Assembly: GCF_037975245.1 (NCBI RefSeq)
Contig: NC_092569.1
Location: forward strand, 20,577,001-20,641,000
DNA: 64,000 nucleotides
Origin: Apostichopus japonicus
Lineage: Eukaryota > Echinodermata > Holothuroidea > Aspidochirotida > Stichopodidae
Reading direction: 5' to 3'
A program made the position numbers and the translations under genes. Position 1 is the first letter of the stretch, and each line of letters starts with the position of its first letter. The notes below the pieces were generated by a model. The model saw only the letters and a list, made by a program, of their open reading frames with translations, did no database searches and was not told the DNA's origin. This document shows, one piece after another, positions 1 through 64,000 of the stretch.

Positions 1-2069
1 TGTCAACAAAGTAAAGCCAATGTAAATAATATTCACACTGGACGGGACATGTGGTGTACACAGTACATGTAAAGATATGCATTTATACAATACTGTATAC
101 TGTATGTAGCAAGATAGCTATTTATGGCAGAAATCTATCACTGTTCTATTCACTAAAGAGTTAACGTACAAACATACTGTGTGATATGGCCGTTGTAGCT
201 TGACACCTGCTCTTAATCGGTACAATTGACTGTAATCTTTGCCAGAGGGTAATTAATATGCAATATAAGTAGGTAACCACACACCTGATTATATATCGTA
301 TATGTAAGATACTGTTTATCTTAATACTGTTTTATACTATTATCTATGTAAGATACTGAATGGTTTGTTATTTACACTTCACATGGGATTGCATATAGTT
401 AGCAGTGTAGTAGCTCTGTACAGACATGTATGCATCGAATCAGTACTTGTAATTAACATTATAGTTACTCGTAGGTAGGCTTGCATGGTAAACCGGTTTA
501 GTACCAAAACCTGTTTTTGCCGACCCAATTTCGGTACTATTTTTTATTTAAGAAAACCGAAAAACGGCCAAAAAACGAAATGTGAATTGCAAATACTGGA
601 AAAACAAAGTTAAAGCTTCCATCCAACATTTGTTGACTTTGGTTTCTCCTATTTACTGTTCTTTTTGCAATATGAAAGTAAATTGCAACAAGAGAATGCT
701 ATTCTGCTAGACGACATCGTCAGCTACGATCGGCACACGCCATATACCAGTGCTTGAGTGTGGATAGCTACTGTAGGCCTATGTAACTTTAGGCTATGCA
801 GCCCATATACTGTATATGCGTGAATCAGTTAGGTGACCTTGTAGTGTTGAACTGACCTTGGTGGTCAATGTTAGTAGTTGTGAGAAGTGCACACTCAAAG
901 GACAAGATGCAGTTCAAAATAAATTGTTGTAGAGTCGTTGGTGCTATTTGTCATCATGTATTTGGCCTCGTTCTTGTATTCGGGGCAACTTGGAAACCTA
1001 CTGTACCCTAGTATATACTTTGCAAGATTTAGAAGGGGGTACCATACCTTTAACTAAAGAGCTTGATACACTCACAGTTTGAGTTTTGTATGTATACTTA
1101 TTTACCAGATAAATATTTACCAAAGAAGTTTACTTTGGACTCTATTTGTATTTATGAATGCTTTTTGCACCCATAGAAGTCTGCAGTACCATATATGGAA
1201 TGAGGAAGTATAAAAGCACAGCCGTACCACACTAGTAGTACAGTTCAACTCCTGCGGGTGGCCCTCAATCTCAAATAGTATTAAGAATGTCAATATAAAA
1301 GTACATTGTGCTTGGGGTTTAGTACCTCCAAACACTTTACTGTATATGTACTTGATTACAAAGGTTGCTTCACAGCCAGCTCAAATTAGGCAGTAAACAA
1401 TATTTGCAAAGTGAGTAAGGTTCATGGTACGATAGTCAAGTACAGAGAACCAGGTGTAAGAATATTAGGTCTATATTTATACATTATACAGTAACAATCA
1501 CACTGTATTAACCAGCTCCTATATAAAGCTTACAATGTATTATTGTAGCTGTGCCATACAGACAACTTATAGGATCTAGTTGAATGCATTTTAAGACCGG
1601 ATAGTGACCTTGAACTGTGACTAAAAATGTATATATACTGTTGGTCAAATGGTCAAACCAATCTGAAAGTTCTGCAAAGGGAAAGATCTTCGGGCTGAAG
1701 AGTAGGTCTTGCCATATTTTATTACAAGAAAAGACGACAAATTCTCTAGGCCGAAAGATAAATTCCAAGGCCAGGGAGAGGTGTCTAACTGTGGAGGGGG
1801 GGGGGGGGGAAATTGATTTTGAAGGGTACAATACTTAGCCCCTATTTCCATGACAAGGATACCAGATTTGAAGTTAAAATCAGAATGATTTTAAGGACTG
1901 TTGAATAACTGACCTTTCTGTGCTAAAATTGCAGTTGGAATGCCAAATCACGTCCCATCAAAGTGCTTCCACCGTGTTTTGTGTTATTGCAACATTGTCG
2001 GAAATACAGTACTACCTAAAATATCCAGACACTTTTAAAAAAAAATTGTCAATCCATCTTGACGCTCAT
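1..2069. other. intronic or 3' flank of the kinase gene, no exon seen
   Basis: I find no coding exon on either strand. The stretch is AT-rich, with many TACTGTA/TACAGTA words. A G-run lies near 1796-1809. The missing SH2 and kinase exons of the minus-strand Src-family gene would be expected here or further left. I looked for the usual SH2 start (WYFGKI-like) and FLIRES-like strings on the minus strand and saw none. Confidence 0.5.
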
Positions 2070-2167
2070 TTAAAGGGTGTGAAGACTCGCGCAAAAAGAA
2101 ACGTCTAATGCTGGTAATTTGACCTAGTTTCGAATGAGGTGTAAGAGAAGTGTTAAACACCACCATC
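2070..2167 (+). repeat. dispersed repeat, copy 1 (about 97 bp)
   Basis: This segment is nearly identical to 13919-14017 in the same orientation. Both run from a GGGTGTGAAGACTC block through CGTCTAATG and GACCTAGTTTCGAATG to AAGTGTTAAACACCACCA. The two copies differ at only a few positions. The family is not recognised; it is probably part of a mobile element. Confidence 0.75.
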
Positions 2168-2624
2168 GAACCCAGACAATACACACACAGCTTGCTACCG
2201 TCGGTAATTAAACACTAGTGTACAGTCAGTACATACAGCTGCGGTCAATACCCACAGCACAGTATACAAACAATACAGCGATGGACATCTCAGGTCCAGC
2301 TAAAGATACTGTAACAAGGTATCACATTTTATTACTTTCTGCATTTTGTAGCGACACAAACAAAACGTCACTTGCAGGCAACAGAAAGTTAACTTTTTCA
2401 GATGGCCGCACGCGGTTTGGGGCAAGTCTTCAATGCCTTTAAGAATAGAAAAGAAGAGGACATATCCACCAAAATCTGAAGAAATTAAAGAGTCAACTAA
2501 ATTCAGTTCTGTTTACTTCCAGTCCACCAAAACTTGTATCAACAAATGATTTAAATTTGTGTTACACCAATTATTTTTTAAATTATATGTTGTGGGGTGC
2601 AAAGTTACTGTATTGAACTAATTA

Positions 2625-3362
2625 AGCAGTAAGCATCTTGAGAATTACAGAACGAGTCTGCCCACTGAAATTTTGTGACTACAATAGGAACATCCCAAAG
2701 GAGGGGTTTCCCCCTGGGTATTAATACTCAATGACATGGTGACACAGAGATATAATTTGAGAGTCATCAAGCTTACAACATGTTGAGACTTCTGTTGACC
2801 TTTGACCTTCAGGCATAAGCAGTAAGCAACTTGAGAATTACAGTAGGAGTCTCCTTACTGAATATTTATCAGGTTTATACAAAATATGAGGACTTTGACA
2901 TCTGTTGCCCTTTGACCTTCACACATAAGAGTAGGGTTTTTGTACTCTGCAAGACAGATATCCACAAGCAGGTATCACATATATACAAAACACACCTATA
3001 TCGTCAAGTATTTGGCACACAGGAACTTAGTGAAAATAGTGACCTTAAGTGGTACTGTAATGTAAACATACATGTCTACATTACAGGAACAAAGATGTCT
3101 TCTCCTCCACAAGGAACAAATAATACAAAATACCCCCTCAAACCAAAATATTGTCAAGCATGTGGCACACAGGAACTTATTAGTGACCTCAAGTGGCACT
3201 GCATGTATACATTACAGGAACAAAGGCATGTCTTCTCCCTCCCCAAGGAAAAAAAAAATACAAAATATCCCTCAAAACAAAATACTGTCAAGCATGTGGC
3301 ACCCACAGGAACTTATTATAAATGACCTTTTAAAAGTGGTACTGCATGTGTCCATTACTGGT
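2625..3362. repeat. two local tandem repeat families
   Basis: From about 2625 to 2930, a block containing AGCAGTAAGC(A)TTGAGAATTACAG and TGACCTTTGACCTTC occurs twice. From about 3000 to 3362, a unit of about 140 bp occurs about 2.5 times. Each of these starts near GTCAAGNATNTGGCAC, continues through ACAGGAACTTA and CATTACAGGAACAAAG, and ends in an A-rich stretch. The open frames across this block are by-products of the repeat and have no recognisable protein similarity. Confidence 0.7.
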
Positions 3363-4177
3363 TAAAGTTAAATGATGTCACCTTGGTATAATGGAGGGGA
3401 ATTACCTACAGTATAACAGATAAGATATAACTTACAGCCAAGTACAAACTGCTGGCGTATCAAAGGTCGCCTACGCTGATTAACTTTTGACGTTCACCTT
3501 CAGAGATTATCTTTAATAGAGACATAGCTGCAATCAATGTAATCATTGCTTTAAAGTTGCTGTCTTATCCCCTTTTGAGAAATTATCCTATTCCAGCTTT
3601 GACATTAAAATTAATCCACTATGCTCTTCATAGTTCACTGACTGGACTAGTCCATAGTTGATAAATTTGCAAACTTAAACAGAGAATTTTTTTTTTAAAT
3701 TTTCCTTTAACATAAGAAGGATGAAAAAGACCTCACTTTTTAGGCCAACAAAAGAGTTGAAAGATAAACTGCAATATTCTTAGTGGGTAGAGAGATTTGT
3801 GTGTGAGGGTACCATAACACCCAATTTCATTTCCTAGTGCATCCTGACTGATTCAGGTTTTTGTCTTTTGGTGTTGCTATTACACACAGAGGTAATGTTA
3901 GCAGGTACTGATATATGTACGCTGATGTGCTCCTTTAATTTGATGGTTCGTCCAAGCTCTGCTTATACATGCCAGAAGCATGAGAGTAGACATTGATCTA
4001 CCTTGGTCCAAGAATCAAACTAAAATTGTTATCCTGGCTTGTTTAAGAAAGTAACTTGGCAAGTACTTGTTTGACTAACAAGGATCAAACTCAACAGTTC
4101 AAAATCAGGCATAACAAAAGCAGTCAAATACCATTAACTGTATAGCAGTCACTGCCGAAGATTTCTTACAAAATGTG
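3363..4177. other. no feature seen
   Basis: Unannotated AT-rich sequence between a minisatellite and a SINE. No exon, RNA gene or repeat was recognised. Confidence 0.4.
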
Positions 4178-4490
4178 AATAATAATAATAACATTTGATT
4201 TTTATAAAGCGCTTTACACCAGCGATAGGTCTCAAAGCCCTTTCCAGACATTATATTACCCCTGGTCAATCATAACATGTCCCAGAGACAATCCCTCCAG
4301 TTGGCAGCAGTTATATACTGTGCCCAATGACAAGTTACCTCACAGGTACCCATTTAACCCCTGGGTGGAGAGAGGCAAGTGATATAAAGCATCTTGCCCA
4401 AGGACACAACGCAATGAACTAGGCAGGAATCGAACCAGCAATCCATGGATCACAAGTCCGACGCCTTAGCCAATTGGCCACCACGCTCTG
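4178..4490 (-). mobile_element. tRNA-derived SINE
   Basis: Read on the minus strand, the 5' end at about 4490 has a tRNA-like head. It has an A box TGGCTAAGGCG (near 4462-4472) and a perfect B box GGTTCGATTCC (4427-4437), the two internal RNA polymerase III promoter elements. A body of about 230 bp follows. It ends in GCGCTTTATAAAAATC and a short ATT-repeat tail at 4178-4192, the kind of 3' end that tRNA-SINEs share with partner LINEs. It lies in, or downstream in, the kinase gene and on the same strand. Confidence 0.8.
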
Positions 4491-5154
4491 TTGATGTGGG
4501 TAGGTTCATCTAGATACATACATGCTGTACAGTATCATCCAATAGTCGCAGTTCCTTTTCCCCTAAAGCTTCACTTAGAGTTAGTTAGCAGCAATAAACA
4601 CAGGTCTGAAACTCTCACACTCTTTGTCTACCACAGATAGACGTTTCCCAAAGAATTGAATGGTTAGGGGATTTACGAGCACTGACACTAACCTGTCTCA
4701 GATATATATCCACTTTCCAGTCTACTGTACCTAGATGACACATAACATGTCTCTCACCACTGGGCTCCATGTATTGCGCCTTGGGGACCCAGCCCACCCC
4801 CCTCCCCACACCCTCTTCTCTTTCAGGATCAACCAATCAGAATCAGAAGATATGTTGATTGGAGGCAGGTACGGGAGAAGCGAAGTAAACTCAAACAACA
4901 TAGTAGCAGGGAATGCTTAAAGACAGAGCTACAAAGTCATCATGGTGACTTGAACTAGTTTGTACCCATCCAATAACTAGTTTGCTGCAACATTGTCATT
5001 GTGAGCAATGTGTTGAGATCGAGGCAGACCGTACAATCATCGCTGTGAATTTATACTCATGCATGTCTCCTTGGCTGGAGTCTTTCAGTAAACTTCAGTT
5101 GTTAGGAATTGCTCCTGAAGACTCTAGATTTGACCTGCATAAATATATACTTAC
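4491..5154. other. kinase gene intron, no feature seen
   Basis: Intron sequence downstream (minus sense) of the second SH3 exon. The donor GTAAGTATA is directly at the exon edge. A candidate donor near 4687 has no recognisable SH2 codons in front of it, so I do not call an exon. Confidence 0.45.
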
Positions 5155-5250
5155 TCTTCAGCATCCATAGATTTGATGGGTGCAACATAGTTACTAGGAA
5201 TGTAGCCTTCATGGTTGGTTGTCAATGATTTGGCCACCCACCAGTCACCA
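5155..5250 (-). CDS. Src-family tyrosine kinase, exon for second half of SH3 domain
   Basis: This 96-bp exon encodes [11 protein letters not shown], then an [11 protein letters not shown] block and a DAEE ending. That is the C-terminal half of a Src-type SH3 domain plus the link to SH2. The ligand-binding residues of the family are present: the WW pair, and the Pro and Tyr of PSNYVAP. The acceptor is TTTTGCTACAG and the donor GTAAGTATA. The exon starts on the third base of a codon and ends after the second base, as expected between the SH3 halves and SH2. It joins in phase to 6463-6565. No SH2 exon follows within the window. Confidence 0.93.
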
Positions 5251-6462
5251 CTGTAGCAAAATGAAAAAAAATAGAAGACATTCTTCTCAATTATAAATGA
5301 AACATTAATGTAATTATAATGTGACTGCCAACCTGTACATCCCTCAGGGGAATACTTTCAGAAGTATCTGCATTTCAGCAATGTAACATTATTTCACTTT
5401 ACATATGGATTTTATTTTCCAATTACTTGCTGCACCGTTCAGTAATCCTCTCTCACCCAGAAAGGTTCAATAAAGCTGGTTCTTGATGGTGCATTACAAA
5501 TGTTCATTATTATTATTACAGTAGTACTACTTTTGTCAGCTGGGGAACACACAGCATTTAATAGCGTTGTGAGGTAGTGCAAATTTCACACAACCGGTAG
5601 TGTTGCAACATGAATCCCGGTATCGTAACGACTACCGGGATGTTCCTCAACATTTCATCTATATATAGTTCAAAGCACTTAATTACGAGACTGTCAATGT
5701 CATTCATTCAATGGCTTGGCTAGCTAGGCCAACTACATACTCTCACACGCACGTTTATCAAGGAAGACATCCAAAATGACACGCTTTATTAGGGCCTATA
5801 TATTTTAACATACCCTTTCAATAAGCAAAAACATAAACCTTGGAAAAAAGCACCGCACACCATCCTCCATTCATACTCGACGCACAATGTTAGATTAACA
5901 TATATTCGTACGTGGACAAAACCTGTAATCCGTACACAAACAGAAATTGGGGATTCCCCACTATTCCCTGATATTGGAATTGGGCAACCCTTCAAGTTCA
6001 AAAGTTCACACTGAAAAGTTTTCAACTATCAAAAGGTCACCGCGTATTTGGAACTTCAGACAAGAAGAATGTAACAAAGGTCTATGTAAATACCGGATTA
6101 TAAACTACAGTATATATACATGAGAATAGTACTGAATTATTTATATCGTTAACCGGCTGTTGTTTTCTCCAGAAAATATACTTTTAATTTATAAGTACAA
6201 TATCCATCTCGTAAGACGAAATGTAACAGGACCGTAAAAATACTCAAAAAGTTATCTCTTCTTTGGAAGTCCTTGCGCATTCCTCCATCTTGAAAGAACC
6301 CATGTGAAACACTTCCTGGGACTTTTAAAAAGCACCATTCTGTGATTGTGCTCAATTTAACTTATGATCACACTGAAGACGACCTTGTAGTAGACGTCAG
6401 TAATTACAGAAAATAATTGGTAACATCTTTGAGTCCACGGCGTGAAATCGATCATACTTTAC
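5251..6462 (-). other. kinase intron between the two SH3 exons
   Basis: A 1.2-kb intron on the minus strand, bounded by GTAAAG at the upstream exon and a CTACAG acceptor at the downstream one. No internal element is recognised apart from an imperfect inverted pair around 5580-5640 (AACCGGTAGT and ACTACCGGGA). Confidence 0.7.
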
Positions 6463-6565
6463 CTGTCATCGACGATGTGAAGAGTTTCGCCTTTTCTGAA
6501 TGTGAGATCACCTTCTGTCCGAGCATTGTAATCGAAGAGAGCTGTGCACAGTTTACGTGTGTCTT
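6463..6565 (-). CDS. Src-family tyrosine kinase, exon for first half of SH3 domain
   Basis: This 103-bp exon encodes EDTRKLCTALFDYNARTE, then GDLTFRKGE and LHIVDD. It is the N-terminal half of an SH3 domain with the conserved ALFDY motif (ALYDY in vertebrate Src, so the first Tyr is Phe here) and the RT loop. It follows a TTTTGCAG acceptor and ends at a GTAAAG donor. The start phase accepts the G left by the MGC exon (G+AA = Glu). The last two bases AG join T of the next exon to give Ser, making IVDDSGDWW. The loop before WW is one residue shorter than in Src, Fyn and Yes and matches the length in Lck, Hck and Lyn. Confidence 0.92.
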
Positions 6566-9500
6566 CTGCAAAATAGAAAGGTCAACGAAGGTCATATCCA
6601 TAAACTTTTGCAACTTTTCTGAAAATCGGTTTGACGATAATGATATAGATCATGATAACTACAGTGCTGTGTAAAACGTTGGGTATAAAAATGCCACTGA
6701 GTTTTTTGGGGTCTAATTTCAATCACAACATTTTTTTAAATCCCCCTTTGGCAAAACTACTTGTTATGATAATAATAAGAATCCTGGAGTCATATAACTT
6801 TTGCTAAGTACTGCTCAGGGAACAAGTGACAGTCGTTCACATTCCTACTATAACCGTCATGAAACATTCATCATTCATGAACACTCGTCTCGTAGCTGAA
6901 TTAACACTGTACTGTACATGCTCATCACAGGAACATGTCGTTTGACATTGCCTTGGCCTATCGGTTTTATGTGTCAGTAAATACAGTTTTGTGCAGTTTA
7001 GTACGCACTGTGTGTTATGCTCATGATCCATACATGTAATTAACACATCAATCTTCTCCAAAATATAAATTATTTACCTAATTAAATTGCATCTTTTCCA
7101 ACTTACACAAGCAATGCTCCTTTTTGAATCACAAGTTTTTAATTTAAATGTTTTTCTTGGTGTTTTTTTTTTTATAGTGGTACTGTACATAACTGTGTAC
7201 TTAATGGTTTTGGTGCTGTACATCTGTTAAGGAACAGCACTGCACCACAGAGTTATATTGACCTAAACTTCCTTGTTGAAGTACAACGATAGATAATGTA
7301 TTTTTGTACTTTGATAAAGTACTGTATTTCAAGTGAAACACCATTTTGCCAACAACTTCCTTATTATGAAGTTGATCCAAAGCCTCAGGAGTCAAACTTG
7401 ACACCAATAGTAATGAACGTACAGTACAGTAGAACCGGACCAGTCTAGTGTGCACTGTACATGCATGATACTATAGGTGTGCAAGCGGTAAAGTTTTAAA
7501 AAATGTATAGATGTTCAGAAAAAAAAAAAGGTTTATGTGATGGTTTGATAACTGATAACTCGGTCAATTCAGGGCACATTAATCTCTGGGAATAAATTTA
7601 GTGTTGAAATTTTGTATATATATGTATAGTACTTTATTCAGACTTTTTGAAGGCTCTCAAACTCGTCCTAGGTCAAATTGTATGGTGACTGTCTGCAGAC
7701 ACTGCTATGTACACATCTTTGTGGAATGGCGGATTGCCCATTTAGCATCGCATTTTGCAATGGGATATGATATATTGGTGTGGCGGGACGAAATGACAAA
7801 TTTCATGAATTAATTGATGGACGTGGTACATTGGGCTTTAAAGTAATATCAAAAGTACAGTGCTGGGGTAAAAATATAATTTACTTTTTATTAATAAAAG
7901 ATAACAAGATCAACTATTTTTCTGTTTGTGATGAAATGATTATCATTCACCATAATTCCCTAGCAAGGATACTGTACATCAATATACTGTATGGTAATGA
8001 CCATGCACATGGCGGTCCAACCGAATGTCGGTGACTGGAAATGTTCACAAAATTTCCACATTAGAGCTCTAGTAAGTTTCTTACTGTAGTTACAGTATAG
8101 CCTTAGTGTAGGTGTCAATGCTTCATACTGTACATGTGTACTAAATTAACTAGTCCAACAGCTCATTGAACTACATGTTGATAACAAACTTCTGTATGGG
8201 GGGTGCCCTCTAAAGGGAGTCGCAAAATCGTTTCTGTACGGTGGGATGCAGGATTTTTTCCAGTAAGTCAGTAAACAGGCTAGTTTTCAGTTTTCAGAGC
8301 TTGCAGACAGCAGAGCGATTCATTTTATTAAGGCCAACATCCAAACTACCTCTATTGCTTTGATTAAAGTTCTTAGCATTGATTCTGACGGTTGGGAGAC
8401 TGGTGGGTCGTGGCTCAGTCCTCATGGAAGAACCTGGGTTGTGTGCAACCTACTGTACAAGTTTGCTGAGAGCTGCCCTGCATGGTAACAGAGCTATACT
8501 AACTAGATTTCTGCTGTGCATCCCAAGTATGACTAGAACTGCATTTGACTGCAAATACACAGCATTGTAGTGTGCGTAGATGTGCTTGCAGTATTAGATA
8601 GAACATTTCGGTTGTTAATGACCGGTGTTATTTTTTGGGCGGACAACACACCAGGGATTATAATCATGTAGGTACCTAAAAGTGAGGGCGCTTGTGAACG
8701 CCGTGACAGGCTCAGAATAAGTTGGCTACGCAGCTACCCAGAACTGAAACTGCAAATGTACAGAGACTATATGAAACTTAGAGTTTCAACATCCAGTCAT
8801 GTATAGGTATCGTTCACTTTGCCAGTACAGGTAATGCCAATATTGTGGCGCTCATACGCCCTACAATAAAATTAGACAGTTTGTACTATGTACTGTACTG
8901 TTCATGTACAGTCAATATTTACAGAACTTTAGTGTTAAAATTTTGTGTACATAGCAGGTTTATGGGTTCTGAAGTTCCTCTTTTGAAATAGCACTATGGT
9001 TTCTGCTTGCAAAAACTAGATATGCATCTTAATACTTCCAGGTACAGTATACTGTACGCAAACTTAAATGCACGCTTTTGCAATACTGTAGCATTTTGCT
9101 ATTCGATACCGGATAAATTACAGTATGTTCATGATCATGTACAGTATGTACATGAATGTGAAGTACTGAACAGTACTTGGGGCAATTAATATACTAGAAA
9201 ATATGAGAACTACTTTGATTGATTTCAAGCCTGGCATTTGAAATGGCTCCTTCCTTATAACTGGCCTGCAGTGCCTATGGTGTGGGTCCTTGCTGACATT
9301 AACATGTCTACTGCCTGTATGGTACTGCACCTACTGTACATCCATACAGTACATGTGCTGTAAGCTTACTGTGCACCACTGGCATTGCAGGAACTAGTAC
9401 ACACTGTATACAGACTTAGTAAATTTATGTATTTTATCAAGAGTAAGCTTTGTCAATTGCCATCCTGTTCAATGTTAAAGTCTGTAAAATGATCAAGTTG

Positions 9501-10080
9501 TGCTACGTACAAGGGGTTGATACTAGTCTTTTCATAAGTACAGTACAACCTTGGTGTTGACTGTACCTAATGCTGTAGCCCTTCAAATTATTGAACTGTG
9601 CAATGTATTGTCAGGTTTCTATTGTTCTGCAGTCCTTATTGTTCACATCTCAGAATAAAGTGTTTGTCCCTTGCTATGTAAGGCAGCAGGCACTGTATAA
9701 ACACTGTACATATATGACACACTGCCCCTAGACTGTAAGTTTCTGAATATTATATCTTTCAAAATTCCAAGTATACAGTGGATTGGTAAATAGAGTTAGA
9801 ATACAGTAGGTACAGTAAACTGCTGGTCCTACAGTATTTTTCTATAACACATTTTGCGATTGAAACAAATTTGCCTCTGGTGTTCTTTCTCTCTAGTTTA
9901 TGTACTGTAGGGAAAGGGACAAACATGTCTACAATTGTTGTTACACCCTTTTGCACCAACTTTAGGCGTGAAGTAGTGTGTGTGTGTGGAATGTATGAAT
10001 GGTGACAAAAAGTTCTCTTAAATTATTAAAATTGTTCCAATGTTCATACGTTCACAAGCAGTATTAATACTATTTTAGCC
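6566..10080 (-). other. first coding intron of the kinase gene, right-hand part of the SH3 gap
   Basis: Intron of the minus-strand kinase gene. No further exon is needed, since the MGC exon and the first SH3 exon join in phase. The stretch is dense in TACTGTA, GTACAGTA and related words (for example around 8880-8920 and 9040-9170). No coding or RNA gene was recognised. Confidence 0.6.
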
Positions 10081-10112
10081 TTTGAAGAAGATCCTGCTAG
10101 GATCGAAATGTC
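10081..10112 (+). ncRNA. degenerate hammerhead-like motif of a retroelement
   Basis: TTGAAGA is followed by a six-base stem (GATCCT/AGGATC) with a three-base loop, then GAAA and a TGTC. The order resembles the hammerhead core: CUGANGA, stem II, GAAA. Such motifs are carried by Penelope-like elements and related retroelements in many animals. The first core C is T here, so it is probably inactive. No reverse transcriptase is seen beside it. The call is by pattern only. Confidence 0.35.
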
Positions 10113-10877
10113 AGGCCAACTTACTTTTACACATTCTCTTACACAGGCTCTCTAGTGAATCTAGGCAGTTTGCAAACAGTTTCATTTGTATTTAGTTTAA
10201 ATACTACACAGTGAACCTGTAGGAGAATGATGCATGGACCTAACCATTTCTAAGCCTAATATACTCAAAATAGCGAAATCAATACCAATCAATACCATGG
10301 ACAGCTTTACAATGCTGTTGCCTATGTCTACCACAGAGCAATAAACAGTGATGAAAATGACAACTTTTGTTTTTGCGTCCTGGCATTGTTTTGTAGGTTA
10401 CTGAATCACAGTATCTGGCATCAAGTTTATTACATTGCTATGCACTAGTGTTACCTACTGTGAAGTTTTGCCTGAAATTATGTGCAGTACATTTAAGTTA
10501 TGAAAGGTACACTAAAGCCTGTAAACTGTGCACATTAAACCTGGCTCAAAATTTAAGCCATGATCGAACAGTATTTAATATACAAATTACCAGTATTTTA
10601 ATATTTTCTGTACATGTAGTGCAATGTATGTACTTAGTTGGACATTAAAAGAGCATCAACTGTTTACAAGCCAAGTTAAACATAGTTACAGAATTATAGT
10701 CAAAACATGGAAATGCCAAAACAGTTGCACATACAGGTATATCTATTGACTATGGTCAATAGTCCAGGGTCCATTGTTTTCTACAATACTTATAGACTGT
10801 ACACTACCAGTTACATAGCTATCCATTTATTGCATTGCAAATATGCTACAGTAACTGTATGCAAACTTACTGTATGT
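10113..10877. other. kinase intron, no feature seen
   Basis: AT-rich intron sequence up to the left target duplication of the 3.0-kb transposon. Nothing coding is recognised. Confidence 0.4.
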
Positions 10878-11989
10878 GGGTCAGATCCAAAACCTCTGCC
10901 AATGTTATGGACGGAATTCACAGAGATAAAGTCCCATCAAAAATAGTGTGAGAGTTAGTATTTGGTGAGGTATGCATGATTGATCTAAGTTGGGATACCT
11001 CTACCATATTATGGAAAAAAATTAATTGGGTGGTGCAATATTAGTCTGAATATGCAAATTAGGTGTTCGTTATGGACGGAATCAGAAAAATGATCAATTC
11101 CCACCAACCTTCATAGTGGGTCAAAACTCTGTGAAGTGTTCAGGATTTCAAAGTTTAAGGTACTTTACATCACAGGCCTGGTACCTAAGCTTTATCATAC
11201 TCCTACTCATAATCTTCAATGTACCTCCATTAACCCACTACCCCAAACCAAAATTCTGTGTTATGGACGGAATGTACAACGTTATGGACGGAAGGTTTCG
11301 TCCTGATTTAGGATCAACTCTTGAATTGTGAAGTGTGTGTTATAAGTTAATACTTATGGCCAATATGTGTAATAATATCAAATAAAATTGAATTTATTAC
11401 AAGAAGGGAAAGAGCTAGACCTGAAATAGGAATTGTTATGGACAGAATGTTATGGACGGAAAGTATTGAATTAGCCTAAAATGAATTGCTATAGCACATG
11501 AAAAGTTTCACTCTTGCTGAAGGTACTCATCAGGTGGCTTTCAGCACTATAAGCAGAGGCTGTCAGTACTTTTCCCATTTGTTTTTTTCACTTTTGTGGC
11601 TTCACCTCCTTCAAACAATGCCAATGAAATCAAAGTTTCACCAGTCTGCAAAACTTGTATGAAAGAAAACAACACATGCAAATATTTTTTATTTTTTAAT
11701 TCAAAACACTTTCAGCTGTAACAAGATGAACCTTATTGTTCATAAAAAAATTAAACCTTGGACCTGTACATGGACAGCAATAGCCCTCTTTTAAACAAGG
11801 TCATGAACGAGAACATCAGTAAACTTTCAACACTTTAACATTACCACAAAAACTGTGGACATGGGAAGCCTGTATGGTTGAACAGTCATGAAAATTTGAA
11901 ATAGACTTTTCAATCTCAACAAAATACATTGATTCATGTTTGTCAAAATTTTCCGTCACCATCACGGCTCACAATCTCTTTGAAACTTG

Positions 11990-12253
11990 TCAGTGAATAT
12001 ATTCAATCACCTTTGTTGCAATTCCCACTTTGCTACTTGAAATTGGGAGGACAGGCTGTTCTAGTTTCCCCATGATCATTCCTAGTGGGATCCAAGATTT
12101 GTCTTCAGGTGATGGCCAGAAGAAAGTATTGGTAGGGCCCTTAGGGTGTAGGAAGGAGACATAGACATCATTATTGTCAACTGATATTTGGTCCACCTTT
12201 TCCAACCACCAGTCTCCTTCATACACAAAAACCACATTGCATGAGGATGACAA
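11990..12253 (-). pseudogene. C-terminal fragment of a transposon-associated protein
   Basis: About 87 codons on the minus strand. A compact block reads FVYEGDWWLEKV, then VSFLHPKGP, then FFWPSP, WIPLG and a short tail. The Trp-rich order resembles a small C-terminal domain of uncharacterised invertebrate proteins linked to DNA transposons. I recall this pattern but cannot name the family. No start, catalytic domain or splice context is seen. It lies wholly inside the terminal-repeat element, which supports a transposon origin. Confidence 0.45.
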
Positions 12254-12786
12254 CTTGGATTAGGGTCATTCCGTGTCAAATCACGGATGGCTGTTGCTGC
12301 ACCCTCTCTAAAAATTCCCAAATGTTTTGTATGATTGGACCATCATGAATATTCTGAAAATTTCAGTTGCATTGCTTTACAATTGGCCGATTTATCACAC
12401 TTTGAAATTCCGCAATTTGTCGCCACCATGGCATTTTCTTGACTTTTGAGGTCTCATTTCTCAGCAATTAAACATTCTACTACCTTTCTATTACAGATGC
12501 CTATAGAGTCTATCCCATAGAATAGGAAAATAAAAAATTAGGCTACAAAAATTTTGTCTTGTGGAGTTAGGTCAACTTAAAAGTGTCAAAATATTCAATT
12601 TTTGTACTTTTCACTAAAAAATGTGCTACTTTTAGTGATGAATTGCTCCTAAACCATTGCTTCAGGGTACTTGATTCTTTCAGAGGTTATTATGTCTGGT
12701 ACAACCATTATAAAATCATGATTACAATGCTTTCCTATGATATGTAAACTTGCAAGTTGTGCAACTCTAAAGTTGCTATTTCATGC

Positions 12787-12826
12787 TGCGATTCAGCATG
12801 AGGCATGATTCAGCATGAGGCATGAG
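12787..12826. repeat. short tandem repeat inside the transposon
   Basis: ATTCAGCATGAGGCATG occurs directly repeated about twice, followed by a partial copy. Confidence 0.6.
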
Positions 12827-13918
12827 TTTTGATGCCAAATTTTTACCAAAGTAACCATGTTAGAGCTGTCAGGGATTTATACTTTAATTTTAAGTATCAA
12901 GTTCTTACACCTAAACAAATTTCAGGGTTCTAGCTGTTCTCAATAATAATTTATGAAGTTGTTAAGCTGCTCCGATGTACAAAAGAGGTCATCTTTGACG
13001 GCCAATAACTCAAAAACGCGTCATGGTGAAAAAATCTGATAATTTTTTCTGGAAGAGATATAGTACAACCCTGTTTGTACAAACAATTTCAGGAGGGTGC
13101 TTGCCTTATTTTGAAATGAAATATCCTCAAAGTTTTGGATTTTTACAATAATATCTTCTATTCTTTTTTTTTTAATTTAGGGAAAACATCACCTGAAAGC
13201 CTAGAAAAATACTGTAATGTACAGTACATGTAAAAAAAGGTCACATTGGATGTCTTTGATTTAACTTATTAAAAAACATTCTGCATAGTTTCTCCAAAGA
13301 TAGTAATTTCCATCCATAACATTCACATTCCGTCCGTAACGTTTTCCTAATTCCATCCATAACACAGATGTTTCACTGAACCCCAGTTTATCTATGTGCA
13401 AGAATCTGGTAATTTTTCACTTCATCCTTAATGGCATTGATAACCTTCAGAAGATTACATGCAAATTTTATCACTGAAGTGAACTTTAAAATTGCCAGGA
13501 GATTAATGACATCAGGTAGCGTTATGGACGGAAATAATGATTTTCTTCTCGATTAGCATCTTAATTAGGGATGCCCTACTTAATTTTTCCAAAAACTATT
13601 TTGGAGAGATCAGTACCATAAACAATTATTCAGGTGCAGATTCCTGTGAATTCCATCATTCCTTGCACAAATTTGCACAAGTTCAGTGGCACAAATTGCT
13701 GTTTCCGTCCATAACGCTGGCTTAAGTGCATTGTCGATATAATTAAGCAGTACTCGTTAACAAAGAAACATACAAATTTAATTTTTTTGCCAAGCAAGCT
13801 TAAATTGTTCTTCTTTTGGACAAAACTATCAAAATTGATAACTATGATCATCTAAATTTTAGCCCTGAGGTTGACAGGTTTTGGATCTGACCCATGTATA
13901 GCTGACCATGCAAACTGT

Positions 13919-14017
13919 GTTAAAGGGTGTGAAGACTCACACAAAAAGAAACGTCTAATGCCGGTAATTTGACCTAGTTTCGAATGAGGTGTACCAGAAG
14001 TGTTAAACACCACCAAT
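13919..14017 (+). repeat. dispersed repeat, copy 2 (about 97 bp)
   Basis: Near-identical partner of 2070-2167 in the same orientation, starting 26 bp beyond the right end of the 3.0-kb transposon. Confidence 0.75.
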
Positions 14018-16374
14018 GTGATCACCAAGCAAAAAAAAAATTGAATACCAGCGCTGTATGTATGTTTAAAGTCTGCACATGTACTAGTTAATTGAATATA
14101 TAGCTTGTCCAGAGAACTTACTCTTTAAATAAAGTGCATAAACACATAACAGCATACACAGTTAGCAAAATTTATACCTTTAAACTTCTTTCTTCATCAG
14201 ATTTATTTGTGTAATTAATCAAGCTCGTCAAAATATTATTCATTACCAAAGTATCCAAAAGTTAATTTAACTCCTTTCAAACTGTATTAAAATTGATACA
14301 AAGTTTAATCAACGCTTGTACAGTAACAGTTTATTTACTTACTGTAAGTAGATCCAACTAAGCTTACTATGATACAGTACAAATATAGCTAGTTCAGGAA
14401 ATTGCTCTCTGAGTACATGAAGATGTCAGGAAATTAAAAGGCCCTAGAGGTTGCTCAAATGTCGGAAAATTTGGAAAATTCTAATTTATTAGTACCGTAA
14501 ATTTTTTTCCACACTTTAATTGAAATCAAGGCAAACTTTGAACAATTCAGATGAATTTTTTGACGTCTGGAATAATAACCCACAAATAGTTGTTTTGGAT
14601 CGAACTACTTTTGGGGTTTTGCAGACCATTTTGCTGAGCTAGGACAAGAATAGTTTTAATAAACTTATTAACCATATCCGCAACTCCCGCAAGTATACAG
14701 TACAGAACCTTGTACTGTATCTATAGTACTCCAACTCATACCAAGGGGAATGCTACCTGTACTTTAAACTCTGCCGGGAGTTGTACCAGTTGTCACTACA
14801 AATCAGACCGAAGCAATGTAATACCCTGTTACTTCCTCTACATAATTACAGTACTAGCACTCTACATAGCGATAACCATTAATTTAGCTTATAATACAGA
14901 AGAGTGTACATGTATACAGAAGTTTCCTGGGTCTTCTTTTAGCCCTTCATGCAATACAGGTTACTTCTAAAAGTACAGTATCAATGCACTGTGCAGTATA
15001 TGAACACAAATTGTCACACAAAAATTTGGTTGCATAAAATATCAACGGTTTTCTCCAATTAAAGGATGACTTTAGGCAGAATGTTAGTCCCGAAGAATCA
15101 TAGTCCAAGAAGGACGAACAATTTGAGTGACAACAGTAATTTACAGAGTATAAAACTCTACTTATCGAGATATTCACGGTCTTTAAATTTGCTTAATTAG
15201 CGTATCTGGAATTGCTCCTTTAAGGCTACTGTTAACTGATGGTGACATCACCTCCTCAGTGCAGGCATTAATGTTAATGTTACTCAATTGTATTACTGTA
15301 TACATCATGTTCACATGAAATCAGCTAATGTCTTACATGTTCTTTCAACTTCATTTTGAGAGTTGAACAGTTATTTCTCACCAAAAAAAAGGGGGTGAAA
15401 AAACTACATTGAACTGATGGCAATGCTGTTTAGCAGTCCACAACATATATTTAAACTAATGTTAAATGTTAGGCACATAGGCAGATACATGATGCATTGG
15501 AAAATAATGTTTATGTGCAGTATGAAATTTAAACCTTTCCCACCAAAAGTAAGTGATAAACAAAGTATAACATTTCGCAGAATCATAAATAAGCAGCAAG
15601 GCCTACTGTGATGTCTCAAACAATTCCAAAGAACATTGGCAAACAAAGTTTACGAAGGTACAATAGCTTGACTTCTGTAACATTAGGGCTCCTCTAGTAC
15701 TACTAAGCATATATACTATGTACAGTAGTCAGGTGTATGTGAGTCCAAAGCCTACAGTATACAGTACCTCACTGCTACTTTGCAGTGCTACTCGATAAGG
15801 GTGACTTTCTACATTTCCCAATTACTGTATTTATGTTGTCTTTTAGATGCAGAATGGTGCACAAAAAATATTGAGCACTATTACTTCATTTAACTGCATA
15901 GATATAAGTGATCTTATGCAATGAATATCTATAGGTTGACAAAGCATAGAATCTTCCAATCACAACTGCTGTTGAGTGAAAAACTTTGCTATAGATCATG
16001 GCAGCGATAACAGCAAACTAGTCTCAAAATTCCTTAAATTAACATTATCATATTTTTTTAATTATGACTGATGGCATGTAGGAAATGCCTTACATAATAA
16101 TGTATGTTGTCAAAACTGTTTTACCGAATTGACAGATTAATCGTGTATTGTGGATTTGATTTTCTGTTTATCAACTCTAAAGGGACCATCTTATGTCATT
16201 AACCCATGAATTTTAATATGAAAAAAATTTGACATAAAATATGGTTACATTGTTAAAGGTTTGTTTAGTATATATTTAACACTCAATCTTAACTTCAGAT
16301 GGGGATGTCCACATGTGTATTGTTAGTACTTAGTCCACTTGGGCCGCTACTGTTGTACTGTACAATACTCTACT
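14018..16374. other. kinase intron, no feature seen
   Basis: AT-rich intron sequence. A DYD-like stretch on the minus strand near 15100 was tested as an SH3 exon and rejected. Nothing else is recognised. Confidence 0.4.
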
Positions 16375-16765
16375 CAGTGGCGGAGCTAGGGGTATTGGTC
16401 AGGAGGGGCGAGAATGGTCTGTAGTGGCCGCTGCGCTTTCGACACTTTCTTTGCGGAGCGCCACCACAGGTTGGCGCGTAGCATACAGAAATTGTTTGAG
16501 TAAAGATACTCCCTAGATCGCCGGAAATGACCCTTTCCAGGCCTGGCTAATGTGCAGATAAACGAAGAATAAATAGGTGTCATCGCCAAATTACACCAAA
16601 AAAATGTGACAAATGGCAATAGGTAGATGAGAGCGCAATGAAAAAGTCAAATAATCGCGAATAGTCAAAAGTGGTAAAGAGCTGAAAAGGGCGCCAGTAG
16701 TCCATTTGAGTCCGTCAGGGGGGGGCATCCGCCCCCCCCCTGACTGTATGGACGCTCCGCCACTG
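16375..16765. mobile_element. hAT-type short non-autonomous element
   Basis: Terminal inverted repeat CAGTGGCGGAGC at both ends. The flanking 8-bp direct repeats ACTCTACT (16367-16374) and AATCTACT (16766-16773) match at 7 of 8 bases. At 391 bp it has no transposase and is a MITE-size element. A block around 16450-16520 (GCGGAGCGCCACCA, GGTTGGCGCG) recurs at about 21960-22040. G/C runs sit near the right end. Confidence 0.75.
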
Positions 16766-17693
16766 AATCTACTGTGTACATAGGTATTGCCTAAAGTGTA
16801 TTACATAGCCATCATGATATTGATGTTCAATGAACTTTCTTAACTGTTTTTAAGAATTAATGAACACACATATTATGCATGCCTTTAAACACATTACGTA
16901 CTGTACTTCGAAGTCTCAAAATGTTTCATATAATAAATTGTTATTTTAGATTTTAAATGATGTTAAATTCTCTGTGTGATTATAATTGCTCAGTGAAGTT
17001 TGTGAACTATCTCCTCACATAAAGACTTACTGTACATTTGTAATGCATTTGCAGATAGCCAACCATTTTACACAGTTAATTCCCATTGAGATTGGTAATT
17101 GACAAAACTCAGTTTTCAACTGAAACTTGCTTCAAGTTCTCCAAAGTACTGCTTTCCTCATTCTGTGAAATGTTTGCAACGATAGCCTCGCTTATATTGG
17201 GGTTGGACTAGTCCACGAGTCACTCGCCAAATTGTCGAGCGTAGTGCATTTTCTATTCGCCAATGGCAAGTTGGTGACTGTATTTGTCAATGCCTGATCG
17301 ATACTGCACATAGCTCAAAACTTACTCTACAGGTACTTGGATATTATGAGCAGTGGTACCATCTCCAACTTATATACATGAATGGCAAAGTTTTGTTGGA
17401 CATTAACAACAAGGAACAATTATCAATTGATGAAAAAATACTCTTTGACAAATGCCTGTGGAATGTCCGCAGATCTGAAAAAAAAGGTAGATAGCAAGTC
17501 ACCCCCGAGTTATAGGGACATTGGGGTGCAGTCTTGACAGTTACCAATTTACCTGCAGTGGGTACAGGAACAATCGAAAGTTTGTTTGTGGATAGGATAA
17601 AGGTGAAAAGAGGAATGTCAGCTGTACAATTATGTGACATACACAAAGATTCAAATTTTGCCAAGAATACATTGGAAATAAAATGACATTTTC
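16766..17693. other. kinase intron, no feature seen
   Basis: AT-rich sequence between two hAT-type elements, with no exon recognised. Confidence 0.4.
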
Positions 17694-18151
17694 TAGGGAT
17701 GCACCGGATCCAAATTTTTGGATCTGGCCGGAACCGGATTTTGCCGGATAGTACTGTACATGAAATCCGGACCGGATTTTTTCATTACACAAAAGAAATC
17801 ATTAATAAGAAACTTAGAAGTATGAAACAAGGAGCAAATCTTAGGTGACGTATACGCATATTATAAAGAAGGTGAAATTAAGACCCCATTTATGAGATTA
17901 AATATAAATTAAACATGTTAAACCTAATTTTTCCTTACTTTGAATGTTTTTATTAATTTTTGGAAATAGTTTATATTGATTTAAGTTAATACCAACACCT
18001 TAAGGAATAATTCAGGCCAGATTTTGAAAAAGATCCAGCCAGATTTTGAAAAAGTTCCGGCCGGATTTTGAAAAATATCTGGCCGGAACCGGATAATTGC
18101 TCACTATCCGGCCGGATAGTCTGGCCGGACCGGATATCCGGTGCATCCCTA
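17694..18151. mobile_element. hAT-type MITE with perfect 8-bp target duplication
   Basis: It starts TAGGGATGCACCGGAT and ends ATCCGGTGCATCCCTA, inverted copies of each other. It is flanked by ACATTTTC at 17686-17693 and 18152-18159. The TAGGGNTG-type terminus and 8-bp duplication are hallmarks of hAT transposons. The 458-bp body has GGCCGGAT-rich subterminal repeats and no long reading frame, so it depends on a transposase made elsewhere. It lies 38 bp from the first coding exon of the kinase gene, inside intron 1. Confidence 0.92.
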
Positions 18152-18189
18152 ACATTTTCGCCTTTTTCCACTGAGTACTAGATACTTAC

Positions 18190-18296
18190 CAAGAGGAGGC
18201 GGGAGTGGAGGAGGAGCTGGTGTAGGACCACGATCTTTGGTACTGCTACTCCGAGGTCTCGGTGGAGCAGTTTCTTTGCTACCAAGACATCCCATC
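18190..18296 (-). CDS. Src-family tyrosine kinase, first coding exon (myristoylation/unique region)
   Basis: Reading from ATG at 18295, the exon encodes MGCLGSKETAPPRP, a Ser/Thr/Lys stretch, then a proline-rich PAPPPLPPPL end. Gly2 and Cys3 match the N-myristoylation and palmitoylation signal of Src-family kinases, which anchors them to the inner plasma membrane. The unique region is short and Pro-rich. A TTTTCAG acceptor lies one base before the ATG, so a separate 5'UTR exon must lie upstream. The donor is GTAAGTATC, leaving phase 1, which joins in frame to 6463-6565. The substrate (protein tyrosines) follows from the family; kinase exons are outside the window. The paralogue (Src, Fyn, Yes or Lck-like) cannot be fixed from these exons. 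Confidence 0.9.
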
Positions 18297-20772
18297 CTGA
18301 AAATATTTAAACCCCAAGTGAGCAGTAGAGGCTTGCTGTTGACTGCCAAAGAAACTTGTCAGTACACACCACTTCTGAATGCAGGTTCTGATTCAAGAAT
18401 AGGAAGAATTCTCTCTGACAGTATTTCCTGCGACGAAAAACAATTATAAATAAAGTAATATGATCAGTACAGCACAAAATGGTGCACTTATACTCAGCAA
18501 ACATTAATCTTGCAAAAATGATCATGGGAACAGCCCAAATTAGTACTTAAAACAGATACACTTACCTGTTTAACTACTAATTTTGGTTGGTCCATCTGGT
18601 ACCCGTTCATTTATCTACAAAACCCGAAGTCTGTTATTGTATAGTAGAGGCAGATGGGTACATGTATATATCTTTTCAATTTGAACAATGGGAGATCGGT
18701 TACACTTGGCAAAAGTCAATTACACAGCTTCTTACTTGTAAGAAAGTTACTAAATACCTACAGCACCACACTACCAGTCTTTTCATGACTGTGCCTATCC
18801 CTTGAATCTACGTACTTTCCTATTGGTGTGCATACAGCTACAGTACTGTATGCAACCAGTGCTCCAGGAGGTTGTGGCTAAATAATGTATACGTTAGTTG
18901 GTAACTGGAGAACCTAGCCTAATAAATAATAATAACAATATTCAGTGCAGTTAATTGTACCACTCTTAAGAGACCACAAACGTATTAGAAGCCCGCAAGG
19001 GGTGATGGATAACAACTTTCACGTGGCGTGGCTTCCAATTCAACATTTTAACTCAAATTTGGAATCTTTTCAATTTAGAAACTCATTTTCAGATGGGAAA
19101 ATCACAGATTGCTCATGGGCGAAAAACCCAACTTACTTTGACCCGGCCGGGAATCAAACACCTCGGCCACAGCACCGCACTCAGTATAGCCATTCCTAAT
19201 TGTTAAACAGTGATATCTATAGTGGAATACTGAGCTACAGTAGTTATCTTGTAGAGCTACCTGTAGCCTAGCTAGTGTCTACAATGTTAAGACCTACCAA
19301 TTATCATACAAACTCATCCACTTTGATTCAAAAGTATGAATGCTGATTATTTTTTAATAGGCTACCTACAGTAATAATTACTAATATGTTTCATAGCAAA
19401 ATCTTTCAAGTAAATGTTACTCTGTGTCAATTGTTTGGAAATTTGAAAGGAAGAACATAGTCTACAGTATGCTGTTATATTCCCAATGATACATAAGTGC
19501 TAGCGCCAGGAACTGCACCTTTGAACAAGATATCAGCAGCACCGATCCATAACTAGAACTACGTTTCCAAATGCACTGCGATGTTCTGACCATTCAACTT
19601 CTGACACTAAGTAATTAGGCTATATATTGTAAGTTATGTACAGGACAAAAAAGTTCATAGCATCCTAAAAGAGCATCACACACTACAAGACATACTGTAG
19701 GTTAGGCCTACTTATAGCAGTCAAATTTGTGCTCTACTGTTAGGCCCGGGCCTGTTCCATCTTACAATTGGCATTTCCCGTAACAGTACGTCTAGGCCTA
19801 GCGTATGTTAAGTGGAAATTGACTAAGGACCCTAACTGCGGTAGGGTTGTTACTCCTACCGTTAGCTAAGGAAACGCTACCTTAGGCTAATGTAGGCCTA
19901 GCCATATCCTGAACTCCACTTTCGTATCACTCACCAAAATGCTCTGGTTGAATCAACTAATTTTTTCTTCAGTCGTATTATGACTTAATCATAAATTCTC
20001 ATCAAATTCATGTCGATTTCCTGCAATAATGCACATAAACTGTCTAAGCGAAGTATCCTTGGACTGACACATGTGGGTATTTCATGCTAAAATGATAGCA
20101 ACCTTCCCCGTTGACTAAGAACAAGAACCCACATAGATGTACTGTAAGCACCGTGTTAAACGCGAGGCTACACCAACAAGTTCCGGTAGTACATGAAAAC
20201 TTTTTTGTTGACACAATCACTGTGCTGCATAAGTCGTGTACACCATGGATAGGTAAAGTTTGTCGGGGAGTTCCGGGATATTATTGAGGACGCTGGTCAT
20301 TTTCATTGCGCAGAGCCGTAGGACTCATATATTTTGAATACTGATTGAGAAAGGATACAGCAAGAGTCGAACCATTAAAGGAGTATTCCAGTGGCATAAA
20401 AACTGTTACACCAACCGTAAGAGGAAAAAATATGTAAAATTGTCGGTCAAGATCCCCGTTTCAATATCTTGTTCCTTATATTCGACATTTGGTTGACTGA
20501 ATGTTACTATTTTCTTTGGAGAAATATCTTTACCCTCTGTGCATTAGTGATATGAATATTATAAAAATGAAAAAAAAAACAAACAGACAAACAACAATAA
20601 CAGCTGAATTGACGTGATGACAACATTCACTCCCAATGTTGTAAGATTCATGATCAACATTTTCTGCACCAATTTATTACAAATCATCTTTGTTAAAAAA
20701 GTTGAAAAGGTGTGGTTAATAGGTGACCTGAGATACAGAAAAGTTCAAGCAGTTTCTTTAAGCTATATTATG

Positions 20773-20773
<1 letters not shown>
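18297..20773 (-). promoter_or_regulatory. upstream region of the kinase gene, with candidate 5'UTR exon donor
   Basis: The first coding exon has an acceptor before its ATG, so a non-coding exon is needed upstream. A GTGAGTGATA donor on the minus strand at about 19930 could end it; the transcribed sequence would extend rightward from 19931. The 19700-20300 stretch is less AT-rich than its surroundings, as promoters often are. No TATA box or start site is assigned. Confidence 0.3.

Positions 20774-20816
<43 letters not shown>
20774..20816. repeat. (TA)n microsatellite
   Basis: An uninterrupted TA dinucleotide run of about 43 bp. Confidence 0.95.
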
Positions 20817-20818
<2 letters not shown>

Positions 20819-21335
20819 CAATTAAGCTATATTAGGTTATATGTAGTGATAATGTTAAAATTTATTGAGAAAAATGATAATTTTATACTATTCATTTATA
20901 AAAACCATGAACCTCGTGTATGGTTAATCTTTATCTAGACTATACTTCAACCAGGCTAATTTGGTCAACAATCAGTGCTTTGGGGTGGGGGGGGGGTACT
21001 GGTGTGTCAAACTCTAACAGGTTTTGGCTGAAATGTAAGCTAATTAGGCTAAGCGTGTATACATGCAATGATATAGGTATATTCCTGCCCTAGTCACTTG
21101 TAAGTTTAATCCACATGAGAAATGTAAAAAATGAAACACCAAATATAGTTGGTGTTTTTTGGGCAGTTCAGTTTTTTGAGATTTACACCAATTTCATGAT
21201 CTGCTGTGCCTAAAATGGAAATATAATCTGCCTAACTTACAGTGCTCCAAAACCTACTTTTGGGGAGTATAATCGTAGTATAAGAACAGTACGTATGAGA
21301 TGTAATATCCAAAAATTCATATTCATGTCTGTTTT
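20817..21335. other. intergenic, no feature seen
   Basis: AT-rich spacer with one G-run near 20986-20995. No gene recognised. Confidence 0.4.
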
Positions 21336-21421
21336 ATATTGCAAGGAGTGTTAGGGGTGCAAAGCTGTGACCTAGTTATAACTAGGTCACAGCTTTTCAC
21401 TCCTAACACTCCTTGCAATAT
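21336..21421. repeat. 86-bp near-perfect palindrome
   Basis: Two arms of about 43 bp, beginning ATATTGCAAGGAGTG and meeting at CTAGTTATAACTAG, are inverted copies with about two mismatches and no spacer. It can form a long hairpin or cruciform. It is the sort of sequence left by a foldback element; no target duplication was found. Confidence 0.85.
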
Positions 21422-21825
21422 GCATAGCAGGGACTCCCTATGGCATTCAATTTCTGAACATTCAAAAAGGGACACATTTACAGTTTTCATAGGAGATGTC
21501 ACTGCCCTATCATATCTCTTCAAAGAGGAATGTTTACAAGGGTACATAAACTGGTAAGTATATAAACATGGTTCAAACTCAAATAAAGACCTTTGGAATT
21601 AATTTTGTGTTACTTTTAAAATATTTTCTAACTAATGTGACCACCAGTTAATTTATTGGTGTACAAATATTAAAACCTCTTATAACGGCTACTATCAACT
21701 TCGTTGAAGGAATGAAAAAATACCAGATATTTCCGAAACCGAACACTACACACATCTACAGTTTGGAGGCTGTTTATCCCGGAACGCCATCCCGAAATAA
21801 ATAACTATATTGTGCAATGCTCCAC
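21422..21825. other. intergenic, no feature seen
   Basis: AT-rich spacer; nothing recognised. Confidence 0.35.
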
Positions 21826-22746
21826 CAGTGGCGTAACGATGAGCTTGGGAAGGGGCCCCCTATCAAGAGGTCCAAGTAAGGACGTCCGCAGAAATGTTTA
21901 CAAGGGGGAGGGGGATCAGTAGGTCACATAGGTGTAACACACTACTTGATACTAATTAAGCGGAGCGCCACCATCGGTTGGCGCGAAGCGTACGACGATT
22001 TTTTGCCAAAAAATACTCCTAGATCGTCGGAAAAGACACTTCCCGTTCAAGTTGCATTTACACATCGGTTATTTTGAAATCTCATGTCTTAGGATTCTGA
22101 CTTTCAATAATTTCAGTAATGCATTATGGGTCCGTATGCAATGAACATAACTAGAGAACAGTTGGTTGGTGGAAATCATTGAAATGTCAAATGCTTAACT
22201 TTTTTTTAATTTTTGATTTCCAAGGGGGGGGGTGGGCAAGTGCCCCTGTATGGAGTATAATGGAGACTACTGTACAAATATAGTAATCAAACCTAAGCAT
22301 TTTTATTCTTACCTTTTATTATTATATATATATAAAAACCCTGTCTTCTTTTTCAAATGAACGCAGTTTAAAGTCTGTTGGGTGATGGGTTATTGCTTTA
22401 GAATTTTTCAAAAAATTATATGTCCCGATGTTGTACTCAGTACAGCATTGGCTGGAATTGGGTTTTAAATTATGTACTTTGTTTTCATTATAATAATAAA
22501 TAACACAACTATAGCTCGATACAGGCATTAATACCCAATTAGCCCATGATCATGATGTCCGTATTCCGTAACACGTGATAATATGTATATTGTCTTGTTC
22601 AGTCTTGCATGAGATTTCTTTCCCAGTAAAACGGGCCCTCCCTATCCAAAGAGGTACCCTTTTTCTGTGCATCAGTATAGCGGGGGACCCCTTTTGGTCG
22701 GGGCCACCGGCTCAGCACGTTCCGAGACCATAGGAGTTACGCTACT
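21826..22746. mobile_element. degenerate hAT-like element
   Basis: The left end is CAGTGGCGTAAC. The right end reversed reads AAAGTAGCGTAAC, matching at 10 of 11 bases after the first position. Inside, about 21960-22040 repeats the GCGGAGCGCCACC and GGTTGGCGCG blocks of the element at 16375, which suggests nested or related elements. No exact 8-bp target duplication was found, so the ends are approximate. Confidence 0.45.
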
Positions 22747-23679
<933 letters not shown>

Positions 23680-23861
23680 TAAGTGAGAGAGGGGAAATGG
23701 GAACGTGAAAATGGGGTTGTCGGTGTAAGGGGTTGGGTGAGGCGCTAGGCCCCTCCGTAATCCTCGATCCGTCACTGGCTACCCTGTGTATATAATAGTG
23801 ATCAGCGCTGTAATTATTACTGTTCCTCTTCTCTTCCCAGTGTCTTGGCGTTTATCTTCTA

Positions 23862-23975
23862 CTCCCGTCTTTTCTCCTTGTTCTCTCTTTCTTTTTCTTT
23901 TCCCTTCCTTCCTCTCCTTCCTCCTCATTCCCCCCCCCCCCTCTTTTCCCTTTTGCTTCTTTTTTTCGCTCTTTT
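23862..23975 (+). repeat. polypyrimidine tract
   Basis: An almost pure C/T stretch of more than 100 bp with a C-run near 23930-23942. Such tracts can adopt triplex structures; no function is inferred. Confidence 0.85.
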
Positions 23976-24067
23976 TCTTACCCGGCGGGCGCGCGCCCCC
24001 AACTTCCCCCTGGAAACGCGCCTGATTAAGTTACAAGTAGTTGCATTTAAACAACACCCTTTGTGTT

Positions 24068-24407
24068 CATTGAGAATTAAAGATGCAAGAATGCTTGCAG
24101 ACAATGATATAGGCTGTTAGCCAAGCAAATCACAAGAAATTTAGAAACCACCAAATGTTGATTATTTTTAGAATGAAAATCTCTGTAATGGAAATGTTGT
24201 TAACAAAGTACTTGCATTGATTATTATGATTATTTTTTTCATTGAGAACTATAGATGCAAGAATGCTTGCAGACAATGATATGGGCTATTAGCCAAGTAA
24301 ATCACAAGAAATTTAGAAACCACCATTGACTATTTTAAGCATGAACATCTCTGTAATGGAATTGTTGTTAACAAAGTACTTGCATTGATTGTTATGATTT
24401 ATTTGTT
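24068..24407. repeat. 172-bp tandem duplication
   Basis: 24068-24239 and 24240 to about 24407 are direct copies with scattered differences. Shared blocks include GATGCAAGAATGCTTGCAG, ATCACAAGAAATTTAG and AACAAAGTACTTGCATTG. Confidence 0.9.
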
Positions 24408-27400
24408 TTCAAACAAATTCAATCATCTGCGCAAAGGATTGGAATTGTGGTTCTTTCAAGAAGAAGTTGTGGTTTTGAAAGAAAGAAGGATATTCATTCA
24501 AACAATTGTTGTGTTTTTCATAGGCCTAGCTGTGAGTGTGTGTACTTGGGGTTTGTTTACCCCAAAATGTAGGAGGAAGCAATTTGAAGGTGTTTCGTCC
24601 CTATAGCTAAAAGTAAGACTACTCACTAAGGCCGATAGACCTGGCCTGCGTAGCATAACGTTACGGTACTCACCTACTACAAGACTAAATTGATACATTA
24701 GTATTACTTATGTACGGCTCTCGCGCAAGGCGCTCCATTTTAAAACTCCAAAGTGTTTGGAAATCGCAGGACGTACGTAACTATAACATATGTAATAGTC
24801 CCCGGGTATATATTCAGTAACTTTAGTGCACACGTTGAATGCGAAGTACCACGTCAGGCAACTTCAGTAGTATTTTTTGGTGCTTTCGTTGTACAACCAA
24901 ACAATCCTTCGGACATCCAAATATGACGGCAAGGTTGTCCGAAGGACAACCTTAACATTTTTCTTAAAAATGAGCCTTGGCTATGAGAGAACTTAGAGCT
25001 CCGCACAAGCTGAGCAGAGAAAACAAATTTTGGTACTACAAAGACATGCTTCATTGTAATTATTTTAATATACAACTCATGCCATCAAGTTAAAAGTTCC
25101 ACACAAAATTAGTGCAAGGCTATTGGTACCATGTACAAGTTATGCATGTAGAGGTCACTTGAGGTCACTGGAACCATTGCAGTAACCATATTGTCTTACT
25201 TCCATACACTTCCTTTTTTTCAAAGTGTTGATTTGTATTGATTTATCTTCGCAAAAGATTGGTCACTTACTCTCCGCCAAGTGCGGAAGCGTAATTTGAA
25301 GCCACTGCTGAAGTCTTCAACTTTATAATTAGAGGAATTTTCTTGAGATAGTGAAATTCAGTTAAATTAAAGTGCATGTATCTTCGAAATTTCAAAACAG
25401 AAAAGCCAAATCAGGGGACTGTACAACATATAATTGTACACTATGCTAAGCATATCCTATAGTCTATATTGTAGATGGCAAGTCTCTGATTTCTAGTTTA
25501 TTTCTCCGTGGTGTATGTGAGTCTTACATGTCTTAATTTGTTTCATCTGCTTAAGTCAATGTAAGTACAACTAACCTTTGTGTTCATGTCATTGCATTAT
25601 AATTACAGGTAGAGTAAGACTTTGATTACTTGCAACAAAGGTGTAAGAGCTCTCTTTATCAGAAAGGGATGATTTGGCACAACAGATAATTACTATGCAG
25701 ATCATGTGTTTTCTGTATGGCCATGACTACTTATTACCTTCCACAGTATAATTGTTCCTCATCATATGTGATTCCTATATTGCTTTCACCTTCTGATACA
25801 ATATCCGAACCATTGATTGTTACAACAACAAAAAACTAAACCTGACTAGTTTTGGTATTTACATATGAAACTGAATGATACTTACCTGTCTTCACCTTGA
25901 TGAGATGCAAAAAACAACTGAAAACAGGGAACAAGTGTAATTCCTAACCAAGGAATATGTAGATAGAATTACGCTTCTTTACTTCGTGAATGTTATTTTA
26001 CTGTATCAAATTTACACTCATTTCACAAATCTTTTCTTGCAGATTAAATGAAGTGCTTGGCATTTTCTCTTGTCACTGTTGTTTTGGGGAAATTCAACAT
26101 CGAAGGGTGCATAGCACTGCATGCACTATTGCAACCTCCTTGCATTCATTCATATATGTAAATCAAGTAAGTTTTATTGTTTAACTTAATGTTTAATTCA
26201 CATGGAATTGCATTAGCTGATAGCCCACTGTTTATTGGTAAAGTGGGACCAGTTTGGATATGTTAGGAAATTGAACAATGAATTTACTGGGGTGTCAGCC
26301 AGAAGTGACAGGACTTTGCAAAGCAAAAAGAAACTTGTCTAAAATGAAGAGAAATCGCTTTCACAGAGATCTTTCAATGCTCCTACCTTCATGTACCGTT
26401 AACTGACAAGAACAAAACAATCTTGAAACAATACCATACCCTTTGGTTTTTGAAGTGGTTTAAGTAACAAACTCTATTGACTCAGTTTGTTCCAAGCGAC
26501 TATCGTGTACTGCACTTTTACACATTTGACCTTCGACTATGATGAAAGTTCAGGAACACAGGCTGTGTGTACTGAAGTCTCCATTTTCTTGTTCGTCGGA
26601 AAAGATCAGAGGAAAACCACCGTGAAGAATCGTGATCCTTCTTTGGCTGCCAACACAGCCTGTTACTGCACTTGCTATGAAAGACAGTCTAATGCAATTT
26701 ATTTCTTTTCTACAACCGGTACTGATAATATAAAAGCTTTTCAAAAATATTTGGTACAAACTAGGAGACTGAAAAAGCAATTACTCCTTATTTTCATCCT
26801 AGTTCGTTAACAAACCATTTAATACTTTAATTGTTTCATTCCATTCCTAGATTGGTATAATCATACCAAAATACCAGGAGGAGGTAAAAAATTGAGAGAG
26901 GCTGCTATGTTAGACAGCTTTACATTAGTAGAAGCATATCTCTGGCTTGGACGATGCACATGTGAATGTAGATTGTAGTTGTTTATGAGAAAAAGTTTCA
27001 TTTCAAACCATCTCTCTGTCCACAATTGAAAAAACCCTGCTTGTACTACTTTAATGAAACTTGGACAGAGATGACATGTGATGAAGAGACATATAGAGAT
27101 GTTCAGGAATTTTATGTACAAGGTCATTTAGGGGTCGGCTTAGTAAATTCTTTGGAAATGCCTCTTCGTCCACGGACAGAAATGTGGATGTATGCAAACG
27201 TAATCATAATTATGTTCAATTATGAAGATGGTCATTTGGGGTCGGAGTTTCAAAAATTTCATGTTAAAGGAAATTTCGGTCTATTCTTGAACTGTTAGTT
27301 CAAAATCCTTTCAAACTTATCTTTCTTTTGATTATAATAAGCCACGATTACCTCTTTGTATTTGAGTTAAAAATAGTTTGTACAAGAATGTGACGTCAAA

Positions 27401-28095
27401 GGAGGAGCTAATGAATAAACCATTAAAGGTATCGTTGATAACCTCATTATTGTCTTGCAGAGCCTTTTTTAGATTTAATAGTTAATGGTTAAAGATGTTC
27501 GGTTTGCCAGTGCGAAGTGGTAAAATATATTGGTAATTAAATTCAGAATATAAATTAATTACAAATAATGAAATAAGTTAAACTAAAACATAAATTTGGT
27601 AGTAGGCTATCCTTATCAACAACAATTTGAACATAGATCTTTTAAGAACTTCCGATGTAGTTCAAAAAAAGTAGCTACTGCTACATGGCTGGCGTTTGTC
27701 GTAAGATACTATAATTAAGTCAACTTTTGTTCAATTCTTGTTCCGTAGTAAAATTTATTCAAGTGATTTTGTTTTCTTGTGCAAAGTGCTGAACAAGGTC
27801 TTGGTATTCCCTGTTATACTTCACTTGAAGTCAAGCAAGCTTCGGCATGTGACGATGGTAATGTGAAACATATGTCCTCAACATTTTGACTTCAGTATTG
27901 CATTTCTTATAGAAATTCATAGTATAAATAGTTGAGGAATTAATTTTACTAGTTTGCGAATGTTTATTTACTCAAAATTTTAAAAGTAGTAAACTCTCAG
28001 TAATTAATTATGTTGTTTTATAATTTATGTTTGCCTTTCCATAATTTGAATGCATTGCAACTTTAATCGAAAATAAGGTGGTGTAACCAATAGTA
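24408..28095. other. intergenic spacer, no gene supported
   Basis: Open frames of 60-107 codons occur on both strands (for example 26487-26810 plus and 26861-27127 minus), but none shows a known domain or convincing splice sites with it. A perfect 10-bp stem with 3-base loop (AAGGTTGTCC GAA GGACAACCTT) lies near 24932-24954. Confidence 0.45.
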
Positions 28096-28340
28096 TTAAC
28101 CAGGAAAGTGGTGATTTAACCAGGAAAGAGGTGGAACGTTCTATGATATTAACCAGGATAGTATTGGCACCAGCCAGGAAATGTTGGTTTATTTAACCGG
28201 AAAGAGATGGAATACGTTTGATATTAAGCAGGATAGTAGTCACATCAACTAGGAAATGTTGGTTAATTTAACCAGGAATGAAGTGAAATACCCATTAATA
28301 TAAACCAGGATAGTGGTTAAATCGGCAGGAAATTTAAAGT
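28096..28340. repeat. minisatellite, unit of about 77 bp
   Basis: Three or more diverged tandem units. Each contains TTTAACC(A)GGAAAGAGGTGGAA, then TATTAACCAGGATAGT and AGGAAATGTTGGTT. It sits about 0.7 kb upstream of the first FREP copy. Confidence 0.7.
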
Positions 28341-29048
28341 TGTTATGTTATGTTAAAGTTATGTTAAAGTCTCATTCACCAGGAAACCCGGTGAAGACAA
28401 CCAGGGTATGGAGGGTGGCATATAAACGAAGCTCCTACATAGTGACAATTTCACCAGTTCCTAGTGAACTTTCAACATGTTGTTTTTAGAGTGTACAAGA
28501 AAGTATCTTAATAATGGAACTAAATCTTGTTCATTGGTCAGGTGAGATTAATGACGTCAGCGAATTATGAAAAATTTTACAATATCTTGCAGTTACAGCT
28601 ATAGATTTTATTACAGTTTTCTCATTTTCATGTGCTTCTATTCGATCAATATTTATGTTATTTTTCAATGAATATGGGTTTAAAATGGATCAATAAGGGT
28701 TATGAAAAGTAGGCTATTAACAATTTGAGATGTTACAAAATGTGATGTAAACTACTACACATTTGTAAGAATGATTTTTGTGTCATTTCGATAATTTGTA
28801 ATGATAAATTGAATGTCATAGAGACTAGCAGTCTGCCTAATCAAAAGAAGGAAATGTTCGATCGTTTGATGCAGTTCCGATACGAATGCCATGATTGTAG
28901 TTATTATTGACAACCTGCAGTTATTCTGAAAGGATGAAGTGAGGATAACATTGCGTTACAAGATATTGTTGCTGCATATTCCTCCTTTTAATTCAATCGT
29001 TCTCGAATTTGTGAAAAAAGTAAGTGTAACTAAGTTTGGAAGAAGAGG
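28341..29048. promoter_or_regulatory. upstream region of FREP copy 1
   Basis: About 700 bp between the minisatellite and the signal-peptide ATG. No clear TATA box could be fixed. It contains the 5' flank of a broken gene, so activity is uncertain. Confidence 0.25.
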
Positions 29049-29109
29049 ATGTATTTAAAAGGAGTATTATTGTTAATCTTGCTTGCAGTTTCGCACATCA
29101 AAACTGAAA
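29049..29109 (+). CDS. FREP copy 1 signal-peptide exon
   Basis: A 61-bp exon encoding MYLKGVLLLILLAVSH and four more residues, a typical secretion signal with a Leu-rich core, ending in phase 1 at GTAAGC. The intact gene and the copy at 62117 begin with signal exons of the same end phase. Confidence 0.75.
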
Positions 29110-29941
29110 GTAAGCTTTATTAATATTAATTATTTTATAACATTACTTTTGGTATGATAAATATACAACGAGGTTATTTAATTTGAGTGTGTTTCTAGCT
29201 AAATGGCCCTTTTGTAATGTAAGTGTTATATATTGTGCCAATACCATTACTTCACTGCAGCTGTGCGTACATGTGTTCCTTGATAAGGTCGTTTTCAGCC
29301 AGCTGAAAAGATTTGCAGTATATAAACATAACTTAATTTGTATGAGAAGGTTATAATAAGTTATATTTTGAAACAATATAAACGTAGCGGAAGTGAACAT
29401 GAAATAACAGCTACCGTGACATTCTATGAAGTAGAATAGACAGCTAGTGTTGTATTCGGCACATATTTGGCCATACTCTAGAGATCAATTGTGAAACTAA
29501 CCAACTCTAGAGATCAATCGGGAAACAAACCAACTGAAAGTCATTTGTGAATCCTAAATCCCGATCTCGAAAGAGATACTTTAAAAAGACTCTGTTAAAC
29601 GAAATTGAAGTAAACGACAAAGGCAAATAAATGTATCTCGATAGGCTGGTTACTTTAAACAGATTTTTAGTTCCCTTGTGAACTTCTTCAGACGTGACTA
29701 CAGTTAAGTAAAAATTGAAAACAAGTTAAATAAACTTGCAATAATAATTAATCTTTTTCTATTTTAACAACTATTTTAGACACCTTCAAATGCACTCCTT
29801 TTTTTGTGATAAGGCTCCTTTTGGTCTTGTTAAGTGATGTTAATAATTTGCTTGAAAAAAGGCAAATTAAAATGTATAATTCTTAATAATGTTTCAAAAT
29901 TCAAGTTTCGTGTATTTTAAAAATTTTCCTTCACCTGTCAG

Positions 29942-30001
29942 GCAAACCGTCCAATTCAACCACAGTGCAGGACAATTACCAAACAGGTGATTATACAACA
30001 G
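29942..30001 (+). CDS. FREP copy 1 Ser/Thr linker exon
   Basis: A 60-bp exon after a CACCTGTCAG acceptor, phase 1 to phase 1, encoding SKPSNSTTVQDN and YQTGDYTT. The donor is GTAAATA. Length, phase and the Thr-Thr ending match the linker exons of the other copies. Confidence 0.7.
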
Positions 30002-30422
30002 GTAAATATACTATAGTATTTATTAGCTGCATACCTCTATTCAATTCTGACCAAAGTTCACGTAATCAGACTAACATGTTAGATAGGTGACTTTCATAAG
30101 GAACATTACCCAATTCGACGATGCAAAGAGTGTGTATAGTTCTCAATGTATACCTTTTTTACAAAGAATGACACAAACGCCATATCATTATTAATTTGGA
30201 ATCAAACTCTCTAAATAAAATACGGTTGTTCATGCAATTTGCGTTAACTTAAAGTTTAATTACAATTCTCAGATTTCTTTGGACATAATACTGTCCTCGA
30301 TTAGAGGGAATAAAATAAAAGTTTGTTTAAGGTATTGATGAGGAAGTTGGTGTATAAATCGTCAATTTATGCCGCAAACGCTTCTCCATCTTTCCTTAAA
30401 TACACAACAACTACAGCTATAG

Positions 30423-30631
30423 AGGGCGACATGTCCATCTTATATGGTTATGATGAACTGCACATGTCAAGCCACTTGTCAAGATCCAGAAGGACGATAT
30501 GGTTTCTGTAGCAACTTCACAAATGGTGCACAATGTATTTGCCCAGATGGTTTGTTTTATACGGTTATAACGACTGCGTACCCCCACAGGGTTGCAGATG
30601 TAACTATGACTACCAGAAATTCGTAGTACCA
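30423..30631 (+). pseudogene. TIL domain exon remnant with frameshift
   Basis: The frame encodes ATCPSYMVMMNCTCQ, ATCQDPEG and CICPDGLFYT. After a one-base loss near 30563 it continues in the next frame as NDCVPPQGCRC and KFVVP to a GTGAGT donor in phase 0. The cysteine order matches the TIL exon at 41995-42209. A TAG lies in frame at 30420-30422, and no nearby AG gives the phase-1 start the intact gene uses. Confidence 0.8.
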
Positions 30632-30699
30632 GTGAGTACGGTATATCTTTTTACAAAGAAATGTACAAGGCTGGTTTTTTAAATAACCACCATAGTTTC

Positions 30700-31320
30700 C
30701 CCGTATAATACATTCCTGAGCATTTTATTTAAACATACCATTGTGTGTTAACGACGTTACATCGACACACTTGCAATCAAATCTCGAAATCCCTCAACCC
30801 TAAAATAAAAATCGTATAAGAATTTAATGCGCGTGGTGACTGCTATACATACGGTATGTACCTACATGTTGGCTTACATTGCACTGACCAATCAGCTTTG
30901 CTTTCTCTAGTTACTGGATGGTTCGTTATAAATTATAAACAATTGGGTAAGGATATATACTACAAAGCTCTCGTAAGCAAGTTTTCCCTAGCCAGGGGCA
31001 TCTCTATGGCAGGGGAAACAACTCCTCAAACATTATTTTCCGACGGTCGTCATCTTATTAGGGCAGTCAGAGGAGTCTCGTTTTTTTTATTTTTCGGGGG
31101 GGGGGGGACTGCAACATTTCAGATAAATTATTTTCTGTCATGCCAAATGCGACGTTAGTCGGGATTAAATTGGGGTTGGTCAGGATAATCATCACATATT
31201 TCGGGGAAAAACTCCTAAACTTGTGTAAAAACTTCTATAATCTCTTATAGTACCAACCAAAAGCATATAGTCAATGGTGTTATAAATGAAGTCTTTCTAC
31301 ACACTGAGCTCTACGTAATT
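30700..31320. other. no feature seen between FREP copy 1 remnants
   Basis: A G-run lies near 31098-31108. No EGF or fibrinogen exon was found where the intact gene has them. An unrelated insertion is possible. Confidence 0.4.
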
Positions 31321-31494
31321 ATGAGGGATATATGGCATAACTTAATGCACGGTATACGGTATAACTTAATGCACGAACATGAAACAGTTGTGAGATGTTA
31401 TGATGGGTATGGGAGAAGTTTGACCGGTGGTGTGGAAAGGCCACCGCATCTTCCAATGCCGAGTGGAAAATCATTGTTCGTAAAACATAGGTGC

Positions 31495-31685
31495 TTTCAT
31501 GGCCCTCTCACTGGCTGCGTTGACGGGCCCTGAATGGAGATTACAACTCATCTGACCAAACTGGAGAATGCGTTTTTGATAAAGCAAACAATGAACACTT
31601 CTGTGACATTAAGAAAACAGAAATGAGCTTAAAACCATTGATTTCCTTAACCTATGTGAACATTAAAAGAATATCATGTTTGTGA
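31495..31685 (+). pseudogene. fibrinogen-domain C-terminal remnant
   Basis: The frame from about 31530 reads LNGDYNSSDQTGECVF, then DIKKTEMSLKPL. It aligns with the end of the intact FREP (NFNGRYGEPWKAGLCIY, then DIAATEMKIKPL). The stop that follows KPL in the intact gene is absent and the frame runs on to 31685. The preceding segment, HGPLTGCVDG, lies in another frame with a TGA. Confidence 0.65.
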
Positions 31686-32737
31686 TACTCTGATATTCAG
31701 CATAACTAGATATAAAGAAAACTATGTGGTAACATGAGAACAAAGGAGAAACGCCTTGTCATATATGTTGTGATGTGAACATCATGTAGCAGTAATAGAT
31801 AAGATTAAATTTGTTTAAGCGTGTATATAGAAATATTGTTAGATGATGTGTGTGTGTCCTTTGTGAATTAGACGTTGAGACGTAACGACGATCGGAGTGA
31901 GGGAGGATATATGAGAGAAGGGCTGGATGCCAAATTTAAAATACCAGCTTTGTCGATGTATAGGCCTATATGACTTCATCTCACGGATGACACTCATTCC
32001 GTTTACGCGATACAAGGTAATGACTTTAAGAATCCATGTTACGTTGCATTGTATTGGTATTTTTTGAGGCTCTCGCAATTGCAACATTTTTATGTAGCAA
32101 TGGAAGAAATTGCCATCTACATATATTACAATAAAAGTACTGATTTTGGTAATGTTTTGTTCAGCTGTAATATTACTTTCATCAATCAGCAGGGAAAGCC
32201 AGTAAACGAACTTTGGAATATCCATAGCAGATGTTCATTCATGTTTTACATACTTTAACAACTATCAAAACTATTTTTATCTTTGATAACGCAGTTTGAC
32301 TTAATTGATAATGCCCTAACCACCCTTATCGCTTTGGTGTAAAGGTACTTGTTACCAAATCTCTATGTTTCAACTTTCTAGTCTGTTGCAAGCAATGCAT
32401 AATATATATATTTCTCAGACGAGCGTAGCGGCTACGATCAAATCACAATAATAGTACAGTTATCGTTCGAATGAGAGCCCATGATGCTGAAGAGTATTGA
32501 CAAAAGTTAAAATATATGAAATAATTTAGAAGCTAAATTACTCATTCATTAACGAGACAAGGTAACATGCACATTCGTATCTTCAGGGTAACTAAAGATG
32601 GGAATTCGTAATAGTAGCAAAGCCTTTCAATAGTAAATTTAATATATTGACACATTAAAATGTTTCCGCCTCTTATCAACAAAACAGCCGATTAACACAG
32701 AGATTAGAGTAACTACTGTTACATTTTAAAGTATTTT
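31686..32737. other. intergenic, no gene supported
   Basis: A 128-codon minus-strand frame (31839-32225) has no recognised domain and no good splice context. Otherwise AT-rich. Confidence 0.4.
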
Positions 32738-32928
32738 TCCGCAGTTAAAACTGGATCATGCTGATAAATCTGATTATTTGGTAGCATGTGCTAAGAACTG
32801 AGGATATGTGTAATCCCAACAAATACATCAAACTGGATTTGTTGCGATCACACATATCCTTAGTTCTTACTGTAATCCTTATTGCACACGCTACTGGTTT
32901 ATAGCACGATCCAGCTTTTATTTTGGTA
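32738..32928. mobile_element. palindromic MITE, copy 1
   Basis: A long imperfect inverted repeat in which most of the element folds on itself. The ends include GGATCATGCTGATAAATC and, inverted, GGTTTATAGCACGATCC. It is homologous to 34659-34854 but more diverged. It lies upstream of the intact FREP gene. Confidence 0.75.
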
Positions 32929-33250
32929 CAAATATTTAATATTAATAATAGTTACTGTGTTCTCTGTATGTATCGGGTTAAAACAATCATCGTCGCGTCG
33001 TTATACTTGTATTTACCAGAGCATTGATCCTCTTTTTGACGAGGCTTCACACACAAAAAAAGAACAAAATGCTTACATCGATAATTAATGTAACAATTGA
33101 CTGTTTGGCTGCATGTGCCGTCGAAACACTTTAATTTACAAATCCTCCACCTGATTAATTGAAAACAAAACCCATTATTACAAAATGTATAGAACTAAGT
33201 ATGATGTATTAGTGTCAACACATTGAATACATCTAGATCCTCTATACATT

Positions 33251-33417
33251 TTATAGTACAAATTAGCACTTTCATGGCAAGTTTTATAATACAAATTAGC
33301 ACTTTCATTGCATATTTATAGTACAAATTAGCACTTTCATGGCATATTTTATAGTACAAAATTAGCACTTTCATGGCAAGTTTAATAGTACAAATTAGCA
33401 ATTTTAAGGCAATTTTA
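33251..33417. repeat. tandem repeat, unit about 34 bp, five copies
   Basis: Each unit contains ATAGTACAAATTAGCACTTT followed by CATGGCA and a T-rich spacer. The minus-strand frame across it is an artefact of the repeat. Confidence 0.9.
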
Positions 33418-34141
33418 ATTTCATCTGTCTTACATTTAAGTATAGTATACAGCCATAGTTGTTTTCACTTTGGTTAATGGCAGCTTGTTAGCTATGATTG
33501 CACTTTCATAGAGGATGAGTTATAAATTGAAACCAATTGTGTATTTACTGCATGGTGCCCTTTAAATGACACTCATATTAATTTAGTAAGGGATTAAAAG
33601 AATGGACGTGAAATTGACCAGTAAGCTTGCCTCAGAAGTCAACAAACACAAGTTAATATTTAACCAACCATGAATTGAATAGCGGAATATTTGATTATGT
33701 AGATCAAACTTAAAATAATCTTTAAAACTTGCCCTGGATATCTGATTGTTAATTAAGAATTAGTGCAGGTTTTTTTTTATCTTCTTGTTATATCGCGTTT
33801 TAAGCTACCTGATGATGTATGTGGTGTAAGCCTTGTTCGCCGCAAACTCATTAAATCTTGTTTTCGTAACACAATTTCTTCATTAAACCAGATCACATTC
33901 GATCAATGTTCATGAATAAAAAACAAGAAACTAATGTTGAAGTACATATGGGCCCAAACTGACATATAACAGAATTTGATTACTAGTGTTCTAGTTTTAT
34001 AGACGTACGGATAAACTTTGCAGCAGTGCACTAGATTATTTACTGCCATAATGAAAATTCAAACACGCAAACCTCTTTCTGTATTACTTATAGCACAGCG
34101 ACTTTCCTTCTATAACAAAGCATTGCCAGAAATTCACGGAC
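33418..34141 (+). promoter_or_regulatory. upstream region of the intact FREP gene
   Basis: About 700 bp before the signal-peptide ATG. A TATA-like CTATAACA near 34111 is a weak candidate. No regulatory site is firmly supported. Confidence 0.25.
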
Positions 34142-34223
34142 ATGGCAAACTTTGCCAATCGGAATCTTGCAATAACTGCTGTCTTACTTTATGCTAATAT
34201 CGTCCACATTTCGCTTGCTATGG
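34142..34223 (+). CDS. intact FREP exon 1, signal peptide
   Basis: 82 bp encoding MANFANRNLAITAVLLY and a further hydrophobic stretch to SLAM. Ends in phase 1 at GTAAGG. The copy at 62117 has an exon 1 of the same length and phase. Confidence 0.85.
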
Positions 34224-37200
34224 GTAAGGTTTGATTATTTTAATTTTGTTTTATACATTTGGTTTATAATGTAAAAGGCGTATCAACTAAGATCTTCCAT
34301 TAACTTAAAGCTAACTTGTCTGCTTATATAACTTGTATTAATGTACCATGATTTTAAAGTTTATCTTTCTCAAACAACTTTCTTATGAAAGTTGTAACAC
34401 ATAGGTACACTTGCAGAAAAATACACTCTCTTGAATATTGCGTTGCTTGTTATCTGGAATTACATCTCGCCCAATATGTTGCTGCCAGCGAGCACGGGCT
34501 TCTGGTCTAACCACAGTGATGATAACAGCTAATATATCTGATATAAAATTATTCTAGACCAACCTTATGATGTACTGTTGTGATTGAAATGTAACGAGCT
34601 TCCCTGACAACCGATTCACATAGAGATTACAGTAATTACTGTAAATGTTTAAGTTTTTTACCACAGTAAAAATTAGGTCGTGCTGATAAATCGGTAGCAT
34701 GTGCTATTAGGATTACAGTAAGAACTGAGGATACATGTAATCCACAAAACTGCATTAACTGGATTTGTTGGGATTAAACATATCCTTAGATCCCACTGTG
34801 ATCCTAATAGCACATGCTACCGATTTATAGCACGATCCGGTGTTTACTGTGGTACAAAATTTGAAGATTTATAGTAGATACTGTGTTCTCTGTGTGTATG
34901 GGTGTCTCTGAGGTATAAGGCAGTTTTGGTGATGAGAGGTGATGAAGATTAGTGTATAGAAAGTCTTGGTTTTCATTTTTTTCATTCTCTTATTACGTGC
35001 CTTTGTTCTTTAAAACAAACAGGCATATGCGAGTTCGAGAATTACATGAAAGGTCTCTCCCATCGGAATCCTCAATTAAGTGGTAACTTTATTTATTTTT
35101 ACACATTCTTAGCTGCTATTTATTCAAATTGGTTTAGCTGGGTTTTTGGTATGAGACTTATCTGTTATCCGTTCTTTTTCTTGATAAATACGTTATGAAG
35201 CAAAAACAACACAATTGTCAAATGTAACTTGTGAATAAGAAATCATTGTGATAGACAACTCAGACAACAATCTAACGAAAATCCTCTTCCGTGTGAGAGA
35301 TGCTGTTGTTCAAAAGTTACAATAGGGCATTGTCATTTTGTCATTTGTGATGTCATTGCTCTTCTATGTTTCCTTTTTTTCAAAGTTTCAATGTAAAGTG
35401 TGACATCACATCTTGACAATGAAACCAATAACCTCGTGAACTCTTATTAATAACTTCAATGTTTTAAATTCCTATTTTTTTTCATAACCTGTCCATATTA
35501 CATGGATAAAAATGTTAATAAACTACAAGTAAATAAAGGATATAGTTTGACAGTTCAAACCGTAGTTAGATGATACATATCTATAGGCTTGTTCCAGTCG
35601 TGTTTGTACTCTTAATCTCTTAATCTTCTCCGTAACGTCTGTTACATATGGTCAAGATGCTCTCTTTCCACCCCTGTCAATCTTCTGCAGCTCTTCTCAC
35701 ATCGGACCAGCTTCTCCAGCCATTCTTGTCTCTCTCTTTAGTTGCTGTCCTTCTCCAAGTCGTCTTGGGTCTGCCAACCTTCCTCCTTCCTTCTGGTGCC
35801 CATTCCATTGCTACTCTTGCATGATTTCCTGTCTCCTTCCTCATAATATGACCAATCCAATTCCATCTGCGTCTCCGTATCTCTACACTTATTCTATTTA
35901 TGCCTGTTTGCTGCATAATTCTGTCATTGCTAACTAGTTCGGTCCATGGTATCTTCAGTATTCTCCGTATGCACTTGAACTGAAAAGCATCCAACTTTTG
36001 CTCCTCTGTCTTTGTCACTTTCCATGCTTCACTTCCATATAACAGCACTGATCTTACAAGCGTTTTGAATAGTGTTAGTTTTGTCTTTCTGCCTATTGCA
36101 TCATTTGTCAATATTCTTCTTAGGTTTCTAAATGCACCACGTTTTTTTTTAACTCTTCAGTTTGAGCATTGTTTAGAATTTTACAGCAATCTTAGTAATA
36201 CATTGATCCAAGCTATTTACAGTAGGATACAGCCGGTAATTTATTTAGCGTAAATAAATTAGCATTCACTGTTGCAAAGCATATATTTGTGTTAATTTTG
36301 TACTATGCTGATAGTACTTGATAGTGCATCCGTTAGAAATGTTATATTTATCCGCTACACTGGTAGAGTTTGCTTTCAAAGAATGAAAGGAAGAAGTTCA
36401 AATTCATTCTGGAAATATCCAATTTAATGTAAACATGTAGCTAGACGACAGACAATAAATTTAAAATCAGTCTTTATTCACGAGTTACTGGTTATATTAA
36501 GTTTTTTCCTTTTTGTTCAACTATTCGAAGACCATTTTCTTAGTACTATGATTGTTGTTAGATTCAATTATGTATTTGTATATAGGCCTTAAGCTTTGGT
36601 ATCATGTTTCTGGAAAAAGATCATTTAATATACCAAACTGTTTTAGTAGTTTTATAATATAGGCATTGTCTCCTCTCGCTCATTATATTAAACTGTTATT
36701 TTACCAAACTCTTGTAATATATAATTTCTTTAACCGACTGTGGAAAATTCTAGTCAGAGGGGTTTAATCGGAAGGAATGTTTACGTCCGTTTCCGCATCA
36801 GGACTCTCAAGTTACATCCTAACAATAAAAAATCATACATTACCATTTACTCTTAAAGCCTTTTAATATTTTCTTGGTAAATAAAATCACCGTGTATTTT
36901 AACATGATGCTCTTTTTATATTCTTGACTGTTCGGACGAATGTCGACAGCCAATTTTCTGCAATCCACGAGTTCACCAGTAACCACAGCAATAACGACAA
37001 AAGGTATGGCCAAAGCTGCACACATCTTACATTTCCAACATGGATAAAAATTAATCGACATACAAATTTATTTGATTTAGACTATAGTATATTTCTGTAT
37101 TCATTGTTCTGCTTCGTTCCCCTCAGTTATGTATAACTCAAGTTAAGCAACTTTGCATAACATAAGTTTACAGAGCTATAAAAAAAATCTTGTAAACTAT

Positions 37201-40200
37201 AGCACATACAAAAGAAAAGTAAGTTTAATTGATAAGCATATATGGACTGAATTTTAGTGAATATTTCCTTAAATTCAGAACTGCAGAACTTAACTCTATT
37301 GTCGTAAGACTAAGTATATGGTACCATTTTTCTCGAGTTGAGTATGATGTGCGGTTGACGGAAGGGCCAGGTTCTGTGTTTTACTTTAAGCACATTTCTT
37401 ATCCTCCTGTATAAACTCAGTAGGTGAGGCTTAAATCCATTTTCACTGTTACTACTAGTATACGTGTACAACATCGCACTACCACAATATATGAATGATC
37501 GATGATCTTCTTCAGTATTCTTCGTATACACTTGAACTGAAAAGCATCCAACTTTTGCTCCCCTCTCTTTGTCACTTTCCATGCTTCACTTCCATATAAC
37601 AGCACTGATCTTACAAGCGTTTTGAATAGTGTTAGTTTTGTCTTTCTGCCTATTCCAACATTTGTCCATATTCTTCTTAGGTTTCTAAATTCACCACGTG
37701 CCTTTCCTAATGTGTTTTTGATGTCTTCTGTACCTCCTCCATCTTTACTGACTTTGGCCACCAGATATACGAACTCTTCTACGTCTTCCACTTCTATGTA
37801 GTTGATTTTCAGTGGCGCATCTACCCTGTTATTCATTCTCATGTGCTTACAGTTCTTCACATTCATATTCAAACCGATTCTTCCTGCCATCTCTTCTACT
37901 TTCTCTGTCTTTTTCTGGATGTGGTCTTGCTTTGCCGTGTTTGTACAAGTAACATTTAAACTCTGATAGCTCCCAAGCGAGATGCGAGCTAGTTGGAAAA
38001 GCTGTTTCTCATTAATATTTCTGTCAGTATAAATGATGATTGTTGTAGTTTTTTCCCTTTGTGTTATGAAAAATATGTAAACAAGAATAAAACAATTATA
38101 TAAATGTTTTGGTCTAAGTGATAACACAAACTCTTAACTGTTTGAATAATAACAGCGGCTATCTGTACCTGTTCCACATCAGAGAGCCCGTTTTCCCAAA
38201 AAAAATATATGTCAACTTGACTGTTCACTTCTCTTCAAAGTGATGTATTTCTAAGTCCTTGTTAATATATTTCAGGAATTTGTATACATGTTTTGTATAC
38301 TAAATGAAAACGGAAGTCCTTGCAATTCTATTTGAGTAATTTGTATATAAGTATTTGATGTAATGTGAATGAAAGTGGAAGTCTTTGTTTATCTTCTATC
38401 ACTATTTCGTGTATAAACGCAATTGCATAATACAACATGTATTACGAAGACGATTCTTGAGTCGAGTTTCTATAACTCGTACCTTACATAAATGGTTATA
38501 TATGTTTTTGTTTGAAAATTAACATTATAGTTTATTCTTCAATCAAATATGTTTGTTTTTAGAAGAAAGTGGAAACAATGGTATGTTTGATGAGACTTCT
38601 CCAGAGGTTTATCCTATGATGTCAAACACAGGTAGGTTCCTCTTAAATTAAATTAAGTAAGAATTTTGTAAACTCAACTAAAGTCTATTATAAAGAGTTG
38701 TACGTTTATACTTTACAATAGGAAAGTTTGTAATATCTTTTTGTGTGAGTAAAAACTTAAGTATTTATATCTTCCGAATGTTCTGGACAGGTATCTGCCA
38801 CGTAACGAAAAAAATAAATCAACTATCTGCTAAATTTATTGTCCTTCTAATATATTGTACTGGAATTTGCAGGTATAGTAATTTCTATTATAAAATGATG
38901 TTAAGCTATAATTAATCATAGAGAAATGATGGATAAAATCAATTCAGTCACATATTAATCACATAAAGAAAAAAAAAATGTTTAAATTGATAGTATCATC
39001 TGACGCTTTGGTCACTTACATTGGAACATTGACGTAATTTATTTACAGATGTTAGTTGTGATAAACGTGAAAGGCAGTTGCAGTAATGCTGAGACAGTTT
39101 CTCAGTATATTATAACTCGCTCATTCTTCTTTCAACAAAAGGAAATTTGTAGTTTCATCATAGAGCAATAACAATAACATTTTGATTGATTTCGACAATG
39201 TTAATGATGACCGTGTTTAAACTTTTCTACATCATACAAGTATTGATTGATTTGATTATTGCAGGAGTGTAGGAAATGCAATAGATTTGGCTACATTTAC
39301 GTGTCAGCGTTTCACGGCGGTGCTGACAGTGACAAGTCAGTTATGAAACGTTTATAACACTATGCATTATTCTTAACGTCGATCAGAATACTATTATTCT
39401 GAATTTAAAACAAGATGGCAGAAGCCAAATATTGACATTTTCTTAGTTCACAACATATTGGCAATGCGGTAATGGAATGCGATGTAAAGCAGAAAACTCT
39501 CATTTAAATACATAACAAAACAAAATCAAACATTTAATTTAATATGAACATAAAGTCAAACATATAATCTGACCGATTTGTAACATGTATTTGACAAACC
39601 GAAATGCCGCTGTGCAAACAAAATATTCGAGTATTTGTAGTCTACAAAAGATAATACAACGTGTCAATAGTGTGCAGAGAGACACCTTCAATGCGTAGTT
39701 CCGTTTGGGTATCCGTATATTAGTCACTCTAATTTAATGGATTTTTTTAGCAAAATCACTTAGTTCAGATACAACAATTTTTTAGTAGTATTTTGGTTAG
39801 CTTAATAGAAGAATCTAAACGAATGTATACAATTTTGGACACCTAGATTTAGTCCTACAACATTTATGGACAAATATAAGCTAGCCAAGCCCATACGAAT
39901 GGACCTATATTTGAAGTCGGATATAATAATAAAAGTTACTCACTATTGTTGCGGGACTCATGCACTCATGCACTCATTGTTGCGGGACGAGCTATTCTAC
40001 ATAATGTAAATATAAGAAATCGTGGTAGATCGAGGTCGGAGTAAATAAACTTTTTCTTTCGTTACTGAAAATAACTATAGATAATTTTACACTCGATTAC
40101 AGATTCGACATCACCCAAGTCGACTTTACAGTCCTCAACGAAATCAATAACCACAACAGGTTGGTATTATAATATAATGCGCTGTGCAAATCACATATAT

Positions 40201-43200
40201 CAAAAGCTGTGCTGTGTTATCAGAGCTATGTATTTAGGCGATTTTTTTTTTGGTTCTGTTCCTGCCTATCGTTGCAGAATAGTTTTTTTTTACTTTTCAG
40301 TTGAAGCATTGTTTGGTATTTTACAGCAATCTTAGTAATACATTGATCCAAGCTATTCACAGTAGTAGAGTTTTCATTCAAAGAATGAAAGGAAAAAGTT
40401 CAAATTCATTCTGAAAATATCCAATTTAATGTAAACATGTAGCTAGACGACAGACAATAAATTTAGAATCAGCCTTTTAATATTTTCATGGTAAATAAAA
40501 TCACCGTGTATTTTAACGTGATGCTCTTTTTATATTCTTGACTGTTAGGGCGAATGCCGACAGCCAATTTTCTGCAATCCACGAGTTTACCAGGAACCAC
40601 AGCAATAACTACAGAAGGTATTGCCAAAGCTACACACATCTTACATTTCCTACATGGATAAAAAATATTCGACATACAAATTTATTTGATTTCAGACTAT
40701 TGTCTATTTCTGTATTCATTGTTCTGCTTCGTTCCCCTCAGTTATGTATAACTCAAATTAAGCAATTATGCATAACATAAGTTTACAGAGCTATACAAAA
40801 AAAAAATGTCTTGTAAAATATAGCACATACAAAAGTAAGGTAAACATGTAGCTAGACGTCATACAATTAATTTAGAATCAGTCTTTATTCACGAGTTACT
40901 GGTTATATTAAGTTTTTTCCTTTTTGTTCAACTATTCGAAGACCATTTTCTTAGTACTATGATTGTTGTTAGATTCAATTATGTATTTGTATATAGGCCT
41001 TTAGCTTTGGTATCATGTTTCTGAAAAAAAAGATCATTTAATATACCAAACTGTTTTAGTAGTTTTATAATATAGGCATTGTCTCTTCTCGTTCATTGTA
41101 TTTGACTGTTATTTTACCAAACTCTTGTAATATATAATTTCTTTAACCGACTGTGGAAATTCTAGTCAGAGGGGTTTAATCGGAAGAAATATATACGTCC
41201 GTTTCCGCATCAGGACTCTCAAGTTACATCCTAACAGTAAAAACTCATACATTACCATTTACTCTTAAAGCCTTTTAATATTTTCATGGTAAATAAAATC
41301 ACCGTGTATTTTAACATGATGCTCTTTTTATATTCTTGACTGTTAGGACGAATTTCGACAGCCAATTTTCTGCAATCCCCGAGTTCACCGGTAACCACAG
41401 CAATAACTACAGAAGGTACGGCCACAGCTGCACACATCTTACATATCCAACATGGATAAAAATTAATCGACATACAAATTTATTTGATTTCAGACTATTG
41501 TCTATTTCTGTATTCATTGTTCTGCTTCGTTCCCCTCAGTTATGTATAACTCAAGTTAAGCAACTTTGCATAACATAAGTTTACAGAGCTATAAAAAAAA
41601 TGTCTTGTAAAATATAGCACATACAAAAGAAAAGTAAGTTTAATTGATAGGCATAAATGGACTGAATTTTAGTGAAAATTTCCTTAAATTCAGAACTGCA
41701 GAACTTAACTCTATTGTCGTTAGACTAAGTATATGGTACCATTTTTCTCGAGTTGGGTATGATGTGCGGTTGACGGGAGGGCCAGGTTCTGTGTTTTATT
41801 TTAAGCACATTTCTTATCCTCCTGTATAAACTCAGTAGGTGAGGCTTAAATCCATTTTTCACTGTTACTACTAGTATACGTGTACAACATCGCACTACCA
41901 CAATATGTGAATGATCTAAGCAGCTGACACCGAAGGGAAACTTGCCTTAAAAAAACCCTGATGAAATATGACATATTCCATATTCCATTTTCAGGTGCGA
42001 CCACTACGCCACAATGTCCTTTGAATCAAGTCTTTGCTGACTGTGTATGCCAGGGTACATGTGAAGACCCTAATGGGTGGTTTGGCTGCCATATAAACTG
42101 TACTGGAGGAAGAACATGCGTTTGTCCAGCCGGCTTTCTATTACTCGGACAGAATTGCATACCGGAGAGTGCTTGTGGGTGTTATCACGAAACGGGAGGA
42201 GTCATACCGGTATTCTTAAACTGTTATTAGTATATTCATCATGTGCGTTCCTTTACAATCTTATCCACCAAAACAGTCGTCTTTGTCCCAACAAAGTAGC
42301 AGTAGTAGGGTTTTACAAAACACAGATAAAAAGTAAGTTGCTCTACTTGCCAATGTCACATATTTGAATTTCATTGACGGAGACAGTGGACATAGTAGGT
42401 GATATTAGACAAATGATGTCACCTTTGCTATTTATTTGCAATTGTCATGCTACTAGTAGCTTTTACTGTTCTGGTAAATATACTGAACAGATTTGAGATT
42501 CGATAGTGATCAACCTACGAATCTTATTAATTCACGAAGTAATTAATCTACAATGGACGACACAAAATACCTGTTGATCTTATGATAATTCATTCTCTCC
42601 TTCTGTTCTTAAATCATGAAGTTAAATTATAAACATAAAAAGTAGGATTAATCAAGCGATATATTAATGGCTGTTCATGTTTAATAAAAAAAAATCATAG
42701 TGAGACCCGTCTTATTCAATAATCAATCCAAATTTGTCGAAAGTGTGTGCGAGGGAGACTATGCGATGTTGGGATCATATTTGCTAACTATTTTGTGGAA
42801 CACACCTCCAAAAAAGAACTATAAACAAGCATATTGCTCCCCAGAGCCAATCAGAAGTGAAGCCAAGAACTTTCCAAGTAATACTCCGTCCACGCCCGGC
42901 CTGACTTAATCGAACACCTGTGCCCTCAAATATATCTGGACGGACTAAATAAAGCTCATATGAAAAACAGTTCCTTAAAGTTGTAATGTTTTACCTTGAG
43001 AACACACTAGAACACTATTCCAGAGATGTAACCTACGTAATATCATCAAAGTGGCATCACTATATTCATATTTATTCACTTTTCTCTGTATTAAGAATGG
43101 CGGATCGCGGATCGTGACCATGGACTGCACGGAAACATGCTCATGTGAGAATAACGTTCTTGTATGCATAAACTATACATGCAGTGAACATGCGATGTGC

Positions 43201-44766
43201 CAAAACCATAATGGCAACATATCGTGCGATTGCAACGTGAACTATATGGGAAATGGGACAGTATGTCAACGTGTACAGGACTGCCAAGATCTTTACGACA
43301 ATGGCGTAATCAGTGAAGGTTTTCACTTGATATACCCGCTTACATGGCCAGGGGAACCTTTCGAAGCTTATTGCAAAGACGGATGGACTGTAAGAAGACT
43401 TTCTTTTGAGTTTATGTCCATGATAGCTGTCGTTTTAAACAAGAGAAATAACATGTACCATACTACACATTGTACTCTATACCCCGCCCTGAAATGTATT
43501 ACGTGTGACTACGTTACCTACGTACTTCAACGTTAAAGAACAGATTGTTGAAGAAGTATTATTTTGTGCTTTTGTGGTAAACATGATGTAAACGAAGTGA
43601 AACTATATATTTCCAAGGAGCAGAAAAAACTTTGATAATATGGCTGGGCTGCAAATATCCACTTAGAAATGTGAGGGGAGATATATAGATCATTCATATA
43701 TTCCATACAAACATCACAGAAGTACTTTTCTTGATTAATCTGGCTTCAAGTGGACCGTGAATACTTCCTTAATGAGCCTCAACTAACAAGCAAACTGATA
43801 TCAACCTATTTTTTGGCTGTTGTTGTTTAGTTTTTTCAGCTCCGCGTCAGTCACCACGGTCCTTTTTATGGCTGGGATTTATACAGAAATGGCATCCGTA
43901 GAAGCGATTCTAATTCACATTGGCTAGGAAACGAAAAATTAGCCAACATAACTGCCCAACGGGACTACACCATGAGAATGGAATTTAGGAACAGCAGTAG
44001 TAACATTACCCACTATCTTCAGTATGATCTCTTTCGAATTGGTTCAGAAGTCAACAACTATGCACTAGAAGAGCTCGGCAGTTATACAGGCAGCTTGGGT
44101 GAGTAAAACATTTTTATCGTAGCCTATAATGCAATGCACGACATATGCCATGAACGAAATTTGTAAACCTTCATGATAGAGTGTGGAACCTGGTTTGTTG
44201 TGATCAACGATCGACTGGCACTTTCGATATTTAAGGAGCATTAGCATCGTATAAGAAAAAAACGTCAATTTTATCAAAATTTCTAAACATCGTCATCATT
44301 GTCGCCATCGTTATCTTCGTCATCTTTGTTTTCGTCTTCGTCTTCAATTGTCATTTTCATCGTCATTGTCATCCCCATCGTCACAATAGACGATGATGAG
44401 AGTTCTTTTAGTTTCGATTTTTCTTGGGAAAAAGAAATAAATTTACAAGAAATATGTATGTTTTTTTTTTTGCTGGTTACCTTTTCCTTCTCATTGTACA
44501 CAGAATATGACTACATGAGATATCATCATGGTGTTGGTTTTTCAACATATGACAGTGACAATGATAACAGTACATCACGAAAATGCACCCAACCACATCT
44601 TGCTGGCTGGTGGTACAATGGGTATGATAATTTTACATGTACTACAGCGAATTTCAATGGAAGGTACGGCGAACCGTGGAAAGCTGGACTGTGCATTTAC
44701 GACAGGGAACGAATGATTGCTGACTGCGATATTGCTGCAACTGAAATGAAAATCAAACCTCTCTGA
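34142..44766 (+). CDS. secreted TIL-EGF-fibrinogen-domain protein (FREP), complete gene of 8 exons
   Basis: Exons at 34142-34223, 35023-35082, 38563-38631, 40103-40159, 41995-42209, 43096-43389, 43840-44098 and 44504-44766 have good GT/AG sites and join in one frame of 432 codons plus stop. Domains: signal peptide (1-27), Ser/Thr/Asn-rich linker (28-89), TIL cysteine-rich domain (97-150), TILa-like segment (152-185), EGF (190-218), fibrinogen C-terminal domain (223-432). The fibrinogen part keeps the DSDND calcium site (362-366), the Cys pair around the WWYN motif (373 and 391) and the TEMKIKP end. FREPs, ficolins and tachylectins use this domain to bind acetylated sugars and microbial surfaces; binding here is inferred. 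TIL modules can inhibit proteases or serve as structural Cys-rich units. Several N-glycosylation sequons are present. An alternative is an extracellular-matrix role like that of tenascins. Confidence 0.85.
34659..34854. mobile_element. palindromic MITE, copy 2, in intron 1 of the FREP gene
   Basis: It begins TACCACAGTAAA and ends TTTACTGTGGTA. The arms continue inward, with only scattered mismatches, through TCGTGCTGATAAATCGGTAG and TAGCATGTGCTATTAGGAT for most of the element. It is predicted to form a hairpin of about 80 bp per arm. Homologous to 32738-32928. Confidence 0.85.
35023..35082 (+). CDS. intact FREP exon 2, N-terminal linker
   Basis: 60 bp, phase 1-1, acceptor AAACAAACAG, donor GTAACT. 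Encodes ICEFENYMKG and LSHRNPQLS. It has one Cys, unlike the three-Cys exon 2 of the copies at 50182 and 62373. Confidence 0.65.
35590..36141 (-). mobile_element. LINE 3' fragment (downstream piece)
   Basis: Minus-strand frame of about 144 codons, with blocks GRKTKLTLFKTLVRSV, LYGSEAWKVTK, QFKCIRRIL, RRRRWNWIGHIMRKE, PEGRRKVGRPKTTWRR and WRSWSDVRRAAED. It is the C-terminal part of a non-LTR retrotransposon reverse transcriptase protein of the RTE-like, endonuclease-RT type. Its upstream end stops sharply at 36141, where unrelated intron sequence begins. It lies in intron 2 of the FREP gene. Confidence 0.85.
36142..37500. repeat. FREP intron block, copy A
   Basis: About 1.36 kb closely similar to 40283-41916 (intron 4 of the same gene) and to 63320-64000 (the equivalent intron of the next copy). 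It sits inside a LINE, between two directly repeated LINE pieces. Small frames at 36840-37061 (minus) and 36924-37136 (plus) recur in the other copies because the DNA is duplicated. Confidence 0.85.
37509..37945 (-). mobile_element. LINE fragment (upstream piece)
   Basis: Minus-strand reverse transcriptase region after the catalytic motif. It reads through KTEKVEEMAGRIGLNM, EVEDVEEFVYLVAKVSKDGG, GKARGEFRNLRRI and GRKTKLTLFKTLVRSV to QFKCIRRILK. The last roughly 186 bp (37509-37690 side) repeat the start of the fragment at 35955-36141 at about 95% identity by eye. The element is 5' truncated. Confidence 0.85.
38563..38631 (+). CDS. intact FREP exon 3, linker
   Basis: 69 bp, phase 1-1, acceptor TTGTTTTTAG, donor GTAGGT. 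Encodes EESGNNGMFDETSPEV and YPMMSNT, an acidic, Ser/Thr-containing linker. No domain. Confidence 0.7.
40103..40159 (+). CDS. intact FREP exon 4, Ser/Thr linker
   Basis: 57 bp, phase 1-1, acceptor CGATTACAG, donor GTTGGT. Encodes DSTSPKSTLQSSTKS and ITTT. Near-identical to 63161-63217: three base changes in 57, two of them changing residues. Likely O-glycosylated stalk. Confidence 0.85.
40283..40840. repeat. FREP intron block, copy B1 (internally deleted)
   Basis: Same sequence as copy A and B2, but about 400 bp are missing at about 40472 (AATTTAGAATCAG joined to CCTTTTAATATT). Confidence 0.85.
40841..41916. repeat. FREP intron block, copy B2
   Basis: Follows B1 directly in the same orientation, restarting at TAAACATGTAGCTAGACG, a sequence also found inside B1. 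The pair arose by tandem duplication followed by a deletion in B1. Confidence 0.85.
41995..42209 (+). CDS. intact FREP exon 5, TIL cysteine-rich domain
   Basis: 215 bp, phase 1 to 0, acceptor CCATTTTCAG, donor GTATTC (weak). Encodes CPLNQVFADCVCQGTC, then GCHINC, TCVCPAGF and NCIPESACGC. This is the ten-cysteine order of trypsin-inhibitor-like (TIL) domains, with CGC leading into a TILa-like segment that continues in the next exon. The homologous remnant is at 30423. Confidence 0.9.
43096..43389 (+). CDS. intact FREP exon 6, TILa-like, EGF and start of fibrinogen domain
   Basis: 294 bp, phase 0-0, acceptor CTGTATTAAG, donor GTAAGA. Encodes the rest of the TILa-like Cys segment (MDCTETCSCENNVLVC), then an EGF module (CSEHAMCQNHNG, SCDC, NYMGNGTVC). 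The fibrinogen domain starts at DCQDLYDNG and ends FEAYCKDGWT. The GG usually before GWT in fibrinogen domains is shortened here. Confidence 0.9.
43840..44098 (+). CDS. intact FREP exon 7, middle of fibrinogen domain
   Basis: 259 bp, phase 0 to 1, acceptor TTTTTTCAG, donor GTGAGT. Encodes FYGWDLYRNG, HWLGNEKLANITAQRDY, THYLQYDLFRIGSE and LGSYTGSLG. The WLGNE, QYDLFRIGSE and GSYTG blocks are standard in fibrinogen C-terminal domains. The region before WLGN is diverged. Confidence 0.93.
44286..44400. repeat. imperfect trinucleotide repeat (ATC/GTC) in intron 7
   Basis: A run of CATCGTC-like triplets just upstream of the last exon. Open frames across it are artefacts. Confidence 0.8.
44504..44766 (+). 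CDS. intact FREP exon 8, end of fibrinogen domain
   Basis: 263 bp from a TCATTGTACACAG acceptor in phase 1 to TGA. Encodes GFSTYDSDNDNSTSRKC (calcium-site loop), AGWWYNGYDNFTC, ANFNGRYGEPWKAGLC and ATEMKIKPL. Compared with ficolin-type domains, the stretch between the NFNG motif and the TEMKIKP end carries two extra Cys (409 and 420), possibly a new disulfide. Confidence 0.93.
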
Positions 44767-44944
44767 AGAATACGTCCATCAATACGTGTGATTTGTTGAT
44801 TTAGGCAATTTTTCGTTGCAAAAGGTGACAAATAGGTAACGAAACATTAAATCCAACCAGCATTAAAAGTTCCTGCCCGAATCTATGGTTCAGTTATTAA
44901 GCAAAATACTTTTTCAGGATTTTGCAAGTCAAATTAAATGTAAT

Positions 44945-44950
44945 AATAAA
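44945..44950 (+). terminator. candidate polyadenylation signal of the intact FREP
   Basis: AATAAA 179 nt after the stop codon, the first canonical signal downstream. Confidence 0.5.
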
Positions 44951-47900
44951 TGTGACAAAAACATGATATTATATATCTGCTCTCAACAATACACATCGTG
45001 CTTAATACTTCTGTATTATTATAATCATCGTCTAGGTCTTCATGTCTGTATAAGTTATCTTTGACACTAAATATCCATTATGTATACACTACTCAACGTC
45101 GAGTCATTTAGTCTATGGGCAAGAATAAAAACGAACGGAACAGTTTAACCAGAGGGATTTACTAAGGATGTCATACATGTTATTAATATCACCTAACGAT
45201 TTATGCAGTGTAATGGATATAAGAGTACATGCTGAGCGTGAATATAGAACTACGCCATACGTCATCAATAAATAATAAAGTTCTTCAGTATGGTATAGTG
45301 TAGTATCAACATGCCCGAGATTTATTCCAACTTACTGTCACCTTCAAGTGCTCTCTATTCTCTGTTCAAACTGGTATAATGGCTCATCTTTGTTGCTTAC
45401 AATGTCAACTGATTGGTTGGTTAACACATTAGTAATAATAAAATTCATAATTAACCGTTTAGAATGGTCACTTAGTCAATGAATGACTAAATCATGAACA
45501 CACAATTGCAATATCCATTTCAAGTTTGGTGTTGTAGAAAGAAGAGAAGCCAGGGATATAGTTTTCTAAAAACGCATCGTTTCTACACAATTTAGTGTAG
45601 ACTAAAAGCTAAGCCAATTCAGGAACGATGACATCACGGATAATATTCCCCATCTCAATTTGTCCATACAATATCACGTAGATGATTAATAACACAACCT
45701 TGCCTTTACACCGTATCAAAGGGCTAGTCTTTAGTCTATAGAAATGGCTCAAAATGTGTCTTACTTACTTCTGAAAACTTCTAAACATTTCTTTTGACGA
45801 AGTTACCTGACCCCTTACACGGAAGTCGGCTTCAACGACCTTATAGCGCGCAATACCCACTTTTTTTTTATAATATCATTGAATTTCCTCTTGATATATA
45901 TACATTTATTGTATAGCATTTGATATCATGTATATTATTACTTAAGACAACGTAGTGGTCTTCAATTGTTTTATTGGTTAAAGGTAAATGGCGAAAACAT
46001 GGTGAATATCTGTAATTAGAGAGTGTTGGAACTTGTTTGGAACATGTTTCAAAGATTTATATAGATTATATAAAACTGGTCAAGGTATGGTATAATTATT
46101 AGTGACGGTTTTCATACGATGGTACCGCTATCTTTTGTTTTGTAATTGTAGCCTAGTAATAATGTAGCCTTCGGAATAAAACAAAAAATCAAACACAATA
46201 GGACTTGAATATGCCAGTTTTACATATTCACTTATTTCAAAGAAAATTAAAGCTTTCGGTTAAGCCTACATTGTGTATTTAACGAGAGTGTGAGAGAGAA
46301 ACTTGTTTTGGAACAACTTTGGCTTCACTTCTCCACGGTAAGTTGAAGGTACGTTAAGAGTGAAGTAGTTTATATGTTAAGCAAATAAAACACATATAAA
46401 AATATGTTATTGGAATTTCTAAAAGAACTTTATTCTCTGAATGTATGAACACTACGATTACACATTTAAATTGAACATTTGAGGTGATTTTGATATTGTA
46501 AATATTAACCTCTTTTCTCATATTTGTAACGATCGTAACCATTCCGTGGTGTTGTGGTTCCTTGGTATTGAATATTTACAAAACTGTTTCACGTAAAATG
46601 TAACTGCGGAAATGAATATTGACTCTCGAATTGATGCGTCTGTGCGATATAATAAATATATTGAAGACTCTTGCAAACTTTCCCTATTGTTTGGATATTC
46701 TTTTTGTACAATTTGGTCACTTTAAGTCTTTCGTCTAAGCAACTACCTGTGTGAAACATTGTCAAAATGTTTATATTACAAAAGCGGTAAAACTATTACT
46801 GAAACACTTACTTTTATTTCAGCAAGGTGAAATCATTACCGGTGTCTAAAAATAGAAGTGAACAATCAGCACTTCGAACAACAAATTTAACAAAATATAT
46901 CACTTACATGTAGAGTTTTTAAAAAAAAGTTTTGCAACTATACATGGAAACTTAACGGCAAATTTCCTGATGAAATCTGTTTTCCAAAGATAAAATACTT
47001 TTCAGTCAAATCGACAAGATTCACGTTTTATTTAGTCAGTACTGATGACATATATAGATGTGTCTTTATATACCTGCCAATGACACAGGTGACTGTTGTT
47101 ATATGCAAAATCTTATTAAATATGGAATGATAAAACAATCGCTAAAGAGACCACTATATGAAATACTGAAGACTAGGACAAAAAATAAAAATGGACTGGT
47201 ACTAAAACAGTGAATCTAGAAGCTATTAACATAAATGGTATGAAACTCAGAATACTAGTCATATGCACTAGCAGAAAAAGCAGTCAGACTGATGATCACC
47301 AATGACAAAATGACAAAACGTCCAATGATAGACACAGGCTCATCGAGATATTTTTGTCCAGAGTTAATCCTCTTCTAAACAATTTGTCATTTACAGCAAT
47401 TCTAACAGGCAAGTTCCAAAAAGATGTTAAGTAAGATGTGTCTCTTTGGGATAAATGGCATTTGTTTAGATCCTATCTGACAGAAATGATAAAAACATGT
47501 TTTTTTAATAGAGGACGATGAAGCGTTTGATGGAAATATTGTTTTTTTTTTTTTTGCTGAAAGATAGCCTACAATCACACCTTTACATACATGTACTTCT
47601 TTTTCCAAATTTTGGCTGTCTCGCACAGTTTCAACTAGTTAAATAATACGATCAAAACAAACACCACCTGTCTCTCTGTTTACATGCAGATTCGAGCTGA
47701 AATTTTCAAAGAAACATTCCCTGTGGGCATGCGCTGAAGGCCACACTCTCCGCTGGTCTGTGTTTGTAAACAGGGGCAACGGTTCACATTGTTTTGAAGT
47801 CATTATGAATTAAATTTTGCTCATGCATTGTGAAATAGCCCCAAAATCGGGAAAGAATTAGATAGACTAGTCAATCTATCACCACTGAAAGATATGATTC

Positions 47901-49478
47901 GGCTGTTTTGAACCATTACTTTTTGTGCATCCACACGCATAATCGGACGTTAAGTGTAGGTGGCCAAAAACTAACACAGTTGTAAATGTGCTGGTAAAAC
48001 TTGCTGTTAACTGTTGAAAATTCTGTCAAATCGTGGCATAGAAAAGAGTTAAAGGTACATTATTCTTGGTTTCAACTTTAACCAAATACTCTTAATGCTA
48101 TTGTCCGAAATTAGACACAATTCCTAAAATTTAACTTTTTTACCGAATTTGATCGTCTTCATAAAAAGAAAATGTTTTAAAAAGTTCCTTCTTCCTGCCA
48201 AATTATACCTTCTTTATGAATAAATGGGGTCGGCCATCCTGAAATTTCCCAGTTAGAAACCAGCGACCTACATCATAGTCCTTTAGCCACCTTTCTGACC
48301 AAAGTATTTCATTTGTTCCACACGCCTTTCAAAGGAACATCGCATACACTGGAGGAAACATGAGAAACGTACTATATGCAAGGTCTCACCTGCTACTATG
48401 TTATCGGACATTTCATTATCCCTTTCTTTTTTTCTGAGGAACTTCGAAGCATATCAATAGCTTTCTGTTCTCATGGGATGGTTTGAAGAGGAAGGGTATG
48501 TAACAATGGATGGGATGCTATGTTCTCTCAATGATATTATATGCAAATTATAACTAAACCACACAATTTTCTTGATTCATTTGTAACTTACATGTAAGTT
48601 GTGAGTCGCAGCTCGATGCCGTCAGCTATTTTAGGTACGGAGATCCAAATATACCTCAGTTTCATTATTTATCAGCTTAACGCTTACATTTGCAGTACTG
48701 TAACACTACGCTTATTCAGAGCCATCGTCGCCCACAGATTTCTTATAAATGTCATGCTCGTTTTCAATCTCTTGGTGAACTTTTCTCAGATTTATTGCAT
48801 TGGTAGTCTAGTTGCATTTTGTACCAAGTTACGCACACACGAATCTTCATTCAATATAAAAAATTAAAAAAAAAAACTGTAAGGAAAACTGCTAATCCCA
48901 TAAAAATCCTGTGTAAGAGAATGTGTAAAAGTCTCTGCTTCAGAGGCTGTAGAAGCAGGGAGTTGTTATGGAAGAAATGCTTTGTAGGTTTAGAACAAAA
49001 TGGTTGATCAAACTCCATACCAACGTTAGTTGTTTTGAGCTACGTAGCTATGTTAACTGATGTCATGCATTTCAATATGCCAACTTTATTTGCAGATAAC
49101 TTTGTGAATTGGAACATAAATTTAAATTACAGCATGATGAGTTAACATATATGGAATCCTACAACGCTCTCTATTAAATATCTCGTTCGTGCTATCAATG
49201 TTCATTTAGATGTAACCCGAGGGATATTACTGCGTTGGTACATCCTCACCTCGCGTAACCTATAAGGGGTTTAATGATCGACAATAGTAAAGGCTAATTT
49301 AAGATTTTGCTCGATAGGTCCCATCTTATCTTTCCCACTTTTTTTGCCTGCATAGACACTTCATCGGAAATCAGTCCAGGATAGGCAACCAAGATACCAA
49401 GTTTACGAACCCACAGTACTGCGGAACTGATTGTACCTCATCGGTTGAGGTCGTCCATGTTGTTGGCAGTCCACTTAC
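44951..49478. other. intergenic, no gene supported
   Basis: AT-rich. I looked on the minus strand for TIL, EGF and fibrinogen exons that would complete the minus-strand FREP copy at 51343-49479, and found none. Confidence 0.45.
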
Positions 49479-49546
49479 TGTAGAGCTCAACCTTTGTGGT
49501 TCAGCTGTAGATAGAATTATTTGACCAGTATATATATCAGGCTGTT
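49479..49546 (-). CDS. Ser/Thr linker exon, minus-strand FREP copy
   Basis: Acceptor TAATTGCCAG, then EQPDIYTGQIILSTAEPQ and RLSST to a GTAAGT donor. The donor phase (0) differs from the usual phase 1. The frame stays open past the donor, with GLPTTWTTSTDEVQS, which resembles STWMPSTDEMRS in the stalk exon at 60476-60727. The true end may therefore be lower. Confidence 0.45.
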
Positions 49547-50181
49547 CTGGCAATTACTTACGAGAATGTGTATCCCTTTGGGATAGAATACACGTCTAAG
49601 GTAACCAAAAAACTTACAGCCTGTTTCAATAAATCAATCATTGATATGGGAGCGTGTTTTTATTGTTTATTACCTTAAATAATTGATAAAAAATTGACCT
49701 GTAGGTTGGCAATTTAAAACATAAATGACGTCCGGTACTCTAACAGAAAGCAGTTCTAAACTGTTGCAGAATTAGAACATGCCCAGGTTCGAAAAGAAAG
49801 GTAAATGTAAGCACATGCATTAACCTGGAAGTAAATTAGTAGTTGTACTGCATGTTTCCATAACACACTTATATTAAAATGTTTCAGCACGTTAACCGAA
49901 ATGTCTTGGTTACGATCCAATGGCAAAGAGCGAAGGAGTTATATAATGACGAATATGGTGTATTATATGGTTAATATGAAAATAAGTTGATATTCAGTCA
50001 ACATTACCGTATACAATAATTCAATCAACGTCATAACCGTTGAAAAATAAGTACAGATATTGGTCAGTTTTGAATCTTCCTTTCCCCTTTGCATACCCTA
50101 GTCCACAATATCGTTTTAATTTGATCTTCGACGTTAACTTAGTATTGATACTACGATAATCGTTCAATATGATATACTTAC

Positions 50182-50259
50182 CTAAAGTTTGCTCGCCACA
50201 GACACCAGGACAAGGCGTGCCATTGTCATAGTGTATTTGGTTTGTACATTTAAAAACAC
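50182..50259 (-). CDS. three-cysteine exon 2, minus-strand FREP copy
   Basis: 78 bp, phase 1-1, acceptor GAGTTCAG, donor GTAAGTATA. Encodes VFKCTNQIHYDNGTPC and PGVCGEQTL. It aligns with FFKCTKRHSIKDAVMPC and GGNCSNQMEL at 62373-62468, keeping all three Cys. Confidence 0.75.
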   Translation of the reverse strand: MFLNVQTKYTMTMARLVLVSVASKL

Positions 50260-51258
50260 CTGAACTCGAAAGATAGTCCATTGTTATGTAATGTTAATAC
50301 TTGTGTATTATACATTATATTTCGAACTGCTAAATAAGTACTTATAAACCTTAGAATTCCGTAGGCTGTATGTTTAGCTTAAATAAAATTGATACAATAT
50401 GTCAATTATTTACTTTACCAAACTTCTTACTATCGAAGTATTGATGCAAAGGTTCAGTAGAAGTAAAGATGACATCGCAGACGTCAATCAATCCAGCATC
50501 ATTTTAAATCTTAATAAAAAATCGATAATCTTGTTTTTCGTTTCATTCAAAATCCTCAATGGAAAGTTGGAGAACTCTGTGCACGAAGAAAAGCGTTACT
50601 TTGCGTGTAAATAGAACAAGGCAAAAAATGTGAACGCATGTCATTAGCAGTTTTAAAGTAGCTACGTTTAAAAATTCTTGGAAATATTATTTATTCAGGA
50701 GACGTTGCGATTGATACATAAACAATATGATAACGTTTTTGACGTCTTTTTGAAATACAAAGACTACTTCAAGTGAGCTACATTAACATAGTTAAATGAG
50801 AAATATATCCTAGACATTTCTGCTTGGAGAATACCGTTTTGCAGTTCACTCTTTTCCACAGAACTAACAAGAATGCTTGAAAACGTGAAAACGTTTGTTT
50901 CGTGACGTATATCGCATTTCATCACATACATTTCCTATGCGCCGTTCACGATAATTAAGGCAATATGTAGTCACAGTTTTCTTCCGAAACACTTTCCTAG
51001 CTCGGGAAGTTTTGAAAAAAAGAGAACATGGATGCATTTGGACTTGACTGCTATTAAATCAAGCCAAAACACACATTGGATGAAATGAAACATTGCTTGC
51101 TAAACATAAAATTCCTGGAATTTCGGGGAAAGGTTGTTTTGACTAGTTATTCACATAGGGTGTGAGAATATTCTGTATAAGAATATATCTACCATGAGGT
51201 CATTACAAAACCATAGGGTTTATATCTCCTTAAATATCTCACAGATATATTTACTTAC

Positions 51259-51343
51259 CCCAACCTTCTACTCTCCATGAATGGATCAAAAAGTTGAGAA
51301 TAATGCAATACATCCCATAGAACCACATATCAGTATCCATCAT
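51259..51343 (-). CDS. signal-peptide exon, minus-strand FREP copy
   Basis: 85 bp, phase 1 end at GTAAGTAAA. Encodes MMDTDMWFYGMYCIIL and NFLIHSWRVEGW: a short N-terminus and a hydrophobic core, as in the other copies. Confidence 0.6.
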
Positions 51344-54300
51344 TTTAATATAATATGCTACGAATTTATTGGAGATGTTCACTCTGGTCAGTCAATTGAG
51401 CTTAATGAATTGACCAATATATTAACTTGGTCAAAGCTTTGATCAATATTTCAAGCCCTTCCGCTATTCTTTCATAACAGAAGCAATATCATTCATTAAC
51501 CTTGTTCAATTTCTTCATACATTATTTGTGATTGTTGTTTTGATTTATAACAACATGCTACTGATTTCCATATACTAAAAGCCCCAGATTTTGTTTTTTA
51601 ACAAGGAGGTTAAAGCATAAATGGTTACTCAGTCAGCAGCAGCAGTTAGATCACAACAGATACCGATCGCCTATGAAACTGAATAGCAAAATATTTTCTG
51701 TTTAGTCTCAGTGGAAAATCGGCAATTTTCACTTACGAGAGAAGAAACTTATATTGTTCACAACAGTGTCGAATCCATATCACAAAACTATTGCAAGTTA
51801 AATCTGATATGATCTTGTTTTTACTTCAATAGTATTAATGATCATGATTGAGATTTACTGGGTAATTATCAGATATTGGCCCGCAAAGAATAAGTTAAAA
51901 AATATACCTCAATCAGGATATGAAATGAACTTCTGGCATTGACACATTATCAATAAGCATATCGCTAGGCCTAGAACAGGTGCAGTGGGACAAGAACGTG
52001 TCTTCTGCCCGCCTGTCAATTTTCTAACTTAGTATGCACTGCACGGCAACTGTTGACTAATTGTAAGTTCTACATTAACCCATCGTTTACAGACTGCTTA
52101 AAATTCGAGAAAGTGGTATAAATTTCAAGAACAAAAAGGGAAATTGCCAATGTCCCATCGGGGCAACCGCAGTGTTTAATCATTCTATGTTTCTGAATCA
52201 ACATAGACTGAATGCCTCCCTCACAATAAAACACTTCCACCTATCATTACGAGTTTTATTACGAGATTATAATTATTTTTTACGAGATTATTACGAGTCA
52301 TGAATTACTCAGTGTGATTTGTTCAATGATGTTTTGTTTGGTTGGTCCCTGGTAACTTAATCTGCAGAAAGGACGACTGCTTCAATTTAGTTCTTCCTTC
52401 TTCTTAAATATAGCTACTTGCATGGATAACGACAACATTTTGTGTAATAGTATGTACTTTAGCCACACAATAATGCATATTCTTAGTTTCAGTAAGCGTT
52501 ATCTTGTGATAAGAAAACAATGGTCCACACAGTTCATAGGCGTTTATGTCAGATCAAACTGTTGAAGAGAGAATTGTAGGAACGCCATTTGTGTGGGTTT
52601 TTATTGTCAATTGTTGTTTTCATGCTATATTTCTCAAATAAATTATTCAAGAGCTTCTTAAGTATTTTGATCTTCATTACCAGTGTCGTTTATGTACTAG
52701 TTGTTGCCAGGCAACTGCAAATTCAATACTTACTAACTCTGTCTTCGCCAACTTTTCTTAATTTATGTATATGGAAAGACCGCCTTTGTTGCCAAAACCT
52801 ATACAGAAGAATGCATTGGCTGTCTGATAAATACGTCTATATGTTCTACTACAAAGCTAATTGCTACATGTCAATCGTCGAGTCGGAGGCGATGATTGCG
52901 ACAATTATACCGACAAAATGCCGGTCGGCAGTCGAAGGTACGTTCGTCGAAGGTCAAAGGAAAACTCGTTATTCCACGTTTTTTATTTAAAATACGGTTA
53001 TTTCATGTGATAAAAAATTATTTTCCCCGCTGTGACGTGAATTGCTATGATTGAGGGTTATACCCTGATACCATTTACCATACTTGAGACCATTTATACA
53101 TTTTTAGTAGAGAAAATACAGTTACTACTCATTCAAAGGGCTACTCGAAAAATAATTATTGTTGAGATTGTAATGCAATGAACTGATAGTCAGTTTGAAT
53201 AAATAATGGCAAGGGCCATTTCTGATCAGAACTAAGGCACAAGCTTCCAATGGTTGCCAATCCTCTCACTCTAACCCCTTTTTTGCATCAAAGCACCCTT
53301 CGGGTAACCGAACTTTCTCAAAGAGCAGGGGCCACTACTCCCCTCGATCCTTCCTCTCCCCTAGTACCAACACGCAATTTTGCCGCTTCGTCCACGAATA
53401 ATGTAGTACAGAAATATGACCTTTACTTGGATGACAATCAATACTATTGCACCAGACTACAAGATCTTATACATTTCTATGTTCCAACTTGTAGGTTGCA
53501 TTCTATTGGTAGACGACAGGGTTCTTTAAAATACTTTTATTGCCATTTCGAGGGTCGACGTAAATCACAGCTGTTTAAAATGTAAAGATTCATTAGTTTT
53601 AAATTAAACTTCCTTGTGATATGCAAATCTAGAGATAGATGGTGCATTTGAAAGCTTTACTATTACAAATCAAATGGTGTGAAGTTCATTAACTGCAAAA
53701 TGAATCACTGTAGTAACAGACTAAGAACAGTTGTTACTTGTTAGAATATAACATATTTTAAATCATTTAAATGCAAAATAAACTTCTAACACGTTTAGTT
53801 TCTGTGAAGACTTAACTGTTGGATAGAAAAATTATGGTGTAAAACTGCCTTACATATATTCTCACTATTGTTGCTATAAGTTTAATATATGTTACCCATT
53901 TATGTCAGAATGAAGGTAAGAAAACTGAATGCTGGAACTTACAGTAGACAGGCTGAAAAGGAGCAATTACACAGATGTCTCTAACAGGTTGTACCAGTGA
54001 CATAGATGACTTATCCGTCGTATCAAATATAAGTGGGGCTTGATCCCTGGTCACATGTTCGAATCATGCCGTAGTCAAAAATGTATTTCTTTTTTCGCTT
54101 GAGAACATGATAAGTGGTTAAATGATAAAGTTTAATATATTATAAATGTGTTATCTTACAAAAGCCAACCACTAGCGTAGAATTTAAGAAAATGTCAAGA
54201 CGAAAGCAAGAACTATAAACGTTGACGAAGCCGTTTACATCGCTGGCTATTTAATACGTTACGAAAGTAACGTGTGTGTTCTCTTTTTCAATCATTTTAA

Positions 54301-55067
54301 ATCAGTAAACTTGAAATAAAGCATTTACCGTCTCAGTTAAGAAAGGCCAAACCTTCCTTTCCTATGGTAACATCTGTATAACTTCGCTAGATCAGAGACT
54401 TCTGTTAGAATCAATGCCTTTGCAAGTTCGTGCGAATAGTTTTGTTTTCAATGAAAACATGTTATGATAGGTGCCTCAGATATTAACTTATCCTAATTAG
54501 CACTATAAAATAGGGTTTTATATGATAGGCAATGATAACAAGTAATAATAAAGTCGTTACTTTTACATGGAACACTTTTTGCGATCGATTATAGTGTGGC
54601 CTGCTGTGTATATCTTTTAAAATTTCTAAAATTGTCACGAGATCGTCTTGATGTTGAACGACAATGAATGTATTGAAAAAGATCATTATAAATGAAAGCA
54701 TAAACAACATGCTTGTTTTTTCCTAGAGCTAGAAATGAGCAATCGATAAAGCATATTGTTATATAAGCTGGGAAAATCAAGAAGGCTGCCAGCCTTTTCT
54801 ACTCCTATGAGTCTCTTCTAATGTATTTATGGCGGGTTGCTTGAGACCTTGAAAGTTTAAGGGATTCATGATGGGAAACAAGTCAGAGCTTTAACCCAAG
54901 TAGCCTGTATACAAAATTGCTAGGCCAAAGTTGAATCGATTCAGGCCTAGCCTAGGCTCGCCAATTTTGAAAAACTGCAAATTCGCATATTACTACCTTG
55001 ACAGAATGGATTCATAACTGCCAAATCTAACCTTGATTAGTTGAAATCGAATGGATTAAGGCCTAGG
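51344..55067. other. intergenic, no gene supported
   Basis: Open frames at 52589-52990 and 53250-53585 (plus) are 133 and 111 codons long, but neither shows a known domain. A GGCCTAGCCTAGG motif near 54943 recurs reversed at about 55059 within AT-rich flanks. Confidence 0.4.
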
Positions 55068-56704
55068 CTAGGCCACTATAATGCAATTACTAAATGAGTC
55101 TTTTAACTGCTCGTAAAAAATAAAAGCTTTTCCTCCATCACATTTCCGTGTTTGTAATATTTTACTGAAGATGAAGTACTTGAGATGAAATATGAAAAAA
55201 TGATGTGGGTGATTCACAGAAAAATGATACCCGAAGCATACGTCATTCTTCGAAAATATAAACTGACTGCCAAAAATAGCTTTCTCCACATGTAAAGTGA
55301 ATTTCGATCTAATAGGGCAATCCCATAACAAATGTAACAGGGTCTCATCATAGCGACCACAAAAGTGACATCGCGGGTTATCGATTTGCCCTATTTTAGG
55401 GCGGTAGTGGTTTGTTCCAATAATGCGATGGAGGAAGCGAAATTGGAAATATTGCATCTTGGAATCTTTGACAGAGTGAAACGGGGCTTGAAAAGTATTC
55501 TCCCATTGGGTGGCTGTGCTATTGAAATAAAGATTCCATTTGGCTACAGCCGCAGGAGGACCATTAACACGATAAATAAGGTTAATATAAATGTGTCTAG
55601 ACACAGAGGGAATAAACTGGGGATAATCACTAGAGCTATCAACAATATCCTCGTTAACCTCCACAAGTCCATCCTTCCATGCTCTAGAGATAGAGGAAAT
55701 AATTCCATAGTAAACAGTAAATGGACAATAATCTAATCTATACTTCTCTTTGAAACGCAGTATTGACAATGGACGATTGTCATTGTCAAACAGATGCTTC
55801 ACCTGCCTGATCCTTTTTTGGAACATTGAGTTGTAAAATACCATCTTATTGTTAATTTTAATCAACGAGTTGCTCCAAGTTATCTATACACCATAATTGG
55901 AATAAGGCCTAATAAAAGAGTGCAATGACCATGCATGACAGACGTCATAAATAAATGAATTACTAATATGAATGTCGTCTATTTTATAACTACAGTTCAA
56001 GAAAAGATTTGCCTTACTTTTTCAAATGAAAATCGAAAAACAGTTTCCAGATGTTATCGCTACTGTCGTTATATCTGTTCACCCACGTGCACTTAAGGCT
56101 ATATATAACATAATGAGTATGTGTGACTTTTAGTCCACCTAAACTTTATAGTACCAATCATAGAGGAACGGCGATTTTTTTCGGGTTTCCAACTCCAAAT
56201 GAAACGAAAAAATAATGGCATTTAGTTCTTTAATAAACTCATGTGGGGAATTTGAAAGAATTTGAAAGAGATAAACCAACTGTGAAAGACCGAGTGTTTT
56301 AACAATGGTAACTTTTCCAATTGGAGTTAGGTCCCTCTGCGAACAGACACTCAGTAAACGTTTGAGCCTCGAAAGCTTAGGAGTGAAATTCAAACTAAAA
56401 AGTTCTGATCTGTTATTGGTAAACGAGAGGCCTTATAAAGCAACAGGACCATTAGACCAGTGCAACCCAAATATGTTACGGAACCATGGTCCCCTCTGAG
56501 TCTTTCTACCTACTGAAAAAAAGAGAATATTTGTCCATATTGACTTTTAGACTCAACGACTTCTCAAAAGTACTAAAAAGTACTAACAGTTTATTTTAAA
56601 GAATTATAACTGCCGTCTAAAAAGATGGTCGTACCGTCCGCATATTGTAAAATGTTAATGTTGTTGTCAAATAGGGATATACCATAGATAGCAATATTAT
56701 CATT
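55068..56704 (-). mobile_element. L1-like LINE, 3' part
   Basis: Minus-strand coding remnants in order: a degenerate catalytic box YADGTTIFLDGS near 56640 (normally YADD), a thumb region (56393-56139), and the C-terminal region (55865-55068). The C-terminal region has a zinc-knuckle-like RVT zinc finger CHFCGRYDETLLHLLWDC after FRFLHRIIG. Stops and frameshifts interrupt it, and the catalytic Asp change adds to the evidence that it is dead. It is continuous with 57314-58010 apart from an inserted element. Confidence 0.9.
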
Positions 56705-57301
56705 GACTTATCAATTGAAACCATGGAAAGGTGTATTCAGGAAGTTTGTTTTTCAGTTGTGTATGGTCTAACTCAATGCCAGCTTTCCAGACTTCAACGC
56801 CTTCAAAGTACTGCTGCACGTACTGTTACTTTGTGAAGAAAATCCTTTAATATAACACCTATACTTCGAGAACTTCATTGGCTACTAATTTCCTTAATAA
56901 TCATCTACAAAGTTCTGATCATTGTTTTCAAATCACTGAACAAAGTGGTTCCAATCTACATCTCTGAGTTACTAGAGCTTTACTCACCATCACGGAAACA
57001 TTTTTTCCAGCAACATGTTTCTTCTTCGGGAACAGAGATGCAGACAATAATGGTGTGATGGGTCTTTGAGGTTGCTGCCCCTCGTCTTTCAAATGCACTA
57101 CCACTTAAACTGAAGTCGTTCATCAGCATTTTGACTTTCAAAGAACTCCTTAAAACTCATCTCATACGTAAAACTTTCAGTGATTTAGATTTAATTAAAG
57201 TTTTTCTGTTCTTTTACCATATCTTTTGTTTTCTCTATTTTGAGCATTGAGTACCCCGCAGGGCGGATATGTGCGCATTATACATCGCTATTATTATTAT
57301 T
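56705..57301 (+). mobile_element. 5'-truncated CR1/L2-like LINE inserted in the L1-like LINE
   Basis: Plus-strand decayed C-terminus: LTQCQLSRLQRLQSTAART, then ELHWLL, YKVLIIVFKSLN, PIYISELLELYSPSR, VAAPRLSNALPLKLKS and FKELLKTHLIRK. It ends in a tail of ATT triplets (57288-57301). The flanks AATATTATCATT (56693-56704) and AATATCATCATT (57302-57313) are a 12-bp target duplication with one mismatch. Confidence 0.9.
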
Positions 57302-57313
57302 AATATCATCATT

Positions 57314-58010
57314 AACACACAGTGTGAGAACCTCAGCACATATTATAAATATATAAGGGTTTAAGGGACAACCTTGGCGTACCCCGCGGGGTGAGAAGGA
57401 ATGAGTAGCCTATACATTGTTTATGATTCTGGCGGAATTGTTAGAATACAAAGTTTTTACCCAGTTAATACAACTTTCCCCAATACCAACGAATCTAAGA
57501 AAGGTGAAAATAAACTCCCATATCACACTGTCAAATGCTTTTTCGAAGTCCACGAGGAACAGTAAACCTATTTTGTTACTCGTGTTACAATACTCAATCA
57601 AATCTTAAACGAAGCGGATGTTTTTTTCCCAATAAAGCGGTTTTTAAGGATACCTGTCTGATTATTGCTAATCACTTTGGGGTGAACAAGTTTAATTCTT
57701 GTTAATAATACTTTAGCGAATATCTGGTAAGGAATGAGATTGGACGATAGTTCCAAATAAGGTCCTTATCCTTGCCATGCTTTGGAATTAAGGTAATAAT
57801 TGCACGTTCCTGATCGGCAGACAATTAAAACTTAGTATTAGCGTGAAAATTGATTAATAGTCCATCGTTACCAGGGGATTTACCAATGGAAAATGAATTC
57901 AGAGCTGCAGCACACTCGGCAGACGTCAGAAGCCCATCACAGCAATCTGCTTCATCCGTACTCAGCTTATTAGAATTACAACAGGCGCCATTTTGTGTAA
58001 TTGGGACACT
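57314..58010 (-). mobile_element. L1-like LINE, 5' part of the remaining copy
   Basis: Minus-strand reverse transcriptase fragments: LTSAECAAALNSFSIGKSPG, QERAIITLIPKHGKDKDLIW, NYRPISLL, and domain A FLVDFEKAFDSVIWEF. Then comes a decayed RGVRQGCPLSP-like box next to the insertion. It is 5' truncated near 58010; the endonuclease domain is absent. Confidence 0.9.
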
Positions 58011-59806
58011 CCGTTAGACTATGCTCCAGTCGTGTTTATCAAGATAATTATCAGTATCATTGTGTTTTTAATAGTGCAAATACATCATATTTTATAACTT
58101 AGAGCAAAATTCTACTACTTTAACCTGGATAAACCTACTTAATTCTTTTAGTCCTTTTCAGTAGGCTTAACAGATTGAAAAAAATTGGAGCATTTCCAGC
58201 AGCAGCAAATTAAGATGATGAAAGCAGAAAATCCGAAAAAGAAGGGAACCAATTGAGTTATGTGTAAACATCTTTCAAAGAGAACAATTTTATTGAACCT
58301 CTTCTTCAACAAAAACAATTTCAATACTAAAGTTCATTGTCATTCACGGTTTTTAGAGGTATTTTAGGCACAGATATAGTAAATTAAGATTCTGCATTCT
58401 GTCACATCATAATTTGGCATTAATTTTAATTCTCTATAAATGCCTCCTTTGTCTTCCAGCTTATACCTTGAAAATATGTTTGGTGACCGAACTAGCACAT
58501 TAAACGAACATGTGGTATTGAAAGTATGGCATAATCTAGCTTCCTATTACGGCACCTTACCTATGTACACATAATCTCTCCTTCAACAAGTATTTTCAAA
58601 TCATAATTAGTCGTTTCCTTAACGATGATACACTAATTCAAAAAGTATGTTTTAATAAAAGTCTTATATATTTCGAGTACAAATTCATAATAACAGAGAA
58701 TACAAAGCAATGTGATGCCAAACCTTGTTGGTTTTATTTTGGGATTATCGCATAACAGTGAAGGTAACCAGCTTTTATCAAAAAGTTTTAATCCACATTA
58801 CGAGATGAAAGAAGTTCCTTGTAAAATGTCTGTTTTGGGAAGAAATGAAGATCCAACCCTCATTCTCCTGTCATGATGTGGTCTTATGGAAAGGAACCTT
58901 GAGTAATAAGCCTATCTTTTCACTTCTTCATAATCTTAGCTTCTAGTGTTTTATGTTATGTAATATAACCTGATTATTAAGTTTATTGAATGTTCTTTAA
59001 GATTAATCGTCACAATCTTCTCCCCTCCTCTTCTTTGCTCCTAGCAATAAGACATCCAGCAAGCCAAGGTTTTAATGATCCGCGGGAATTGTGACTTCAC
59101 TAACTGTTAGTAGAGCCTCACAGTGTTTTCATTTTCATATCCACTGCTACAACAGAACAGTTGTAATCGAGTGTAATCATTTGATGAAAAACATATACTT
59201 GTATCCTAAGGTTCACCGTAGATTCAATTCAACATAAAACCATAGCAAGCATTGAACCACTAGCCGCCGGGAATGCCTTTCATTACTGGCACAACTTTGT
59301 AAAGCTATGTCATTGTCCTGATATATCTCGATGGTAATCCATGTAGTCATATTCTATTTGATATAACAGAAAGCTATAATAAGCATGTTTTAAAATCATG
59401 ACAATACTTTTGTCAAGCGTACCAAATTATCTTTATATAGTTAGCTAGGTAATGTGAGACACGTAAATAGTATGTTGATTACTATTTTTTTAAATACCAT
59501 TGTTAATATCCCACATATTAAGTGAACACAAGGTACAGACATTGTGTCTAAGGCTTCGGTTACCCTCTTCAAGAATGAAGGTAACAATGATTGGCCTAAA
59601 CCTATGATTGTGTAACTGCCGATGCTTTGTTTAAGCATTTACAGATAAGTAATTCACCTTCTCTCTCTTCCACAAGTCCTAAGCGGACCTGATACATACA
59701 CTGCAACTTAAAAAAACAAATAACTATACGTCTTACATTCAGTCAACAAAACCAGACTAAATTGAACTTGTCCAGTGGTTTTGGCTTTTCGAGGAACAAC
59801 AAGTAC
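58011..59806. other. intergenic, no gene supported
   Basis: AT-rich. The last fibrinogen exon expected for the minus-strand copy at 60066 was searched for here (WWYN and calcium-site motifs on the minus strand) and not found. Confidence 0.45.
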
Positions 59807-60066
59807 CGAAGCTCACTGTGTAACTTTCAATAGTTCTTTCGTATTTCGTTGCCTCGGAACTAATTCGTAACCGATTGTATTGAAGATATGCACTGTCATC
59901 GTTGGCATTGTTGAACCAAATATCAATTCTTAGTTGATGATCTGTCTGAGCTGTTATGACATGCAATATCTCATTTCCAAGCCAGAAACTAGAATCGAGA
60001 TCACCAAATCCATCCCTTTAGTTATTCCAAGTCTCAAGAAATGAAATAGAAGAAGTCTCTATAATG
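59807..60066 (-). pseudogene. fibrinogen-domain middle exon with nonsense codon
   Basis: The frame reads ISFLETWNN, stop, RDGFGDLDSSFWLGNE, HVITAQTDHQLRIDIWF, AYLQYNRLRISSE and IESYTVSFG. The donor GTACTT leaves phase 1, as in exon 7 of the intact gene. The TAA at 60020-60018 sits where related domains have Tyr (WxxYRDGFG). The CTACAG acceptor at 60067 gives phase 2; an alternative TATAGAG acceptor gives the expected phase 0 and a start at about 60056. A single base error in the assembly would remove the stop. Confidence 0.8.
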
Positions 60067-60475
60067 CTGTAGAAATAATTGCAACCATCATTATGAGAGT
60101 AACAACAGAGAATCGTTACTTGTAGTTTCACCACTTCAGTTAGTTTCTAACATTTGTAAATTCAATTAAACCTAGGGTAATTCAGCATATTGGAAGAATG
60201 TATGTTGTGCGCGGTAACGCTATCGGTTGGCTATTAGAACATATTCTGATTGAGAGATGAAATTAAGCTATCAAATATGTAAACATGTTACTGTTTAGGT
60301 AAAAGCTATAAAGTAAGTTACAATAGTGTCTTACCATTTGAACGTTATATTATATAGATATGTGAGAAGGCCAGGTGGTAGGGCATTCACGTATGTCTAT
60401 CTATTTCTTACAATCGTATCTCCAATTGTGAACTGAAGTAATTGTAGACTTAATTGTATACATTTTTTAAATCAC

Positions 60476-60727
60476 CTGTTGTAGGCATCCTTGTTGTTGA
60501 CAACAAACTCTTGATTCGCGTTGTCCTTTCATCAGTTGATGGTAATATTCGCATTCCATCTGTTGAGTGCGCCGCAGTTGTTGATCGGTCACTCATATCC
60601 GTTTCCAACGTTCCTTTTGTTGGTGTTGACGTTTTACCGGTTGACATAAATGATCGCATTTCATCAGTAGAGGGCATCCACGTTGATTTGAATCCACCCA
60701 GTGTTGCTTCCTTTTTTATTCTCTCAT
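60476..60727 (-). CDS. Ser/Thr-rich stalk exon, minus-strand FREP copy
   Basis: 252 bp, phase 1-1, acceptor TTTCTGTTTACAG, donor GTGATT. Encodes FKSTWMPSTDEMRSFMSTG, TLETDMSDRSTTAAHSTDG, PSTDERTTR and a TTRMPTTG end. The internally repeated STDE/STDG motif and abundant Ser/Thr suggest an O-glycosylated stalk. It may be a leftover of the broken gene. Confidence 0.65.
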
Positions 60728-62116
60728 CTGTAAACAGAAATGATCAGTGTCAGATGTTGTTCTTTTGTTCTAATGCATGTTAACTTTTTAAATCCTATAC
60801 ATTAATATCTAAGAAAAATTGTAACCTACCTCGTCAAACTGTGAGAGATATAGAATTAGAAATATTCGAATGAATGTTTGGATAGCAAATTGCATATAGA
60901 CTTAAAACTAACCAGCTTGATGCGGTCTTACTTCACCTTGTGTTGATATTTCCCCCAAGGTATATGTCATGATTGAGGTAGTGTATTATTATAGTATTTG
61001 GGATTCATCAATGGCAGTTGTAAAATAATGTAGTCATTATAATGAATGAATTTGTTGAAATTAGTTTGATCCATGTAACGATGATATGCAACCTAAAAAC
61101 AAATAAAATTAATTCAAGTATTTCTTTAACGAATTGTGCTTTTCCATATTAATCTTCAAACCTTTCAACTAGGACGTAAAGGTGAACTTAACTTTATGTC
61201 AGTGACTCTGCCTAGACAGAATTAGTTATAATTAAAATATTATCTTAATTTAGTACTCGCATGTAATGCTCCTAATATAAAACCCAGCAAGGAAAACTCA
61301 TATCGGGCATTTCTTTTGACTTATTACCATTCGTTAACGTATATAAAAACAATAAACATAAGTAAATAAAATTTGTTTACACGATAAAAATATAAAAAGT
61401 AAGCTTTATATGTCAGAAAGTCTGTTTAGAGAAACAGATAACAGAACATCGAATGCCACTAAAAAATTAAGTGGTTCGTTTGAACCGAAAATATGCATAT
61501 ATAAATTGTATTCTAAAACAAATTTGTTTGATACCTTTTCTTTCTCTTCCATTTGGGCCCTGACCTATAGAGTTGTTTGCCAAATAGGGTTCATATCTAG
61601 AGAAGCTGGTGGTAAATGTATCGTCATTATAACTTTCCATAAAAAACAAAGTGTTTCACAATGATTCAGTTACTTCAGGATTCATATAAAAAATATTAAT
61701 AAAACAAAAGACGTTTTCTTAAATCACGATCCCAAAAATCACAAATTTAAGACACGATCAAAATGAATGAATTCAATTATAAAGAAATAGGTTTGTTTAT
61801 TGATTTCATATCATAGATTTTTAATATTGTGTCTTTGCGTATAATTCTGTAGAAGTAGGCTTCATATTGTATTCCAAACGACGTCAATATCCTTCGATCA
61901 ATAGCGTGGCTGTTTCCATTTTCTTTTTCGCTTTTGTAGAATATTAACATTAATAATAATGCTGAACATGAATCACGTGATCGGTTGTGTGTTCCCTCAG
62001 ACTTCGGTATCTGCGTAGCGACACGAGGGTTTTCAAAGTAACTTAGAACACTGATAAGCTTGACAAGGAATGATCCAGAAAAAATGTTAGTTTCTACTAA
62101 ACATTGAGAAAAGAAG
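60728..62116. promoter_or_regulatory. spacer between divergent FREP copies
   Basis: About 1.4 kb between the minus-strand stalk exon and the plus-strand signal exon. It would contain the promoter of the plus-strand copy, and the first exon of the minus-strand copy if it survives. A small 24-bp exon-like piece near 60914-60937 (minus, phase 1-1) is possible but weak. Confidence 0.3.
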
Positions 62117-62198
62117 ATGAGTGCAATTCAGTTTTCGTGTATCTTTCATTGCTTCCTTATTGGTATTTGCATTTATTCTTCGATGGCGGGAAGTGTTG
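62117..62198 (+). CDS. FREP copy 3 exon 1, signal peptide
   Basis: 82 bp encoding MSAIQFSCIFHCFLIG and ICIYSSMAGSV, phase 1 at GTAAGT. Same length and phase as exon 1 of the intact gene, but the peptide is unrelated in sequence. Confidence 0.8.
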
Positions 62199-63217
62199 GT
62201 AAGTAGAGTAACGGAAAGTAGATCTAACATTTCATCTCATTACTTAGACGTTGTGAATTTAAAGAAAAAGCATGAATCAGCAAACTCGGATCAGTTATTA
62301 TACTTGTAGCAAATATTTGTTATGCAACTGCATCGATGGTGATCTTTAAACTAATGGTTCTTATGATTTCAGCATTTTTCAAGTGCACAAAACGACACTC
62401 AATTAAAGATGCCGTTATGCCTTGTGGTGGTAACTGTAGCAATCAAATGGAGCTAATACCGAGAACCGGTAAGTAACAGTTGCTATTAAGGTAATCTAAG
62501 AAGTTATAAATATAGAAAAGTAATACATGTATCAAAGTAAAATCTGATTTTTCTTTCACTGCAAAAAGAACAGTGATTTCATTTAAAGCTTTATTTACAT
62601 ATTATATTCAAGCGTATATGTCATATGCATAATAGTAATTTGAATGAACTGTTTGGTGAATATATAGAGAACCCCGAAATAACTGAATCTTAGTTAAACG
62701 CTTTGCTAATTCATGTTAAATTATAGTGATGATATATTTACAACCATCCTCTATAAATAAAACTATATTTGGCATTCAACCCTCTGAATACTGGCCCAAA
62801 GGGAAAGGAAGAAAAATCACCAAGACATCAAATAAATCTGTTTTAGAAGGAAATGTATATATGCATATTTTCCACTTATTTTTTTTTATGACAGCAGATG
62901 TTCAGTTATCTGTTTCTTTACCCAGACTCACTGATATAGAAGATAGAATACTAGATAGACGACTAGAAATTACTCACCAGTATTGTTGCGGGACGAACTT
63001 TTCTACAGCATGTTCATATAAAATATTGTAGTAGATGGAGGTCGGAGCAAATTAACTTTACTCTTCTTTTCTTTCGTTAATGAAAATTACTGAAATGTTC
63101 CAAGTGTTCACAATTATTTATATTCAAGTTAGGAAGAAATAATTTAACACTCGATTACAGATTCGACATCATCCAAGTCGACTTTTCAGTCCTCAACAAA
63201 ATCAATAACCACAACAG
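62117..63217 (+). CDS. FREP copy 3, 5' part (continues beyond the window)
   Basis: Exons 62117-62198 (signal peptide), 62373-62468 (three-Cys) and 63161-63217 (Ser/Thr linker) all keep phase 1 and one open frame. An extra phase-1 exon after the GACAGCAG acceptor at about 62896 is possible, but I see no matching donor. The right part duplicates the intact gene's region 39940-41340, so TIL, EGF and fibrinogen exons are expected just outside the window. No disabling change is seen in the visible exons. Confidence 0.75.
62373..62468 (+). CDS. FREP copy 3 exon 2, three-cysteine module
   Basis: 96 bp, phase 1-1, acceptor ATGATTTCAG, donor GTAAGT. Encodes FFKCTKRHSIKDAVMPC, GGNCSNQMEL and IPRT. Homologous to 50182-50259 on the minus strand. 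Confidence 0.8.
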
Positions 63218-64000
63218 GTTGGAAGTTAGTTTTATAATACGCTGTGCAAATCATATATATCAAAAGCGGTGCTCTGTTATCAGAGCTATGTATTTCGGGC
63301 ATTTGTTGATGTTCTGCAGAATAGTTTCTATTGACTCTTCAATTTGACCAATGTTGAGTATTTTACAGCAATCTTAGTAATACATCATATCCAAGCTATC
63401 CAAGCTGATATATTCATCAGCTTCATTGGTAGAGTTTCCATTCAAAGAATGAAAGGGAAAAAAACATCAAATTTATTCTGAAAATATCCGATTTACTGTA
63501 AGCATGTAGCTAGACGACAGAAAATAAATTTAGAATCAGTCTTTATTCACGAGTAACTGGCTATATTAAGTTTTTTCCTTTTTGTTCAACTATTCGAAGA
63601 CCATTTTCTTAGTACTATGATTATTGTTAGATTGACCTATGCATTTGTATATAGGCCTTTAGCTTTGGTATCATGCTTCTGGAAAAATATCCTTTACCAT
63701 ACCAAGCTGTTTTAGTAGTTTTATAACATCAGCATAGTCTCTTCTCGCTTATTGTTTTAAACTTTTATTTTACCAAACTTTTGTTTTATATAATTTCTTC
63801 AACCGACTGTGGAAAAAGCTACTCAGAGGGGTTTGAACGGAAGGAATGTATACGTCCGTTTCCCCATCAGGACTCTCGAGTTACATCCTAACATTATAAA
63901 ATCATTCTTAAGGTTTACTCTCAATATTTTCTTGGTAAATAAATTCACCATTTATTTTAACGAAATGCTCTTTTCATATTCTTGACTGTTAGGACGAATG
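62965..64000 (+). repeat. segment shared with the intact FREP gene (right partner)
   Basis: Matches 39940-41340, including linker exon and intron 4. The block from about 63320 corresponds to intron copy A/B2 and runs to the window end. Confidence 0.85.
63161..63217 (+). CDS. FREP copy 3 linker exon
   Basis: 57 bp, phase 1-1, acceptor CGATTACAG, donor GTTGGA. Encodes DSTSSKSTFQSSTKS and ITTT; differs from 40103-40159 at three bases (Pro to Ser, Leu to Phe, one silent). Confidence 0.85.

Follow-up and report, generated by a model that had tools for sequence, protein, structure and literature searches.

A TIL-TILa-EGF-fibrinogen gene of the sea cucumber Apostichopus japonicus as a member of a very large, probably secreted protein family

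In snail FREPs, one or two IgSF domains precede the fibrinogen domain, and these proteins are encoded by multigene families. They share with other invertebrate FREPs, and with the gene described here (gene A), a C-terminal fibrinogen head, membership in a multigene family and a head/stalk design, but the stalk of gene A is a TIL-TILa-EGF unit without an immunoglobulin match. Ficolins, techylectin-5A, FIBCD1, tenascins and angiopoietins have a homologous fibrinogen head and differ in their N-terminal regions. A TIL domain followed by TILa is also found in the TIL-E units of FCGBP (the best match among solved structures), MUC5AC/5B and VWF, whereas here the pair is joined to an EGF domain and a fibrinogen head, with no match to VWD or C8. 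The ten-cysteine TIL pattern is further shared with TIL-type (Ascaris) serine protease inhibitors such as BSTI, which match less well than the FCGBP and mucin TILs; in gene A a TILa follows the TIL. An expansion of FREPs in A. japonicus itself was reported in 2017 (PMC5638244), arranged in tandem and mainly on linkage group LG02. Species, fibrinogen relationship and tandem arrangement are the same here, with most of the copies on one contig (C9), but none of the terms TIL, TILa, EGF and trypsin inhibitor occurs in the main text of that report.

Gene A lies in a 64,000-nucleotide stretch of A. japonicus DNA (the window). Joining its eight exons, which cover 10.6 kb, gives 1,299 nt, or 432 codons plus a stop codon, without an internal stop; all introns are GT-AG, with phases 1-1-1-1-0-0-1. 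The same plan recurs in gene C (89268-97051 on the window scale, beyond the window itself), where eight homologous exons with GT-AG introns form an open frame of 433 codons. The uninterrupted frame of eight phase-matched exons given in the preliminary description is thereby upheld, and gene A looks real as far as genomic sequence can tell. The exons and the related features in the window are as follows.

29049-31640, + strand: decayed relative, with possible signal-peptide and Thr-rich exons recognised by eye
34142-34223, + strand: exon 1, with the start codon and a probable signal peptide (by eye), and a homologue in gene C
35023-35082, + strand: exon 2, short, N-terminal, with one Cys, kept in gene C
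38563-38631, + strand: exon 3, linker that varies between copies, present in genes B and C
40103-40159, + strand: exon 4, Ser/Thr-rich linker, 0/57 differences from gene C, with a copy at 63161-63217
41995-42209, + strand: exon 5, TIL domain and first TILa residues (Pfam TIL 34.5 bits for the exon alone)
43096-43389, + strand: exon 6, remaining TILa, EGF and the first ~38 fibrinogen-domain residues in a single open frame
43840-44098, + strand: exon 7, middle of the fibrinogen domain, its first part differing between head types and its end identical in A and C
44504-44766, + strand: exon 8, C-terminal fibrinogen part with the DSDND motif, stop codon included
59808-60029, - strand: stop-containing remnant of a fibrinogen-domain exon (tblastn E 4e-8)
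62117-63217, + strand: possible 5' end of gene B, its link to B being inferred

The decayed relative retains a frameshifted TIL exon (30432-30670, tblastn E 1e-8) and a fibrinogen tail (31530-31640, E 1.8e-4). Two possible 5' exons of gene B (62117-62198 and 62373-62468) are unlike those of gene A and are accompanied by the Thr-rich exon at 63161-63217; exons 3-8 of gene B come after, past the window end. Within the stretches fetched around other copies, a homologue of exon 1 is present in L015-L022 and was not found in L023-L026, while exon 3, which differs between A and C at 9 of 69 positions, was not found in L016 and L017.

A Pfam search of the joined protein identifies TIL at residues 97-150 (28.9 bits, cut-off 24.5), TILa at 151-205 (36.3 bits, cut-off 27) and Fibrinogen_C (PF00147) at 222-431 (98.8 bits, cut-off 22), in agreement with the order TIL, TILa, EGF, fibrinogen that had been read from the sequence. 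The EGF assignment depends on the length searched, as EGF_3 at residues 187-218 falls just below its cut-off of 28.5 in the whole protein (26.4 bits), but with exon 6 alone both EGF_3 (31.2 bits) and TILa (32.3 bits) score above cut-off. Fibrinogen_C has no Pfam match from exon 6 alone, where the fibrinogen start is short, and this start is placed by the whole-protein match at residue 222. All ten cysteines of the proposed ten-Cys TIL could be located (97, 106, 108, 112, 121, 125, 131, 133, 144 and 150). With TIL immediately followed by TILa, both above cut-off, the stalk contains a unit of the VWF/mucin/FCGBP type, and the C-terminal Fibrinogen_C makes the protein a FREP or FReD in the broad sense. 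It is not a FREP of the snail type, since no Ig family occurs among its 7 Pfam matches to E 10. Neither a collagen region (Pfam) nor a Gly-X-Y run (by eye) is present, as a ficolin would have, and VWD and C8 are absent among the Pfam matches, so that it is no VWD-C8-TIL-TILa assembly.

The precursor has an odd number of cysteines (27), 9 N-glycosylation sequons and an N-terminal hydrophobic stretch that by eye resembles a signal peptide. The DSDND motif claimed earlier as a calcium site is indeed present in the head, where the site itself is putative. Cys391-Thr392 occupies what we take to be the position of the Cys-His pair in the acetyl pocket of ficolin, techylectin and FIBCD1. Because Cys-Thr replaces Cys-His here, binding of acetyl sugars should not be taken for granted.

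The earlier account of a single protein was right about the architecture and incomplete about its extent. In a genome search that scored 150 of 1,177 candidate places, every scored place matched exon 6 (all E <= 4.5e-15), 138 of them on contig C9; for exon 5 there are at least 150 matches (150 of 565 candidates scored, all E <= 3.2e-10). As 150 candidates were scored per search, these family sizes are lower bounds. A TIL exon lies within 2.5 kb upstream of 110/150 exon-6 places, compared with 0/150 for both the downstream same-strand and the opposite-strand control; at 5 kb the numbers are 112/150, 0/150 and 1/150, respectively. All eight exons are open in 7 of 15 close copies, gene A among them, and in the stretches fetched for the other 8, exons are absent or altered, or are interrupted by a stop or frameshift. 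Heads were inspected directly in these 15 copies and in four distant loci. Exons 7 and 8 are present in the fetched stretches of 14/15 close copies, the exception being L023, and in all four distant loci the TIL exon is followed first by the exon for TILa, EGF and the fibrinogen start and then by a later fibrinogen exon, with both later fibrinogen exons in L027 and L030 and the middle one only in the fetched stretches of L028 and L029. The genome-wide fibrinogen list (the best 150 of 169 matches, from 2,729 candidates) places a fibrinogen match within 5 kb downstream of 3/150 exon-6 places, but other places dominate this list, which therefore speaks neither for nor against the presence of a head in every copy. 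From sequence, the family comprises about a hundred or more genomic places, some of them near-identical duplicates and some broken, and gene A is one member of this very large, mostly single-chromosome and probably secreted sea-cucumber family.

Stalk and head have diverged differently between A and C. Omega is 0.16 for the TIL-TILa-EGF stalk versus 1.13 for fibrinogen exons 7-8 (Fisher p 3.9e-4). Nonsynonymous changes affect 64/417 sites in the head and 8/289 in the stalk, against 68/807 differences in introns 6 and 7 (p 3.1e-4 and 6.6e-4, respectively), a comparison which depends on taking these two introns because intron 4 (226/1,530 differences, 14.8%) has diverged as much as the head. The rate comparison covers 11/15 copies (L022, L023, L025 and L026 being left out for a stop, missing exons or a frameshift), with figures for 15 listed pairs of 55, in which the contrast between A-type and C-type heads is a single divergence counted many times. 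Variation is not confined to the head, as the linker has an omega of 1.61 between A and C, calculated from 12 changes. Since exons 7-8 have a high dS as well (0.15), intron 4 is equally diverged and exon 7 looks mosaic, omega above 1 is unsupported and positive selection is not claimed. The end of exon 7 (44016-44095) does not differ between A and C at any of 80 nucleotides, which suggests mosaic exchange, and exchange between copies is likely.

The best explanation, to which we give an even chance, is that gene A encodes a secreted fibrinogen-related recognition protein with a stable stalk and a varied head for a microbial or altered-self ligand. The Ser/Thr-rich linker, probably O-glycosylated, and the disulfide-rich TIL-TILa-EGF unit would form a stable spacer and, the unit being of the FCGBP and gel-forming-mucin kind, perhaps also an assembly module. 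Glycans or glycoproteins of microbial or altered-self origin would be the most likely ligands of the C-terminal head, which would bind them in the coelomic fluid or in a tissue, while duplication and exchange among tandem copies would keep the stalk near constant and vary the head. Among solved structures the head matches angiopoietin-1, ficolins, FIBCD1, tenascins and techylectin-5A. In other sea cucumbers, a FREP is induced by LPS in the intestine of Holothuria glaberrima (PMC2702171), the coelomic fluid of H. tubulosa contains many fibrinogen-like proteins (PMC12119288), and the top genes of an H. glaberrima coelomocyte cluster include FCGBP, MUC5A/B and ficolin-1-A (PMC11925454). FREPs of A. 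japonicus are up-regulated in visceral regeneration according to the main text of PMC5638244, a rise compatible with roles besides recognition.

A less likely alternative is a protein of the tenascin, angiopoietin or FGL kind, which would act as a matrix component or in the manner of a growth factor in gut regeneration and wound repair, in which the stalk would anchor the protein in the matrix and the head would signal to host receptors. Angiopoietin-1 is the best solved relative of the head (E 9.2e-23), FGL1 and tenascins also match, and the regeneration-linked rise, reported for FREPs in general (PMC5638244), fits such a role. More than 100 copies with a faster-changing head, however, suit a single receptor ligand poorly.

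Somewhat less probable again is a component of a mucus or adhesive network like FCGBP, where TIL-TILa would make disulfide or mucin contacts and the head would bind mucus or surface glycans. Residues 91-206 match FCGBP with E 8e-10, and the Ser/Thr-rich linker and the odd cysteine number would also suit a network protein. When the TIL was searched as a single sequence against solved structures, 13 sequences were found, mostly of the EGF type (LDL receptor, fibrillin), with no TIL protein among them; therefore, a profile of eight TILs from the sea-cucumber family was used. FCGBP tops its ranking (E 9.7e-8), followed by MUC5AC (1.3e-3), fibrillin, an EGF protein (0.0026), the inhibitor BSTI (0.05) and, weakly, anticoagulant protein 5 (1.0), although the gap between FCGBP or mucins and inhibitors is overstated because the FCGBP and mucin totals sum several TIL copies. 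Against the network stands VWD, the domain at the heart of assembly in FCGBP and mucins, which has no Pfam match in the gene A protein.

The same ranking makes it improbable that the TIL inhibits a serine protease and is carried to a surface by the head. The ten-Cys pattern, in which three residues separate Cys5 from Cys6, and the weak matches to BSTI and anticoagulant protein 5 would fit an inhibitor, but FCGBP, MUC5AC and even fibrillin rank above BSTI, TILa comes after TIL as in VWF-type proteins, and the three putative reactive-loop residues differ among subfamilies (HIN, YNN, NRD, EDT, KSD). The TIL thus appears nearer to FCGBP and mucin TILs than to solved inhibitors. Of the label "protease-inhibitor-like" in the preliminary description the cysteine pattern survives, while the suggestion that the protein restrains proteases is weakly supported because of this affinity. 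Protease inhibition as the main role is set aside, given the weak inhibitor match and the unconserved loop, and a recognition molecule is the more likely product of gene A.

Extremely improbable is an artefact of joining exons from neighbouring genes. In its favour, the model is built from genomic sequence over a 10.6 kb span, introns 2 and 4 contain repeats, and 8/15 close copies have an eight-exon set with missing, altered or broken members. Against it, one exon holds TILa, EGF and the fibrinogen start, all three exceed the Pfam cut-off when the matching exon of L028 or of L029 is searched alone, and tandem copies repeat exon order and splice sites; this linkage and its recurrence lead us to reject it. 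Separate mRNAs for TIL and fibrinogen exons, an outcome raised earlier, would be impossible for most of TILa and EGF because the same exon holds the fibrinogen start; the TILa match crosses the exon 5/6 junction, which makes them unlikely for TIL as well. Domain order and exon linkage together bear out a fibrinogen-domain protein with an unusual stalk encoded by one gene.

No description of a TIL-TILa-EGF-fibrinogen architecture was found in the openly accessible literature searched. The listed papers that mention both a TIL domain and fibrinogen concern, by their titles and the beginnings of their abstracts, ticks, mosquitoes, worms and a mite, and no match was found for TILa with fibrinogen and EGF. 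Nothing in the papers searched contradicts the earlier remark that the arrangement is not one recognised as described. The FREP expansion of A. japonicus within which the gene lies had been reported before (PMC5638244); what is new here is the anatomy of many of these FREPs.

The architecture unites TIL-TILa units of the mucin/FCGBP type with fibrinogen heads, which were not found joined in the papers searched. With a TIL-TILa-EGF stalk and more variable heads in hand, a regeneration factor and diversified immune recognition become testable alternatives. Tentatively, and with rather less than an even chance, sea cucumbers may possess their own large, diversified recognition system of more than 100 secreted proteins with a near-constant TIL-TILa-EGF stalk of the mucin/FCGBP type and heads varied both by selection and by exchange between tandem copies, including further variants in which the TIL exon is preceded by half of a fibrinogen domain. 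If true, the snail FREPs would have an echinoderm counterpart that uses another stalk.

The eight exons of gene A join exactly as the preliminary description had claimed, giving a 1,299-nt coding sequence (432 codons and the stop codon) with phases 1-1-1-1-0-0-1 and GT-AG at all introns. The Pfam check of the joined product likewise bears out the claimed order of TIL, TILa, EGF_3 and Fibrinogen_C, with EGF_3 falling just below cut-off.

Features of gene A and its protein
34142-34223, 35023-35082, 38563-38631, 40103-40159, 41995-42209, 43096-43389, 43840-44098, 44504-44766, plus strand: exons 1 to 8, joined for translation
Residues 97-150: TIL (Pfam)
Residues 151-205: TILa (Pfam)
Residues 187-218: EGF_3, overlapping the end of TILa (Pfam, 26.4 bits, just below the curated 28.5)
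Residues 222-431: Fibrinogen_C (Pfam)

That TILa and EGF are joined to the fibrinogen domain does not depend on predicted splicing, as TILa, EGF and the fibrinogen start lie in one exon. A single open frame in exon 6 (residues 162-259) covers most of TILa, the EGF domain and the fibrinogen domain's first ~38 residues, the TILa match starting already in exon 5. Scanned alone, exon 6 scores above the Pfam cut-offs for EGF_3 (31.2 bits) and TILa (32.3 bits), as does exon 5 for TIL (34.5 bits); there is no Fibrinogen_C line for exon 6 by itself, which holds only the short fibrinogen start. In four distant relative loci elsewhere in the genome, all those fetched, the exon order is TIL, then TILa-EGF-fibrinogen-start, then a later fibrinogen exon, the last fibrinogen exon being seen in L027 and L030 only. 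The exons corresponding to exon 6 place TILa, EGF_3 and Fibrinogen_C above the Pfam cut-offs in L028 and L029, and TILa and Fibrinogen_C in L030 (EGF_3 below, 18.5 vs 28.5 bits); that of L027 has no domain above cut-off (EGF_3 24.0, TILa 20.0, no Fibrinogen_C line).

Two of these loci, L028 (C9:17226900-17231300, minus strand) and L029 (C20:22629000-22633200), have further fibrinogen exons, a start and a middle one, ahead of the TIL exon in the same orientation; the middle one lies ~200 bp before the TIL exon, and no fibrinogen tail exon could be recognised between them. Both are possible half-fibrinogen-TIL-TILa-EGF-fibrinogen genes.

Gene A is one among a large family and no lone curiosity. 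The window occupies C9:20577001-20641000 of the genome assembly (671,581,487 bases, 35 contigs). A genome search with the 98-residue exon-6 protein gave at least 150 matches (the best 150 of 1,177 candidates, every one matching; weakest E 4.5e-15), counted as places and not as independent genes, since near-identical copy pairs are included and some copies are broken. The 150 listed matches fall on contigs C9 (138), C20 (6), C5 (2), C22 (2), C1 (1) and C7 (1), with 92-100% identity to the query in 15 and 37-54% in the rest. The TIL exon likewise gave at least 150 matches (the best 150 of 565 candidates, every one matching; weakest E 3.2e-10). A TIL place lies within 2.5 kb upstream on the same strand for 110/150 listed exon-6 places, with 0/150 in both controls (same strand but downstream; opposite strand). 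Widening the limit to 5 kb gives 112/150, 0/150 and 1/150, respectively. Conversely, 111/150 listed TIL places have an exon-6 place within 2.5 kb downstream. The other 40 exon-6 places have no TIL partner among the matches listed, and a partner may still exist. Other fibrinogen subfamilies seem to be expanded on C9 as well, because 106 of the 150 listed places of a fibrinogen-domain search (169 matched) are on this contig, in clusters such as 11.4-11.9, 16.1-16.7 and 23.4-23.9 Mb, and only 3 listed places are downstream of a listed exon-6 place.

Among the 15 close copies examined (A, its neighbours B and C, and L015-L026), eight complete exons and an open frame are present in seven: A, C, L015, L018, L019, L020 and L021. 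Exons 3 and 4 were not found in the fetched stretches of L016 and L017, nor exons 1, 2, 7 and 8 in that of L023. L022 has a stop within TIL, and its exon 4 is matched only in part. The exon-4 match is out of order in L024, L025 and L026; exons 1-2 were not found in the stretch of L024, nor exons 1, 2 and 5 in those of L025 and L026, and exon 7 of L026 is frameshifted. Three copy pairs (L019/L020, L016/L017 and L025/L026) lie on C9 at about 35.02-35.07 and 35.60-35.64 Mb and are 99.4-99.8% identical over aligned stretches of 3.8 to 9.3 kb; either a large segment was duplicated recently or the assembly retains both haplotypes. Copy B has exons 3-8, and its candidate 5' exons in the window are unlike those of A: an 82-nt candidate signal-peptide exon (62117-62198) with the length and phase of exon 1 and a different sequence is followed by a 96-nt exon with three Cys (62373-62468), so that B may have a different N-terminus.

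Intron 2 is longer in gene A (3,480 nt) than in gene C (1,122 nt). In gene A it contains minus-strand open stretches (35677-36156 and 37417-38133) resembling, by eye, the terminal part of a non-LTR reverse transcriptase. A repeat of ~1.1 kb occurs in introns 2 (36425-37500) and 4 (40836-41916) at 95.8% identity, with a partial copy near the window end (63406-64000).

The unusual architecture in the preliminary description stands, but its inhibitor-like reading of the stalk is weak. In a whole-protein search, residues 91-206 match FCGBP (E 8e-10). A profile built from eight TILs of the family finds FCGBP (9.7e-8) and MUC5AC (1.3e-3) first, both summed over several TIL copies, and then fibrillin (0.0026), MUC5B (0.038), the inhibitor BSTI (0.05), VWF (0.16) and anticoagulant protein 5 (1.0). 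The reactive site of TIL inhibitors lies between Cys5 and Cys6, where the close copies have HIN and the distant ones YNN, NRD, EDT and KSD. As FCGBP and MUC5AC outrank the inhibitors and these residues vary, the TIL-TILa unit is more likely structural than inhibitory, though it may still inhibit a protease.

Stalk and head have diverged differently. Between A and C, the stalk codons (TIL-TILa-EGF) give dS 0.182, dN 0.028 and omega 0.16, whereas fibrinogen exons 7-8 give dS 0.151, dN 0.171 and omega 1.13, which is no proof of positive selection as the head dS is high too, intron 4 is as divergent and exon 7 is uneven. The head has 64 nonsynonymous and 14 synonymous differences against 8 and 12 in the stalk (Fisher p 3.9e-4). 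Compared with the divergence of introns 6 and 7 (68/807), nonsynonymous change is higher in the head (64/417 sites; p 3.1e-4) and lower in the stalk (8/289 sites; p 6.6e-4). Omega for stalk and head is 0.50 and 1.19 between A and B, and 0.14 and 1.15 between C and B, the latter head value resting on 3 synonymous and 14 nonsynonymous changes. The contrast between A-type heads (A, L015, L016, L017) and C-type heads goes back to a single divergence, therefore repeated pairs are not independent; inside the A type, head omega is 0.75 (A vs L015) and 0.58 (A vs L016). Between A and C, linker omega is 1.61, resting on 12 changes. Intron 4 differs by 14.8% (226/1,530), near the head level, and the other introns by 7.9-9.1%. 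Exchange between paralogs is likely, because A and C do not differ in the last part of exon 7 (0/80 nt at 44016-44095) while the start of this exon differs strongly (14/40 and 9/40 nt in the two densest bins).

The head matches angiopoietin-1 best (9.2e-23), followed by FGL1, ficolin-3, FIBCD1, tenascins and techylectin-5A. The DSDND motif is retained, but where ficolin-type lectins have Cys-His at the acetyl pocket, the gene A protein has Cys391-Thr392 at what we take to be the same position.

None of the terms TIL, TILa, EGF and trypsin inhibitor occurs in the main text of the paper on FREP expansion in A. japonicus (PMC5638244). Gene A belongs to the FREPs in the broad sense, and no description of its stalk was found in the literature searched. 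Given the family, its size and its varied head, the head may bind microbial or altered-self surfaces.
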